Source: Thermomonas paludicola
Lineage (GTDB): Bacteria; Pseudomonadota; Gammaproteobacteria; Xanthomonadales; Xanthomonadaceae
Assembly (NCBI RefSeq): GCF_024498955.1
Contig: NZ_CP093311.1
Location: forward strand, 434,001-498,000
Length of the DNA stretch: 64,000 nucleotides
Reading direction: 5' to 3'
Part shown: positions 1 through 64,000 of the stretch, piece after piece
Position numbering within the stretch: the first letter of the stretch is position 1
Layout: each line of letters begins with the position of its first letter
The notes under the pieces: generated by a model
Seen by the model: the letters and a program-made list of their open reading frames with translations, nothing else
What the model was told of the DNA's origin: nothing
The model's database searches: none
Program-made: the position numbers and the translations under genes

Positions 1-1336
1 GGGTCTGCGCAGGGAAAATCGGCGCGCCGCGATACGGGTCGAAGGCTTTCTGCGCGAGGATCTCCAGCGACACGCGCGCGCATTCCACCAGCATCTTCAG
101 GTCGAAGCCTTCCGCATCCCCCAGGTAGTTGGGGTCGATCAGCGGCTTGTCGCTGGCGCGGTTGCTGGCCAGCGTCAGTCGGCCGCGACTGTGGGGACGC
201 AGGAAGCAGGCGTGCATCGTGTAGCCATCGCCGGGCAGGCGGTGGCGGCCGTGGTCGTCGATCATGGCCGGAATGAAATGCAGCTGGATGTCGGCGCGCG
301 CATCGGGGGCAAGGGTCGAGCGCACGAAGCCTGCACCCTCGGCCACGTTGCTGGTACCGGGGCCGCGATGCCCGCGCAGGAAATAGTCGAACGCCGTCTT
401 CAGCTCGCTGGCGCGGTCGTAGCTCAGCGGCTGGCTGCAATGCTGCAGCGTGGTGACGTCCAGATGATCCTGCAGGTTGTCGCCGACGCCGCATGCATCG
501 TGGCGCACGTCGATGCCGAGCTTGCGCAGGGCATCGGCCGGCCCGATGCCGGACAGCATCAACAGTTGCGGCGAATTGATCGCGCCGCCGCTCAGGATGA
601 CCTCGCGCCGGGCTTCGAACTGCAGGCTGCGGCTGCCCTGCGAGCACGCCACGCCGGTGGCGCGGTTGCCGGTGAAGGTGATGCGATTGACGTTGATGCC
701 GGTGCGCACGGTCAGGTTGGGCCGCGTCTTGGCCGGGTTCAGGTAGGCCACTGCGGCAGAGCAGCGCGCGCCGTCGCGCTGGGTGACCTGGTACTGGCCC
801 ACGCCTTCCTGCTGCGCGCCATTGAAGTCGGGGTTGAACGGGAAGCCGGCTTGCTGGCCGGCGTCCACGAAGACGCGCGTCAGCGGGTTGACGTGGCGCA
901 GGTCCGCCACCGAGAGCGGGCCGGACGCGCCGTGCCAGGCATCGCCGCCACGGGCATTGCCCTCGCTGCGCTTGAAGTAGGGCAGCACATTGTCCCAGTG
1001 CCAGCCGGTGGCGCCATGCGCCGCCCACTCGTCGTAGTCGGCGGCAACGCCGCGGATGTAGCACATCGCGTTGATCGAACTGGAGCCGCCCAGCACCTTG
1101 CCGCGCGGGCACCAGAGCACGCGCCCACCCAACTGCGCCTGCGGCACGGTGGCGTAGTTCCAGTTGATCGATGTCAGCGCGGCGATCTTGGCCAGCCCGG
1201 CGGGCATGTGGATGAAGGGGTGCCAGTCACGCCCGCCGGCTTCCAGCAACAGCACGCGCGTGTTCGGGTCTTCGCTGAGCCGGTTGGCCAGTACGCAACC
1301 GGCCGAGCCGGCACCGATGATGATGTAGTCGAACAC
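1..1336 (-). CDS. GMC-family FAD-dependent oxidoreductase (choline dehydrogenase-like), C-terminus cut by window edge
   Basis: The visible 445 codons read as a glucose-methanol-choline oxidoreductase, a flavoenzyme that oxidises alcohols (choline or a related substrate). The N-terminus carries the FAD-binding Rossmann motif (DYIIIGAGSAGCVLANRL), followed by the family signature around LGGSSSINAMCYIRG and the second GMC signature SGGAINSPQLLMLSGIG near the middle. The reading frame stays open to base 1, so roughly the last 90 residues, including the C-terminal catalytic His-Asn/His pair, lie outside. The start is a GTG at 1336, the only start codon directly before the FAD motif. Substrate cannot be told from sequence; choline/betaine operon partners are not visible. 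It is divergent from the carrier gene at 1465. Confidence 0.88.
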   Translation of the reverse strand, partial: MFDYIIIGAGSAGCVLANRLSEDPNTRVLLLEAGGRDWHPFIHMPAGLAKIAALTSINWNYATVPQAQLGGRVLWCPRGKVLGGSSSINAMCYIRGVAADYDEWAAHGATGWHWDNVLPYFKRSEGNARGGDAWHGASGPLSVADLRHVNPLTRVFVDAGQQAGFPFNPDFNGAQQEGVGQYQVTQRDGARCSAAVAYLNPAKTRPNLTVRTGINVNRITFTGNRATGVACSQGSRSLQFEARREVILSGGAINSPQLLMLSGIGPADALRKLGIDVRHDACGVGDNLQDHLDVTTLQHCSQPLSYDRASELKTAFDYFLRGHRGPGTSNVAEGAGFVRSTLAPDARADIQLHFIPAMIDDHGRHRLPGDGYTMHACFLRPHSRGRLTLASNRASDKPLIDPNYLGDAEGFDLKMLVECARVSLEILAQKAFDPYRGAPIFPAQT

Positions 1337-1464
1337 ATGCTGTCCCGCTGCGATGACAGGTCGAACCTATGCGCGGTGGCTAGAGCAAATGCTCGGCCGC
1401 CGGGCTGGCACCGGTACGCGCCTGCGGTTACCGTTGCGCATCGCGGTCTCCACCCCGGCATGTC

Positions 1465-2811
1465 ATGACTCGTCGCCCCGCCGCTTCCGGCAGCATCGGC
1501 CGCTTCAAAACCGCGCTGGGCGAATCGCCGCCGCTGCTGTGGTCATTCCTGTATTTTTTCTGCCTGCTGTGCGGCTATTACGTGCTGCGCCCGGTGCGCG
1601 AGGCGATGGGCGCGTCCAGCGACGTTGCCGCCGTGTTCCCGGCGGCGTTCATCGACTTCTTCGCGGCGCATGGCCTGCCGCTCAAGGACTTCACCCTGCA
1701 GGTGCTGTTCACCTGCACGTTCCTGATCATGCTGGTGCTGCAACCGGCCTATGGCTGGCTGGTCAGCCGCTGGCCACGGCGGGTGTTCCTGCCCGCGGTG
1801 TACGGCTTCTTCATCCTCACCCTGCTGCTGTTCTACGTGATGTTCAACAGCGGCGTGCCGGGGCGCGGGATGGCGTTCTTCCTGTGGATCACCGTGTTCA
1901 ACCTGTTTGCGGTGGCGGTGTTCTGGAGCTTCATGGCCGATGTCTGGTCGGATGCCGACGCGCGCCGGTGCTATGGCTACATCGGCGCGGCCGGCACGTT
2001 TGGCGCCATCCTCGGGCCGATGTTGACCCGCGTGCTGGTTGAGCGGATTGGCATCGCCCATTTGATGCTGGTGTCCGCTGGCTTCCTCGCGCTGTGCATC
2101 GTTTGCCTGTTGCGGCTGCGTCGTCATGCCGTACAGCGTGAGCTGCAGCAGCACTTGGCCAGCGGCGAGACGCCGATGGGGGGCAGCGTGCTGGCCGGGT
2201 TGAAGCTGCTCGCCAGCGAGCCGCTGCTGCGCTGGATGGCGGTGCTGACCGTGTTCGGCGTGGGCGTCGGCACGCTGCTCTACAACGAGCAGGCCGCCAT
2301 CGTGCGCAAGTTCTATCCGGATCCGCAGGCGGCAACGGCCTATTACGCAAGCATCGATCTGGCGGTGAATGGGCTGACCCTGCTGGTGCAGCTGTTGGCG
2401 ACGCGCAGCCTGTTGTCGCGCTTCGGCATCAGGCCGGCGCTGCTGTTGCCGGCATTCGCCGTGCTGCTTGGCTACGCCGCGCTGGCGGCCTCGCCGTTGC
2501 CGCTGCTGGTGGCGGTGGTGCAGGTGGTCACGCGCAGCGGCGAGTTCTCGCTGGGCAAGCCGGCGCGCGAGACCATCTATACGCGCGTTGCCCGCGAATG
2601 GCGTTACAAGGCCGGTGCAGCCATCGACACGGTGATCTACCGCGGCGGCGACTTGACCTTTGTCTGGCTCCACAAACTGCTGTCGGCGTTGGGTTCGCAG
2701 GCGGTGTTTGGCGTTGGCCTGCTGGTGGCCGGCGGCTTCGTGCTGGGCGCGTGGAAGCTTGCTGGCGAAGCGGAAAAGCTGCCGCAGGCGCGCACCGGAG
2801 CGCCGGACTGA
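1465..2811 (+). CDS. NTT/MFS-type multi-pass transporter
   Basis: A 448-residue integral membrane protein with about 11-12 hydrophobic segments. The first begins near residue 25 (LLWSFLYFFCLLCGYYVLRPVREAMG), and the pattern LCGYYVLRPVRE resembles the NTP/NDP-translocase-like (NTT/TLC) carriers and their MFS relatives found in free-living proteobacteria. These relatives are mostly uncharacterised, so ATP/ADP exchange should not be assumed. The ATG at 1465 follows the divergent GMC gene by 128 bases. It converges on fadE, and a perfect hairpin separates the two stop codons. Substrate unknown. Confidence 0.75.
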   Translation: MTRRPAASGSIGRFKTALGESPPLLWSFLYFFCLLCGYYVLRPVREAMGASSDVAAVFPAAFIDFFAAHGLPLKDFTLQVLFTCTFLIMLVLQPAYGWLVSRWPRRVFLPAVYGFFILTLLLFYVMFNSGVPGRGMAFFLWITVFNLFAVAVFWSFMADVWSDADARRCYGYIGAAGTFGAILGPMLTRVLVERIGIAHLMLVSAGFLALCIVCLLRLRRHAVQRELQQHLASGETPMGGSVLAGLKLLASEPLLRWMAVLTVFGVGVGTLLYNEQAAIVRKFYPDPQAATAYYASIDLAVNGLTLLVQLLATRSLLSRFGIRPALLLPAFAVLLGYAALAASPLPLLVAVVQVVTRSGEFSLGKPARETIYTRVAREWRYKAGAAIDTVIYRGGDLTFVWLHKLLSALGSQAVFGVGLLVAGGFVLGAWKLAGEAEKLPQARTGAPD

Positions 2812-2812
2812 A

Positions 2813-2848
2813 CATGGCAACGGCGGGCCGAAGCCCGCCGTTGCCATG
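2813..2848. terminator. Bidirectional terminator-like hairpin
   Basis: A perfect 16-bp stem (2813-2828 pairing with 2833-2848) with a CGAA loop lies between the convergent carrier and fadE genes. It begins two bases after the carrier stop codon. There is no clear T-run on either side, so the call rests on symmetry and position. Confidence 0.7.
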
Positions 2849-2870
2849 CAGTGCGCGCAGGAAGCGCGGC

Positions 2871-5345
2871 TTATGCCACGGCGCGCTTGCCGCTTTCGGC
2901 GTGGGTGTCGTAGTAGCTGGCGGCGCGCAGCTCGTGGGCGTCGAAGTCGTCCACCGTGATCGTGTCCAGGGTGATCGCATGCAGCTCTTCCAGCTGCTTG
3001 CGCTCGTCGGCGGTGATCCAGCCCTCGCGCACGCCTTCGTCCAGCTGCGAGGCGAAGTCCAGCGCTTCGATGTCCTTGGTCTTCAGCGCCTTCAGGAACT
3101 TGCGCTCCACCGGCTCGGCCAGAATGGCTTTCGCCAGATAGCTGTTGATGCGGCCACCGGGGTTGTGCTCGCCCGGGGTCAGGAACACGCCGCTGGCGAG
3201 GCGCTCGCGCGCTTCGTTGGGGGTCATCAGCAGCATGGCCACGCGATGGCTGAGGCGGTCGCCCGGGGCGACGGCGCGGCGGCCCAGCGGGAACACCAGC
3301 GGCCACAGCAACCAGCCCAGCGGCTTGATCGGGAAGTTGCGCAGCGCCTGCGACAGCGCCAGCTCGATCTCGTAGGCGCTGTTGTGGAACGCCCAGGCCA
3401 GCAGCGGCTTGTCGGCGTCCGGGCAGCCTTCGTCGTGATGCCGCTTGAGCACCGCGCCCATCATGTACAGGTGGCTGAGCACGTCGCCGAGCCGGCCGGA
3501 CAGCGACTCCTTGAACTTCAGCCGGCCGCCCAGCGCGCCCAGCGACACGTCGGTCAGCAACGCGAGGTTGGCAGCGTAACGATTGAGCTTGCGGAAGAAT
3601 TTCCTGGTGTACGCATCGCCCGGCACTGCGCCGATGCTGGCCCCGGTCAGGCCAAACCAGACCGAGCGCACGGCGTTGGACATCGCGCCGCCGACGTGCG
3701 CGTACAGCGCGCCGTCCAGCGCCGCCAGCCCGGCCTTCGCATCCGGATCCTGCGCCGCCCGCATCTCCTTGAGGATGTACGGATGGCAGAGGATCGAGCC
3801 CTGGCCGAAGATCAGCAGGCTGCGGGTCATGATGTTGGCGCCTTCCACCGTGATCGCGATGGGCGCCGCCTGCCACGAGCGGCCGGCGAAGTTGCGCGGG
3901 CCCAGGATGATGCCCTTGCCGCCGATGACGTCCATCACGTCCTTGGCGATTTCGCGGGCCGCATTGGTGCAGTGGTACTTGGCGATGGCGGATGGCACCG
4001 ATGGCACGTCGCCGCGATCCACCGCCGCCGCCGTGGCCTGCGACAGCGCACTGATCGCATAGGCCTTGCCGCCGATCCGCGCCAGCGCTTCTTCCACGCC
4101 TTCAAAGCGACCGATCGACAGCCCGAACTGCTTGCGGATGCGCGCATAGGCGCCGGTGACCACGGCCCCCGACTTGGCGCCGCCGCTGGCGGTGGAGGGC
4201 AGGGTGATCGAGCGCCCCACGGCCAGACATTCGTTGAGCATGTTCCAGCCCTTGCCGGCCATTTCGACGCCGCCGATCAGCTGGCTGAGCGGGATGAACA
4301 CATCCTTGCCGCGCACCGGCCCGTTCTGGAACGGCGAGTTCAGCGGGAAGTGGCGGCGGCCGACATCGACGCCGGGGGTGTCGCTGGGCAGCAGCGCCAG
4401 GGTGATGCCGATGTCGCGGGTGTCGCCCAGCAGGCCGTCCGGATCGTACATGCGGAAGGCCATGCCGATCAGCGTGGAGACCGGCGCAAGGGTGATGTAG
4501 CGCTTGTCGAACGTCAGCCGCAGGCCCAGCACGTGCGCGCCGTTCCACTCGCCCTTGCAGACGATGCCGAAGTCGGGGATCGAGGTCGCATCCGAGCCGG
4601 CGAACGGGCCGGTCAGGCCGAAGCAGGGCACTTCCTGGCCGATCGCCAGCCGCGGCAGGTAATAGTCCTTCTGTTCCTGCGTGCCGTAGTGGTTGATCAA
4701 CTCGCCGGGGCCCAGCGAGTTGGGCACGCCGACGGTGGCGCTGACCACGCTGGAGATCGAGGCGATCTTCTGGATCACCTTGTGGTGGGCCAGCGCGGAG
4801 AAGCCCAGGCCGCCGTACTGCTTCGGAATGATCATCCCGAAGAATTTGTTCTGCTTGATGAAGTCCCACAGCTCCGGCGGCAGGTCGGCGTGGACGTGGG
4901 TGATTTCCCAGTCGTTGATGCGCTTGCACAGCTCTTCCACCGGACCGTCGAGAAAGGCTTGTTCTTCCGCGCTCAGCTGCGGCTTCGGATAGGCCAGCAG
5001 CTTGTTCCAGTCGGGCTTGCCGGAAAACAGGTCGCCCTCGAAGCCGACCGAGCCGGTTTCCAGTGCGATCTTCTCGGTCTGTGACAGCGGCGGCAGCGCC
5101 TTGCGCAGGAAGCCCAGCGCCGGCGCGGTCAGCAGCGGCTTGCGGATGGCCGGAACCAGCAGTGGCACGGCGAGCACGGCTACCAGCACGGCGGCAATGG
5201 CGGTTGCCATCGGGTTGCTGCCCAGCAGCCAGCAGGCCACCAGCAGGGTGGCGGTGACAGCAGCCCAAACGGCGAGCCGCAGCCGGTGATAGGCGGCGAA
5301 GGCGGCAACAACGAAAATGGCGATGAAAGGCAGGACGACGCTCAT
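2871..5345 (-). CDS. fadE: Acyl-CoA dehydrogenase FadE
   Basis: 824 residues, close to the length of E. coli FadE (814), much larger than ordinary acyl-CoA dehydrogenases. It catalyses the first, FAD-dependent step of fatty-acid beta-oxidation (acyl-CoA to trans-2-enoyl-CoA). The first 75 residues hold two or three hydrophobic segments, as in other FadE proteins. The dehydrogenase core follows, with FFGMIIPKQYGGLGFS, CFGLTGPFAGSDA and, near residue 500, TVEGANIMTR, which contains the likely catalytic glutamate. The C-terminal extension (about 570-824) is the DUF1974-type FadE tail. It is divergently transcribed from a TetR regulator with palindromes between them, which suggests control by a fatty-acyl-responsive repressor (inference). 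Confidence 0.93.
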   Translation of the reverse strand: MSVVLPFIAIFVVAAFAAYHRLRLAVWAAVTATLLVACWLLGSNPMATAIAAVLVAVLAVPLLVPAIRKPLLTAPALGFLRKALPPLSQTEKIALETGSVGFEGDLFSGKPDWNKLLAYPKPQLSAEEQAFLDGPVEELCKRINDWEITHVHADLPPELWDFIKQNKFFGMIIPKQYGGLGFSALAHHKVIQKIASISSVVSATVGVPNSLGPGELINHYGTQEQKDYYLPRLAIGQEVPCFGLTGPFAGSDATSIPDFGIVCKGEWNGAHVLGLRLTFDKRYITLAPVSTLIGMAFRMYDPDGLLGDTRDIGITLALLPSDTPGVDVGRRHFPLNSPFQNGPVRGKDVFIPLSQLIGGVEMAGKGWNMLNECLAVGRSITLPSTASGGAKSGAVVTGAYARIRKQFGLSIGRFEGVEEALARIGGKAYAISALSQATAAAVDRGDVPSVPSAIAKYHCTNAAREIAKDVMDVIGGKGIILGPRNFAGRSWQAAPIAITVEGANIMTRSLLIFGQGSILCHPYILKEMRAAQDPDAKAGLAALDGALYAHVGGAMSNAVRSVWFGLTGASIGAVPGDAYTRKFFRKLNRYAANLALLTDVSLGALGGRLKFKESLSGRLGDVLSHLYMMGAVLKRHHDEGCPDADKPLLAWAFHNSAYEIELALSQALRNFPIKPLGWLLWPLVFPLGRRAVAPGDRLSHRVAMLLMTPNEARERLASGVFLTPGEHNPGGRINSYLAKAILAEPVERKFLKALKTKDIEALDFASQLDEGVREGWITADERKQLEELHAITLDTITVDDFDAHELRAASYYDTHAESGKRAVA

Positions 5346-5412
5346 GTTGGTGCTCCCGGGAATACGGCAATCTTGGGGAGGCAGGCATTGCGCACGCAGG
5401 GCGCCTTGCTTA

Positions 5413-5430
5413 CCATACGGCCTAGTATGG
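5413..5430. promoter_or_regulatory. Candidate TetR operator in the fadE/tetR intergenic region
   Basis: Inverted repeat CCATAC-6 nt-GTATGG, perfectly symmetric in its arms, located 68 bases upstream of the fadE start and 88 bases upstream of the tetR start. Placement between a TetR gene and its divergent partner is typical of an autoregulated operator. The assignment is inferred. Confidence 0.55.
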
Positions 5431-5493
5431 CGAATGCGCGGTGTCTGTCAACGCGCAAAACAGAGTGAAAACTCAGCATACTGCCACCCACCG

Positions 5494-5504
5494 ATACCGT
5501 ATGG
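5494..5504. promoter_or_regulatory. Second candidate TetR half-site/operator
   Basis: ATACCGTATGG contains the short palindrome ATAC-C-GTAT and repeats the GTATGG arm of the 5413-5430 site. It ends 14 bases before the tetR ATG, a position suited to autorepression. The half-site is short, so chance is possible. Confidence 0.4.
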
Positions 5505-5517
5505 AACGAGCGCAGCG

Positions 5518-6093
5518 ATGACCGAGTCTGCACCCCGCAGTGGGCGCCTGAGTGCCGAGGACTGGGCGCGTGAGGCGTTGGACCAGATTTCAGAGCAGGG
5601 GGTGGCGTCGGTGGCAGTGGAGCCGCTGGCCCGCCGGCTGGGCGTGACCAAGGGCAGTTTCTACTGGCATTTCCCGTCCCGTGATGCACTGCTGCAGGCA
5701 GCGCTGGAGCGGTGGGAGCGCGACGAACAAACCGCCTATGTCGCGCTGGAGTCGATCAGCGACGCCACCGAGCGCCTGCGCACCCTGTTCAAGCTGATCG
5801 CGCACCACAACAAGACTCACATCATTTATTCGGAGCTGCTCAAGGCAGCGGGGCATCCCGCGGTGGATGCGGTGCTTGGCCACGTGCTTGAGCGCCGCAC
5901 CGGCTTCCTGTTTGCCTCGTTCCGCCAGGCCGGGTTGAGCCAGAAGGATGCGCTCAACCGCGCGCGCATGACATATGCGATGTATGTCGGCTTCCTGCAG
6001 CTGGAACTGCCGAAGTTCCAGAACCGGCAGCCGCTGGATGGCTTCGATGGCTACATCGAACACATGATGGTGACGCTCATCCCGCGTGACTGA
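5518..6093 (+). CDS. TetR/AcrR-family transcriptional regulator
   Basis: 191 residues, standard TetR size. The N-terminal helix-turn-helix is clear (ASVAVEPLARRLGVTKGSFYWHFPSRDALL, about residues 28-57; the GSFYWHF signature is diagnostic). The C-terminal ligand domain (about 70-191) is not assignable by motif. The ATG at 5518 was chosen because the HTH then starts at the usual distance; upstream codons in the same frame are unlikely protein. It is divergent from fadE and likely controls it and itself through the palindromes at 5413-5430 and 5494-5504. The ligand is probably an acyl-CoA, judged only by context. Confidence 0.9.
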   Translation: MTESAPRSGRLSAEDWAREALDQISEQGVASVAVEPLARRLGVTKGSFYWHFPSRDALLQAALERWERDEQTAYVALESISDATERLRTLFKLIAHHNKTHIIYSELLKAAGHPAVDAVLGHVLERRTGFLFASFRQAGLSQKDALNRARMTYAMYVGFLQLELPKFQNRQPLDGFDGYIEHMMVTLIPRD

Positions 6094-6180
6094 GCGCCGC
6101 TGCGCGCCCCACGGCGACGGCGTGTCGCCGGCTGCAATCGATTTCAATCAACGCCCGCGCCGGGCAAGGACCTTTGATTC

Positions 6181-7932
6181 ATGACCAGCAAACTCGACCG
6201 CTTGAACGAATGGGTGGCGGATGTAGCGCGCCTCACCCGCCCCGCCGTCATCCACTGGTGCGATGGCAGCGACGCGGAGAGCGCAGCACTGCGCGAGCAG
6301 ATGCTTGCCGATGGCACGCTGATCGAGCTCAACCAGCAGACGCATCCGGGCAGCTATCTGCATCGCTCGCATCCGGATGACGTGGCGCGCGTCGAGCACC
6401 TGACCTTCGTGTGCACGCCCGAGCGCGAGGATGCCGGACCCAACAACCACTGGATGGCGCCGGCAGACGCCCACGCCAGGATCGATGCGCTGTTCGACGG
6501 CTGCATGCAGGGGCGCACGATGTACGTCATCCCCTACTGCATGGGGCCGATCGATTCCCCGCTGTCGCGCTGCGGCGTGGAGATCACCGACAGCCCCTAT
6601 GTGGTCGCCAACATGCGGATCATGACCCGCATGGGCGTGCCGGCGCTGGCGCGCATCGAGCGGGAAGGCAGCTTCGTCAAGGGGCTGCATTCCATCGGCG
6701 AGCTCGACCCCGAGCGCCGCCTGATCATGCACTTCCCGGAAGAGCTGGCCATCAAGTCCTACGGCTCCGGTTACGGCGGCAACGCGCTGCTGGGCAAGAA
6801 GTGCCATGCACTGCGCATCGCCAGCCATCAGGCGCGCCAGGAAGGTTGGCTGGCCGAACACATGCTGATCCTCGGCATCGAAAACCCGCAGGGCCAGACC
6901 CACTACATCGCCGCCGCGTTCCCGTCGGCCTGCGGCAAGACCAACCTGGCGATGCTGATTCCACCCGAAGGCTATCGCCGGGATGGCTGGAAGGTGTGGA
7001 CGATCGGCGATGACATCTGCTGGATGCGGCCGGGCGCCGATGGCCGCCTGTACGCCATCAACCCGGAAGCCGGCTTCTTTGGCGTGGCCCCCGGCACCTC
7101 GGCCAAGTCCAACGCCAATGCACTGGCGTCGATTCAATCCAACACCATCTTCACCAACGTCGGCATCACCGCCGACCAGCAGCCGTGGTGGGAAGGCATC
7201 GACAACGGGCTGGCGCCGGTGACCGACTGGCGCGGCGAGCCCTTCGATTCCGCCAAGCGCCCCGCGGCGCACCCCAACTCGCGCTTCACCGTCAGCGCGA
7301 AGCAGTGCCCGTCCTACTCGGACATGGCCGAAGATGCGCAGGGCGTTCCGATTTCCGCCATCGTCTTCGGTGGCCGCCGCGCCTCGCTGGTGCCGTTGGT
7401 GTTCGAAGCGCGCGACTGGACGCACGGCGTGCTGGTGGGTGCGGCCATGGGCTCGGAAACCACGGCGGCGGCCACTGGCGCGGTGGGCGTGATGCGCCGC
7501 GACCCGATGGCGATGAAGCCGTTCTGCGGCTACAACTTCGCCGACTACTTCGGCCATTGGCTGTCGTTCGACCAGCCGGGCGCGCAACTGCCCAAGGTCT
7601 TCCACGTCAATTGGTTCCGCAAGGGCGAGAACGGCAAGTTCCTGTGGCCTGGCTTCGGCGACAACCTGCGCGTGCTGGAGTGGATGATCCAGCGCGTGGA
7701 AGGCCGCGCCGCCGCGACCGAGACCCCGATTGGCCATCTGCCGACGGCGGATGACCTCAATCTTGATGGGGTGGCGCTGTCCGACGAAGCGCGCGAAACG
7801 CTGTTTGGCTTCGAGCACGCAGGTTGGCAGGCCGAATTCGCCGGCATCGGTGAGTACCTGGCCGAGTACGGCCCGCGGCTGCCGCAAGCCCTGCTGGACG
7901 AACAGCGGCGGATCGCAGCGGCACTGGCCTGA
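6181..7932 (+). CDS. pckG: Phosphoenolpyruvate carboxykinase (GTP)
   Basis: 583 residues. The enzyme interconverts oxaloacetate and PEP using GTP and commits carbon to gluconeogenesis in the cytosol. GTP-type signatures are present: the P-loop/kinase-1 motif with its reactive cysteine (FPSACGKTNLAML), the metal/kinase-2 motif (IGDDICWM), and SKSNANALASIQSNTIFTNV. The ATP-dependent family has a different architecture. A perfect hairpin follows the stop, so the gene is likely monocistronic. Its location downstream of the FadE/TetR pair fits growth on fatty acids or amino acids, but no shared regulation is visible. Confidence 0.96.
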   Translation: MTSKLDRLNEWVADVARLTRPAVIHWCDGSDAESAALREQMLADGTLIELNQQTHPGSYLHRSHPDDVARVEHLTFVCTPEREDAGPNNHWMAPADAHARIDALFDGCMQGRTMYVIPYCMGPIDSPLSRCGVEITDSPYVVANMRIMTRMGVPALARIEREGSFVKGLHSIGELDPERRLIMHFPEELAIKSYGSGYGGNALLGKKCHALRIASHQARQEGWLAEHMLILGIENPQGQTHYIAAAFPSACGKTNLAMLIPPEGYRRDGWKVWTIGDDICWMRPGADGRLYAINPEAGFFGVAPGTSAKSNANALASIQSNTIFTNVGITADQQPWWEGIDNGLAPVTDWRGEPFDSAKRPAAHPNSRFTVSAKQCPSYSDMAEDAQGVPISAIVFGGRRASLVPLVFEARDWTHGVLVGAAMGSETTAAATGAVGVMRRDPMAMKPFCGYNFADYFGHWLSFDQPGAQLPKVFHVNWFRKGENGKFLWPGFGDNLRVLEWMIQRVEGRAAATETPIGHLPTADDLNLDGVALSDEARETLFGFEHAGWQAEFAGIGEYLAEYGPRLPQALLDEQRRIAAALA

Positions 7933-7952
7933 CTGGCGCATCGCATCCCGAA

Positions 7953-7988
7953 GCAAGCAAGCCCCGGCGGATGCCGGGGCTTGCTTGC
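7953..7988 (+). terminator. Terminator-like hairpin after pckG
   Basis: Perfect 16-bp GC-rich stem (7953-7968 with 7973-7988), GGAT loop, starting 20 bases after the pckG stop. The 3' side has no long T-run, so termination strength is uncertain. Confidence 0.7.
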
Positions 7989-8082
7989 GTTCAGGAGGGC
8001 AAGGCTTCGCGCGCACCGGCCAGGCAGGAGTTGCAGGCGAAACTGAATGCGCCGATCGCAACCTGAATGCGGACTTAGGGGC

Positions 8083-8112
8083 TTGTTAAATAATTGTTGA
8101 CTGCTCTATAGT
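8083..8112 (+). promoter_or_regulatory. Candidate sigma-70 promoter of the TonB-dependent receptor
   Basis: TTGTTA (8083-8088), an 18-base spacer, and TATAGT (8107-8112), in a locally AT-rich patch. The ATG at 8187 would have a leader of about 68 bases. Read by eye only. Confidence 0.5.
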
Positions 8113-8186
8113 CGGCGGGTCAGGCCGACACAGGCCGGGCGTACTCGTAACTTTTTAGTCACTTTCGTCCCTATGGGGGTTACACA

Positions 8187-11100
8187 ATGGCTTCTACTCA
8201 TCTGTCCAAAGGCTTGAAGCGCAGTGCGCTTGCAATTGCCTTGGGTCTTTGCTTCGTCGGCGGCGTGCAGGCGCAGAGCACCTCGGGCGATATCGCCGGT
8301 AATGTGCCTGCTGCCAGCGGCGGCAAGGTCGTCCTGAAAAGTTCGACCACCGGCGTGACCCGCGAATATCCGGTCGATGCTTCCGGTCGTTTCCGCATCC
8401 CGGCCCTGCCGACCGGCGGCTATGATCTGACCTTGTCCGACGGTACAACGTCGCACGTCAACGTGGTGGCGGGCCAGACCGTCAACGCGACGTTCGGCGC
8501 CGCGTCCTCAGGCACTGCAACCACCCTGGATGCGGTTACCGTCCTGGGCGGTTCGATCAACGCGATCGACCTGCAGAGCACCGAGACGCGCACCACCTTC
8601 GTGGCTGAGCAGTTGAACAGCCTGCCGGTTGCCCGTGACGTCACCAGCGTCTCGCTGCTGACCCCCGGTACGGCTGCCAGTTCCAACTATTTCGGCAATG
8701 CCTCCTTCGGTGGCGCATCGGCTGCGGAAAACAGCTATTACGTCAACGGTTTCAACGTCACCAACCTGTATGACATCCTGTCGTTCTCGGAAGTGCCGTT
8801 CCAAGCCATCGACCAGTTGGACGTTCAGACCGGCGGCTACGGCGCGCGTTATGGGTTCTCCACCGGTGGCGTGACCAGCGTCAACGTCAAGCGTGGTACC
8901 AATGAGTTCAAGGGCGGCATCAGCTACACCCTGACTCCGAACTCGCTGCGCGAGCAGGCCGATCCGGTGTCCTTGAACAACGGCACCATCTGGCGCAGCT
9001 ACGACCAGAATGAATCCAACTCCAGCAACCTGAGCATCTGGGGCGGTGGTCCGATCGTCAAGGACAAGCTGTTCTTCTTCGCGCTGATGTCCTACAGCAA
9101 GTCCGATTCCACCACGTATGGTGGCCGTGGTGCGGGTCGCGCCGGTGGTACTCCCACCAGTCCGCTTCCGTACACCACTTCCGGCTCGTCAACCGCGAAC
9201 GACTACAACTCGACCCAGCCGTACTGGCTGCTGAAGCTCGACTGGTATCTGAACGACAGCAACCACATCGAGTACACGGGCTTTGATAACACCCGCAAGT
9301 CGAGGTACAACAACTACAGTGCGCTGTACAGCAGCACTGCGATGGACGCTACGATCAAGAAAACCAAGTACCGTGGCGATGACGTGATGCAGAATGGCGG
9401 GCATAGCGATATTTTCAAGTGGACCAGCTACCTGACCGACAACCTGACCATGGCGCTCCAGTGGGGCCGCATGGACAACACCAATTCGGCTCACACCATT
9501 GATCCGAATGGCGTGGAGAACTATTACTACGGCGACGTCACTCAGCCGCCAAGCTGCCCGTATGTGTATGACTACCGTGACGCAGCTCCTCAGTTCGGTG
9601 GACAGTTGGCGGGTACCTGCGCGACTGGTAGTTCCGTGGATATCACCGGCGGTTACAACAAGCGCGACGCTAGTCGCATCGACTTTGAGTGGCAGCTGGG
9701 TACCCACAAGGTAAGCTTCGGCTACAGTGACGAAAAGTGGAATTCCCGCCAAGGTAGTATTTCGGACGTCTACTATTTTGGCGAAGACTACAATCTGCTG
9801 GATCCGACTGCAGTGAACGACACGCTGCCGCAGGATGGCACCCTTGTCCTTGATCACGTTTACTTCGCTACCGGTGGCAATGTTCAAATCAACCAGAAGT
9901 CCTGGTATCTGGAAGACAACTGGAACATCACCGACAACTTCATGCTGTACGCCGGTATCCGCAACGACTCGTTCGAAAACAAGAACAGCACGGGCGCCAC
10001 GTTCGTGAAGCAGGACAATATCTGGCAGCCGCGTCTCGGCTTTGCTTGGGATATCCTGGGTAACGGCGACAGCAAGCTGTACGGTACGGTCGGTCGCTAT
10101 GCGCTGCCGATCGCGGCGAACGTCTCGCTGCGTGCCGCATCGAAGTCTTACTACACCGAAAATGTATCTGTGTGGGACGGTACGTATAACCCTGCCAACG
10201 GCGTGCCGAATCTGGGTAGCTTCTATCACGGCGGCATTTACAATGCGGTGTATAATGGTGAAGACGGCAGCGTGCCTGATCCCAATGCCGTGGCCAGCAA
10301 GGGCCTGAAGCCCTACACGCAGGATGAGTTCATCCTTGGCTATCAGCAGTTGCTGCACTCTGACAATGCGTTCTTGGACGGTTGGCAGCTGGGCGTGAAG
10401 GCGACTTACCGCAAGGTGGTCAACGCCATTGATGACACCTGCGACGTTCGTGCTGTTTACAATGCGGCAGTGGCTGCTAGTTACAGCGTCAGCAACTGGA
10501 AGAATCAGTGGACTTCCCCCGGCGGCATTCCCGGCTGCTACATGTACAACCCGGGAAGCGATCTGCACCTCACTCTTGATGTGAATGTTGACGGCCATGT
10601 CCGTGACATCACCGTCAAGGCGGCCGACTTGGGTCCGAAGGCTGAGCGTACCTACAAGGCCGTCACGTTCAGCGCCGAAAAGACGACTGACAAGTGGAGC
10701 ATCAACGCGACCTACACTTGGTCGAAGCTGTACGGCAACCTGGAAGGTTTGGTCAAGAGTACCAATGGTCAGGATGACACTGGCACCACCTCTGACTTCG
10801 ACTTCAAGGAAATCATGTACGGTTCCACCGGCGATTTGTTCAACGATCACCGTCACAGCATCAAGGTGTATGGCAGCTACAAGTTCAGCCCGGAATGGGA
10901 AATGGGCTTCAACGTGCTCGCGCAGTCCGGTTCGCCGATCTCCTGCTTGGGTGGCGGTATGGGTACGTTTGGTACCCAGTATGGGTACGCCGGCGTGTTT
11001 CATGCCTGCGACCCTGCTAACACCAGTGCCGTCACGCCGGTCGGAGCAGCTGGTCGTACGCCGTGGACCATCACGGTCAGCCCGAACATGATCTATCGTC

Positions 11101-11294
11101 CCAACTCGCTGCCGGGCCTGAGCATGCAGGTCAGTGTGTTGAACCTGTTTAACAAGGTTGTTTCCGTGCAGGACTTCGAGACCACCTACGGCGTCACCGC
11201 TGCCGGCCAGGTTCGGAATTACTACAACTACGGTCAGCCGAAGTTCTTCAACACCCCGCGTTATGTGCGCTTCCAGGTGCAGTACGACTTCTGA
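8187..11294 (+). CDS. Oar-like TonB-dependent outer-membrane receptor
   Basis: 1035 residues with a clear signal peptide (positive N-terminus, hydrophobic core to about residue 28, cleavage near VQAQ). Residues about 30-110 form a carboxypeptidase-regulatory-like beta-sandwich, as in Oar/OmpA-related receptors. The plug follows (SLPVARDVTSVSLL to GGVTSVNVKRGTNEF), then a long 22-strand-type barrel rich in aromatic strands. The protein ends in aromatic F after VRFQVQYD, the usual C-terminal outer-membrane signal. Base composition is less GC-rich than its neighbours, common for abundant outer-membrane proteins. It stands alone between a candidate promoter and a strong terminator. Oar-type receptors take up large substrates or peptides; the ligand here is unknown. 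Confidence 0.92.
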   Translation: MASTHLSKGLKRSALAIALGLCFVGGVQAQSTSGDIAGNVPAASGGKVVLKSSTTGVTREYPVDASGRFRIPALPTGGYDLTLSDGTTSHVNVVAGQTVNATFGAASSGTATTLDAVTVLGGSINAIDLQSTETRTTFVAEQLNSLPVARDVTSVSLLTPGTAASSNYFGNASFGGASAAENSYYVNGFNVTNLYDILSFSEVPFQAIDQLDVQTGGYGARYGFSTGGVTSVNVKRGTNEFKGGISYTLTPNSLREQADPVSLNNGTIWRSYDQNESNSSNLSIWGGGPIVKDKLFFFALMSYSKSDSTTYGGRGAGRAGGTPTSPLPYTTSGSSTANDYNSTQPYWLLKLDWYLNDSNHIEYTGFDNTRKSRYNNYSALYSSTAMDATIKKTKYRGDDVMQNGGHSDIFKWTSYLTDNLTMALQWGRMDNTNSAHTIDPNGVENYYYGDVTQPPSCPYVYDYRDAAPQFGGQLAGTCATGSSVDITGGYNKRDASRIDFEWQLGTHKVSFGYSDEKWNSRQGSISDVYYFGEDYNLLDPTAVNDTLPQDGTLVLDHVYFATGGNVQINQKSWYLEDNWNITDNFMLYAGIRNDSFENKNSTGATFVKQDNIWQPRLGFAWDILGNGDSKLYGTVGRYALPIAANVSLRAASKSYYTENVSVWDGTYNPANGVPNLGSFYHGGIYNAVYNGEDGSVPDPNAVASKGLKPYTQDEFILGYQQLLHSDNAFLDGWQLGVKATYRKVVNAIDDTCDVRAVYNAAVAASYSVSNWKNQWTSPGGIPGCYMYNPGSDLHLTLDVNVDGHVRDITVKAADLGPKAERTYKAVTFSAEKTTDKWSINATYTWSKLYGNLEGLVKSTNGQDDTGTTSDFDFKEIMYGSTGDLFNDHRHSIKVYGSYKFSPEWEMGFNVLAQSGSPISCLGGGMGTFGTQYGYAGVFHACDPANTSAVTPVGAAGRTPWTITVSPNMIYRPNSLPGLSMQVSVLNLFNKVVSVQDFETTYGVTAAGQVRNYYNYGQPKFFNTPRYVRFQVQYDF

Positions 11295-11319
11295 TAACTC
11301 TGCACCATTGCTTCACCTC

Positions 11320-11352
11320 GATGCCGGCGCGAAAGCGCCGGCATCTTTTTTT
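11320..11352 (+). terminator. Rho-independent terminator of the TonB-dependent receptor
   Basis: Perfect 11-bp GC-rich stem (11320-11330 with 11335-11345), GAAA tetraloop, then seven consecutive T. A textbook intrinsic terminator 25 bases after the stop. Confidence 0.93.
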
Positions 11353-11399
11353 GCGTAAGGGCCTTAAACCCAAAGTCTTGATGCAGCATCCCACCCGGT

Positions 11400-11984
11400 A
11401 TGCTGATGTCCACCATGCCCATGCCGCAGGTTCCCGAAACGCGTTCCATTGCGGACGAAGACGCCGTGCTGGCGCGCCGCGCCGCGTCGGCCGATGTTGC
11501 CGCGTTCGAGCAGCTTTACCGCCGGCATCATCGTCGCGTGCATGGGGTGATCGTGCGGTTGGTCGGGCAGGCCGGCGCGCGCGCCGAGGATCTGACCCAG
11601 GAGGCGTTTGTGCGTGCCTGGCAGGCGCTGCCGTCTTTCCGCTTCGAGAGCGCGGTGTCCACCTGGCTGCATCGCCTGGCGGCCAATACCGCGTTGATGG
11701 AGCTGCGCGCGCGGCGCAGCCGGCCGTGGCCGGAAGATGATGACGAGGCGCTGGAGTCGGTGGCCACGCCGGATACCGCCGGCCGCGCCATGCTGGGCCG
11801 TGAACTGGATCGCGCGGTGGCCAGCCTGCCGCCGCGCGCGCGCGCGGTGCTGGTGCTGCATGACGTGGAAGGCTGGAAGCACGAAGAGATTGCCGCCGAA
11901 CTTGGCATGGCGGTGGGCAGTTCCAAGGCACAGCTGCATCGCGCGCGCGGGTTGTTGCGCGCACGGATTGGAGAGGCGACATGA
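11400..11984 (+). CDS. ECF-type RNA polymerase sigma factor (RpoE-like)
   Basis: 194 residues. Region 2 is recognisable at about residues 25-95 (FEQLYRRHHRRVHGVI, DLTQEAFVRAWQALPSF, STWLHRLAANTALMELR). Region 4 is at about 135-190 (LPPRARAVLVLHDVEGWKHEEIAAELGMAVGSSKAQLHRAR). It directs RNA polymerase to a small regulon, usually controlled by a membrane anti-sigma encoded next door. Several in-frame ATGs (11400, 11406, 11415, 11421) are possible and no good ribosome-binding site picks one. Its stop overlaps the next ATG (ATGA), so the next two genes are translationally coupled. Confidence 0.92.
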   Translation: MLMSTMPMPQVPETRSIADEDAVLARRAASADVAAFEQLYRRHHRRVHGVIVRLVGQAGARAEDLTQEAFVRAWQALPSFRFESAVSTWLHRLAANTALMELRARRSRPWPEDDDEALESVATPDTAGRAMLGRELDRAVASLPPRARAVLVLHDVEGWKHEEIAAELGMAVGSSKAQLHRARGLLRARIGEAT

Positions 11985-12484
11985 ATCAACAAGGCGGCAT
12001 GGGCGAGGCGGAGTTGCGGATGGCGCTGCGCGGCTTGCGTCGGGAGATGGAGCCTGGCCACGACCTGTGGCCGGGCATTGCGGCGCGCCTTCAGGGACAA
12101 CCGCAGAACGTGGCGCCGCGCAGGCGTCGGCGCTGGCCGCTGGCGTGGGCAGCGGCAGTGCTGCTGGCGCTGGGCGTTGCCTGGCAGGGCAACGCGCCGC
12201 AGACGGTACAGCCGGCACCCGCACATCCACTGCGCGTGACGACCGTGACGCCATTGCCGAAGGAAGCCGAAACGCTGACCGTGCATTACCAGGCGGCGCG
12301 GCGTGAACTGGATGTGCATCCGGCGCCTGCCAGCTGGCAGGCAGGTCTTGCCGCGCTGGATCACAGTGCGGATCAAATCCTGGTGGCGTTGCGCCAGAAC
12401 CCTGACTCACCGTTGCTGCTGGAGCAGCTGCGGCAGATCTATGCCCGCCGGATCGCGCTCTCGCGCCGTGCGCTTTTTGCTTGA
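11981..12484 (+). CDS. Single-pass membrane protein, probable anti-sigma partner
   Basis: 167 residues. One transmembrane helix follows an arginine cluster at about residues 47-65 (RRRRRWPLAWAAAVLLALGVAW). The roughly 46-residue N-terminus would be cytoplasmic and the remaining ~100 residues periplasmic. Position and topology match an anti-sigma factor, but the zinc-binding His-Cys-Cys motif of ZAS proteins is absent, so the role is inferred from coupling (ATGA overlap with the sigma gene; overlap with the gene after it). The periplasmic part is helical-looking and has no motif I recognise. Confidence 0.7.
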   Translation: MNQQGGMGEAELRMALRGLRREMEPGHDLWPGIAARLQGQPQNVAPRRRRRWPLAWAAAVLLALGVAWQGNAPQTVQPAPAHPLRVTTVTPLPKEAETLTVHYQAARRELDVHPAPASWQAGLAALDHSADQILVALRQNPDSPLLLEQLRQIYARRIALSRRALFA

Positions 12485-12495
12485 GGGAAACCAAG

Positions 12496-13386
12496 ATGCG
12501 AATGTTTGCGAAACTCCTGCCACTGGCACTGCTGGGCGCTTGCGCGCTGCCGGTCATTGCCGGCACACCGATCAGCCAGACACGGCCGCTGGATGCGCGC
12601 GGCCGGGTCGAGATCGAGAACGTCAAGGGACGGGTGCAGGTGCTGGCCTGGGATCGCCCCGAGGTCAGGCTGGGCGGCACATTGGGGGCCGGCGTGGAAA
12701 AACTCTCGGTCGAGGGCGATGGCCGCGTGTTGCGCATCAAGGTCAAGTATCCCGCGCGGGGGCACAACGCCGAACCGAGCGATCTGGTGGTGCAGATGCC
12801 GCTGCTGGCCGATCTGGAAGTGGACACCGTTTCGGCTGACATCAACGTGCAGGGCCTGGCCTCGCGCGAGTTGGCGCTGGAGTCGGTAAGCGGTGACATC
12901 ATCGCCAACGGTGCGCCGCGACTGGGCAAGATGACCTCGGTCAGCGGCGACATCCGGCTGGCAATGAACAGCCCCGAGCTGCACGTGGATACGGTCAGCG
13001 GGCAGCTGACCGTGCAGGGGCGCTTGAATGGCGAGCTATCGCTGGAAAGCGTGTCCGGCGATATTCGCCTGAACACGCTGGGCGAGCGCGTGCGCGAGCT
13101 GTCGGCCAGTACCGTCTCGGGCGACATGGATCTTGGCGTGGGGTTGGCCGAGGATGGGGAAATCCGGACGGAAAGCGTCAGCGGTGACCTGCGCCTGCGC
13201 TTGCCCGCTGCGCTGTCCGCCGATGTCTCCGCGGAAAGCTTCAGCGGTGATCTTGCTGCGCCAGGCGCCCGGATCAAGAAAGAGGCGTTCGGGCCTGGCT
13301 CCAGCTTCCGCGTGCGCTATGGCGCCGGCAAGGGAAACATCCGCATCGAAACCTTCTCTGGCGATGCCCGGCTGAGCCTGCCCTGA
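12496..13386 (+). CDS. DUF4097-type secreted beta-solenoid protein with VSGD repeats
   Basis: 296 residues from the ATG at 12496 (the frame opens at a TTG at 12481, but the ATG gives a normal signal peptide, MRMFAKLLPLALLGACALPVIAG in segments). The mature part holds at least eight repeats of about 20-25 residues built on SVSGDI/TVSGDM/SFSGDL, typical of DUF4097/adhesin-like beta-solenoids. Function of the family is unknown; members often sit beside sigma/anti-sigma pairs. It is the third gene of the operon and is followed by a terminator hairpin. A cysteine in the signal region (GAC-A) could also indicate a lipoprotein, but no aspartate/lipobox consensus is clear. Confidence 0.82.
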   Translation: MRMFAKLLPLALLGACALPVIAGTPISQTRPLDARGRVEIENVKGRVQVLAWDRPEVRLGGTLGAGVEKLSVEGDGRVLRIKVKYPARGHNAEPSDLVVQMPLLADLEVDTVSADINVQGLASRELALESVSGDIIANGAPRLGKMTSVSGDIRLAMNSPELHVDTVSGQLTVQGRLNGELSLESVSGDIRLNTLGERVRELSASTVSGDMDLGVGLAEDGEIRTESVSGDLRLRLPAALSADVSAESFSGDLAAPGARIKKEAFGPGSSFRVRYGAGKGNIRIETFSGDARLSLP

Positions 13387-13407
13387 GTCAGTGCCGCCGG
13401 ACATGCA

Positions 13408-13440
13408 AAGGCCGCATCCTGGTGCGGCCTTCTGCTTTCC
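13408..13440 (+). terminator. Terminator after the sigma-factor operon
   Basis: Nine-bp stem AAGGCCGCA (13408-13416) with TGCGGCCTT (13423-13431), six-base loop, then a T-rich tail. It lies between the convergent DUF4097 gene and the next minus-strand gene. Confidence 0.75.
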
Positions 13441-13464
13441 GATGCGGGCCTGGGGACGCGTGAT

Positions 13465-14340
13465 TCAAAGGTCTTGTTGGTAGCGCACGTAAGGCGTGGT
13501 GCCATCGTCGCCTTGAGCACCCTTCAGCGAGAACGGGTTCTTGCCGCGGGTGACCACGTTGTCGGCGCCGACGCTGAGCTGGCCGTTCCATGGGGTGCGC
13601 CACGTCAGCCCGAGGCCGAGGCCTTTCCAGACGTCGCTTTCTCCGGGGACATTGACCACGCGGCCAACGATATTGGCGCCAAAGTTCCCGTATCCGCCGC
13701 TGATGTTCAGGCTGCGGGTGTTCCACTGGTCGGCGAACTGCGGCACATCGGTGGCCGGCACCAGGCGGGCGCGGGCGACCGTTCCACCCACGCTGACGAA
13801 ACCGTCGCGGCCGATGTTTTTCTCGGCAAACAGCGAAAAATCGTTCTGGCTGTAGCGTGCGCCACCCAGCTGGCCGGGCGACAGCCAAGCCGGCAGGGTG
13901 TCACGCCCCTTGCCGATGTTCAGCCCGAACTTGCCACCGTCGCGGCCCAGATTGACCCCCGCGCTTGCGTGCCGGCTGATGTTGCCGGCTTTGTCGCTTT
14001 CCACCGAGGCGAGAACGCAATTGCTGGCCAGCTGGCCGATGGCCGGCGCCATGCCGCCGTGGCGATCGCACAGCAGGGCCAGCGAGTCGCCTGACTGCAG
14101 GCCGTAAGTCGCTTCCAATGTCGTCTTGCCGAAGCGCCAGCGTGCGCCGGTGCCCGTGGACGAGGTGGCCGGCTCCAGCATCAGCACCGCTTCCAGCTTG
14201 CCGCTGTCCTTGTTCAGGATCGGCACCATTTTCGCGTCGCCATGCCTGACCGTTTTTGCCTTTGTTTGCGCATGCGCGTGACCGCTGGCGAAGGCCAGGG
14301 CGAGCACGGCAACAGCAATGGGCAGCGGGCGCAGCGTCAT
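13465..14340 (-). CDS. Uncharacterised secreted, probably outer-membrane, beta-rich protein
   Basis: 291 residues from the ATG at 14340, which gives a signal peptide (MTLRPLPIAVAVLALAFA, cleavage near HAHAQ). I recognise no family. The mature part alternates short polar and aromatic/aliphatic stretches with many glycines (for example VSVGGTVARARL, LNISGGYGNFGANIVGRV, LGLGLTWRTPW), which suggests beta-strands of a small barrel or porin-like protein. Two cysteines near residues 90-120 may form a disulfide. It converges on the sigma-factor operon and has its own upstream AT-rich region around 14395-14425. Confidence 0.7.
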   Translation of the reverse strand: MTLRPLPIAVAVLALAFASGHAHAQTKAKTVRHGDAKMVPILNKDSGKLEAVLMLEPATSSTGTGARWRFGKTTLEATYGLQSGDSLALLCDRHGGMAPAIGQLASNCVLASVESDKAGNISRHASAGVNLGRDGGKFGLNIGKGRDTLPAWLSPGQLGGARYSQNDFSLFAEKNIGRDGFVSVGGTVARARLVPATDVPQFADQWNTRSLNISGGYGNFGANIVGRVVNVPGESDVWKGLGLGLTWRTPWNGQLSVGADNVVTRGKNPFSLKGAQGDDGTTPYVRYQQDL

Positions 14341-14468
14341 GGTGAATCGATTGACCAAGCCGAGGGGGCGAAGTTCCCGCAGGACGGGGACATCCAGACT
14401 AGTGGATTTATGATTATTTAACAATATGCGGCGAGCTGGATTTGCGAGCCGCGTCGCAATCCGCCGGC

Positions 14469-15371
14469 TTATTGCAGGCCGGGTGCGGCCGCGTGCGCGC
14501 TGGCGGCCCGTGCGAACAGCGCGGCCACCTGGCCGGCGTCAAAACGGTAGTCCTGACCGCAGAACTCGCACAGGATTTCGGCCTGGCCAGAGCCAGCGGC
14601 CACCGCAGCATCGGCTTCCGCGCGCCCCAGCGACACCAGCATGGCTTCCACCCGCGCGGGCGAGCACGAGCAGGCGAAGCGCAGCGGCTTTTCGCCAACC
14701 AGTTCCGGAACTTCCTCGTGGAACAACCGGTGGACCAGCTCGGCTGGCGGCAGCGCCAGCAGCTCATCGCCGCCAAGGGTGTCAAACAGCGCGCTGGCGC
14801 GCCGGAAGCCGTCCTCGTCGCCCTCTTCGCCCGGGAGCTTTTGCAGCAGCAGTCCTGCGGCGCTCTGCGCGTTGCAGGCCAGCAGCAGCCGGGTGGGCAA
14901 TTGCTCGGACTGGCGGAAATAATCCTCGAAGGCCAGGTCCAGGCGAGTGGCGTGCAGGCCCACCAGCCCCTGGTAGCGCACCGGTTCTGCGCCGCCCAGC
15001 GATGGGTTTTCGATGGTGATGGCCAGCAGCGCGTCTTCGCCCAGCGCGTGCAGGTTGCGCGATAGTGGCGCGCTGGCGTTTTCATTCAGGCGGACGATGC
15101 CGCGCAGGGTGCCGGCGGCGGTGCACTCGGTGAACAGGGTACTGATGGCCCCCTGGCTGCGCAGCTGCACCGACAGCCGGCCATCGACCTTGGCGTGGCC
15201 GGTGAACAGCGCCGCCGCCGCCGCGGCTTCGCCCAGCAATTCGCTGGCTGCGGGGGGGTAGCTGGCGCGGCTGGCGATGGCTTGCCAGGTCTCGTCCAGA
15301 TGCACGGCAACGCCGCGCACGCCGGCGGTGGGGAGCAGGAAGCGCAGTTGGGTGTCGTGGGCTTGGGTCAT
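14469..15371 (-). CDS. hslO: Hsp33 redox-regulated chaperone
   Basis: 300 residues. Hsp33 is a cytosolic holdase switched on by oxidation of a zinc-binding cysteine cluster. The cluster is visible near the C-terminus as FACSCSPARVE and LCEFCGQDYRF, the four cysteines of the CxC...CxxC pattern. Upstream core motifs include TGHAKVDGRLSVQL and FRQSEQLPTRLLLA. The ATG at 15371 was chosen over the frame opening at 15470 because the family starts just before RFLLPTAGVRG. Divergent from mtgA. Confidence 0.95.
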   Translation of the reverse strand: MTQAHDTQLRFLLPTAGVRGVAVHLDETWQAIASRASYPPAASELLGEAAAAAALFTGHAKVDGRLSVQLRSQGAISTLFTECTAAGTLRGIVRLNENASAPLSRNLHALGEDALLAITIENPSLGGAEPVRYQGLVGLHATRLDLAFEDYFRQSEQLPTRLLLACNAQSAAGLLLQKLPGEEGDEDGFRRASALFDTLGGDELLALPPAELVHRLFHEEVPELVGEKPLRFACSCSPARVEAMLVSLGRAEADAAVAAGSGQAEILCEFCGQDYRFDAGQVAALFARAASAHAAAPGLQ

Positions 15372-15481
15372 GTGGATACCGTGGAGCTGCAGGCTTGCGG
15401 ATAATGCGCGGGCACGCAAGGGGAAGGGAACGATGGATGATGTAATGGGGGGCTTGGGGATGGATCGCAAGGCAGCAGTGC

Positions 15482-16237
15482 ATGAGTGATGGAAAATGGA
15501 AGCGCCGCTTGCGCGGCTGGTGGTGGAAGTTGCCGCTGCTGTTCGTGGGGTTGAGCGTGACCCAGGTGCTGCTGCTGCGTTTTTTCGCGCCGCCGTTGTC
15601 CACCTTCATGCTGGCCAGGCAACTGGATGCACTGCTGGCTGGCGATACCAAGTTCCGCATTGCGCAGGACTGGCGCAGTCTGCGTGCGATTTCGCCGAAC
15701 CTGCCGCTGGCGCTGGTGGCGGCGGAAGACCAGAACTTCCCCACCCATCACGGGTTCGACTTTTCGGCCATCGAGAAGGCGCAGGCGCACAACGAGAAAA
15801 TGATCGCGCGTGCGGAAAAGCGCGGAACGCCGGTACGCCGGCTGCGCGGCGCCAGCACCATCAGCCAGCAGACCGCCAAGAACCTGTTCCTGTGGCAGGG
15901 GCATGGTGCAACCCGCTGGCTGCGCAAGGGACTGGAAGTCTGGTACACGGCGCTGATCGAGGCGCTGTGGCCGAAGCGAAGAATTCTGGAGATGTACGTC
16001 AATTTCGCCGAATTCGGCGACGGGACCTATGGTGCGCAGGCGGCATCCCGGCGGTTTTTCGGCAAGGATGCGTCGCGGTTGAACGCCAGCGAGGCGGCGC
16101 GGCTGGCGGCGGTGCTGCCCAGCCCGAAGCGTTACAGCGCAGCCAAGCCTGGTGCCTACGTGCAGCGCCGCGCCAATGCCATCCAGCGGCAGATGGGCGC
16201 GTTGGGCGGCCCCGGCTATCTGCGCGCGCTGGATTGA
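15482..16237 (+). CDS. mtgA: Monofunctional biosynthetic peptidoglycan transglycosylase
   Basis: 251 residues, family-typical. One N-terminal transmembrane helix ([20 protein letters not shown] in residues about 13-32) anchors a GT51 domain facing the periplasm. GT51 motifs are present: the catalytic glutamate in [52 protein letters not shown] and [15 protein letters not shown]. It polymerises lipid II glycan strands and lacks a transpeptidase domain. Ends 16 bases before the next gene. Confidence 0.96.
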
Positions 16238-16253
16238 ACGGCATACTTCGCGC

Positions 16254-17294
16254 ATGTCCGAAATCGCGCCTGAGCATCGTTGCCTGACCCTGGTCATCGC
16301 CGCCTACAACGAGGCGGATGCCCTGTTGCCGCTGCAGCCGCGCCTGCGTGCGGCGCTGGATCAGGCCGAACGCGAGGGTCTGCAGGCGCGCGTCCTGCTG
16401 GTGGATGACGGCAGCCGCGACGGGACGTGGGCGGTGTTGCAGCGCTTTGCGCAGGAGGATGCGCGGGTGGCCCTGCTGCGGCTGTCGCGCAATTTCGGCA
16501 AGGAGGCGGCGCTGACCGCAGGGCTGGATCGCGTCGAGCGCGGCGCCGCGCTGATTCTGGATGCCGACGGGCAGGACCCGCCGGAACTGTTGCCGCAGTT
16601 CGTCGCCAAGTGGAAACAGGGCTTTGACGACGTGCACGGCACCCGCATCGCCCGCGACGGCGACGGCGTGTTCAGGCGCGCCAGCGCGCATGGCTTCTAC
16701 CGCCTGATTGGCCGGCTGTCGAAGACGCCGGTGCCGCGCGACACCGGCGATTTCCGCCTGCTGTCGCCGCGCGCGCTGGCGGCGCTGCGGCAGCTGCGCG
16801 AACGCCACCGCTTCATGAAGGGGCTGTTCGGCTGGATCGGGTTCAACCACGCCTCGATTCCCTATCACCGCGACGCACGCACCGCCGGGCGCAGCAAATT
16901 CAACGCGTGGAAGCTGTGGAATTTTGCGCTGGAAGGCATCACCAGTTTCTCCACCGCGCCGCTGCGGCTGGCGACCTACGCGGGGCTGCTCACCGCGGTG
17001 TTCGCGTTTGGCTATGGCAGCTGGGTGATCGTGAAGGCCCTGCTGTGGGGCAACCGGGTGGCCGGTTGGCCGTCGCTGATGGCGGTGGTGCTGTTCCTGG
17101 GCGGCGTGCAGCTGATGGCACTGGGTTTGATCGGCGAATACCTTGGGCGGTTGTACGAGGAAGCCAAGCAGCGGCCGCTGTATCTGGTGGATGCCTGGCA
17201 GCCTGCAAACGGGGTATTCTCGGGGCAGCATCACCAGCCACAAGAGGCCTGCCATGCGCACGGTACGACAGCTGTTGGAAGCGAAACCGGCTGA
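16254..17294 (+). CDS. GT2 polyprenyl-phosphate glycosyltransferase (GtrB/ArnC type)
   Basis: 346 residues. An N-terminal GT-A domain has TLVIAAYNEADAL, VLLVDDGSRDGTW and the metal-binding LDADGQDPPEL, followed by the acceptor-loop region RDTGDFRLLS and GRSKFNAWKLW. Two C-terminal transmembrane helices (about residues 235-258 and 270-295) match GtrB/dolichyl-phosphate-mannose synthase relatives, which transfer a sugar to undecaprenyl phosphate at the inner membrane. The flippase (GtrA) and final transferase are not adjacent, so the sugar and target are unknown. The last 14 codons overlap the next gene by 41 bases. Confidence 0.88.
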   Translation: MSEIAPEHRCLTLVIAAYNEADALLPLQPRLRAALDQAEREGLQARVLLVDDGSRDGTWAVLQRFAQEDARVALLRLSRNFGKEAALTAGLDRVERGAALILDADGQDPPELLPQFVAKWKQGFDDVHGTRIARDGDGVFRRASAHGFYRLIGRLSKTPVPRDTGDFRLLSPRALAALRQLRERHRFMKGLFGWIGFNHASIPYHRDARTAGRSKFNAWKLWNFALEGITSFSTAPLRLATYAGLLTAVFAFGYGSWVIVKALLWGNRVAGWPSLMAVVLFLGGVQLMALGLIGEYLGRLYEEAKQRPLYLVDAWQPANGVFSGQHHQPQEACHAHGTTAVGSETG

Positions 17295-17682
17295 AATCAT
17301 CTCGATCGGGCCGGATGCGCCGGTCATCGATGCCATTCGCCTGATGGGCGAGCGCGGGATTGGCGCGCTGCTGGTGATGGAAGGCCCCCGCTTGATCGGG
17401 ATCCTGTCGGAGCGCGATTACGCGCGCAAGATCGTGCTCAAGGGGCGCTCGTCGAAGGACACGCCGGTCCGCGACATCATGACGGCGCAGGTGCAGACGG
17501 TGGCGCCGCAGGACAGTACCGAGCACTGCATGGCGCTGGTGACCAACAGCCGCATCCGCCACCTGCCGGTGCTGGAAGGCGACAGCGTGATCGGGGTGCT
17601 GTCGATCGGTGACCTGGTCAAGGCGGTGATCGAGCTGCAGCGGCAGGACATCGACCAGCTGCAGCGCTATATCGCGTCGTAG
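17254..17682 (+). CDS. CBS-domain pair protein
   Basis: 142 residues made of two CBS motifs in tandem (about 8-60, ending IGILSERDYARKIVLKG; and 70-125, ending IGVLSIGDLVKAVIE). Stand-alone CBS pairs bind adenine nucleotides and act as energy sensors or oxidative-stress-related factors; no partner is evident. The ATG at 17254 lies inside the end of the glycosyltransferase gene. Confidence 0.9.
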   Translation: MRTVRQLLEAKPAEIISIGPDAPVIDAIRLMGERGIGALLVMEGPRLIGILSERDYARKIVLKGRSSKDTPVRDIMTAQVQTVAPQDSTEHCMALVTNSRIRHLPVLEGDSVIGVLSIGDLVKAVIELQRQDIDQLQRYIAS

Positions 17683-17724
17683 CCACCGCCGCCGGTTTGC
17701 CGCTGCCCCAGAACGCGAGCGCGA

Positions 17725-19329
<1,605 letters not shown>

Positions 19330-19382
19330 TGCGCAATTATACCGGGGCGGGCAGCATGGCCGCAGACGAGGAGCTGTGCCCG

Positions 19383-21830
19383 ATGGACGACACCCCGACT
19401 TACGCACTGGACGAGCAGGCGCAGCGCGCAGCGGGCCTGCCCGACGCCATCGGGCCCTACCGCATCCTCGGCCTGCTGGGCGAAGGCGCGATGGGCCGGG
19501 TCTATCTGGCGCACGAAACCCATCCGCCGCGCGACGTGGCGTTGAAGGTGATGCGTGGCCTCTCCGGCCATGCGCTGGAGCGCTTTCGTCGCGAAATCGA
19601 CCTGCTCGGGCAACTGGAGCATCCGGGCATCGTGCGCCTGTATGCCGCCGGCGAGGATCTGGTGGGCGGATTGCCCTCGCCGTGGTTCGCCCTGGAAGTC
19701 GTGCGCGGACCGGATCTGCACGGCTATCTTGAACAAACCGCCCCCGACCTGCGCACCCGCATCGCGCTGCTGGCCAAGCTGGCCCGTGCGGTGGACTACG
19801 CGCATCGGCGCGGCATCGTGCATCGCGACCTGAAGCCTTCGAACATCCTGGTGGACGAGCACGGGCAACCCAAAATCCTGGATTTCGGCATCGCCCGCCT
19901 GCGCGGCGAGGAAGGCGGGCAGATGACCCAGGCCGGGCAGGTGATGGGCACCTTGCCCTACATGAGCCCGGAGCAGCTGGCCGGCAATGCGCGCGACGTG
20001 GATGCGCGCAGCGACGTGTATGCGCTGGGCGCAATCGGCTATGAACTGTTTTCGGGCCAGCTGCCGCATCCGCGATTGTCCACGGCCTCGCTGTTCGAAG
20101 CGCTGGACATCGTCCAGCGCGGGACGCCGGAGGCGTTGGGGCGGATCAACCGAAGCGCCCGTGGCGACCTCGACCTGGTGGTCATGAAAGCGCTGGCTGG
20201 CGAACCGGCGCAGCGCTATGACAGCGCGGTCGCCTTCGCCGACGACCTGGAGGCGGTGCTGGAGTCGCGCCCGATCCGCGCCCGTGCGCCCACGCGCGCC
20301 TATCGCACGTCGCGCTTCGTGCGTCGCAACCGTGCGCTGAGCGCGGCGCTGGCGGTGGTGTTCGTTTCACTGCTGGCGGCAACCGCCATCAGTACGCTGG
20401 CGGCGCGGCGCGCAACTGCGGCCCTGGCCGAGGCGCAGGCGCGGGCCAACGAGTTGGCGGCGGTGAACGGCTTCGTCGAAAACATGCTGACCGAGGCTGA
20501 TCCGGAAATGGGCGGTTCCGCCGACATGCCGATGCGCCAAGTGCTGGAACGCGCTGAACAAACGTTGGGGGTGCACCGTGCTATTCCGCGCACTGATGGG
20601 CAGGTGGCCTTGTTGCTGGCGCGGACATGGAGTGGTCTGGGGGAAAGTCGCAAAGCCCAAGACTTACTGGATCGAGCGCAGCCCTGGTTGGACGCGGGCT
20701 TTGGGGCTGACAGTGCGGAGGCAATGGGAGCGAGGCTCACGCGGGCAGAAAACATGGCGCGTGCCGAAGATCCTGACGAGGCTTTGCGTCTGGCGCGCGA
20801 CCTGGAGCAGCGGTTGGTGAAGGTTGACTTGCTTTGGGCGCAGGAAATGGCGTTCAAGGCCCGCATTTTGCGCGCACAGGAATTGGAGGCATTAGGGAGC
20901 GTCGATGAGGCGATTGCTCTTGATCGGCAACTGCTGGCCGACCCGGCGCTTGCCAAGCGGGTGGATCGAGCGGAAGTCACGGACGGTTTGCGCCACAACC
21001 TGGCATTCGCCCTGAATAATTCGGGCGGGTCTCTCGAGGCTGAAGGTTTGCTGCGAGCGACGTTGGCGTCGGAATCGGCACGTCTTGGGCCTGACCATCC
21101 GCAAACGCTTTACACCAAAAAGACACTGGGACAATCGCTGCATCGGCAGGGGCGCCTGCAGGAAGCGGTCAGCCTGTATGCGGAGGTCTATGCGAAGCGG
21201 CGGCAGCGCTACGGGGAAGACCACCTGCTAACCCTGAATTCCGGTTCGCAGCTGGCTGCCGCCTACAACAGCTTGAACCGGCCAGCCGAGGCAGAGCCGT
21301 TGCTGCGCCGTGCACTGGCCGTGCGTAAGACGCGAGGAGATGATGCTGGGCAGGGTGCGTTGGTCGATCGGGTCATGTTGGCCTCGACGCTGGCGAAGAT
21401 GAAACGTTATGACGAAGCGATCGTGCTCGCGGATGAGGCGATTGCAATGGAGCTTGGTAAACCAAATCGGGATTCGGTGATGGCGCGTAACGTCAAGGCA
21501 TCGGCGCTGTTGGACATGGGCAAGGCACTTGAGGCCAAGCGGTTGTGGGACGAGGCGATCCGACTGGCTGGTACGACGATGGCTGCTGACCACCCCAACT
21601 ATTACGTTTTTGTGGCGAATTCGGCGCGTGGAGACATTGCATTGGGCGACCTGCAGACGGCGCGTCGCAAGTTGGAATTGGCATTGACGGCCCTGAAGAG
21701 CAAACAGGGGTCAAACCATCCGCGCACGCGCGAAACTGCGCAGCGGCTCGCTGAGACTTATGATCGCCTGGGAATGCAAGCCCAGGCAGCGGCGCTGCGC
21801 AGCGAGTTCCCGGTGGAGGTGAGGGAGTAG
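19383..21830 (+). CDS. Transmembrane Ser/Thr protein kinase with C-terminal TPR sensor region
   Basis: About 815 residues from the ATG at 19383, which has GAGGAG 10 bases upstream; 19356 is an alternative. The kinase domain (about residues 20-290) has all key elements: [12 protein letters not shown] loop, catalytic lysine in [20 protein letters not shown] and MSPEQL. A single transmembrane helix follows at about 315-340 ([20 protein letters not shown]), then a coiled coil and many TPR-like helices ([29 protein letters not shown] and similar). The architecture fits PknB-like bacterial kinases with a TPR region beyond the membrane. The second half is visibly less GC-rich than the kinase half. 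Target proteins unknown. Confidence 0.92.
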
Positions 21831-21982
21831 GCTTGGGGCATGCCCTGTTGGTGGCGCTGTCGCGGGTGTTGCGGACTGGGAGCGGGGCGCGGTTTTTTTC
21901 GGTCATTGCAACGTAAACTGCTGCCGAGAACGGGGTCTGAGCTCGTTCTGGGTCGATTCGAATTGACGGAAAAGGTGTCGAC

Positions 21983-23080
21983 GTGCGCATAGTCATCGCC
22001 GGGGAAAATGCGGAGCGGGCCGCGGAGTTTGGCGCGCTGCTGGCCGATTTCGGGTTGGATTGGCAGATCGACTGGCTGCCGGCGGGTGCGCCGGTGGAGC
22101 CGGCGATGCCGGCGTTCGACGTGTTCGTGTGCGGCCTGCGGCCTGGGCCGATCGGCGGCCCGGAGCTGCTGGCGCGGGTGGCCGCGCTGTACCCGCAGGC
22201 GGTTCGCATCCTGCTGCTGGACCAGTCGCCCAACGAAGCCAGCGTGGATATCGCGCAGGGGCTGGACGGCGCGCACCGCGTGCTGGGGCGGCCGCTGGAT
22301 CCGGCGGAATTGGTCGAGGCGGTGGAAAGCGTCATCGACTTGCGCCAACTGCTCGACAACGAGGCGCTCAAGCGCCTGCTGGGGCGCATCAATTCGCTGC
22401 CGCCGCCGCCCCGGCTGTACCTGCAGCTGACCCGGCTGCTGCGCGATCCTGATGCCAACAACGCGGCCATCGCCCAAGCGCTGTCGCAGGATCCGGCCAT
22501 CGCCGCCAAAGTGCTGCGGCTGTGCAATTCCGCGTATTTCTCGGGTGGCCGCGAGATCAGCGACATGCGCTCGGCGGTGGTGCGGCTGGGTCACCAGGCC
22601 TTGCTGCGGATGGTGCTGACCATCGAGGCGTTTGGCGGCCTGAAGCTGGGCAGCGGCAAGGCGCGCGAAGAGATGCAGGATCGCGCGCTGCGGGCGTCCA
22701 ACCTGGCCCGCAAGCTGCTCCCCGGGCCGAGCGCCGAACTGGCGGCGACCGCCAGCCTGCTGTCCGAGGTCGGCAAATTGCTGCCTGGCGTGGCGTCCGC
22801 TGAAAGCGAGGAAGAAGGCCCGAATTACGCCGAAGCTGGCGCCTACCTGATGGGGCTGTGGGGGTTGCCGATGCCACTGGTGGAGGCCGTGGCCTACCAG
22901 CGCCGGCCGAGTCAGCTGCGCTCCGGCGGGTTCTGGGTGACCGGTGCGGTGCATGTGGCGACGGCGCTGGTGGCGGGCGAGGAGCCGGACGAGGACTATC
23001 TGCGCTCGGTGGGCATGCTGGACAAATTGCCGCAATGGCGCGAGATGGTCGAGCCGTCAGCGCTGGACGAAGTTGCTTGA
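21983..23080 (+). CDS. HDOD-domain protein with degenerate receiver domain
   Basis: 365 residues. Residues 1-120 have the alpha/beta spacing of a response-regulator receiver, but the phospho-acceptor position reads FDVFVCGLRPG, where a D-x-x-M-P would be expected, so it probably cannot be phosphorylated. Residues 130-330 are an HDOD domain (LPPPPRLYLQLTRLLRD, DPAIAAKVLRLCNSAYF, IRLGHQALLRM-type helices), a family linked to signal output and c-di-GMP networks without enzymatic activity. Start is a GTG at 21983 with GGAAAAGG upstream. It overlaps the convergent M23 peptidase gene by 24 bases. Confidence 0.85.
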   Translation: MRIVIAGENAERAAEFGALLADFGLDWQIDWLPAGAPVEPAMPAFDVFVCGLRPGPIGGPELLARVAALYPQAVRILLLDQSPNEASVDIAQGLDGAHRVLGRPLDPAELVEAVESVIDLRQLLDNEALKRLLGRINSLPPPPRLYLQLTRLLRDPDANNAAIAQALSQDPAIAAKVLRLCNSAYFSGGREISDMRSAVVRLGHQALLRMVLTIEAFGGLKLGSGKAREEMQDRALRASNLARKLLPGPSAELAATASLLSEVGKLLPGVASAESEEEGPNYAEAGAYLMGLWGLPMPLVEAVAYQRRPSQLRSGGFWVTGAVHVATALVAGEEPDEDYLRSVGMLDKLPQWREMVEPSALDEVA

Positions 23081-23899
23081 TCGCTCGGCTCCGGCCCCGG
23101 CCCCGGCCTCGACTCCGGGCATGTGAAAACGAATGGATTGCAGCTGCATGCCGCGGTTGACCTGCACTGAAAAATGCAGGTGCGGCGCGGTGCTGTAGCC
23201 GGTATTGCCGGACAAACCGATGCGCTGGCCAGCCTGCACCTGCTGGCCGAGATGCACCTGTGTTCCCGCGTTGGCCAGATGCGCGTACAGCGCCATGCTG
23301 CCGTCCTCATGCAGGATGCGGATGAAGTTGGCGCGGCCGGCGTCGCGGGCGTAATCCAGGCCATGTTCGCGATAGCCATCCTGGATCTGCATCACGATGC
23401 CGGCGCGCGCGGCCAACACCGGCGTGCCGACTGCGGCGGCAAAATCCAGCGCATAGCGGTTTTCCGCATCCTGATGGCTGAATCCGCCATCGAAGCCTTG
23501 CTCCACGTGGTTTCCCGCCTGCTCACCGGGCAGCGGCAACAGATAGGCGACGTCCTGCGGCCTGGCATTGGAGCTGCCGGGCACGCCTTGGAGGCGCAAG
23601 CGCAGCCAGCCGTCGCGGCCTGCGGGCGGCTGCAGCCTGGCCAGCAGCGCGCTGCCGCCGGCAGGCACGCTGGCGCGTGCCGGCAGCGCGGGTTGGCTGG
23701 CCGGCGCCGGGCCGCCGGCCGCGTCCAGCTGAACTTCGATGGGGCCGGCCAATCGATTGTCGGCCCAGGCCAGGTACTCGCCATTGCCGGGTTCAATGCG
23801 CAGGCGCGCAATCGCGTCAGTGCTGTTTGCTGGCGGCGAGGAGCCGGCGCTGGCGACGCAGCACAGGCAGGCAAGCACGAGGATGAGGCAGGGGCGCAT
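23057..23899 (-). CDS. Secreted M23-family (LytM-type) metallopeptidase
   Basis: 280 residues with a signal peptide (MRPCLILVLACLCCVASAG, in residues 1-19). The C-terminal LytM domain retains the zinc ligands: the first His and Asp in SHQDAENRYALDF, LYAHLANAG, and the APHLHFSV motif. These enzymes cut peptide bridges in peptidoglycan. Residues 25-130 form a beta-rich N-terminal region without a motif I recognise. The last ~20 residues are an Ala/Gly tail and lie antisense to the end of the HDOD gene. Confidence 0.92.
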   Translation of the reverse strand: MRPCLILVLACLCCVASAGSSPPANSTDAIARLRIEPGNGEYLAWADNRLAGPIEVQLDAAGGPAPASQPALPARASVPAGGSALLARLQPPAGRDGWLRLRLQGVPGSSNARPQDVAYLLPLPGEQAGNHVEQGFDGGFSHQDAENRYALDFAAAVGTPVLAARAGIVMQIQDGYREHGLDYARDAGRANFIRILHEDGSMALYAHLANAGTQVHLGQQVQAGQRIGLSGNTGYSTAPHLHFSVQVNRGMQLQSIRFHMPGVEAGAGAGAERSSNFVQR

Positions 23900-23943
23900 C
23901 GGCGCAGTATGCCGAATGTCGGCTTATGAAGATTGGTTATATA

Positions 23944-23969
23944 AATCGCTTCATCCGGATAAAGCGATT
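23944..23969. promoter_or_regulatory. Inverted repeat upstream of the SAM riboswitch (candidate operator)
   Basis: AATCGCTT (23944-23951) and AAGCGATT (23962-23969) form a perfect 8-bp inverted repeat with a 10-base spacer, 31 bases before the aptamer. TTGACT at 23968-23973 overlaps the right arm and could be a -35 element, though the matching -10 is poor. A DNA-bound methionine regulator is possible; none is identified here. Confidence 0.4.
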
Positions 23970-24000
23970 GACTAAAGCCCAGGCGATGCCCACACTTGCC

Positions 24001-24120
24001 CCATCCATCAAGACCGGCGGAGGGACAGGCCCTTTGATGCCGGGGCAACCAGACGGCGCGCGCAAGCGCGTTGGCGAGGTGCCAAATCCTGCGGGGACCT
24101 GAGCGTCTGCCGGAAGATGG
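24001..24120 (+). ncRNA. SAM-I (S-box) riboswitch aptamer
   Basis: The conserved SAM-I core is readable in order: ATCAAGA, GGCGGAGGGAC (kink-turn side), GGCCCTTTGATGCC, GGGGCAACC, a variable GC-rich P3 arm (about 24054-24072), GGTGCCAAATCC, and a closing GATGG (24116-24120) that pairs with CCATC (24001-24005) as P1. It lies directly upstream of metX-metB-hom, genes of methionine synthesis, so binding of S-adenosylmethionine should switch the operon off. Confidence 0.93.
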
Positions 24121-24181
24121 TTGCGAGATCGCATCGGCGGTCCGTGACGCCGGCATCGTCGGCCTTCCAGCCCCTCCGCAT

Positions 24182-24210
24182 GACTCCGATGGCCCCTCAT
24201 CGCCGGAGTC
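24182..24210 (+). promoter_or_regulatory. Candidate SD-sequestering hairpin (riboswitch expression platform)
   Basis: GACTCC (24182-24187) pairs with GGAGTC (24205-24210), continued by GATG (24188-24191) with CATC (24198-24201), a 6-base loop and a 3-base bulge. The 3' arm contains GGAG, the likely Shine-Dalgarno for the GTG at 24216, so folding would hide the ribosome site. No T-rich intrinsic terminator is seen, which favours translational control. The link to ligand binding is inferred. Confidence 0.55.
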
Positions 24211-24215
24211 CTGCC

Positions 24216-25301
24216 GTGAACCTAGCCGACCGCATCACGTTTTCCAGCCCATTCCCCGTGCGGGCGACGACTGCGATGCGTCCGGCGGCGGCGCGCGCGG
24301 GCGATGCGCGACATGGCAGCATCGATGCGGTGTTGGCCACCCGTTTCGCCGGCACGCGCAAGCTGCGCCTGGATTACGAGCTGGTGGGCCCTGCGGATGC
24401 GCCGGTGGTGCTGGTTGCCGGCGGCATTTCCGCGCACCGCCACGTGGCCGCCAATGCGCTGGATGCCCGCGCCGGCTGGGCACAGGGGCTGCTGGATGCT
24501 GGCCGTGCATTGGATCCGGCCCGGCTGCGCATCCTCGCGTTCGACTACGTGGGCGCCGATGGCAGCATCGACGCGCCCATCGATACCGCCGACCAGGCGG
24601 ATGCAGTGGCGCTGCTGCTGGAGGCGCTGGGCATCGATGCGTTGGCGGGCTACGTCGGCTATTCCTATGGCGCATTGGTGGGTTTGCAGCTGGCGGTGCG
24701 GCATCCGCAGCGTTTGCGCCACTTGATCGCGGTCAGCGGCGTGCATCGGCCGCACCCGTATGCGGCCGCGTGGCGCGCACTGCAGCGCCGGGCGGTGGCG
24801 TTGGGGAGGTTGCAATGCGCCGACGAGCAGGGCCTGTCGCTGGCGCGGCAGTTCGCGATGCTGAGCTACCGCACGCCGGAGGAGTTCGCCGAGCGCTTCG
24901 ACGCGCTGCCGCAGATCTGCAATGGCCAGGTGCGAGTGGCCGCCGAGGATTATCTGGACGCCGCCGGCGCCAAGTTCGTGGCCAGGGTCAGCGCCACCGC
25001 CTGGCTGCGGCTGTCCGAATCCATCGACCTGCATCGGGTCGATCCGGCGCAGGTGGGCGTGCCGGTGTCGGTGATCGCGGTCGAGGGCGACCGGCTGGTG
25101 CCGATGGCCGACGCGGTGGCGCTGCTCGAGGGCCTGGGTGGGCGCGGGCGCCTGCGCGTGCTGCGCTCCTCATACGGGCATGACGCCTTCCTGAAAGAAA
25201 CCGACCGGATCGATGCGCTGCTGGCCAGTGAGCTGTTCGGCCCCGGCAAGCCGATTGAACGTTCCTCCCCCATTCAAGCCGCCACTGGAGTTTCCGCATG
25301 A
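24216..25301 (+). CDS. metX: MetX-family homoserine O-acyltransferase
   Basis: 361 residues from GTG 24216, which has GGAG 8 bases upstream; an ATG at 24180 is the alternative. Alpha/beta-hydrolase fold. The nucleophile elbow is GYSYGALVGLQ (Ser), the acid is in VEGDRLVP (Asp), and the histidine is in the MetX-typical C-terminal SSYGHDAFLKE. The enzyme acylates homoserine, the entry step to methionine. Whether it uses acetyl- or succinyl-CoA cannot be read safely from the sequence. It starts a tight operon (ATGA overlap with metB) behind a SAM-I riboswitch. Confidence 0.88.
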   Translation: MNLADRITFSSPFPVRATTAMRPAAARAGDARHGSIDAVLATRFAGTRKLRLDYELVGPADAPVVLVAGGISAHRHVAANALDARAGWAQGLLDAGRALDPARLRILAFDYVGADGSIDAPIDTADQADAVALLLEALGIDALAGYVGYSYGALVGLQLAVRHPQRLRHLIAVSGVHRPHPYAAAWRALQRRAVALGRLQCADEQGLSLARQFAMLSYRTPEEFAERFDALPQICNGQVRVAAEDYLDAAGAKFVARVSATAWLRLSESIDLHRVDPAQVGVPVSVIAVEGDRLVPMADAVALLEGLGGRGRLRVLRSSYGHDAFLKETDRIDALLASELFGPGKPIERSSPIQAATGVSA

Positions 25302-26524
25302 GCATTGGCTACCCCCCACTTGACTGCCGGGCCGCGACCCGCGCGGTGCGCGCCGGCATCGACCGCGACACCGCGTTTGGCGCGGTGACCCCGCCGCTGG
25401 TGCTGTCGTCCAATTTCAGCTTCGCCGGGTTCAATGAAAAGCGCGCCTATGACTACACGCGCAGCGGCAATCCCACCCGCGACCTGCTGGGCGAAGCGCT
25501 GGCCGAGCTGGAAGGTGGCGCAGGTGGCGTCATCACCGCCACCGGCATGGGTGCGGTGGCGTTGGTGCTGAACGCCTTGCTGAAGCCGGGCGACCGCCTG
25601 GTAGTGCCGCACGATTGCTATGGCGGCAGCTGGCGGCTGTTCAATGCGCTGGCGAACAAGGGCGCGTTCGAACTGTTGACCTGCGACCTGACCGATCCGC
25701 GCGCGCTGGCCGACGCGCTGGCGCGCAAACCCAGGCTGGTCTGGATCGAAACGCCGTCCAACCCGCTGCTGCGCATCACCGATCTGCGGTTGGTAATCGA
25801 CGCGGCGCATGCGGCGGGCGCGCTGGCCGTGGTGGACAACACCTTCCTGTCGCCGGCGTTGCAGCGGCCGATCGCCGACTTCGGCGCGGACGCGGTGGTG
25901 CATTCCACCACCAAGTACATCAACGGCCATAGCGACGTGGTCGGTGGTGCGGTGGTGGGCAAGGACGCCGAGGTGCATGCGCAGCTGGCGTGGTGGGCCA
26001 ACGCGTTGGGGCTGACCGGTTCGCCCTTCGACAGTTTCCTGACCCTGCGTGGCCTGCGCACGCTGGACGCACGCTTGCGCGTGCATCAGGAAAACACCCA
26101 GGCGCTGGTTGCCGCGATCAGCGGGCATCCTGCGCTGCGCGCGCTGCACTGGCCGGGGCTGGCCTCGCATCCGGGGCATGCGCTGGCTGCACGTCAGCAA
26201 CACGGCTTCGGCGCGATGCTGAGCCTGGAGTTGGAGGGTGACGGCGATGGTGGTCAGGAGCGTGCGGTGCGCGCGTTCGTGGATGGCTTGCGCTATTTCA
26301 CTCTCGCCGAGTCGCTGGGTGGTGTGGAAAGCCTGGTCGCGCATCCGGCCACCATGACGCATGCGGCCATGAGCCCGGAAGCGCGCGCGGCGGCCGGCAT
26401 CTCCGACGGCCTGCTGCGGCTGTCGGTCGGCATCGAACACGTGCAGGATTTGCTCGCCGATCTCACCGCTGCACTGGCGCGCGCCGAGGCCGTCAGCGCA
26501 AGCAAACATCCGAACGCCCCATGA
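25298..26524 (+). CDS. metB: Cystathionine gamma-synthase / O-acylhomoserine lyase (PLP, Cys/Met metabolism family)
   Basis: 408 residues. Trans-sulfuration-family PLP enzyme with YDYTRSGNPTRDLL, GMGAVALVLNALLKPGD, VDNTFLSPALQRP and the PLP lysine in HSTTKYINGHSDV. It condenses O-acylhomoserine with cysteine to cystathionine. The C-terminal SLGGVESLVAHPATMTHAAMSPE is shared by MetB and MetC, so beta-lyase activity is not excluded; operon position between metX and hom supports MetB. Start overlaps the metX stop, and its stop overlaps hom. Confidence 0.92.
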   Translation: MSIGYPPLDCRAATRAVRAGIDRDTAFGAVTPPLVLSSNFSFAGFNEKRAYDYTRSGNPTRDLLGEALAELEGGAGGVITATGMGAVALVLNALLKPGDRLVVPHDCYGGSWRLFNALANKGAFELLTCDLTDPRALADALARKPRLVWIETPSNPLLRITDLRLVIDAAHAAGALAVVDNTFLSPALQRPIADFGADAVVHSTTKYINGHSDVVGGAVVGKDAEVHAQLAWWANALGLTGSPFDSFLTLRGLRTLDARLRVHQENTQALVAAISGHPALRALHWPGLASHPGHALAARQQHGFGAMLSLELEGDGDGGQERAVRAFVDGLRYFTLAESLGGVESLVAHPATMTHAAMSPEARAAAGISDGLLRLSVGIEHVQDLLADLTAALARAEAVSASKHPNAP

Positions 26525-27666
26525 GCGCCCGGCTGTCGCCGTTGCGCAGCCAACGCGTGGTGCCAGCGCGGGTCGCCCTGCTGGGGACCGGCACGGTGGG
26601 CAGTGCGGTGTGGGCGCGGCTGGCGCAATGGCAGGGCACGGCACTGGGCGAGCGCCTGCTGCTGGTCCACGCGGCCAATTCGCGCTTCGCCCTGGATAAT
26701 CCGCAGGGCATCCCCGGCCAGGTCAGCGAGCTGCTGTCGCGGCAGGCGCCGCAACCCAGTTCGATGGAGGCGGTGGATGTGGCGCTGGCGGGCGATGGCG
26801 TGCGCATCGTGATCGACGCCACCGCGTCCGAACGGGTGGCTGATCATCACGCGCATTGGCTGGCGCGCGGCATCCACGTGGTGACCGCCTGCAAGCTGGC
26901 GCAGGGCACGGCGTTGGCACGCTGGCGTGCGATCCAGCGCGCACGCGACATCGGCGGCACGCGATATGGCGACAGCGCCACGGTTGGCGCGGGGTTGCCG
27001 CTGCTGCGTTCGATCCGCACCTTGCAGGCAGGCGGCGATCGCATCCATGCCATTGCCGGCGTGCTGTCGGGTTCACTGGCCTGGTTGTTCAATGAATACG
27101 ACGGGATGCAGCCGTTTTCCGGTTTCGTGCGGCAAGCGCGGGATGCCGGCTATACCGAGCCGGATCCGCGCGAAGACCTGTCGGGCGAGGACGTGCGGCG
27201 CAAGCTGCTGATCCTGGCACGCGCCTCCGGCTACGCGCTGGAGCAGGCGGCGGTGCAGGTGGAGTCGCTGGTGCCAGGCGCATTGGACGCGCTGCCGCGT
27301 GAGGCGCTGGACGCAGCGCTGCCGGCGCTGGATGCGCCGCTGCGCGAACGTTTCGCGGCGGCCTACAAGCGCGGCGAAAAGCTGCGCTTTGTGGCCCGGC
27401 TGCAAGCCGGCGGGCTGGCCACGGTGGGGCTGGAGGCCCTGCCGGCGGGGCATCCGCTGGTCGGCGGCGGTGGCGCCGACAACCGGGTCGCCATCTGGTC
27501 CGACCGATACCCGCAGCAGCCGCTGGTGATTCAGGGGCCGGGCGCCGGGGCGGAGGTGACCGCCGCGGCACTGCTGGACGACGCACTGGCCATTCAGGCC
27601 GATGCCCGCTTGAGGGTTGGGACGGTGAAGAATTCGTCGATCGGTGCCGGGCGCTGGAAGAGATAG
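26521..27666 (+). CDS. hom: Homoserine dehydrogenase
   Basis: 381 residues. Reduces aspartate semialdehyde to homoserine. The NAD(P)-binding GTGTVGSAVWARL lies at about residues 22-34, and the catalytic domain holds VTACKLAQG, GDSATVGAGLPLL, GVLSGSLAWLFNEYD and GYTEPDPREDLSGEDVRRKLLIL with the conserved Asp/Lys pair. It has no aspartokinase fusion and no ACT domain. Third gene of the riboswitch operon. Its last ~24 codons overlap the 3' end of the convergent pseudogene. Confidence 0.93.
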   Translation: MSARLSPLRSQRVVPARVALLGTGTVGSAVWARLAQWQGTALGERLLLVHAANSRFALDNPQGIPGQVSELLSRQAPQPSSMEAVDVALAGDGVRIVIDATASERVADHHAHWLARGIHVVTACKLAQGTALARWRAIQRARDIGGTRYGDSATVGAGLPLLRSIRTLQAGGDRIHAIAGVLSGSLAWLFNEYDGMQPFSGFVRQARDAGYTEPDPREDLSGEDVRRKLLILARASGYALEQAAVQVESLVPGALDALPREALDAALPALDAPLRERFAAAYKRGEKLRFVARLQAGGLATVGLEALPAGHPLVGGGGADNRVAIWSDRYPQQPLVIQGPGAGAEVTAAALLDDALAIQADARLRVGTVKNSSIGAGRWKR

Positions 27667-29289
27667 CCCTGCCCGAAATCCACCTGCAGCCCGCGCAACA
27701 GCGTCAGCTGTGCGTCCGTTTCCACCTGCTCGCCTACGGCGCGCATCTCCAGCAGATGGGCGATCTCGGTGATCGAGCGCACCACGGCTTCCGACAGCGG
27801 TGATTGGCTGAGGTCGCGGACGAAGCTGCCGTCGATCTTCAGGAAATCGACGTTCAAGTCGCGCAGGTAGCTGAACGAACAGAAGCCGGTGCCGAAATCA
27901 TCCAGCGCGAAGCGACAGCCCAAGCTGCGCATGCGGTCGATGAAGCGGCGGGTGCGGGTGAGGTCGCGCACCACGCTCGCCTCGCGCGCGTCCAGCGCGT
28001 TGCGCATCATGCGGTTGCGGTTGTCCAGGCTGTCGGCGTCCTGCCCGGCGGCAAACAGGCGGTTGCCGCCGAGTTCCTTCGCCGCGTGGCAGGCGGTGTC
28101 CACTTGCGAAAGCAGCTCGTCGAAACTGGCGTGCGGCTGCACGCTGGAAATGAGACCGATGCTGGCGGTGGTGCGCAGGTTGCTGCCCTGCCAGGCCACC
28201 CGCAGCGACTCGATGGACGCCAGCAGGCGGCGCCCCGGAACGCTTGCGGCGCTGCTGTCCAGTGGCATCAAGATCATGAATTCGTCGCCACCGCTGTGGG
28301 CGTGCAGGGCTTGCTCGCCGAACTCGGCGCGCACCAGCCCGGCGACGTGACGCAGCACTTCGTCGCCGGCGGCGTGGCTGGCGGCGTCATTGACCAGCTT
28401 GAAATTGTCCAGATCGACGTAGATCAGCGTCAGCGGCCCCGAGTGATCGAGCAGCAGGGTGCGGGCCTGTTCCTCGAACGTGGTGCGGTTGAACAGTCCG
28501 GTGAGAGGGTCGCGGGTGGCGCGCAGGTGCAGCGCCGCCATGGCGGCACGGCGCTCGTGGGTGGCGGCCGCCAGCAGGGAGGGGATGGTCGAGATCACCA
28601 CCAGCGTGCTCATCAGCAACGAGGTGTCCAGCAGTGTTTCAGGGCGCGGGATATGGTCCAGGCCCATGCCCATGATCAGCGCGAGCACGGTGCTTGTCAG
28701 CATGGTGGCCACGGCGGTGAAAAGCGGCGGATAGCGGATCGCCGACCACAGCAGCAGCACGATCGGCAAAATCACGCCGGCCCGCGGATACAGGCCACTC
28801 TGCCTGGAAAACAGCATGGTGGCGGTCAGGGCAAGCAGCATCGCCAGCCACCAGGCCGCGTATCCGTGCCAGCGCGTCTTCGCGCGTGCATGCGGCGTCC
28901 GGGCGTGCCGCTGCCTGTCGAACAGCAGCAACACGCAGGGCGTCATCGTGGTCGTGCCCAGCAGGTCGCCCAATGCCCACTGCACATAGACGCGCGGCAA
29001 CTCGGTGAGCGGCACCATGCCGGACACGATCATCCCCGCACTGCCGATGGTGGCGCTCACAAGGCACAGCAACAGCGCGCCGCGCAGCAGCAGCAGGCCA
29101 TCCTCGGTGTTCAGATGCATCCAGGCGCAGCCCGAAGCGCAGCACCAGCGCATAGCCGATGCCGGCGGCGGGCCAGAACAGGGTGACGTCGGCAGGGGTG
29201 CGCAGGAACAGCACGGTGACCGCAGCGCCGCAGAAATACAGAGCGGTCAGCAGGAATCCCCAGGAAGCCGTCGCCGGTGTGCTGCGCAT
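27594..29289 (-). pseudogene. Decayed MASE1-GGDEF-EAL cyclic-di-GMP gene (two internal deletions, one frameshifting)
   Basis: The frame starting at ATG 29289 encodes a MASE1-like start (LTALYFCGAAVTVLFL, then TLFWPAAGIGYALVLRFGLR). The rest of MASE1 (EDGLLLLRGALLLCLVSATIG and on) continues in a different frame from about 29130, and the segment that normally joins them appears to be missing. The GGDEF domain (about 28040-28510) is intact: RDPLTGLFNR, YVDLDNFK, SGGDEF. The EAL domain begins only at VRDLTRTRRFIDRMRSLG, so the EAL motif and first metal ligands are gone; DDFGTGF and later parts remain. A shorter product starting at ATG 29153 could still be made and have cyclase activity. Five bases separate it from the upstream sensor gene. 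Confidence 0.75.
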
Positions 29290-29293
29290 TGGA

Positions 29294-32200
29294 TCAGTCC
29301 GATGGAGGTGCGGATGACGGTGGAGCGCGTGTGGAGGCAGTCGTGGCGAGACCATGTTGCTCCCCTGCCGCGGTTTCGCCGAACAGTTCCAGCAGGCCGC
29401 TGTCCAGCAAGTGGCGGGGGTTGCCTTGCAGCGATGACACGTCATCAGGTAGCAACGCATTTGGTCGTGGCCGATAGGCCATCCAGCCATTCCGGCCCGA
29501 CGTCTTGACCCGATACATGGCGATATCGGCCAGGGTCACCAGTTGCTCCCAGTCCAGCAGATCGGGATGGCTGGCGAACAGCGGGCACTCGACAAGGCCG
29601 ATGGACACGGTCAGATGGTGGATGGTGCCGTTGCCGAGGTCGAAGGCGTGCGCGGCGATATGCGAGCACAGCCGCCTGCCGATCCGGTCAAGGTTGTTGC
29701 GCGATAGCGGGCGCAGCACCAGCAGGAATTCCTCGCCGCCCCAGCGTGCCACGTAGTCGCCGCTGCGCTTCATTTCGCCGAGCAGCTGGCCAAGCTGCTC
29801 CAGGACGCGGTCGCCGGCGGCGTGGCCCCAAGTGTCGTTGATCGTCTTGAAGTGGTCCACGTCGAGCAGGGCGATGATCACCGCATCCCTGCCGGCCAGA
29901 TACGCTGCATCGCGTTCGTAGAACGACAGGTCAACGGGAATCTGCTGGGCCAGGTAGCGCCGGTTGTGCAGGCCGGTGAGCGGGTCGGTGAAGCTGATTT
30001 CCTTGAGCTTGTCGTTGGCGGCCTGCAGGTCGCGGGTGCGTTCCTGCACCAGCTCCTCCAGCACTTGGCGCTGGCGGATGTAGCGCTGGCGCAGGCCTAG
30101 ATAGCCGAGCCAGACCAGGGTGATCGCCAGCACGCCGATCAGGATGCGGAAGGCAGCGGTTTCGTGCACGTGCGGTGGCAGATCCAACGCCATCCTGGCG
30201 ACGTTGGCCGGCCCGGCGCGGTTGAAGTCGGCCACCTCGAAGGTGTAGCGCCCGGGCGGCAGGTTGACGTAACTGGCCGAACGCAACATCGGATCTTCGA
30301 GGTCGCGCCAGCCCGGGTCGTAGCCCAGCAGCCGGTAACGCAGGCGAGGCATCTGTGCCGGCTGGAATGCGGGAGCGGTGAAGTCGAATTTCAGGTCGCG
30401 CGCATCCAGCGGGAGGCGGGTGACGCCGATGGCCAGCGGATAGGCATTGCCGCCCGCCAGCAGGTCCTCGATCCGCGCCGGATGTGGGTTGCCGGAGGTG
30501 GCCGAGCCGACCTTCACCAGCAGCGCGCCGTCGCGGGTGGGCAGCCACAGCTGGCCGTCCAGCAACAGGCCACGGCTGTTGCCGGAACCGTTGCAGCACT
30601 TGCCCTGCTGCCCGCCCGGGCGATCGAGGCCGGAGTTGATGATCAGCTGCGGTTCCAGCCGCGCGGCGGGGGTCTTCAGCACCGCATCGATTTGCTTCAA
30701 CGGCAGGCGATACACCCCCTGCATGCCGGCCACCCACAGATCGCCGTTGGCTTCCGCCAGGAAGAAGGGAATGTTGACGGGCAAGTTGTGGCGGGCGCCC
30801 AGTGCGTGCCAGCGCTTGCCGTCGAAGACATGCAGGTTGTCGCCGTTGCTGACCCCCACCAGCCAGCGGCCGTCGGCCAGCTCGATCATCGAGTTGATCG
30901 CCAGGTCATCGCCCAGCCCGGTCTGCCGGCCGAGGGCCACGATGCGCCCGTCCCGCCATTCGTACAGGCCATGCGTGGAGCCGATCAGAAGCCGGCCACC
31001 GCGGGTTTCCAGAAGCACGCGGATGCGCGCATCGGCAAATCCCTGCGCCTCGCCGTAGCGGGTCAATTGGTTGTCGTTGCCGAGTCCGAACAGGCCGTTG
31101 CTGGTCGCAAACCACAGGCGGCCGGCGTGGTCGCGCAACATGCCGTTGATCTGGAGATTGCGCAGCGGAGCGAGTGCCGCGGGCTGCTCCAGCCCCCCCT
31201 TGCGCAGCACGGCGACGCCGGCACGGGTACCGATCCAGACCTGATCGGCTTCGGGCAGCAGGCTGTAGGCTTCGGGGTGCGGCAGTTGGGAGCCTGTCAC
31301 CGGCTGCCGGAAGCGGCCGTTGCGCCAGACCTCCACGCCATTGCCGGTACCCACCCACACGCTGCCGTCGGGCGCGGCGGCAAGCGACCACAGCAGCGGG
31401 TTGACCAGCCCTTCGTTGCTGTCCAGATGACGGGTGAAGCCGTTCCATGCGCGGGCGACGCCTTCGGTCTGGCTGCCCAGCCAGAGATTGCCGTCGTGGT
31501 CTTCGTAGATCGAGCGAATCGCGATGCTGCCGGGCGTGTTCTGGATGCGTTCGGTGGGCTGGTTCTCGCGCAGCCGCTCCAGATATTGCGAGGTGGCCAC
31601 CCAGAGGTTGCCGTCGCGGTCTGCGACCATGGCTTCCACGGTTTGCGCCGTGGTGCCGGCCGGTCCGCTGGCGGGCTGCCAAACGCCGTCGCGCAGGTGC
31701 AGCAGGCCGCGATTGGTGCCGGCCCACAGTTCGCCGCCGTGCCATGCCAGCGAGTTGATGTTGCTGCCGGCAAACGCCGGCAGCAGCGGAACGGTGTTGA
31801 CGGCATTGCCCGTGATCCGGAACACCTGGCCGGCGCCGCCCGCCCACAGCGCGTCGGCGTGCGGCAGCAGGCTCAATACGCCGCCGGGCAGGGCGAACAC
31901 CCGACGCAAGTGCTCGCCCTCGGGCGTATAGAGGCCGTCCGGGCCGGCAACCAGAACCCGGCCTTCAAACAGGGCCAGGGCCCGGACCGAGAAATCGCGC
32001 TGCGGATTGCCGGCCACAGCCGCCGGGTTCAGCGTGCGGAATCGGCCGCCCTCCAGCACCGTCAGCCCGTTCGACGTCCCGATCCACAGCCGCTTGTGGT
32101 CGTCTGCCAACAGGGCCTGGATGGTGGTGTTCAGGCCAAACGCATCCGGCCGGCTGAAGCGCTGGAAACGCACGCCGTCGAAGCGCGCCAGACCGGCCTG

Positions 32201-32512
32201 GGTGCCGAACCACACGTACCCGTCGGCGTCCTGGGCGATGGCCAGCACGGTGATCTGCGGCAGCCCCTGCTTCACGTCCCACGTATCGACGACGAAATCG
32301 GAAAATGGTTTGTCGGTGTCCAAGGCCAGTGCCGGCAATGCGGCCAGCGTCGGCATCAGTGCCAGCAGCAGGAGCACGCCCCAGCGCCGCAGGCGGGCGC
32401 AGGCCAGCCGCAGTGCGGATGCATGACCAATGGCAAATGGACAAGCGATCGAGAGGCCCCCGGGAAATCCCCTGCGGCTGCAGATTACCCCCAAACGGGT
32501 GGCGGCAAGCAA
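29294..32512 (-). CDS. Two-component-propeller / Y_Y_Y membrane sensor with GGDEF diguanylate cyclase
   Basis: Up to 1072 residues. An N-terminal signal sequence ([17 protein letters not shown]) precedes a periplasmic region of repeated beta-propeller blades ([39 protein letters not shown] and more, about residues 80-720). A Y_Y_Y beta-sandwich ([25 protein letters not shown]) and one transmembrane helix ([19 protein letters not shown]) follow. The cytoplasmic end is a GGDEF domain with [21 protein letters not shown] and an active-site GGEEF, so c-di-GMP synthesis is likely. The start is uncertain: the frame opens with TTG and has no in-frame ATG before the signal core. The ligand of the propeller is unknown. 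Confidence 0.9.
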
Positions 32513-32537
32513 GCGGGAAGGCTGGGGCGAAAGCGGG

Positions 32538-33935
32538 TCAGCACTCGATCACGTTGACCGCCAGCCCGCCGCGGCTGGTTTCCTTGTATTTGTCCTGCAT
32601 GTCGCGGCCGGTGTCGCGCATGGTCTTGATGACCTTGTCCAGTGATACCTTGTGCTGGCCGTCGCCGCGCAGGGCCATGCGGCTGGCATTGATCGCCTTC
32701 ACCGAGCCCATCGCGTTGCGTTCGATGCAGGGGATCTGCACCAGCCCGCCGATCGGGTCGCAGGTCAGGCCCAGGTTGTGCTCCATGCCGATCTCGGCGG
32801 CGTTCTCGATCTGCGAGGGCGTGCCGCCCAGCGCGGCGGTGAGGCCGGCAGCCGCCATTGAACAGGCCACGCCCACCTCGCCCTGGCAGCCGACCTCGGC
32901 GCCGGAGATGGAGGCGTTTTCCTTGTACAGGATGCCGACCGCGGCGGCGGTGAGCATGAACGTGAAAATGCCCTGCTCGCGTGCGTTGGCGTCTTTTTCG
33001 CTGGCGCAAAAACGCTCGTAATAATGCAGCACCGACGGCAGGATGCCGGCCGCGCCGTTGGTGGGCGCGGTGACCACGCGGCCGCCGGCGGCGTTCTCCT
33101 CGTTGACGGCGAGGGCGTACAGGTTGACCCAGTCGAGCACGGTCAGCGGGTCGCGCATCGCCGCTTCCGGCCGTGCCGACAGTTCCGCGAACAGGGCCGG
33201 CGCGCGCCGCACCACGTGCAGCCCGCCGGGCAGGGTGCCGCTGGCGCGCATGCCGCGAGCCACGCAGCCCTGCATCGCCTGCCACAGCTCGCGCAGGCCG
33301 TCGCGGATCTGCTCCTCGCTGCGCCAGGCCTTCTCGTTCTCGAACATCAGCTGGGCGATGCTCAGGCCGCTGCGTTCGCATTCGGCCAGCAGCTCCCGGC
33401 CGCTGGAAAACGGATGCGGCAGCGGGGTGGTGTCGGCCACGATCCGGTCTTCCGCCGCTTCGTCCTGATTGACCACGAAGCCACCACCCACCGAGTAGTA
33501 ATCGCGGGTGGCCAGCTCGACGCCGTCGGCGTCGTAGGCGGTGAAGCGCATGCCATTGGTGTGGAACGGCAGCTTCTGCCGCTTGTTCATCACCAGGTCG
33601 CGCTTCTCGTCGAAGCCGATGACTTGGGTGCCGGACAGGTGGATCTTTTTCTCGCCACGGATGCGCTCCAGCGCGGCGGGAATGATGTCCGGGTCGATCT
33701 CGTTGGGCCAGTGGCCCTCCAGACCCATCAACACCGCCTTGTCGGTGCCGTGGCCGCGGCCGGTCAACGCCAGTGAGCCGAACACTTCGGCGCGGATTCG
33801 TGCGGTTCGCGCCAATGCCTCGCTTTCCACCAGCCAGTGGCTGACGAAACGCGCGGCAGCGCGCATCGGGCCCACCGTGTGCGAAGAGCTGGGGCCGATG
33901 CCGATCTTGTACAGGTCGAAGGTGGAGACGGCCAT
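32538..33935 (-). CDS. sdaA: L-serine dehydratase, single-chain iron-sulfur type
   Basis: 465 residues. Converts L-serine to pyruvate and ammonia using an oxygen-sensitive [4Fe-4S] cluster. N-terminal beta domain with [15 protein letters not shown], and the alpha domain with [21 protein letters not shown] and [22 protein letters not shown], which carry the cluster cysteines. Start [20 protein letters not shown] is canonical. It is flanked by signalling genes with no visible metabolic partner. Confidence 0.96.
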
Positions 33936-34002
33936 GCGGGCTGCCGGTGCGTGGGGGAACGGTATTCTAAAGGGGCGACGAGATGCGGAAGAACGCGAGC
34001 GT

Positions 34003-34239
34003 ATGGCCCTGATCCTCTACCAGCGCGACCACTGTCACCTGTGCGACCTGGCGCTGGAGGTGCTGGCGGCTGCACGCGTACCGGATTTCGAGACCGCCTT
34101 CATCGATGACGACGAGGCGTTGGAGGCCCGCTACGGCCTGCGCGTCCCGGTACTGCGCAACGAGGCAAGCGCGCGGGAGCTGGATTGGCCGTTCGATGCC
34201 GAGCGCCTGCGCCACTTCCTTGGCGCGCGCGCGCAGTAG
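34003..34239 (+). CDS. Glutaredoxin/thioredoxin-fold small protein (DUF836 type)
   Basis: 78 residues: [21 protein letters not shown] opens with a CxxC redox motif at residues 11-14, followed by the cis-proline region [10 protein letters not shown]. This is the glutaredoxin-like DUF836 family; substrate unknown. ATG 34003 chosen because the CxxC then sits at the usual position; the longer open frame upstream overlaps sdaA antisense. Confidence 0.87.
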
Positions 34240-34304
34240 GGCGATCTTCGTGACGCTTGCAACCCTGGCGCTGGGTTGCCAGCATCGGCCATCGGGGAGG
34301 GGAT

Positions 34305-37300
34305 ATGGCCGGACGATTCGGACTCGCGTTGCTGCTGTGGCTGGCCTGCGCTTGCGTGGTGGCCGGCGTCCCGGAGCGCCCGCGCTTCCGCTATCTGGGG
34401 CCGGCGCAAGGACTGCCGTCCACCGAGATCAAGGCACTTGCGCGCGACCGCGACGGCTATGTGTGGGTGGGGACCGCCGATGGCCTGGCGCGCTATGACG
34501 GGGTCGGCATGCGGGTGTGGCGGCATGCGCCGGATGCGCCCGACGGCTTGCCCGCCAACAATGTACAGGCACTTCTGGTGGATGCCGGCAACCGCGTCTG
34601 GGTGGCCGTGGAAGGCGAGGGGGTCAGCGTTCTGGATGCGGCACGGCAGCACTTCGTGCGCTACCGCAAGGCCAGCGATCCCGCCCTGGGCAGCGATGAT
34701 GTCTGGGCCATGGCGCAGCAGGCGCGCACGATCTGGCTGGGCACCTTCGGCGGCGGTCTGACCCGGATCGATGCCCGTGGCGGCATGCGGCGCTACACGA
34801 AGGACGCCGGCGGCCTGCCGTCGGACACCATCCTGTCGCTGGCAGTCGATGCGCAGGGTGTGCTGTGGGTGGGAACCACGGCGGGGTTGGCGCGCTTGCG
34901 CGGCGACAGGTTCGAACGCGTGGCGTTGCCGGGCGCCGAGGGCGTGCCGATGGTCTATTCGCTTGCCCTGCAAGCGGATGGGATGTGGGCGGGAACCTCG
35001 CTTGGGGTGTGGCGCTTGCAGGGCGATGCCTGGCAGCAGCCGGCGTGGTCGCCCATGTTCCAGCGCCCCAATGCGATGATCGCCATCAGCAGCAGCAGCG
35101 GCGCGGGCGGCGAGCACTGGATCGGCAGCCAGCGCGGCCTGTGGTACCAGCAGGGTGATGCCGTGCCTGTGCCGGTGCATCTGGGCGGGCCGGACGTTCC
35201 GCACGCGATCAATACGCTGTTGCAGGAGCAAGGCGGCGCGCTGTGGGCGCCGGCAGTCGGGCGTGGCCTGGGCTACCTGCGTGCCGACTGGCGCCAGATG
35301 GCGCAATTCCAGGGACAGCAGGACGGGCTGCATGACGCCATGTACCGCGCACTGGGCCAGGCGCGCGACGGCGGCGTTTGGCTGGGTGGGTTGAGCGGGA
35401 TGGTCGAGCACATGGATGCCCAAGGGCAGGTGGCCACGCTCGACGAGGCCGTGTTGGACAAGCTGCGCAGCCTCAAGCTGGCGGCGATTGCAGAGGATGC
35501 GCGTGGGCGCTTGTGGCTGAGTCATCGCCCGGGATTGGCGCGGGTCGGGCTGAACGGCAGCTTCGATGCATGGACGCCGGACTCGGCCAGGGATCCGGCG
35601 CCCTCGGCGCTGGTCACGCAGCTGTTGCCTGCGGCCGATGGCAGCCTCTGGCTGGTTGCGCCGGGTGCCGGTGTGCAGCAGCGCGATCCGGAAACCGGCG
35701 CAGTCCTGGTCGATGTGCCGGCTGGCGATGACGGCGGGTTGGGCGAAGCGGACCTCGAAGCGATGGTGCTGGCGCCCGATGGTGCGCCCTGGGTGGCCGG
35801 CAGCGACGGCGTCCTGCGCTTCGATGCCACTGGAAAGCGCTTTCGCACGGTTGCCGCGTTGGGCGGCGAGCGCGTCTTCGCGCTGGCCTTCGACGGTGCC
35901 GACGTGCTGTGGGTGCAGCGGCTGTCGGGTCTCGAGCAATATCGGCGGCAGGGTGACGCATGGGCGCGGGTGAGGCGCATCGACTTCCGCCAGGGCCTGC
36001 CGGCCGTGGCCGCAGCGGCGCTGCTTGTGGATGCGCGCCACCGGGTTTGGATCACCACCCAGCGCGGCCTGTATCGTTGGGACCCGCAGCGCGGCGTCCT
36101 GCGGCATCTCGGCGCGCACGATGAAGCCAGCAGCGAGGAATATCTGGATCGGGCAGCGCTGCTGCGCGCGGACGGCGTGCTGGTGGCCGCCACCGCCGAT
36201 GGCAGCCTGCGGCTGGTCGATACCGGCATGGCCGACGCAGCGCCGCAGCGGCCGACGCTGCGCTTTGACGGGGTGGCGGTACGCCGTCGAGGGAAATGGC
36301 AACAGTTGCCGCTGACCCGGACGCTGACGCTGGCGCAGGACGAACGCGAGTTGCGCATCCGTGCGCGCCTGCTGGCCTTTGACGACCCGGCGGCGAACCG
36401 CTATTGGTCGCGGCTGGATGGGTTTGACCGGGAATGGATAGCGCTGGGCGACAGCGGCGAGCGCGTGTTCGCCGGGCTTGCACCCGGCCGCTACACGCTG
36501 CGCATGCGCGCGCAGGACGCCGCTGGCAATCCGGCGGCAGAGCAGGTGCTGGTCTTCGCGGTTCCGCCGCCGTGGTGGCGCAGCGGCTGGGCGCTGCTGA
36601 CGTGGGCGGCGCTGGCGCTGGCGCTGTTGGCATTGTCGGCACGCGCGTATCGGCAACAGTTGCGGCGGCGCCATGCCATGCAGCTGGCCGAACACAAGCG
36701 CACGTTGGCCGAGCAGGCCTCGGAAGCGAAGTCGCGCTTCCTGGCCACCTTGGGGCATGAAATCCGCACGCCCATGACCGGGGTGCTGGGGATGAGCGAA
36801 CTGCTGCGCAAGACGCGTCTGGATGAGCAGCAGATTGGCTACGTGGATGCGATCCGCCGCGCCGGCGAACACCTGCTGCGGCTGGTCAACGATGCGCTGG
36901 ACCTGGCCCGCATCGAAGCCGGCAAGCTGGCGCTGGCGAATGCGGACTTCGCCTTGCGCCCGCTGCTGGATGAAGTGGCAGGGCTGATGGCGCCGGTGGC
37001 CGAGCGCAAGGGCCTGGCCTTCGTTGAAGACATTGCGCGCGATGTTCCGGCATTCCTGCACGGGGATCGCACGCGAGTGCAGCAGATTCTGCTGAACCTG
37101 ATCGGCAATGCGGTGAAGTTCACCGAAACAGGCCACGTCGCGGTGGAAACCTTTGCGCTGCAGCCGCAAGGCATTCGCTTCGTGGTCGCTGATACCGGGC
37201 CCGGCTTGAATGCCGAACAGCGCGCGCGCCTGTTCCGTCGCTTCGAGCAGGCGGAGGGTGCGCGCACTGCGGCACGCTATGGCGGCAGCGGGCTGGGGTT

Positions 37301-37892
37301 GGCCATCAGCCAGGAGCTGGCGGCGGCGATGGGCGGGCGGATCGAGGTGGACAGCACGCCCGGCCAAGGGGCGCGTTTCATCGTCGAGCTGCCGTTGGCC
37401 TCTGCCCCGGCGGTCAGCGCGAAGCCGGCCCTCGAAGCGGCGCCGACTGCTGGCATTGTCGGGCACCTGCAACTGCTGCTGGTCGAGGATGACCCGATCG
37501 TGGCGTCGGTCATTCAGGGTCTGCTGCGCGCGCAGGGGCACGCGGTGACGCATGCCGCGCATGGGTTGGCGGCGCTGGCGGAAGTGGCCAGTCAGGCGTT
37601 CGATGCTGCCCTGCTGGACCTTGACCTGCCGGGTCTGGACGGGCTGGCGTTGGCCAGGCTGTTGCGCGCGCAGGGTTTTGCTGCGCCGCTGCTGGCGGTC
37701 ACCGCGCGCTCCGATGGCGAGGCCGAGGCATTGGCGCGTGCGGCCGGTTTCAACGACTTCCTGCGCAAGCCAGTCACTGGTGTGGGGCTTGCGCAGGCAT
37801 TGGCGGCCGCGCTGGCGGCGCACGACTCGGCTCCCAGCACGGATCAGGCAAGCGCTGGGCAACCTGCGTCATCCCCGTTCATGCGGGGATGA
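34305..37892 (+). CDS. Two-component-propeller hybrid histidine kinase with receiver domain
   Basis: 1195 residues from ATG 34305, preceded by GGGGAGGGG. Signal sequence (FGLALLLWLACACVVAG), then periplasmic propeller repeats (GYVWVGTADGLARYDG, VLWVGTTAGLARL, GSLWLVAPGAG; about residues 30-650), a Y_Y_Y-like sandwich (YWSRLDGFDREW, LAPGRYTLRMRAQD) and a transmembrane helix near 765-785. The cytoplasmic part has HisKA (LGHEIRTPMTGVLG), an ATPase domain (NLIGNAVKFTETG, DTGPGLN, GGSGLGLAI) and a C-terminal receiver (LLVEDDPIV, phospho-Asp in ALLDLDLPG, Lys in FLRKPV). No separate response regulator is adjacent. Together with the GGDEF sensor it makes two propeller sensors within 8 kb. Confidence 0.93.
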   Translation: MAGRFGLALLLWLACACVVAGVPERPRFRYLGPAQGLPSTEIKALARDRDGYVWVGTADGLARYDGVGMRVWRHAPDAPDGLPANNVQALLVDAGNRVWVAVEGEGVSVLDAARQHFVRYRKASDPALGSDDVWAMAQQARTIWLGTFGGGLTRIDARGGMRRYTKDAGGLPSDTILSLAVDAQGVLWVGTTAGLARLRGDRFERVALPGAEGVPMVYSLALQADGMWAGTSLGVWRLQGDAWQQPAWSPMFQRPNAMIAISSSSGAGGEHWIGSQRGLWYQQGDAVPVPVHLGGPDVPHAINTLLQEQGGALWAPAVGRGLGYLRADWRQMAQFQGQQDGLHDAMYRALGQARDGGVWLGGLSGMVEHMDAQGQVATLDEAVLDKLRSLKLAAIAEDARGRLWLSHRPGLARVGLNGSFDAWTPDSARDPAPSALVTQLLPAADGSLWLVAPGAGVQQRDPETGAVLVDVPAGDDGGLGEADLEAMVLAPDGAPWVAGSDGVLRFDATGKRFRTVAALGGERVFALAFDGADVLWVQRLSGLEQYRRQGDAWARVRRIDFRQGLPAVAAAALLVDARHRVWITTQRGLYRWDPQRGVLRHLGAHDEASSEEYLDRAALLRADGVLVAATADGSLRLVDTGMADAAPQRPTLRFDGVAVRRRGKWQQLPLTRTLTLAQDERELRIRARLLAFDDPAANRYWSRLDGFDREWIALGDSGERVFAGLAPGRYTLRMRAQDAAGNPAAEQVLVFAVPPPWWRSGWALLTWAALALALLALSARAYRQQLRRRHAMQLAEHKRTLAEQASEAKSRFLATLGHEIRTPMTGVLGMSELLRKTRLDEQQIGYVDAIRRAGEHLLRLVNDALDLARIEAGKLALANADFALRPLLDEVAGLMAPVAERKGLAFVEDIARDVPAFLHGDRTRVQQILLNLIGNAVKFTETGHVAVETFALQPQGIRFVVADTGPGLNAEQRARLFRRFEQAEGARTAARYGGSGLGLAISQELAAAMGGRIEVDSTPGQGARFIVELPLASAPAVSAKPALEAAPTAGIVGHLQLLLVEDDPIVASVIQGLLRAQGHAVTHAAHGLAALAEVASQAFDAALLDLDLPGLDGLALARLLRAQGFAAPLLAVTARSDGEAEALARAAGFNDFLRKPVTGVGLAQALAAALAAHDSAPSTDQASAGQPASSPFMRG

Positions 37893-37894
37893 CG
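37867..37894. repeat. REP-like palindrome at the end of the hybrid kinase gene
   Basis: GTCATCCCC (37868-37876) and GGGGATGAC (37885-37893) form a perfect stem around an 8-base loop. The sequence resembles the widespread GTCATCCCCGC...GCGGGGATGAC repetitive palindromes of proteobacteria. It overlaps the kinase stop codon and encodes the last residues of the protein. Only this copy was noticed in the window. Confidence 0.5.
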
Positions 37895-37922
37895 AGCAAC
37901 ACCGGGGTTGCGCCGCGCCTCC

Positions 37923-38999
37923 TCAGCGACGGCTGTAGGCGTGCACTTCATCCACCAGCACCGCCACGTGGTCGGGGTTCATGTCCGGCGACATGCCGTG
38001 GCCGAGATTGAAGACGTGGCCCTCGCGGCTGCCGCCGTTGCCGTCGCGGTAGCTGTCCAGCACCGCGCGTGCCTGCGCGCGCACCGCGTCCGGGCTGCCG
38101 TACAGCATCGCCGGATCCATGTTGCCCTGCAGCGCCACCCGGCCACCGTTGCGGTGCGCGGCGTCTTCCAGGGTCACCGTCCAGTCCACGCCGATGGCGT
38201 CCGCGCCGCTGGTGAACAGCGCGTCCAGGTGCGGGGCGTTGCCCTTGCCGAACAGGATCACCGGCACGCCGAGCGCCTTCAGCGCAGTCGCGATCCGGGT
38301 GAGGTAGGGCAACGAGAACTCGCGGTACATCAAAGGGCCCAGCGTGCCGCCCCAGGTGTCGAACACCTGCAGCGCCTGCGCGCCCGCCGCGTGCTGTGCG
38401 GTGAGATAGGCGATCACCGCGTCGGTGATCGTGCCAAGCAGTTTGTGCATCGCGGCCGGCTCGTTCAGCGCCAGCGCCTTGACCTTGCCCCAGTCCTTGC
38501 TGCCGCCGCCTTCCACCATGTAGCAGGCCAGCGTCCACGGGCTGCCGGAGAAGCCGATCAGCGGCACGCTGCCGTCCAGCTCGCGGCGGATCAGGCGCAC
38601 CGCATCCATCACGTAGCGCAGGCTGCTGCCCATGTCCGGCACCGCCAGCTTGTCGATATCGGCGACGCTGCGCAGCGGCCGCTCGAACTTCGGGCCTTCG
38701 CCTTCGACGAAATACAGGCCCAGGCCCATGGCGTCGGGCACGGTGAGGATGTCGGAGAACAGGATCGCGGCGTCCAGCGGGAACCGCCGCAGCGGCTGCA
38801 GGGTGACCTCGCAGGCGATCTCGGGGTTCTTGGCCATGCCCAGGAAGCTGCCGGCGGCCTTGCGGGTGGCGCGGTACTCCGGCAGGTAGCGGCCGGCCTG
38901 GCGCATCAGCCAGACGGGGGTCGCGTCCACGGGTTCTCGGCGCAGCGCGCGCAGAAACCTGCTGTTGGAAGCAGGGTCGTTCTTCAGGGGCGTGGACAC
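37923..38999 (-). CDS. hemE: Uroporphyrinogen decarboxylase
   Basis: 358 residues, family size. Catalyses the four decarboxylations from uroporphyrinogen III to coproporphyrinogen III in heme synthesis. Signatures: [16 protein letters not shown] (residues 28-43, containing the conserved active-site arginines) and, further on, [20 protein letters not shown]. Conserved Asp of the active site lies in [14 protein letters not shown]. It starts just upstream of a small WGR-like gene on the same strand, 87 bases away. Confidence 0.97.
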
Positions 39000-39086
39000 G
39001 TGGGGAACTCCGGGCGAGGCATCGTGCCCGCGTGAGCGGGCAGCTGGTGGATGGGGTGGTGGCGAGCGGTCATCGCCGCGCAGGCG

Positions 39087-39341
39087 TCATTTCGGCGCAT
39101 CGGCGCCCTGCGCGAACACCAGCTGGAAGCCGCGCTTGAGCTGGGCATCGCGAGCGGATTCCAGTGCGCTCAGCGCACTGGTCTGGTCGGCATACAGATC
39201 CCGGCGCAAAGTGCTGCGTCCACCGATCTGCCCGCTTTCGCGCAGCAGCTCCCAGCCGCCCAGCAGATCGGGCTGCAGTTGGAGTTGAACGAAGCGCGGG
39301 GCTTCGCGGCCGTCGGGGCGTTGTTGCAGAAGCAGGCGCAT
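39087..39341 (-). CDS. Small WGR-domain-like protein
   Basis: 84 residues from ATG 39341. Pattern RFVQLQLQPDLLGGWELLRESGQIGGRSTLRRDLY resembles the WGR domain, with the name-giving motif reading GWELLRESGQIGGRS. Ends in a polar tail. Function of stand-alone WGR proteins is unknown, though the domain is associated with nucleic-acid-related proteins. It is upstream of hemE on the same strand and divergent from the VOC gene. Confidence 0.72.
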   Translation of the reverse strand: MRLLLQQRPDGREAPRFVQLQLQPDLLGGWELLRESGQIGGRSTLRRDLYADQTSALSALESARDAQLKRGFQLVFAQGADAPK

Positions 39342-39437
39342 GGGGCGGCATTGTAAGGTGCGGGACCGGCGCCCGCGCGCCCCGGCGCTCCGGCGCCGGC
39401 CGGCCGTGCTGGCCGGGGACCACTTCGGGAGGACGAC

Positions 39438-39818
39438 ATGCAGCGCGTGACGGGCATCGGCGGCATCTTCTTCAAATCCCAGGATCCCAAGCGCCTCGGC
39501 GCCTGGTACCGGGCGCACCTGGGCGTGGACGTCACCGAATGGGGCGGTGCGGTGTTCCCGTGGGGCGGGCCCGATGGCGCGCCGGGCATGACCCTGTGGA
39601 CGCCGTTCGCTGCGGACACGGACGTCATGGCCCCCAGCGCCGCGCCGTTCATGGTGAATTTCCGGGTCGCCGACCTCGACGCCCTGCTGGCCGCGCTGCG
39701 GGCGGAGGGCTGCGAGGTGCTCGACAAGCGCGAGGAGTCGGACTTCGGCAAGTTCGGCTGGGTGATGGACCCGGACGGCAACAAGGTCGAGCTGTGGGAG
39801 CCGCCCGCCGGCCAGTGA
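39438..39818 (+). CDS. VOC-family (glyoxalase/bleomycin-resistance-like) protein
   Basis: 126 residues. Single VOC module: GIGGIFFKSQDPKRLGAWYRAHLGVDV at the start and FGWVMDPDGNKVELWEPP at the end, with the conserved glutamate ligand in the second. Residues between follow the beta-alpha-beta-beta-beta pattern. The substrate is not predictable. ATG 39438 is preceded by GGGAGGAC, a good ribosome-binding site. Confidence 0.9.
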   Translation: MQRVTGIGGIFFKSQDPKRLGAWYRAHLGVDVTEWGGAVFPWGGPDGAPGMTLWTPFAADTDVMAPSAAPFMVNFRVADLDALLAALRAEGCEVLDKREESDFGKFGWVMDPDGNKVELWEPPAGQ

Positions 39819-39868
39819 CCGGGAGGCCAGTGTTCCATCGCTGCCTCGGTCGAAGATAGTGAAGCAGT

Positions 39869-40606
39869 ATGCTTCAGGGGAATCCCGCCTCGGACAGGAC
39901 AATGCCAGTGCCCAGTATGGAAAGAAGGGACGAGCTCGACCCGCTTCACTTTCGTGCGCCATGGCCATCGTTGCGATCAGGGTCCGGACGTGTGGACGTT
40001 CATTCGCTTGCGGCGTTCTGGGTGCGCGAGTCGAAAATGGAAGGCGACTACTTCGAGTTCGGCGTCGCCTCTGGCCGCTCGGCGGTCAGTGCGATCCGCG
40101 CCGCACGGTTGTACGGCTGGAATGCGCCGTCGCGTTTCCATCTCTTCGACTCGTTCCAGGGGTTGCCGGCCATCGAAGGGCTGGACGCGGCGTCGGAGCA
40201 GTTCAAGGAAGGCGACTTCGCGTATTCGCGCGAGTCGGTGATCGAACATCTGGAGCGGCGTGGCGTCTGGAACCCGGCGCGCATCCAGTTCTACGAAGGG
40301 TGGTTCTCCGACACGCTCACCGGCTGGTTGCAATCCAGCTTTCCCGCAGGCTCGGCGGCCATCGTGCACATCGATTGCGATCTGTACGAATCTACCCGGC
40401 AGGTGTTGGATTTCGTGACTCCGTTGCTGCAGCCGGGCACCTTGATCCTGTTCGACGACTGGAATTGCTTCCGTGGCTCGAACGCCCAGGGTGAGCGTCG
40501 GGCGGTACTTGAATGGATCGCGCGCGAGGACGTGCCGTGGAGCCTCGAGCACTACGTGAGCTATGGCTGGAGCGGTGCAGGTTTCATCGTTGATATGAAG
40601 GGCTGA
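39869..40606 (+). CDS. TylF/macrocin O-methyltransferase-like protein
   Basis: 245 residues. A class I methyltransferase-like core: the SAM-binding motif I reads YFEFGVASGRSAVSAI at about residues 62-77, then FHLFDSFQGLPAIEG (with the conserved DSF-x-G-x-P of the TylF family), AAIVHIDCDLYESTRQVL and TLILFDDWNCFRG. Motifs HIDCDLY and FDDW are characteristic of this family. Natural substrates include sugars of macrolides, but in most genomes function is unknown, and no glycan cluster is adjacent. Confidence 0.85.
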   Translation: MLQGNPASDRTMPVPSMERRDELDPLHFRAPWPSLRSGSGRVDVHSLAAFWVRESKMEGDYFEFGVASGRSAVSAIRAARLYGWNAPSRFHLFDSFQGLPAIEGLDAASEQFKEGDFAYSRESVIEHLERRGVWNPARIQFYEGWFSDTLTGWLQSSFPAGSAAIVHIDCDLYESTRQVLDFVTPLLQPGTLILFDDWNCFRGSNAQGERRAVLEWIAREDVPWSLEHYVSYGWSGAGFIVDMKG

Positions 40607-40628
40607 TACTGCCGGTTGACCCGGGTGT

Positions 40629-41729
40629 TCAGGTCTCGGTCCGAAGCGCTGCCAGCGCTGCGCCTTCCGCGACATCGGCGACGATCTGCGCCGCGCCCGG
40701 GCCGTTCCACAGGATGAAGCGCAGCCCGCTTGCCTGCGTCTTCTTGTCCAGCCACATCCGCGCCAGCAGCGCCTCCGGCGCAAGCCCGGCGGGCACCGCC
40801 ACCGGCAGGCCGAAGCGCAGCAGCAGCGCGCGCAGCGCCTCGGCGTCGCCCCACGAGGCCAGGCCCAGCGTGGCCGACAGCCGCGCCGCCAGCAGCATGC
40901 CCACCGCTACCGCCTCGCCGTGGTTGAGGCCGTCGGCGTAGCCCTGCTCGGCCTCGATGGCGTGGCCGAAGGTGTGGCCGAAGTTCAGCAGCGCGCGTTC
41001 GCCATGCTCGAACGGATCGCGCGCGGTGATCGCCGCCTTGTGCGCGCAACTGCGGGCGATGGCCTGCGCCAGCGCGGCATCGTCGCCGGCCAGCAGGGCC
41101 TCGCAGTGCGCGTCCAGCCACCGCAGGAAATCGGCATCGACGATCGCGCCGTACTTGATCACTTCGGCCAGCCCGGCGCGCAGTTCGCGCGGCGGCAGCG
41201 TGCGCAGGGTGGCGGTGTCGGCGAGCACGGCGCGCGGTGGGTGGAAGGCGCCGACCAGGTTCTTGCCCTGCGGGATGTCCACCGCGGTCTTGCCGCCCAC
41301 GGAGGAGTCCACCATCGCCAGCAGCGTGGTCGGCAGCTGCACGACGTCGATCCCGCGCATCCAGCAGGCGGCGGCGAAGCCGGCCATGTCGCCGGTCACG
41401 CCGCCGCCGAGCGCATAGACGCAGGCGTCGCGGGTGGCACCGAGCGCGGCCAGTGCCTCGATCACGCCGCCGAAGTTGGCCAGCGTCTTCTCCGCCTCGC
41501 CGGCAGGCACCACGTGGCGGGCGATGCGCAGCTCGGGCTGCGCGGCGCGCAGCGCGGCGTCCACGCGGTCGGCGTACAGCGGCGCGACGTGGCTGTCGCT
41601 GACCAGCAGTGCGTGCCGGCCGCGCAGGGTCTTCGCCAGCAATGCGCCGTCGTCGAGCAGGCCGGGACCGATGTGGATGCGGTAAGGCGCGGCGCCGCCG
41701 ACCTCGACCGTTGCCAGTGAATCTTTCAT
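40629..41729 (-). CDS. aroB: 3-dehydroquinate synthase
   Basis: 366 residues. Second step of the shikimate pathway (DAHP to 3-dehydroquinate, NAD and metal dependent). Motifs: [56 protein letters not shown], and the metal-ligand region [27 protein letters not shown]. The start overlaps the aroK stop by 4 bases, so the two are translationally coupled. Confidence 0.97.
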
Positions 41730-42271
41730 GCCAGGGTTGCCTTGTGCGATGCCAGCAGGTCGACCAGTGCCGCAACCGCCGCCTCCGGCCCCAGTGTGGA
41801 AGTCTCGAACCGCAGGTGCGCGGCGTCGCGATACAGCGGTTCGCGCCGGGCCTGCAAGGTTGCCAAGGTCTGTGCCCGATCCTCGCCCCGCAGCAGCGGG
41901 CGCCCGCTGTCGCCGGCAAGCCGGGCAAGCTGGGTGGTGGCATCCACCTGCAGATAAACAACCGTGCCGGCTGCGCGCATCGCGATGCGGTTCGCTTCGG
42001 CCAACACCGCACCGCCACCGGTGGCGATCACCGCCGGTGCTTCGGCCAGCGCTGCGGCCAACATGCGCGATTCGCGGGTACGGAACCCGTCTTCGCCTTC
42101 GCTGGCGAAGATGGCCGGAATGCGGCTGCCTGCATCCGATTCAATGCGCGCATCGACATCGACAAAGCGCAGCCCGAGGCGTTGCGCCAGCGCGCGACCA
42201 AGCGTGCTCTTGCCCGAGCCCATCGGGCCGATCAGGACGACATGCTGCGGGTTGGGCGGCGGATGGCGCAT
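41726..42271 (-). CDS. aroK: Shikimate kinase
   Basis: 181 residues. P-loop [20 protein letters not shown] at residues 14-33, shikimate-binding [21 protein letters not shown] and the lid [11 protein letters not shown] are all present. It phosphorylates shikimate at O-3. Pair aroKB is conserved in gammaproteobacteria. Divergent from pdxH. Confidence 0.97.
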
Positions 42272-42326
42272 CGCAACATGCTAGCAGCCGGGTGCAATGG
42301 TTTCGTCGGCGCGCGACAATACCGGC

Positions 42327-42923
42327 ATGAACCTACTTCCTGCCGACATCCTGTCCACCTTCGACACCCTGTTCGACGAGGCGCTGGCCGCTGGCGAGCC
42401 CGACCGCACCGCGATGACGGCCGCCACCGCCGATGCGCAGGGGCGGCCGTCTGCACGGGTGGTCTTGCTGAAAGAGCACGACGCCCGCGGTTTCGTCTTT
42501 TACACGCATCTGGATGGACGCAAGGGCCGCGAGCTGCAGGCCAATCCGCAGGCGGCGCTGCTGTTCCACTGGCCGCGCGTGCGCGGTGGCGTGCAGGTGC
42601 GCATCGAAGGCGAGGTGGTGGTGGTGTCCGACGCCGACGCCGATGCCTACTTCGCCAGCCGCCCACGCGGCAGCCAGCTGGGTGCCTGGGCGTCGCAACA
42701 GTCGCAAACGCTGGCCGCGCGCGAGACGTTCGAGCAACGGCTCGACAGGTTCGAGCGCGAATTCGACGGCCGCGACGTGCCGCGCCCGCCGCGCTGGAGC
42801 GGCTTCCGCGTGGTGCCGCGCGCGCTGGAGTTCTGGTACGCCGCGCAGTACCGGCTGCACGAGCGCTGGCTGCACGAGCGCGGTGCCGATGGCCAGTGGA
42901 GCAAGCGGATGCTGTATCCGTGA
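42327..42923 (+). CDS. pdxH: Pyridoxine/pyridoxamine 5'-phosphate oxidase
   Basis: 198 residues from ATG 42327. FMN enzyme making pyridoxal 5'-phosphate. Motifs: [32 protein letters not shown], then SRKG-equivalent [17 protein letters not shown], and the C-terminal signature at residues about 172-198 including RLHER. The stop overlaps the GTG of the next gene (GTGA). Confidence 0.95.
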
Positions 42924-43729
42924 GTCATGCGGTGGGGCCGCAGCGCATCGTCTGCCTGACCGAGGAACCCACCGAAATCCTGTATGCGCTGGGCGAGCAG
43001 GACCGCATCGTCGGCATCAGCGGGTTCACCGTGCGTCCGCCGCAGGCGCGCCGGGAGAAGCCGAAGGTCAGCGCCTTCACCAGCGCGAAGATCGACGAGA
43101 TCCTCAAGCTTGAGCCGGATTTCGTGGTCGGGTTTTCCGACATCCAGGCCGACATCGCGCGTGCGCTGATCAAGGCGGGTGTCGAGGTCTGGATCAGCAA
43201 CCACCGCAGCGTGGCCGGCATCCTTGATTACATCCGCCGGCTGGGCGCACTGGTCGGCGCGGCAGGCAGGGCGGATGCGTATGCCGATGGCCTGCAGCGC
43301 GGGCTGGACGCGATCGAACGCGATGCCGCTTCCCTGCAGCGGCGACCCAAGGTGTATTTCGAAGAATGGGACGAGCCGCCGATTACCGGCATCCGCTGGG
43401 TGGCGGAGCTGATCCGCATCGCCGGCGGCGACGATGTGTTCCCCGAGCGTGCCATCGAGCCGATGGCCAAGGGCCGCATTCTGGAAGATGCCGACGAAGT
43501 GGTTCGGCGCGCGCCAGACATCATTCTCGGGTCTTGGTGCGGGAAGAAATTCCGGCCGGGAAAAGTGGCTGCGCGCGCCGGCTGGGACGTCATTCCGGCG
43601 GTACGCGACGGGCAACTGTTCGAAATCAGGTCGCCGGTCATCCTGCAGCCCGGACCGGCGGCGCTGAGTGAAGGCGTGGCGCAGATCGCGCAGATCGTGC
43701 GTAGCTGGGCGCAGGCTCAGCGCGGGTAG
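42920..43729 (+). CDS. Cobalamin-binding-like (BtuF/FepB-fold) protein without a signal peptide
   Basis: 269 residues. Resembles class III periplasmic binding proteins of the vitamin B12/siderophore type: [52 protein letters not shown], and the C-terminal [20 protein letters not shown]. The GTG start at 42920 overlaps the pdxH stop and is followed directly by the domain, so there is no export signal in this frame. No permease or ATPase is adjacent. A cytoplasmic cofactor-binding or repurposed role is possible. Its end overlaps the convergent lipoprotein gene by 13 bases. Confidence 0.82.
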
Positions 43730-44199
43730 AGATCCGCCGAGGTCGCGATCTCGGCACGCGCGCCGTTGCGGACCGCAGTGACGCGGAACTGCACGCTGGC
43801 CGGCGGTCTGGCGGGAAATACACCGATATAGTCGGTCATGCCTTCGACCACGATGGGCTGCAATTCCAGCGGTTTCGGCGGGTCGGGCAGAACCGTGGCG
43901 GTGGCGGTCAGCCGCAGGTCGCCGGGGGGGATGGCGTTGCCGTTGGCGTCGCGCAGGGTAACCAGCAGCAGTGCGCCGTCATGGCGGCGGTCAAGGCCGT
44001 AGCGGGTGGCGACTGCGTCGTTGAGGTTGGCGATGGCGATGGCAGAGACCTGCAAGGTTGCGTCGCCAACGGTGGTGACGCTGGCGGCGGCAGGTGCGGT
44101 TGCCAGCGGCGTCGCCGGTGCTGGCGCGTCGCGGCCGCAGGCGGCCAGCAGCATCAGCGCCGACGGCAGCAGCAACAGGCGGGCGAATGACGTGCGCAT
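43717..44199 (-). CDS. Putative lipoprotein
   Basis: 160 residues from ATG 44199. Signal peptide with a lipobox: MRTSFARLLLLPSALMLLAAC places the acylated Cys at residue 21 (LLAAC). The mature part has a proline/alanine linker and a small beta-rich domain (VTTVGDATLQVSAIAIANLND, GDLRLTATATVLPDPPKP, VQFRVTAVRNG). No family recognised. It lies directly downstream of proC on the same strand (10 bases). Confidence 0.8.
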   Translation of the reverse strand: MRTSFARLLLLPSALMLLAACGRDAPAPATPLATAPAAASVTTVGDATLQVSAIAIANLNDAVATRYGLDRRHDGALLLVTLRDANGNAIPPGDLRLTATATVLPDPPKPLELQPIVVEGMTDYIGVFPARPPASVQFRVTAVRNGARAEIATSADLYPR

Positions 44200-44209
44200 G
44201 GCGGGCTCC

Positions 44210-45028
44210 TCAATCGTTGGCGGCGGACAGCTCCGCGCCGCGCACGCATGCCGCGTGGATGGCCGCATCCACCAGCCGCCGGAAGCCGCCTGCTTCGAAG
44301 GTTTCGATGGCGGCTTGGGTGGTGCCGTTCGGCGAGGTGACGCGACGGCGCAGCTCGGCCGCCTCCGCGCCGGATTCGGTGAGCATGCGCGCCGCGCCCA
44401 GCACGGTCTGCAGCGCCAGCGTGCGCGCGGCCTCGGCCGGCAGGCCCTCGCGGATGCCGGCGTCGGTCATCGCCTCGGCCAGCAGGAACACATAGGCCGG
44501 GCCGCTGCCGGACACGGCGGTGACCGCGTCCATGCGCGCCTCGTCGTCGATCCAGACCGTTTTGCCGGCGGCCGAGAGCAGCGCTTCGGCGAAGTCGCGG
44601 CCGGCGGCATCGACGCCTTCGCTTGCATACAGCCCGGTGACGCCGGCACCGAGCAGGGCGGGCGTGTTGGGCATCGTCCGCACGACCGCCATGTTGCCGC
44701 CCAGCCAGCGGTCCAGTTGGGTGGCGGTGATGCCGGCGGCGATCGACACCACCAGCGGAGCGCCTGCTCGCGCCTGCGCGGCCAGCGACTGGCACACCTC
44801 GCGCAGCACTTGGGGTTTGGTCGCCAGCACCCAGGTGCCCGCGCCTGCGACGGCCTGCGCGCCGTCCTCGAACACCGGCACGCCGAAATCGGCGCGCAGC
44901 GCGTCGCGCAGGGCCGGCATTGGTTCGGCCACGCGGATCGTGGCGGGGTCGCGGCCTTGTGCCACCAGCCCGCCAATCAGGCTGCGGGCCATGTTGCCGC
45001 CGCCGACGAAGGCGATGGTGTCGTTCAT
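44210..45028 (-). CDS. proC: Pyrroline-5-carboxylate reductase
   Basis: 272 residues. Last step of proline synthesis. N-terminal dinucleotide-binding IAFVGGGNMARSLIGGL, then VLATKPQVL, VSIAAGIT, RTMPNTPALLGAGVTG and, near the C-terminus, the ProC signature EAAELRRRVTSPNGTTQAAIETF. Start overlaps the yggS stop by 4 bases; yggS-proC pairing is widespread. Confidence 0.97.
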   Translation of the reverse strand: MNDTIAFVGGGNMARSLIGGLVAQGRDPATIRVAEPMPALRDALRADFGVPVFEDGAQAVAGAGTWVLATKPQVLREVCQSLAAQARAGAPLVVSIAAGITATQLDRWLGGNMAVVRTMPNTPALLGAGVTGLYASEGVDAAGRDFAEALLSAAGKTVWIDDEARMDAVTAVSGSGPAYVFLLAEAMTDAGIREGLPAEAARTLALQTVLGAARMLTESGAEAAELRRRVTSPNGTTQAAIETFEAGGFRRLVDAAIHAACVRGAELSAAND

Positions 45029-45744
45029 GCGTTGGGTTCCTGTTTGACGGGGCGCGCTCCAAACAGCGCGCTGCCGATGCGCACCAGGGTGGCACCTTCT
45101 TCAATGGCCTCGACGAAGTCCTCGCTCATGCCCATCGACAGAGTGTCGATGCCGGGGTAACGGGAGGCCAGCGTATCGAAAAGAGCGGACATGGCACGGA
45201 ATGCGCTGCGCCGACGCGTGATGTCGGGGTCGGGCGAGGGAATCGCCATCAGTCCGCGCAGGCGAAGGCGCGGAGCGCCGGCAATGGCGGCAGCCAGCGC
45301 CTCCACCTCGCCGGGGTGACAGCCATGCTTGCTGGCCTCGTCATCGATATTGACCTGCACCAGCACGTTCAGCGGAGGCAGGTCGAGCGGGCGGTGCCGG
45401 GCCAGCGCCGGCACCAGCTTCGCGCGATCCACGGTCTGCACCCAGTCGAACGCGCGCGCGGCGGCATCGGCCTTGTTGGATTGCAGGTGGCCGATCAGGT
45501 GCCATTCCAGCCCGAGGCTGCGCAGGGCGTCGATCTTGGGCAGGGCTTCCTGCACGTAGTTTTCACCGAATGCCTGCTGCCCCGCAGCCGCCATGGCGGC
45601 AATGGTGGTTGCATCGCGGGTCTTGGACACGGCCAGCAGGCGCGCGCTTGGCCTGCCGGGGCGCCGGCTTGCGTTGTTGATCAGGGCCAGCGCTGCATGC
45701 AATGCGACGGATGCGCTGGTGGCGGGTGGGGCAGGCTGGGGCAC
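45025..45744 (-). CDS. yggS: YggS-family PLP homeostasis protein
   Basis: 239 residues from GTG 45744. Fold-type III PLP-binding barrel without known catalytic activity, involved in vitamin B6 and amino-acid homeostasis. PLP lysine in RLLAVSKTRDATT, then FGENYVQEALPKI, WHLIGHLQSNK, and SMGMSEDFVEAIEEGATLVRIGSALFG at the end. No ATG is available near the domain start in this frame, so GTG is preferred. Divergent from pilT. Confidence 0.93.
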   Translation of the reverse strand: MPQPAPPATSASVALHAALALINNASRRPGRPSARLLAVSKTRDATTIAAMAAAGQQAFGENYVQEALPKIDALRSLGLEWHLIGHLQSNKADAAARAFDWVQTVDRAKLVPALARHRPLDLPPLNVLVQVNIDDEASKHGCHPGEVEALAAAIAGAPRLRLRGLMAIPSPDPDITRRRSAFRAMSALFDTLASRYPGIDTLSMGMSEDFVEAIEEGATLVRIGSALFGARPVKQEPNA

Positions 45745-45856
45745 GGTGGTTGAACGCGGATGCGGGTGGCGCTCATACTGCCTGCGGGGTGCGGAGGATG
45801 CCAGCGGGCCAGTGGTCCGGGGCGCCACACAAACAATCGGTTGTTGGGGAGTACGC

Positions 45857-46894
45857 ATGGATATCGCTGAGCTGCTGGCATTTTCCGTCAAGAACAAGGC
45901 GTCGGACTTGCACCTGTCCGCCGGCCTGCCACCGATGATTCGCGTGGATGGCGACGTCCGCCGCATCAACATCCCTGCGCTGGACCACAAGCAGGTGCAT
46001 GCATTGGTGTACGACATCATGTCGGACAAGCAGCGCCGCGACTTCGAGGAATTCCTTGAAGTGGACTTCAGTTTCGAGATTCCCAGTCTGGCGCGCTTCC
46101 GCGTCAATGCGTTCAACCAGAACCGTGGCGCGGGCGCGGTGTTCCGCACCATTCCCTCGGAGGTGCTGACGCTGGAGGACCTGGGTTGCCCGCGGATCTT
46201 CAAGGAACTGATCGAGCAGCCGCAGGGCCTGATCCTGGTCACCGGGCCCACCGGCTCCGGCAAGTCCACCACGCTGGCGGCGATGATCGACCACATCAAC
46301 AAGAACGAATACGGCCACATCCTGTCGATCGAGGACCCGATCGAATTCGTGCATACCTCGCAGAAATGCCTGATCAACCAGCGCGAAGTGCACCGCGACA
46401 CCCACGGGTTCAACGAAGCGCTGCGCTCGGCGTTGCGTGAAGACCCCGACATTATCCTGGTGGGCGAATTGCGCGACCTGGAAACCATCCGCCTGGCACT
46501 GACCGCCGCGGAAACGGGCCACCTGGTGTTTGCCACCTTGCATACCAGTTCGGCGGCCAAGACCATCGACCGCATCATCGACGTGTTCCCCGCCGGCGAG
46601 AAGTCGATGGTGCGCTCGATGCTGTCGGAATCGCTGCGCGCGGTGATTGCGCAGGCGCTGCTGAAGAAGGTGGGGGGCGGCCGTACCGCCGCCTGGGAAA
46701 TCATGGTCGGCACGCCGGCCATCCGCAACCTGATCCGCGAGGACAAGGTGGCGCAGATGTACTCGTCGATCCAGACGGGCCAAGGGCAGGGCATGCAGAC
46801 GCTTGACCAGCACTTGCAGGAATTGGTCAAGCGCAGCATGGTCAGCCGCCAGCAGGCGCGCGACTATGCCAAGGACAAGCGATTGTTCGAATAA
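45857..46894 (+). CDS. pilT: Type IV pilus retraction ATPase PilT
   Basis: 345 residues, the normal PilT length. Walker A GPTGSGKSTTLAAMIDH, the Asp box and Walker B (DPDIILVGELRDLETI), the His box (TGHLVFATLHTSSAAKT) and the PilT C-terminal AIRNLIREDK are all present. It powers pilus depolymerisation for twitching motility and DNA uptake. ATG 45857 follows GGGGAG. Twenty-four bases separate it from pilU. Confidence 0.97.
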   Translation: MDIAELLAFSVKNKASDLHLSAGLPPMIRVDGDVRRINIPALDHKQVHALVYDIMSDKQRRDFEEFLEVDFSFEIPSLARFRVNAFNQNRGAGAVFRTIPSEVLTLEDLGCPRIFKELIEQPQGLILVTGPTGSGKSTTLAAMIDHINKNEYGHILSIEDPIEFVHTSQKCLINQREVHRDTHGFNEALRSALREDPDIILVGELRDLETIRLALTAAETGHLVFATLHTSSAAKTIDRIIDVFPAGEKSMVRSMLSESLRAVIAQALLKKVGGGRTAAWEIMVGTPAIRNLIREDKVAQMYSSIQTGQGQGMQTLDQHLQELVKRSMVSRQQARDYAKDKRLFE

Positions 46895-46918
46895 GGCCGG
46901 GATTGCCAGGAGCCCACC

Positions 46919-48049
46919 ATGAGCAGCATCGATTTCACCTCGTTCCTCAAACTGATGGCGCACCAGAAGGCGTCCGACCTGTTCATCACCGCTGGCATGC
47001 CGCCATCGATGAAGGTGAACGGGAAAGTCAGCCCGATCACCCAGAACCCGCTTACCTCGCAGCAGTCGCGAGATCTGGTGCTGAACGTGATGACGCCCCA
47101 GCAGCGCGAGGAGTTCGAAAAAACCCACGAGTGCAACTTCGCCATCGGCGTGGCCGGGGTGGGGCGCTTCCGCGTGAGTTGTTTCTACCAGCGCAACCAG
47201 GTGGGCATGGTGCTGCGCCGGATCGAGACGCGCATCCCGACGGTGGAGGAGCTCAGCCTGCCGCCGATCGTGAAGACGCTGGCGATGACCAAGCGCGGCA
47301 TCATCATCTTCGTGGGTGCCACCGGTACCGGCAAATCCACCTCGCTGGCGGCGATGGTGGGCTACCGCAACGCCAATTCGACCGGCCACATCATCACCAT
47401 CGAGGATCCGATCGAGTTCGTGCACAAGCACGACGGCTGCATCATCACCCAGCGCGAGGTCGGCATCGACACCGACAGCTGGGAAAATGCGCTGAAGAAC
47501 ACCCTGCGGCAGGCGCCGGACGTGATCATGATCGGCGAGGTGCGTACCCGCGAGGGCATGGATCACGCCATCTCGTTTGCCGAAACCGGCCATCTGGTGC
47601 TGTGCACGCTGCACGCCAACAACGCCAACCAGGCCATGGATCGGATCATCAACTTCTTCCCCGATGAGCGCCGCAGCCAGCTGCTGATGGATCTGTCGCT
47701 GAACCTCAAGGGCGTGGTGGCGCAGCAGCTGATCCCGACGCCGGACGGCAAGGCGCGCCGGGTGGCGATGGAGATCCTGCTGGGCACGCCGCTGGTGCAG
47801 GACTACATCCGCGACGGCGAGATCCACAAGCTGAAGGAAGTGATGAAGGAGTCCATCCAGCTGGGCATGAAGACCTTCGACCAGAGCCTGTTCGAGCTGT
47901 ATCAGGCGGGCGAGATCAGCTACGAAGATGCGCTGCGCTACGCGGACTCTTCCAACGAAGTACGCCTGCGCATCAAGCTGGCACAGGGCGGGGATGCCCG
48001 CACGCTGGCGCAGGGGCTGGATGGGGTGGAGGTTGTCGAGGCGCGCTGA
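46919..48049 (+). CDS. pilU: Type IV pilus PilT-dependent ATPase PilU
   Basis: 376 residues. Same PilT/GspE family: Walker A GATGTGKSTSLAAM, Walker B PDVIMIGEVRTREGMDHA, His box TGHLVLCTLHANNANQAMDRI. The C-terminus differs from PilT and matches PilU (GEISYEDALRYADSSNEVRLRIKL). It assists PilT in forceful retraction. Preceded by CAGGAGCC, a good ribosome-binding site. Confidence 0.95.
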   Translation: MSSIDFTSFLKLMAHQKASDLFITAGMPPSMKVNGKVSPITQNPLTSQQSRDLVLNVMTPQQREEFEKTHECNFAIGVAGVGRFRVSCFYQRNQVGMVLRRIETRIPTVEELSLPPIVKTLAMTKRGIIIFVGATGTGKSTSLAAMVGYRNANSTGHIITIEDPIEFVHKHDGCIITQREVGIDTDSWENALKNTLRQAPDVIMIGEVRTREGMDHAISFAETGHLVLCTLHANNANQAMDRIINFFPDERRSQLLMDLSLNLKGVVAQQLIPTPDGKARRVAMEILLGTPLVQDYIRDGEIHKLKEVMKESIQLGMKTFDQSLFELYQAGEISYEDALRYADSSNEVRLRIKLAQGGDARTLAQGLDGVEVVEAR

Positions 48050-48088
48050 GTCGCCAGCCACCATCCCGCGTCACGTTAGAATGTGCGC

Positions 48089-48655
48089 ATGGATGAGCAC
48101 GGCCAAAATTTCGGCAACCACCTGCTGATCGCGCTGCCGTCGCTGCGCGATTCGTTCTTCGAGCGCAGCGTGACCCTGATCTGCCAGCACGACAGTGACG
48201 GGGCGATGGGGGTGATGGTCAATCGCCCCTCCGACTACACCGTTGGCGAGGTGCTCCAGCAGATGGGGATCGCCAGCGATGACCAGGCCCTGCAGGCGCA
48301 GGTCGTGCTGGCCGGCGGCCCGGTGCATCCCGAGCGTGGCTTCGTCCTGCACGACGGCGGTCGCACGTGGGACTCCAGTCTGGATGTCGGTGGCGGGCTG
48401 TTCCTGACCACCTCGCGCGACGTCCTGGAAGCCATGGCGCGCGGCGAAGGCCCCGGCCAGGCGCTGGTGGCGCTGGGGTGCGCGGGTTGGGGTATCGGTC
48501 AGTTGGAACAGGAGCTGGTGGACGATAGCTGGCTGCTGGTGCCCAGTCGCGCCGATGTCCTGTTTGACCTGCCGCTGGCCCAGCGCTGGCAGGCAGCGGC
48601 CGGCAGCATCGGCGTGGATTTGCTCAATCACGCCAGCCACAGCGGGCACGCATGA
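48089..48655 (+). CDS. YqgE/AlgH family protein
   Basis: 188 residues. DUF179: [42 protein letters not shown], then [15 protein letters not shown] and [17 protein letters not shown]. AlgH was linked genetically to alginate regulation in Pseudomonas, but the molecular role remains unclear. ATG 48089 chosen over GTG 48083. Stop overlaps ruvX (ATGA). Confidence 0.93.
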
Positions 48656-49149
48656 GTTCGGACAGCGGCAGCCACGATGACAATGACGTGCCGGTGCTGA
48701 TCCGGGCCGATGGCACCGTGCTTGGTTTCGATGTCGGTGCGCGCCGGATTGGCGTGGCGGTAGGCAATGCCATCACCGGCAGCGCCCGTGCCATCGCCGT
48801 CATCGATGTGCATGCGGCTGGCCCGGAGTGGGCGCAAATCGAGCGCTTGCTGCGTGAATGGCGGCCGGATGGCTTGATCGTCGGCGATCCCATGACCCTG
48901 GACGGCGGCGACCAGCCGATCCGCAAGACCGCCCGCGCCTTCGCCCGCGAGCTGCACCGCCGCTGCGGCGTGCCGGTGGCGATGATCGACGAACGCAACA
49001 GCTCGCAGGAAGCTGCGCGCCGGTTTGCCGCCGAACGTGCCGAAGGCAAGCGCAAGCGCCGCGACGCCGAGGCGCTGGATGCCGTGGCGGCGGCGATCAT
49101 CGTCGAGCGCTGGCTGGCCTCGCCGCGGGATGCGCACCCGGTCTCCTGA
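48652..49149 (+). CDS. ruvX: RuvX/YqgF pre-16S rRNA nuclease
   Basis: 165 residues. RNase H-like fold: first acidic residue in [33 protein letters not shown], and the C-terminal [14 protein letters not shown] and [18 protein letters not shown]. Processes the 5' end of 16S rRNA; earlier annotated as a putative Holliday-junction resolvase. Conserved partner of yqgE and pyrB. Confidence 0.93.
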
Positions 49150-49181
49150 GTCTTTTCATTTCCATTTGTCGAAGCGACCCC

Positions 49182-50117
49182 ATGAACCCACGACTCACCG
49201 TTGACGGACGCCCGCGCCACCTGCTGGATCTGGAGCACTTGCCGGCGGCGCGGCTGCAGGCGCTGCTGCATCGCGCGCAGATGTTCGCCGGTGGGGGGCA
49301 GGCGCCTGCGGCGTTATCGGGGGTGGCGGTATGCACGCTGTTCTTCGAACCCTCCACCCGCACCCGGCTGAGCTTCCAGCTGGCGGCGCAGCGGCTGGGC
49401 GCGCACATCCTCAATTTCGACGCATCCACCTCGTCGGCGACCAAGGGCGAAACCGACCTCGACACCTTCCGCACCATCCAGGCGATGGGCGTGCGCGGCT
49501 TCGTGGTGCGTCACAGGATCGATGGCGCGGTGGCCGCGCTGGCCGAAGCTGCGCTGCCGGGCGTGGCGGTGCTGAATGCCGGCGACGGCCGCAGCCACCA
49601 TCCCACGCAAGGCTTGCTGGACATGCTGACCCTGCGGCAGGCGAAGGGCGAGGACTTCTCGAAATTGAAAGTGGTGATCGTCGGTGACGTGAAGCATTCG
49701 CGGGTGGCGCGCAGCGACCTGCACGCCCTGCGTGCGCTGGGCTGCGGCGAGATTCGCGTGTGCGGGCCAGCGGCATTGCTGCCGGATGCGAACACGCTGC
49801 GCGGCTGCGTGGTCACCCAGGACTTCGATGCGGCGATGGACGGTGTGGATGCGGCGATGATGCTGCGCCTGCAGCGCGAGCGCATGGCCGAAGGGCTGGT
49901 CACCTCGCTGGAGGACTATCACCGCGACTTCGGCCTGACCGCCGCGCGCCTGCGCCGCGCCGCGCCGGACGCCATCGTCATGCATCCGGGGCCGATGAAT
50001 CGCGGCATTGAAATCGCCGACGATGTGGCCGATGGCGGGCAGTCGCGCGTGCTGGCGCAGGTCGCCAACGGCGTGGCGGTGCGGATGGCGGTGCTGGAGT
50101 CGCTGCTGGGCGAGTAG
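49182..50117 (+). CDS. pyrB: Aspartate carbamoyltransferase catalytic subunit
   Basis: 311 residues. Commits carbamoyl phosphate to pyrimidines. Carbamoyl-phosphate site [57 protein letters not shown], and [12 protein letters not shown] near the end are standard. No pyrI or dihydroorotase-like gene follows directly. ATG 49182 follows AAGCGACC, a weak ribosome-binding site. Confidence 0.96.
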
Positions 50118-50148
50118 GATGCGCGCTTCGACCCATGGAGCGCATGCG

Positions 50149-50532
50149 ATGACTGACCCCTACAACACCGGTTCCCTCTCGCCCGGCAGCGCGGTGCTCG
50201 GCGATGCGATGGTGACCACGGCGCAGGAGCTGCCTGGCCATCGCATCGTCCGCAGCCTGGGCCTCGTGCGCGGCATCACCGTGCGCTCACGCTCCATCGT
50301 CGGCAACTTTTTTGGTGGGTTGCAGTCGTTGTTTGGCGGCAACATCACCATTTACACGGAGCTCTGCGAACAGGCCCGCGACGAGACCTATCGTGACATG
50401 GTGCGGCACGCCCGCCACTTGGGCGCCAATGCCGTCATCGCCGTCCGCTACGACGCCACCGAACTGATGGCGGGGCTCACGGAGGTGCTGTGCTACGGCA
50501 CTGCCGTCGTGGTCGAGCCGCAGGACGGCTGA
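50149..50532 (+). CDS. YbjQ family (DUF74) heavy-metal-binding-like protein
   Basis: 127 residues. Matches Ybj[36 protein letters not shown], then [33 protein letters not shown] and a final [11 protein letters not shown]. Known as pentameric small proteins of unclear function. Converges on mgtE with 42 bases between stops. Confidence 0.92.
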
Positions 50533-50574
50533 GGCACCCATCGGCCCGGCGGCCACCGGGGATGCGCCAGCGGA

Positions 50575-51936
50575 TCAGTGCAACAGCACCAGCGTCGCCA
50601 GCCCGAGGAAGGTGAAAAAGCCCATCACGTCGGTGACCGTGGTCAGGAAAATGCTGCTGGCCAGCGCCGGGTCATAGCCGGCGCGTTTCAATGCCACCGG
50701 CACCATCACGCCGGCCAGCGCGGCGAACACCAGATTGCAGGTCAGCGCGACGAAGATCACCACCGACAGGCCGAGACTGTGGAACCAGGCCAGCACGATC
50801 AGGCCGAGCACCGCGCCGAGGATCAGTCCGTTGAGCAGGGCGACGCGGGCTTCCTTCCACAGTAGTGGCTTGATGTTGGATGCGCCGACCTGGCCCAGCG
50901 CCAGGCCGCGCACCATCAGCGCCAGCACCTGGGTGCCGGCGTTGCCGCCCATGCCGGCCACGATCGGCATCAGCACGGCCAGTGCCACCAGCTTGTCGAT
51001 GGTGGCTTCGAACTGGCCGACCACGCTGGCAGCGAGGAATGCGGTGCACAGGTTGATCGACAGCCACACCAGCCGCCTGCGCATGGCGCGCCAGACGGGG
51101 CTGAACAGGTCCTCGTCTTCATCCAGGCCGGCCGCGCCGAGTGCCTGGTGTTCGGCCTGCTCGCGGATGATATCGACCACGTCATCGATGGTGATGCGGC
51201 CCAGCAAGATGTTGTTTGCATCGACCACGGGCGCGGAAATCCAGTCGTGGTCCGAGAATTCGCGGGCAACCTGCTCGGCGGAAGCGTCCACGTTGATCGC
51301 GGTGAGGTCGCCGTCGATCAAGGTGTTGATCGGCGTGTAGGCGTCGCAGGTGACCAGGCTCTGCAGCGCCACCCAGCCGATCAGCTGATGGCGGCGGTTG
51401 ACTACGTACAGGTGGTCGGTGTGGTCGGGCAGTTCGGCGCGCAGGCGCAGGTAGCGCAACACCACGTCCACGGTGGTGTCGGCGCGCACCGTCACCACAT
51501 CCGGGTTCATCAGGCGGCCGGCGCTGTCTTCCTCGTACGACAGCACCTGCTCCAGCCGCTCGCGGTTCTCGCGATCCATCGACTTCAGCAGCTCGTCGAT
51601 GACCGTGTCCGGCAGGTCTTCGACCAGGTCGGCCAAATCGTCGATGTCGAGATCTTCCACCGCGGCGATCAGCTCGTCCTGATCCATGTCCGCGATCAGG
51701 CCTTCGCGCACCTCGTCGCCGACATGCACCAGCACTTCGCCGTCGTCCTCCGGATCGACCAGGCCCCACACCACGTTGCGCTTGCCCGGCGGCAACGATT
51801 CGAGGAGATTGCCGATCTCGGCCGGCGACAGGGTGTTGACCAGCCGCCGCACCGGCCCCAGCCGCCCGCTGTCCAGCGCGTCACTGAGCAGACGCAGCTG
51901 GCGCGCGGTCTTGTCGTGGCGGATGGCTTCAGCCAT
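50575..51936 (-). CDS. mgtE: Magnesium transporter MgtE
   Basis: 453 residues. Cytoplasmic N domain of helical repeats (about 20-130), a CBS pair (about 135-260: SAGRLMNPDVVTVRADTTV, HLYVVNRRHQLIGWVAL, ISAPVVDANNILLGRITIDDVVDIIREQ), then five transmembrane helices including the selectivity segment AGMGGNAGTQVLALMVRGLALG. Mg2+ binding in the cytosolic domains closes the pore. In related genomes mgtE lies at the end of the PTS-regulatory block, as here. Confidence 0.96.
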   Translation of the reverse strand: MAEAIRHDKTARQLRLLSDALDSGRLGPVRRLVNTLSPAEIGNLLESLPPGKRNVVWGLVDPEDDGEVLVHVGDEVREGLIADMDQDELIAAVEDLDIDDLADLVEDLPDTVIDELLKSMDRENRERLEQVLSYEEDSAGRLMNPDVVTVRADTTVDVVLRYLRLRAELPDHTDHLYVVNRRHQLIGWVALQSLVTCDAYTPINTLIDGDLTAINVDASAEQVAREFSDHDWISAPVVDANNILLGRITIDDVVDIIREQAEHQALGAAGLDEDEDLFSPVWRAMRRRLVWLSINLCTAFLAASVVGQFEATIDKLVALAVLMPIVAGMGGNAGTQVLALMVRGLALGQVGASNIKPLLWKEARVALLNGLILGAVLGLIVLAWFHSLGLSVVIFVALTCNLVFAALAGVMVPVALKRAGYDPALASSIFLTTVTDVMGFFTFLGLATLVLLH

Positions 51937-52065
51937 GCGTGCTTCCAGCAGAGGGTGGGCACGCCGCGCGACAGGCCACGCAGGCGCAGGATCAGGCGTT
52001 CATGAACTGCGGATTATCGCCTGCGGGGTTTCCTTTGCCCACCCCTTGCGACTCGCAGGGCGGCA

Positions 52066-53217
52066 TCAAACGTCCCAGAGGGGGGCTGCGTGAAGGGCGA
52101 TGCCGGGCATGCGTTCGTGCGGCACCGAGTCCACGATATGGAATTCGGCATCGCTGGTATCGCGCAAGACACGTTCGCTTTCCTGGAAGCCTTCCTCAGT
52201 CATGACCCGCAACACTTGCGGATGGGTGGCATCCTCGCCGCGACGAAGGACGATGCCGACTTCATCGTTGGCCAGGCGCACCAGCGTGCCCGGCGGATAC
52301 ACGCCGAGCTCCTTCACCAGCATCATCGCCAGGCCTTCATCCACCTGCTTGCCGCGCTCCAGGAAGATGCTGCGCAATGCCATTCGCGCCGGCAATGCGT
52401 CGCGATAGACCCGCGGGCGCAGCATAGCGGTGTAGATGTCGATGATCGCCAGCAGGCGCGTGGTTTCGCAAATCGCGTTGCCGCGCAGGCCGTGCGGGTA
52501 GCCGGAGCCGTCCAGGCGTTCATGGTGGTGGAGCACGGCATCCACCCAGATCGGGTTGTCGATGCCGGCGGCTTCCAGCAGGCGCAGGCTGACTTCCGGG
52601 TGGGCGCGAACCTGCGCCAGCTGGGTGTAGCTGAGACGCTCGCTCTGGCCATTGAGTTGCATTGCCAGCGGGCCAAGCGCGATGTCGTAGGTCAGGGCGG
52701 CACCCGCCAGTGCGCGTGCGGTGTGGGTGTCCATGCCCAGCGCGCGGGTGGCGAAGATGCAGATGATGGCGGCATGGGTCTGGCGCGCGGCGTGGTTGCC
52801 GGGATCCAGTTGCAGCTGCATCGACGCGAGGGTGGCGTCCACGTCGCGGGTCAGGTGTTCTTCGATGGTGGCGGTCAGCTGCGCCACGCGCTGCTTGACG
52901 CCAGCCGCAGTGCCGGACAACAGGCGTCGGTGCAGCATCCCCACGTCGCGGTGGAGCTGGTTCATGGCCTCGATGGTGCTGGGTGGCTTGGGCGGCGGTG
53001 CGGCTGCCTGTTCCGGTTCCGGCTTGAGCTGCAGCGGGATCAGGCTGCCGCGGTCGAGCAACGTCTTGCGCTGTTGCTCGTTCTCGATCACGAAGCCTTC
53101 CTGCAGCAGCAGGGCGCCGGAGCGATCATAGATTGCCAGCGCAAGCGGCTTGCCGACTTCCAGGTCATCTTCCCGGAGCGGGCGTGTCGCGGTTGGGCGG
53201 ATGGTTGCCGGGTTCAT
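52066..53217 (-). CDS. HD-GYP-like protein with degenerate HD motif
   Basis: 383 residues. An N-terminal DUF3391-like region (about 12-65) is followed by an HD-GYP-type domain (about 145-325) containing HPEVSLRLLEAAG and the hallmark HHERLDGSGYPHGL. Where active enzymes have HD-x-GK, this protein reads TYDIALGPLA, so the metal-binding His and the Lys are lost. It may be an inactive or regulatory form rather than a c-di-GMP phosphodiesterase. It lies between mgtE and ptsI, inside the PTS block, transcribed in the same direction. Confidence 0.87.
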   Translation of the reverse strand: MNPATIRPTATRPLREDDLEVGKPLALAIYDRSGALLLQEGFVIENEQQRKTLLDRGSLIPLQLKPEPEQAAAPPPKPPSTIEAMNQLHRDVGMLHRRLLSGTAAGVKQRVAQLTATIEEHLTRDVDATLASMQLQLDPGNHAARQTHAAIICIFATRALGMDTHTARALAGAALTYDIALGPLAMQLNGQSERLSYTQLAQVRAHPEVSLRLLEAAGIDNPIWVDAVLHHHERLDGSGYPHGLRGNAICETTRLLAIIDIYTAMLRPRVYRDALPARMALRSIFLERGKQVDEGLAMMLVKELGVYPPGTLVRLANDEVGIVLRRGEDATHPQVLRVMTEEGFQESERVLRDTSDAEFHIVDSVPHERMPGIALHAAPLWDV

Positions 53218-53323
53218 CTTTGGATTATCGACTCAGGAACCGGTGCAATGAGGGCGATATTAGCGCGCCCAAACGGAGGTCTAGTCTGCCAGAGATGCAG
53301 GGAGATCACGCAATTCGCGATGG

Positions 53324-55042
53324 TCAGGGTGAATGCGTTGCCAGCCAGCCTTCGATGCCGGCACGGTGGCGCGCGCGCAGCAGGCCCGCTGCGGCGGCGC
53401 GCAGTTGCCCCAGGTGGCAGGCACGGATGCTGCGCCGGACTTCCAGCAGGGTGGCGGGATGCAGGCTGAGTTCGGTCAGACCCAGTGCCAGCAACATGGG
53501 CACGAAGGCGGGATCGGCGGCGATCTCGCCGCACACGGTGACGGGCCGGCCACGCCGCTGCGCCACGCGCACCACGTCGCGCAGCACCCGCAGCACCGCC
53601 GGGTGCAGCGGCGAATACAGCCCGCCAAGCGCCTCGTTGGTGCGGTCTGCGGCCAGCAGGTATTGCACCAGGTCGTTGGTGCCGATTGACAGGAAGTCGC
53701 AGTTGCCGATGAACGTGGGGAGCGCCAGTGCCGCCGACGGCACTTCGATCATCGCGCCCAGCGGAACCTGCGCCGCCGTTTCCCGGCCTTCGGCGCGCAG
53801 TTCGTGCAGCGTGGCGACCAGCGCAAGGCGAACGGCCTGCATTTCCTCGCCGCTGCTGACCATCGGCACCAGCACCCGCACCGGGCCATAGCCGGAGGCG
53901 CGGGCGATGGCGCGCAGCTGGGTGCGCAGCAGGCCGTCGCGGGCCAATGACAGGCGCACGCCGCGCAGGCCCAGCGCGGGGTTGGGTTCGTTGCGCAGCG
54001 CCAGCCCGGTTTTGTCGGCCTTGTCCGCGCCCAGATCCAGCGTGCGGATGGTCACGGTGCGCCCGGTCATGGCCAGTATCGCATCGCGGTACGCGCGGAA
54101 TTGGGTTTCTTCGTCCGGCAGTTCGCGGCTGCCCATGAACAGGAATTCGGTGCGGTACAGGCCCACGCCGGCAGCGCCCAGTGCATGGGCTTCGGTCACG
54201 TCGTCGCGCGACTCCGCGTTGGCCCACAGCTTGATGTCGATGCCATCCAGCGTGCGCGTGGGTTCGCGCCGCAGGCGGTTAAGCTGGCGGCGCTCGCGGC
54301 GTACCTCGGCCACCCGCTGATGGTGCGCGCGCAGGTCGGCGGCGTCGGGCTCCAGCACCACCAGCCCGCTGCTGCCGTCCATCACCAGCACGTCGCCGTC
54401 GTTGATCTTCTGCAGCGCTTGCGCCGCACCAACGACCAGGGGCAGGTGCAGGCTGCGCGCAAGGATCGCGGTGTGCGACAGCGGACTGCCGCTGGCCGTC
54501 ACCACGCCGACCACGCCCTGCGCCTGCAGCTGCGCCAGCTCCGCTGGTGCAACGCTGTCTGCGATGAGGATCTCGCCGGACACGCCTTGCAGGTCGGCCT
54601 GTTCGCTGTGCAGCGCGGCATGCAGGCGGCCGATGACCTGGTCGATGTCGTCGATGCGGCTGCGCAGGTAGGCATCGTCCATGCCTTCGAACACGGCGGC
54701 GATGCGGTCGCGTTGCAGGCGCAGGGCGTAGTCGGCCGAATACAGGCCGGTGCCGATCAGCGCATCGATGCCGGACAGCAGTTCAGGGTCGTCCAGCAAC
54801 AGCGCGTGCAAATCCACGAACTCGCCGACCTCATGCGCCAGCGCCCCGTGCAGGCGCTCGCGCAGTCCGCGCATCTCCGCGCGCACGGTGGTGACCGCCG
54901 CATGGAAACGGGCGAGCTCCGGCCCGACCTCCGCTGCCGTGATGCGTGTTTCCTCCACATCCAGCGCGTGCGGCAAATGCACGCGAGCCCGCCCAAGCGC
55001 GCTGCCGCGAGCGGCGGCGTTGCCGGACAGAAGCTGGCGCAT
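53324..55042 (-). CDS. ptsI: Phosphoenolpyruvate-protein phosphotransferase (PTS enzyme I)
   Basis: 572 residues. Takes phosphate from PEP to HPr. N-terminal domain with the phospho-histidine in SGSPLSHTAILARSLHLP, then the PEP-binding barrel with GVGLYRTEFLFM, PEP-contact residues and, near the end, VCGEIAADPAFVPMLLALG. Standard length (about 575), and it shares one base with the ptsH stop. No sugar-specific membrane EIIBC is present in the window, so the chain is likely regulatory. Confidence 0.96.
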   Translation of the reverse strand: MRQLLSGNAAARGSALGRARVHLPHALDVEETRITAAEVGPELARFHAAVTTVRAEMRGLRERLHGALAHEVGEFVDLHALLLDDPELLSGIDALIGTGLYSADYALRLQRDRIAAVFEGMDDAYLRSRIDDIDQVIGRLHAALHSEQADLQGVSGEILIADSVAPAELAQLQAQGVVGVVTASGSPLSHTAILARSLHLPLVVGAAQALQKINDGDVLVMDGSSGLVVLEPDAADLRAHHQRVAEVRRERRQLNRLRREPTRTLDGIDIKLWANAESRDDVTEAHALGAAGVGLYRTEFLFMGSRELPDEETQFRAYRDAILAMTGRTVTIRTLDLGADKADKTGLALRNEPNPALGLRGVRLSLARDGLLRTQLRAIARASGYGPVRVLVPMVSSGEEMQAVRLALVATLHELRAEGRETAAQVPLGAMIEVPSAALALPTFIGNCDFLSIGTNDLVQYLLAADRTNEALGGLYSPLHPAVLRVLRDVVRVAQRRGRPVTVCGEIAADPAFVPMLLALGLTELSLHPATLLEVRRSIRACHLGQLRAAAAGLLRARHRAGIEGWLATHSP

Positions 55043-55311
55043 CAGCTGTCCTCGTCGAAGCGGCGTTCGAACAGCGCGGCCACGGCCTCGGCGGCCGCCT
55101 GCTCATCGTCGCCATCCACGCGCAGCACCACGTCTGCGCCGGGGCCGGCGGCGAGCAGCATCACGCCCATGATGCTCTTGGCATTGACCTCGCGGCCACG
55201 GGCCTCAAGCGTGGCCTGGCAGCGGTACGCAGACAGCAACTGCACCAATTTGGCCGTTGCCCGCGCGTGCAGGCCGAGCCGGTTGCTGATGACCAGTTCG
55301 CGCCGGATCAT
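55042..55311 (-). CDS. ptsH: Phosphocarrier protein HPr
   Basis: 89 residues. His-15 lies in NRLGLHARATAKLV and Ser-46 in VNAKSIMGVMLLAA, so it has both the catalytic PEP-dependent site and the HprK-controlled regulatory serine. Presence of hprK in the same cluster makes Ser-46 phosphorylation plausible. Confidence 0.97.
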   Translation of the reverse strand: MIRRELVISNRLGLHARATAKLVQLLSAYRCQATLEARGREVNAKSIMGVMLLAAGPGADVVLRVDGDDEQAAAEAVAALFERRFDEDS

Positions 55312-55341
55312 GCGCCGCTCCCCGGGCCGGTGGTGGTGAAG

Positions 55342-55734
55342 TCAGGCGTCATCGGTGATCGCTCCGGTGCGTGAGCCCGCGGCCGCCACGGCGGGCAGGT
55401 CATCAAGGTCGAGTTCGGCGTAGTTCATGACCCGCAGCAGCATCGGCAGGCTGAGCGCGGACACGCGCCGGATGGGGGTGCCCAGGTGCGCCAGGCGCGA
55501 GGCGATGTTGCTGGGCGTGGCGCCATACAAATCCGTCAGGACCAGCACGCCCTGGCCGGCATCGACCCGGCGCATGGCCGCGCTCGCCAGTGGCAACAGC
55601 AGGCCGGGATCGGCGTCGAAAGGCACTTCGAATGCTTCGCATGCCAGCGGCAGCTTGCCCAGCAGGCGCGTGGCGACCGCCAGCAGCGCGCTGCCCAGGC
55701 CTTCGTGGGTGACAAGGAGGATGCCGACGGACAT
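55342..55734 (-). CDS. PTS EIIA component, mannose (ManX/fructose-family) type
   Basis: 130 residues from ATG 55734. Phospho-histidine in SVGILLVTHEGLGSALLAVA (His-10), then LTDLYGATPSNIASRLA. It matches stand-alone EIIA-Man domains. No EIIB/C/D partners are nearby, so phosphate is probably used for signalling. In order: EIIA, HPr, EI. Confidence 0.93.
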   Translation of the reverse strand: MSVGILLVTHEGLGSALLAVATRLLGKLPLACEAFEVPFDADPGLLLPLASAAMRRVDAGQGVLVLTDLYGATPSNIASRLAHLGTPIRRVSALSLPMLLRVMNYAELDLDDLPAVAAAGSRTGAITDDA

Positions 55735-55789
55735 CCTCCAACGGTAGCAGACGGGAATGGCGATGCGGAAGCGGATCCCGTGCGATCCG

Positions 55790-56659
55790 CTAATCCAGTT
55801 CGCGGTGGTGCACCGCCACGTCCACCCAGCCGGTCTCGCGGCAGTGGCGCGCCATGCGTTCGGCCAGATACACGGAGCGATGGCGGCCGCCGGAGCAGCC
55901 GAAGGCGACGGTGGCATAGCTGCGCGTTTCCGAGCGCAGTTTGGGGAGCCAGGTGTCCAGGAAACCTTGCACCTGGGTCATGTAGGTGGTCACTTCCGGC
56001 TGTGCGTCCAGATGCTCCAGTACTTCGGGGTCGCGGCCGGACAAGGGCCGCAGGCGCGCGTCCCAGTGCGGGTTTGGCAGGACGCGGGCATCGAACACGA
56101 AGTCGGCGTCGGCGGGCACGCCATGGCGGTAGGCGAAGGATTCGAACAGCAGCGACAGGCCCGCGCCCCCCAGGCCGAATTCGGCCTGGATGCGGCGGCG
56201 CATCTGGTGGATGTTCATTTCGCTGGTGTCGATCAGGATCTCGGCAATCTGTCGCAGCGGCCGCAGTGCTTGCCGGTCCAGCGAGATGGCGTCCGCCAGC
56301 GCCAGCCCGAGGTGGCTCAGTGGGTGCCGGCGGCGGGTATCGGCATAGCGACGCAACACCACTTCGTCGCGGGCCTCCAGATAAAGCAGGCGCGGATTGG
56401 CGCCCAGTGCGCCGGCCTGCGACAGCGCCATCGGCACATCGGCCAGGTCGCCCAAGCTGCGGGCATCAATGACCACCGCGATCCTGGACGGCGCGGCTTC
56501 GCTGGCCTGCATGCGGCGGACGAATTCCGGCAGCAACTCGGCCGGCAGGTTGTCCACGCAGTAGTAGCCCAGGTCCTCCAGCGTGTGCAGGGCGCCGGAC
56601 TTGCCCGAACCGGACATGCCGCTGACGATCACCAGCGACGGCGCAGGCGCGGTGCTCAT
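55790..56659 (-). CDS. rapZ: RapZ RNase adapter / nucleotide-binding protein
   Basis: 289 residues. Walker [21 protein letters not shown] at residues 10-29, then [21 protein letters not shown] and the C-terminal [18 protein letters not shown]. coli RapZ controls GlmS via sRNA decay; outside enterics its target is less clear. Its start overlaps the hprK stop (4 bases). Confidence 0.95.
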
Positions 56660-57612
56660 GGCGACGCGTGCTCGAGGAAGTGGCTGTGCCGGGCCATGAA
56701 GGCGGCCGCCGGATCAATCCCCTTGCTGCGCAGGATGTGCGTGCGCGTGGCGGCTTCGGTGAGGACCGCAAGATTGCGCCCGGCCATCACCGGGATGGTG
56801 ATCATCGGCACGTCCAGATCCAGCACGCGGCGGGTGCCAAGGTCGCCGGTCAGGCGCTCCATGCCGCTGCTGCCGGGATCCAGCGATGGCTTGCCCAGGT
56901 GCACGATCAGGCGCAGGTACTTGTTTCGCTTGACCGCGGTGTCGCCGAACATCTGCCGGATGTTGAGCACGCCCAGCCCGCGCAGTTCCAGCATGTCCTG
57001 CAGCAGTTCGGGGCAAGCGCCGTCCAGCACGTCGGGCGCGATCTGGGTGAATTCGGGCGCGTCATCGGCGACCAGGCGATGGCCACGGGTAACCAGTTCC
57101 AGCGCCAGCTCGCTTTTGCCCGAGCCGGATTCGCCGGTGATCAGTACGCCGATCGAATAGATTTCCAGGAACACGCCGTGCAAGGTGACGCGCGGCGCCA
57201 GGGTGCGCGCCAGCACGTATTGCAGGTGGTTCAGCAATTCATGGCCGCGACGTGGCGAGACCCACAGGGGCGTGTCGGATTCCTCGGCGGCAATGCGCAG
57301 GTCTTCCGGGCACGACTGGTTCTTGCTGATGACCAGCGCCAGCGGGCGAAAGTCGATGATCTTGTGGATCGTTTCCCAGCGCTGGCGGGCGTCCAGCCCG
57401 TCCAGCCATTCCAGTTCTTCAGTGCCGAGGATCTGCACGCGATTGGGGTAGATGGCATTGAGGTAGCCCGCCAGCGACGGGCGGCGGGCCACCGTGTCCA
57501 CCGCCTCCAGCACCCGCTGGCCACCGGTCTGCTGGCCGGCTAGCCAGCGCAGCGCCAGCCGCTCGTGCTGGATGGTGAACAACTCCGCCGCGGTGATGCG
57601 TGCCGTGGTCAT
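56656..57612 (-). CDS. hprK: HPr kinase/phosphorylase
   Basis: 318 residues. Phosphorylates or dephosphorylates HPr on Ser-46. N-terminal domain plus the catalytic P-loop [29 protein letters not shown] and the HprK signature [20 protein letters not shown]. Standard length. Thirty-eight bases separate it from the upstream hpf, with no ptsN in between. Confidence 0.96.
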
Positions 57613-57650
57613 GGGGCGGGATGGGTGCGGGAGGCGGGCATGATTGCTTT

Positions 57651-57974
57651 TCAGTCCAGCGAGAGCTTGGACAAGCCTTCGCTGCGGCGCTGCTCGAGGT
57701 GCTTTTCCTTGTGCTTGATCAGCTGGCGGTCGAGCTTGTCCACCAGCAGGTCGATTGCGGCATACATGTCCTGGCCGGCGGCATCGCCATGCAGGGTGCG
57801 GCCGGAGACATTGATGGTGGCGATGGCCTTGTGTTCGGGTTTCTCCAGCGCGAGCTGGACGCGGATTTCACAATCGCCTTCGAAGTGTCGGCCGAGCCGC
57901 TCGAACCGGGTTTCCACGTAGCTGCGCAGCGCAGGCGTGACCTCGAGTTGCTGGCCGTAGGTTTCGATCTGCAT
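57651..57974 (-). CDS. hpf: Ribosome hibernation promoting factor (short HPF)
   Basis: 107 residues. Short HPF/RaiA type: [20 protein letters not shown], then [22 protein letters not shown] and the C-terminal [18 protein letters not shown]. It binds the 30S subunit and helps form inactive ribosome dimers in stationary phase. The start is fixed by a strong AAGGAGGT (complement of 57979-57986) 4 bases upstream of ATG 57974. The frame stays open upstream to GTG 58202, but that part is the rpoN remnant and not HPF. Confidence 0.96.
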
Positions 57975-58034
57975 CTTGACCTCCTTCTGCAGTGTGCCGC
58001 GGGCGGGCTGCCCGCAGCGGTGGGATGCACCGGC

Positions 58035-58172
58035 CAGGCCGATGCATGCACGCTCGCGCGATGCCGGGGTCTGCAGGGTGCCACGGTGGTTCGCCACCGT
58101 GCGCCTGATCGCCGGCACGCCTTTCACCTTCAACGTATCGGCAAGCGGGGCATCCGACAAGGGCCTGAGTGC
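58035..58172 (-). pseudogene. rpoN: Remnant of rpoN (sigma-54) C-terminus
   Basis: Between lptB and hpf, the standard location of rpoN, the minus strand encodes ALRPLSDAPLADTL, KVKGVPAIRRTVANHR and GTLQTPASRERACIGL consecutively. This aligns with the RpoN C-terminus: the PLSD-x-x-LA-x-x-L helix, a glycine-valine-proline turn, the RpoN box (family ARRTVAKYR, here IRRTVANHR at 58083-58109), and the SRERR-type end. Only about 45 codons survive; upstream of them no RpoN similarity is seen, and the normal stop is gone so the frame runs into hpf. It is almost certainly non-functional. The rest of the 308-base interval, 58173-58282, holds nothing I recognise. Confidence 0.83.
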
Positions 58173-58282
58173 ATTTCGTTGCCAGCCGGTCGTTGAATCC
58201 ACCCTTGGATGGCGCTGCGGAAGGCACTGCCGCCAAGGCTGGCGCCAACGGCGACGGAAAACCCTGCGACAGCGCGCGCCGG

Positions 58283-59002
58283 TTACAGGTGGAAGCCTTC
58301 GCCGAGATACACGCGGCGCACGTCCTGGTTCTGCAACAGCGCCTCGGGCGCGCCCTGCGCAAGCACCGCACCCTCGGCGAGGATGTAGGCGCGGTCGCAG
58401 ATATCCAGCGTCTCGCGCACGTTGTGGTCGGTGATCAAGACGCCGATGCCGCGCTGCTTGAGGTGGCGCACGATGCGCTGGATTTCGTTCACCGAGATCG
58501 GATCGACGCCGGCAAAGGGCTCGTCGAGCAGGATCATGCGCGGCTTGCCCGCCAGCGCGCGGGCGATCTCCACGCGGCGGCGTTCGCCACCGGACAGGCT
58601 GGCGCCCGGCTGGTCGGTCACGTGGCCGATCTGCAATTCGTCCAGCAGCGCATTCAGTTCCTGCTCGCGGCCGTCCTCGTCCAGATCCGGGCGCAGTTCC
58701 AATACCAGGCGGAGGTTGTCGGCGACGCTCAGCTTGCGGAACACCGAGGGTTCCTGCGGCAGGTAACCCAGGCCCAGCCGCGCACGCGCATACATCGGCA
58801 TGCTGGTGATGTCGGTGCCATCCAGCAGGATGCGCCCGGCATCGGCGGCAACCAGTCCCACGATCATGTAGAAACAGGTGGTCTTGCCGGCGCCGTTCGG
58901 GCCCAGCAGGCCCACCACTTCGCCGGGCTCCAGGGTCAGGCCGAAGTCGCGCACGACTTCGCGCGAGCGGTAGCGCTTGCGCAGCCCTTCCGCGACCAGC
59001 AT
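58283..59002 (-). CDS. lptB: LPS export ABC transporter ATP-binding protein LptB
   Basis: 239 residues. ATPase of the LptB2FG complex that drives lipopolysaccharide from inner to outer membrane. Walker [18 protein letters not shown]-loop [11 protein letters not shown] signature [16 protein letters not shown], Walker [13 protein letters not shown], and the switch His in [12 protein letters not shown]. Shares one base with the lptA stop. Confidence 0.97.
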
Positions 59003-59523
59003 CAGGGCGTGCCCTTGCCGGCGGCTTGCGTATCCTTCGGCAGGATCCGCATCTTGACCCGGCCGCTGCCGTCGCCGCCGCTTTCCACTTGCCCGGTTTT
59101 CATGTTGTAAACCACGCGCTCGCCATTGAGGCTGCCGCGCTGCTGGCGGATCACCACGTTGCCGGTGAACACCATGACTTCGTTGCGCATGTCGTAGTCG
59201 ATGTTGCTGGACGTGGCGTCAAGCCGGTCGCCATCGTCCATGTCCTGCTGCAGGGTGACGCCGCCGCTGAGCAAGGCGCGGCTTGGGTTGCCGCCGCTCT
59301 GCTGCACCACGGCCTTGGCCGCGGTCACGTGCAGCGTGCCTTGGACGATGGTGACGTTGCCGGTCAGCGTGCAGCTGGCATTGGCGCCCAGCCCGCAGTC
59401 GCTGTGCGCCGCTTCGATGTCCATCGGTTGGGCGCGGTCGGTGCTGCGCGCATCGGCACTGCCGCAGGCGGCGGAAACAACGAGTGCAAGCGCGCAGGCC
59501 GCAAGTTCAGTGTTGCGGGACAT
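59002..59523 (-). CDS. lptA: LPS export periplasmic protein LptA
   Basis: 173 residues. N-terminal export signal ([19 protein letters not shown]), then the OstA/LptA beta-jellyroll: [66 protein letters not shown]. It forms the periplasmic bridge for LPS. Overlaps lptC by 17 bases. Confidence 0.93.
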
Positions 59524-60076
59524 AGTGGTGGCTTACCTGGGAGAGGAGGGAGACCTGCTGGTGGTCGAAGTCCGCCTCCAGCCCCGTGCCCTGCATTGTA
59601 AGACCGGGCCGGGTGATGGTCACTTTGGCGGTGGTGCTGGCCTGGTTCTTTTGCAGATCCAGGTTCAGCCAGTCGGTACGGATACGGGTGATGGGGGGTG
59701 TTTCGGGCGGGCTGTCGGCGCGAACCTGGCCGCGCAGTTCCAGATGGTTGCCGCCAGCCGGCACGAAACCCTGTTGCGCGCGCAGATCCCAATAGCGACC
59801 TGCGCGGTCGGGTACCAGAAATTGCGGCGTGGCCAGTTGCAGGGTCTGGTCGGTTGGATTGCGCTGCAGTTCCGGCCCGCGCAGGGTGAAGGATTCCTTG
59901 CCCTGCTTGTCCAGCGATGTCACTTCGAAATCGCGCAGCACGTAATCCGGACGCGTGCGCAGCACGCCGTCATCGACCGGATGCGACATCGTCCAGACCG
60001 ACCAGCCGCTGGCAAGCGCGCATGCCAGCAGGAACAGGATGAGGGCGGTGCGCCAGCGGATCGACGGCGGGCTCAT
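59507..60076 (-). CDS. lptC: LPS export inner-membrane protein LptC
   Basis: 189 residues with one N-terminal transmembrane helix (ALILFLLACALASGWSVW, about residues 11-28) and a periplasmic jellyroll (YVLRDFEVTSLDKQG, FTLRGPELQRNP, GFVPAGGNHLELRGQV). Receives LPS from LptBFG and passes it to LptA. Overlaps kdsC by 4 bases. Confidence 0.93.
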   Translation of the reverse strand: MSPPSIRWRTALILFLLACALASGWSVWTMSHPVDDGVLRTRPDYVLRDFEVTSLDKQGKESFTLRGPELQRNPTDQTLQLATPQFLVPDRAGRYWDLRAQQGFVPAGGNHLELRGQVRADSPPETPPITRIRTDWLNLDLQKNQASTTAKVTITRPGLTMQGTGLEADFDHQQVSLLSQVSHHYVPQH

Positions 60077-60630
60077 GGGGCCTCGCCATGCGCAAGGATG
60101 GCGTCGATGCGGCCTTGCGCGTGCAGCAGCAGGTCGCAGGCGTCACGGCCTGCCCCCAGGCCGCCGCATCGCGGCGTCACCCAATGCGCCACCGGCAAGA
60201 CCCAGTGATGGGCATCGGCCGGGGCGATGGCCAGGCCGACGTCGCGCAGGACGGCAAGATCGGGCAGGTCATCGCCCATGAAGGCGACCGCCTCCATGCC
60301 GATGCCCAGCTCCTGTGCGATGCCCTGCATGCAGGCCAGCTTGCTGCGCTGGCCCAGGTGCACGTGGGCGATATGCAGCTCGCGGCTGCGCGCCTCTACC
60401 GCTGCGCTGCGGCGCGCGCTGACCAGCGCCACCTCGATGCCGGCTTGGCGCAGCAAGGCCAGGCCCATGCCGTCTTGCACGTGGAATTTTTTCTGGTCCT
60501 GGCCGTCGCTGCCATACAGCAAGCTGCCATCGGTGAGGGTGCCGTCCACGTCGAAGCCGATCAGGCGGATCTTCGCGGCACGCCCAAGCACGGCGCCGGG
60601 ATAGGCGGGGGATGTGATCATCGCCATCAC
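60073..60630 (-). CDS. kdsC: 3-deoxy-D-manno-octulosonate 8-phosphate phosphatase
   Basis: 185 residues, HAD family. Motif I IGFDVDGTLTDGSLLYG, loop motif FHVQDGMGLALLRQAGIEVALVSARRS, motif IV AFMGDDLPDLAVLRDVGLAIAPADA. Dephosphorylates KDO-8-P for LPS core. Overlaps kdsD stop by 4 bases. Confidence 0.96.
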   Translation of the reverse strand: MMAMITSPAYPGAVLGRAAKIRLIGFDVDGTLTDGSLLYGSDGQDQKKFHVQDGMGLALLRQAGIEVALVSARRSAAVEARSRELHIAHVHLGQRSKLACMQGIAQELGIGMEAVAFMGDDLPDLAVLRDVGLAIAPADAHHWVLPVAHWVTPRCGGLGAGRDACDLLLHAQGRIDAILAHGEAP

Positions 60631-61613
60631 ACTACCCGCGCCAGCAGCAGGTCATGGATGTTCAGCGCGCCTGCCAGCCGCCCCGCGTCGTCCACCACCA
60701 GCAGCGAGCTGATCTTGTACGTTTCCATCAACTGCGCGGCTTCCACCGCCAACGCCTCGGGGCCGATGGTCCTGGGCGAGCGGGTCATCACCGCGTCGAT
60801 GCGGGTGTTGCGCAGATCCACATGGGCGTCGTCCAGGCTGCGGCGCAGGTCGCCGTCGGTGTACAGCCCGAGCAGTCGATCCTCCGCGCCCACCACGGCG
60901 GTCATGCCTAGCCGCTTGCGGCTCATCTCCACCAGCGCCTCGCTGATGCTGGCGGTGGGCGGCACCCGCGGCACCGCATCGCCGACATGCATCACGTCGG
61001 TGATGTGCAGCAGCAGGCGTCGGCCCAGCGCGCCGGCGGGATGCGAGCGGGCGAAATCGTCGGCGGTGAAGCCGCGCGCTTCCAGCAAGGCCACGGCCAG
61101 CGCGTCGCCCATCGCCAGGCTGGCGGTGGTGCTGGAGGTTGGGGCAAGGTGCAGCGGGCAAGCTTCGACGGGAACGCCGACATCCAGGTGGACATCCGCC
61201 TCGCGCGCAAGGCTGGACCCTTCGCGGCCGGTCATGGCGATCACCGGGTTGCCTTGCCGGCGCAGTGCCGGCAGCAGCAGCAGCACTTCGTCGCTCTCGC
61301 CGGAATACGACAGCGCCAGCATCACGTCGGCGTCGGTGACCATGCCCAGGTCGCCGTGCGCGGCTTCGCCCGGGTGCATGTAAAACGCAGGCGTGCCGGT
61401 GGACGCCAGCGTGGCTGCGATCTTGCGCGCCACGTGCCCGGACTTGCCCATGCCGGTGCAGACCACGCGCCCGCGGCAGGCCAGGATTGCCTGGCAGGCG
61501 TCGCCGAACGCGCCGTCGATGCGGGCGGCGACCGCTGCCAGGGCTTCACCCTCCAAGGTGAACACACGGCGGCCGCTGGCGGCGAAATCGAAGCTGTCTG
61601 GGCTGACGGACAT
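60627..61613 (-). CDS. kdsD: Arabinose-5-phosphate isomerase
   Basis: 328 residues from ATG 61613, equal to E. coli KdsD; the frame also opens at ATG 61646, but MSVSPDSFDFAASG lines up with the family N-terminus and a -10-like TAAACT on this strand (61653-61658) would put the transcript start near 61646. SIS domain (TGMGKSGHVARKIAATLAST, HPGEAAHGDLGM, LSYSGESDEVLLLLPAL), then two CBS motifs (about 205-325). Supplies arabinose-5-phosphate for KDO. Confidence 0.95.
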   Translation of the reverse strand: MSVSPDSFDFAASGRRVFTLEGEALAAVAARIDGAFGDACQAILACRGRVVCTGMGKSGHVARKIAATLASTGTPAFYMHPGEAAHGDLGMVTDADVMLALSYSGESDEVLLLLPALRRQGNPVIAMTGREGSSLAREADVHLDVGVPVEACPLHLAPTSSTTASLAMGDALAVALLEARGFTADDFARSHPAGALGRRLLLHITDVMHVGDAVPRVPPTASISEALVEMSRKRLGMTAVVGAEDRLLGLYTDGDLRRSLDDAHVDLRNTRIDAVMTRSPRTIGPEALAVEAAQLMETYKISSLLVVDDAGRLAGALNIHDLLLARVV

Positions 61614-61637
61614 GGCGGGGACTCGGCGGGTTTCCGC

Positions 61638-61658
61638 TAAACTCATGCGTTCAGTTTA
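61638..61658. promoter_or_regulatory. Candidate divergent -10 elements between kdsD and ibaG
   Basis: TAAACT on the plus strand (61638-61643) and its exact mirror on the minus strand (61653-61658) form an inverted repeat, 9 bases apart. Each would give a leader of about 30 bases to ibaG and to kdsD (ATG 61613). -35 elements are weak. It could alternatively be a single operator. Confidence 0.4.
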
Positions 61659-61679
61659 CGCGAGTCCCCCCACCTGCCC

Positions 61680-63169
<1,490 letters not shown>

Positions 63170-63184
63170 ACTGGCGTCTGCCGG

Positions 63185-64000
63185 TCAGCGCGGGGCCGGC
63201 GTTGCCAGCACCGTGATTTCTTCGCGGTCGTGATAAAGCTGCTTCGCGCGGATCGTCAGCGGCCGTTGTGCCTGCTGCGCGAACAGGTCGAGGCACAGCT
63301 GGGTTTCCTGCCAGCGCTTTTTCATCGGCAGCTTCAGGTTGAAGATGGCGTGCCGGCACCAGCCTTCGCGCAGCCAGGTGGCCATGCGCTCGGCAACCCG
63401 GCGCGGCTGTTCCACCATGTCGCAGACCATCCAGTCCAGCGCCTGCTTGGGTTGCCAGGTAAAGCCATCGGCGCGCAAATGTTCCACCATGCCGGTATCC
63501 ATCACGTGCTCGCGCAGCGGGCCGTTGTCGATGGCTTGCACGCGCAGTCCGTGGCGGGTGAGGACCCAGGTCCAGCCGCCTGGCGCAGCGCCAAGGTCGG
63601 CGGCGCGCATGTGTTCGCGCAGCAGCGATGCGCGTTCGCGCTCGTCCAGCAGCACCAATAGCGCTTCTTCCAGCTTCAGTGCCGAGCGGGAGGGCGCGTC
63701 GGCATGCATGCGCAGGCGTGGGATGCCCAGCGGCCACGGCGAGCTGTCGGCGGGATCGCCGCAGGCCAGCAGCGCGTGATTGCCCGCGACGATGCAGACG
63801 TGCAGGCGCGGTAGTCGCGGATTGTCCTGCGCGGTCAGCATGCCGGCCTTGCGCAGCGCCGGGCGCAGTGCATTGCCAAGGCTGCGCGCCAGCCCGGCCA
63901 AGGGCTTTCCGCTGTCGGAGTCCGGGTGTTCGGTGAGCAGTTCGCCAAACCTGGGCTGGCCGCGCAGGGCTTCCAGCATCGGCGTGATGCGGTCGCTGGT
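63185..64000 (-). CDS. rlmM: 23S rRNA 2'-O-ribose methyltransferase RlmM, N-terminus beyond window
   Basis: 271 codons visible, frame open through the right edge; the family is about 350-365 residues. The methyltransferase domain has the SAM motif AADLGAAPGGWTWVL, the catalytic Asp in LDWMVCDMVEQPRRVA, the Lys in HAIFNLKLPMKKRW and the C-terminal LYHDREEITVLA. It modifies C2498 of 23S rRNA in E. coli. The N-terminal THUMP-like domain is partly outside. Confidence 0.93.
   Translation of the reverse strand, partial: TSDRITPMLEALRGQPRFGELLTEHPDSDSGKPLAGLARSLGNALRPALRKAGMLTAQDNPRLPRLHVCIVAGNHALLACGDPADSSPWPLGIPRLRMHADAPSRSALKLEEALLVLLDERERASLLREHMRAADLGAAPGGWTWVLTRHGLRVQAIDNGPLREHVMDTGMVEHLRADGFTWQPKQALDWMVCDMVEQPRRVAERMATWLREGWCRHAIFNLKLPMKKRWQETQLCLDLFAQQAQRPLTIRAKQLYHDREEITVLATPAPR

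Follow-up and report, generated by a model that had tools for sequence, protein, structure and literature searches.

Thermomonas paludicola has lost the sigma-54 gene rpoN1 between lptB and hpf, and its genome keeps an intact second copy, rpoN2, together with sigma-54 activators. From the sequence, we consider it probable that the paralogue RpoN2 has taken over and that the 3' end of rpoN1 was kept as the promoter of hpf.

We analysed a window of 64,000 nucleotides from this genome, which is assembled in one contig of 2,717,354 bases (genome G000, contig C1). The genes of the locus all lie on the minus strand. lptB (58283..59002; NCBIfam TIGR04406, 382.5 bits, cut-off 240) is separated by a gap of 308 bases from hpf, encoding the ribosome hibernation-promoting factor (57651..57974; TIGR00741, 93.7 bits, cut-off 40.9; Pfam PF02482). 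Downstream are located hprK, encoding HPr kinase/phosphatase (56656..57612; TIGR00679, 322.1 bits), and rapZ (55790..56659; NF003828, 333.5 bits). Both the genome profile search (26.3 bits; E 9.3e-6) and the protein scan (27.0 bits) exceeded the curated cut-off (22.8 bits) of the Pfam profile Sigma54_DBD within the gap, matching model positions 117-158 of 160. The genome match is at G000:C1:492050-492175 on the minus strand (window 58050-58175). The profile search thus bears out the RpoN C-terminus that the initial annotation had read in this gap.

Through DNA alignment to intact rpoN1 genes of relatives, we traced the remnant (58035..58277, minus strand) from 58277 against genome G018, and from 58235 against G003, G022 and G002 (a start also reached with G018), down to 58037-58035, once the stop codon and now reading CTG. 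The part 58035-58235 is well supported and 58236-58277 weakly: aligned to six relatives, the 124 nt preceding the conserved block scored 39-51, where the best of 500 shuffles reached 30-35, and the first 65 nt alone were not beyond shuffles (score 31 against G018; best shuffle 35). The likeness therefore continues upstream of the stump, where nothing had been noticed on reading by eye because a 1-nt gap near 58177 shifts the frame. About 67-81 codons are left of roughly 475, if G018 RpoN1 is read from its first methionine. Most of rpoN1 was indeed deleted as first proposed, but the missing share is about 83-86% and not 90%; the large loss stands, and a single deletion is indistinguishable from several.

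Of 40 codons compared between the remnant and intact G018 rpoN1, 13 had changed non-synonymously and 4 synonymously, against 2 non-synonymous and 11, 16 and 16 synonymous changes in three intact rpoN1 pairs compared in the same way. The remnant is a pseudogene in which constraint on the protein is relaxed, and the view that the loss was not very recent is supported. Neither the activator-interacting and core-binding domains nor an intact frame was found in it, the 308 nt being too short and the frame shifted.

Searching the whole genome for another rpoN, as the initial annotation had advised, we found an intact gene of 490 aa at G000:C1:1368894-1370366. All three domains were matched (AID, CBD and DBD; PF00309, PF04963 and PF04552), TIGR02395 scored 319.8 over a cut-off of 277.35, and the RpoN box ARRTVAKYR is present. 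The gene order is fliC-fliD-fliS-rpoN2-receiver-domain regulator-fleQ-fliF-G-H-I, where the fli names are our reading of the proteins and FleQ is backed by PF06490. In Xanthomonas campestris, rpoN1 is reported to belong to a phosphotransferase cluster and rpoN2 to a flagellar one (PMC7280030); we call the copies here rpoN1 and rpoN2 because the naming there follows these two positions. The second copy was assigned as RpoN2 of the Xanthomonas type by gene order alone (flagellar cluster, beside fleQ). The intact rpoN2 rules out a loss of all sigma-54, and a relocated rpoN1 is ruled out by the gene order and by 37% identity to RpoN1 of G018.

Four strong sigma-54 activators (216.9-246.8 bits) were revealed in G000. 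The first is FleQ (PF06490), and NtrC scored above one equivalog cut-off (675.1 vs 558.6) and below another (560 vs 620). Another activator adjoins a histidine kinase in the PilS/PilR layout; no PilR model fired, and we infer from the layout that it is PilR-like. No pilin was found in G000 with PF00114, nor when the regions flanking the PilS/PilR-like genes were scanned with a motif. Eleven prepilin-like genes were detected with PF07963, and the two best, which we examined, are type IV pilin-like genes in tandem at G000:C1:388634-389174. A -24/-12-like site, TGGCACGATTCATGCG, stands 112 nt upstream of the ATG of the first of the two, the best pilin gene; the site matches 9/11 letters and was equalled in 60 of 5000 shuffles; the same check gave 6/11 letters for fliC, 8/11 for fliD and 8/11 before fliF. 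A genome scan for TGGCA-N6-TTGC gave 50 matches against 6 for the reversed pattern, a control unmatched in composition, and the comparison carries no weight. Since NtrC, FleQ, the PilS/PilR-like pair and the pilin site remain, nitrogen genes and pili probably stayed under sigma-54 control through RpoN2. The initial annotation had expected that sigma-54-dependent genes must be rewired if no second rpoN exists; with a complete rpoN2 and these activators present, the evidence does not require such rewiring.

Sigma-54 was present in all 25 Thermomonas genomes compared (five assemblies less than 90% complete): sixteen contained rpoN1 only, four both copies and five rpoN2 only. rpoN1 was found before hpf in 20 of the 25 and was missing in G000, G006, G007, G013 and G016, in which lptB and hpf are 145-311 nt apart with the lptB stop codon included. 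G006 and G007 are T. haemolytica DSM 13605 and T. hydrothermalis DSM 14834. Among 80 named loci of the family, three have no rpoN before hpf, and all three are Thermomonas (L049, L051 and L053). Flagellin was detected in nine of the 25 genomes, exactly the five with rpoN2 only and the four with both copies, and in all nine rpoN2 lies beside fleQ. rpoN1 was thus missing in 5/9 flagellate genomes versus 0/16 others (hypergeometric p about 0.002, ignoring kinship). The assembly of T. flagellata (G005, L168) contained neither flagellin nor rpoN2.

A tree of eight neighbouring genes, to which G012 and G020 contribute three of the eight, needs two loss events, and a single loss was rejected (AU p 3.8e-6); rpoN1 was therefore lost at least twice. 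This tree places G000 and G016 together with support of only 54/48, and a smaller hpf-hprK tree needs three losses. An rpoB tree was dropped, only 17 of the 25 genomes being matched. The rpoN2-only genome G016 (L163) has a long branch and an unusual base make-up, which blurs its kinship to G000. We also looked for RpoN2 residues that all five rpoN2-only genomes share and the four two-copy genomes all lack; a single column resulted, with E or a gap in the two-copy genomes, and it is uninformative. One locus titled Tolypothrix campylonemoides, a cyanobacterium (L071), carries a Lysobacter-like lptB-rpoN-hpf-hprK cluster and is probably contamination.

Besides the frameshift and the losses in four other Thermomonas genomes, the initial annotation missed a promoter-like block in the stump (58131..58161, minus strand). 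In this putative promoter the first box, TTGTCG (58160-58155), stands 17 nt before the second box, TACGTT (58137-58132), inside the rpoN1 remnant. The codons for the corresponding peptide PLSDARLADTLK read CTTGTC-N16-GATACGTTG in 16 of the 20 Thermomonas rpoN1 genes, and the windows of this block took ranks 1 to 3 of 314 in departure from the codon usage of the gene. Both of its Leu codons are TTG in 16/20 genes, against 9/20 at the next Leu column. By a plainer measure of synonymous diversity the block was not among the lowest 12 of 370 windows. We scored 72 of the 80 named loci, leaving out three without rpoN1 and five missed by the text pattern: both Leu codons were TTG in 11/13 Thermomonas loci versus 0/59 others, the protein being much alike.

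The rpoN stop codon lies 57-65 nt before hpf in eight of the 13 Thermomonas loci; in four it overlaps the hpf start by 1 nt, and one was unplaced. In the 59 loci of other genera the distance is 74-444 nt. Among the 20 rpoN1-bearing genomes, five have an rpoN1 frame without a stop before the hpf start (G017, G019, G021, G014 and G015; loci L019, L022, L023, L024 and L025, respectively), and in the named records of four of these the rpoN1 stop and the hpf start share 1 nt.

A motif was built from intact rpoN1 genes only and then scored in the gaps left by the losses. Its best match fell on the same boxes in all five gaps, and no shuffle of 2000 was as good in G000, G006, G007 or G013, and 6/2000 in G016. 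The best motif score in 31 loci of other genera was 14.8, compared with 28.1 for the full site. The pattern CTTGYC-N16-GATASGTTG, with the two boxes as TTGYC-N17/18-TASGTT, was found in 20 of the 25 genomes, once in each and always just upstream of hpf, with none for the reversed control; about half a chance match elsewhere would be expected over the 25 genomes. As the pattern was derived from these same sites, its occurrence in rpoN1 genes is in part built in, and the weight rests on G006, G007 and G013, three genomes that carry it with no rpoN1 coding sequence left. The pattern was absent in G016, where the site is weaker, and in G001, G009, G011 and G023. These last are the four of the 20 rpoN1-bearing genomes without the block (L027, L029, L028 and L037; best motif scores 2.3-6.2), and they must express hpf in some other way.

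G006 and G007 have identical boxes but disagree in 62 of 146 other columns (one-sided Fisher p 0.0004; p 0.0006 with G013), although two segments spaced like the boxes match completely at 6 of 148 start positions. In G000 none of 15 box positions was changed relative to each of seven relatives, against 19-32 of 91 downstream bases. Taken alone, G000 is borderline, with Fisher p of 0.005-0.07 by relative for the boxes and 0.006-0.11 for the whole 31-nt block.

The simplest reading of this sequence evidence is that the block serves as the hpf promoter. The stump might instead be a plain pseudogene, neutral debris whose likeness among genomes comes from shared ancestry, with hpf read through from lptB or started elsewhere. 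The frameshift and relaxed protein constraint would fit this, as would the borderline statistics of G000 alone and the four rpoN1 genomes that manage without the block. However, we think it rather unlikely: the same boxes occur in gaps where the rest of rpoN1 has disappeared, they are unchanged between G006 and G007 despite diverged surroundings, and the unusual codons already exist in the intact genes, confined to Thermomonas among the loci compared. Even if the stump were such debris, the takeover by RpoN2 may hold.

It is less likely again that the block was kept for a reason other than a promoter, as a regulator binding site or as part of the hpf RNA leader. This idea gains from the weak resemblance to sigma-70 boxes: the site matches 7/12 letters of TTGACA/TATAAT, weak by E. 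coli rules, and a strict scan (at least 9/12, 16-18 nt apart) found no sigma-70 promoter, which also counts against the reading as hpf promoter. Two short constant boxes around a free spacer of constant length are, however, the layout of a promoter, and no Rfam family fits, the sole match up to E 1 scoring 17.4 bits where the gathering score is 64.5.

As the initial annotation stated, no stop codon precedes hpf: the frame is open from GTG 58202 through hpf, an ORF of 183 codons (57651..58202, minus strand) in which Sigma54_DBD and HPF were the only domains matched by the protein scan. One could therefore imagine that stump and hpf are translated together into a single protein, an HPF extended at its N-terminus. 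We regard this as very improbable, and the ORF as one unit is probably untranslated, for its GTG lies upstream of the putative promoter, the protein constraint of the stump is relaxed, and hpf has kept its own ribosome site, as had been recognised: a strong Shine-Dalgarno sequence, AAGGAGGT (57986-57979), aligned in relatives, before the ATG at 57974. An assembly or sequencing artefact is hardly credible, for although the exact remnant is known from one genome only, that genome is a single contig, comparable losses exist in four other assemblies including two type strains, and the decay of the sequence is diffuse with no clean break.

Returning to RpoN2 takeover with a retained promoter, we might describe the course of events as follows. 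rpoN and hpf lie so close together in Thermomonas that the hpf promoter would fall in the last rpoN1 codons. In flagellate members, RpoN2 of the flagellar cluster may have become sufficient, so that rpoN1 could be lost; RpoN2 would now serve activators of the NtrC and PilR types besides FleQ. A deletion of rpoN1 would have had to leave the 3' end, and the stump probably survives because the last rpoN1 codons contain the promoter of hpf. The 3' end of the dead gene would now provide hpf with promoter and leader; the protein sequence it encoded decays, and the two boxes persist unchanged. On balance we lean towards this fuller account, in which the 3' end became the hpf promoter when rpoN and hpf moved together, at least two losses spared that end, and RpoN2 became the general sigma-54.

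Comparable systems are known. In Pseudomonas aeruginosa, hpf is reported to have a promoter of its own inside rpoN (PMC7764885). The arrangement proposed here is similar, with hpf downstream of rpoN and its putative promoter inside rpoN coding sequence; unlike in P. aeruginosa, where rpoN is intact (PMC7764885), the Thermomonas block outlives its host gene and belongs to one genus of the family among the loci examined. Thermomonas and X. campestris agree in where the two genes lie, rpoN1 with the phosphotransferase genes and rpoN2 with the flagellar ones; X. campestris keeps both copies, reported as not interchangeable (PMC7280030), whereas here rpoN1 is lost and only rpoN2 is left. As in Ralstonia solanacearum, there are two sigma-54 paralogues with divided labour, but rpoN1 and not rpoN2 is needed there for twitching and competence (PMC4371752), and it is rpoN1 that was lost here. 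We found no paper on Thermomonas rpoN in the open literature, which was the scope of our search, most subscription papers lying outside it.

From mutants of R. solanacearum and X. campestris, the sigma-54 paralogues are reported to be not redundant or interchangeable (PMC4371752, PMC7280030), and Thermomonas is therefore a useful natural test. Its genomes form a natural series, with rpoN1 only, both copies or rpoN2 only, in which one may ask whether specialised sigma-54 paralogues can substitute for each other. The block would also give a sequence-level reason why the end of a deleted gene survives, namely codons in dual use with the promoter of a neighbour.
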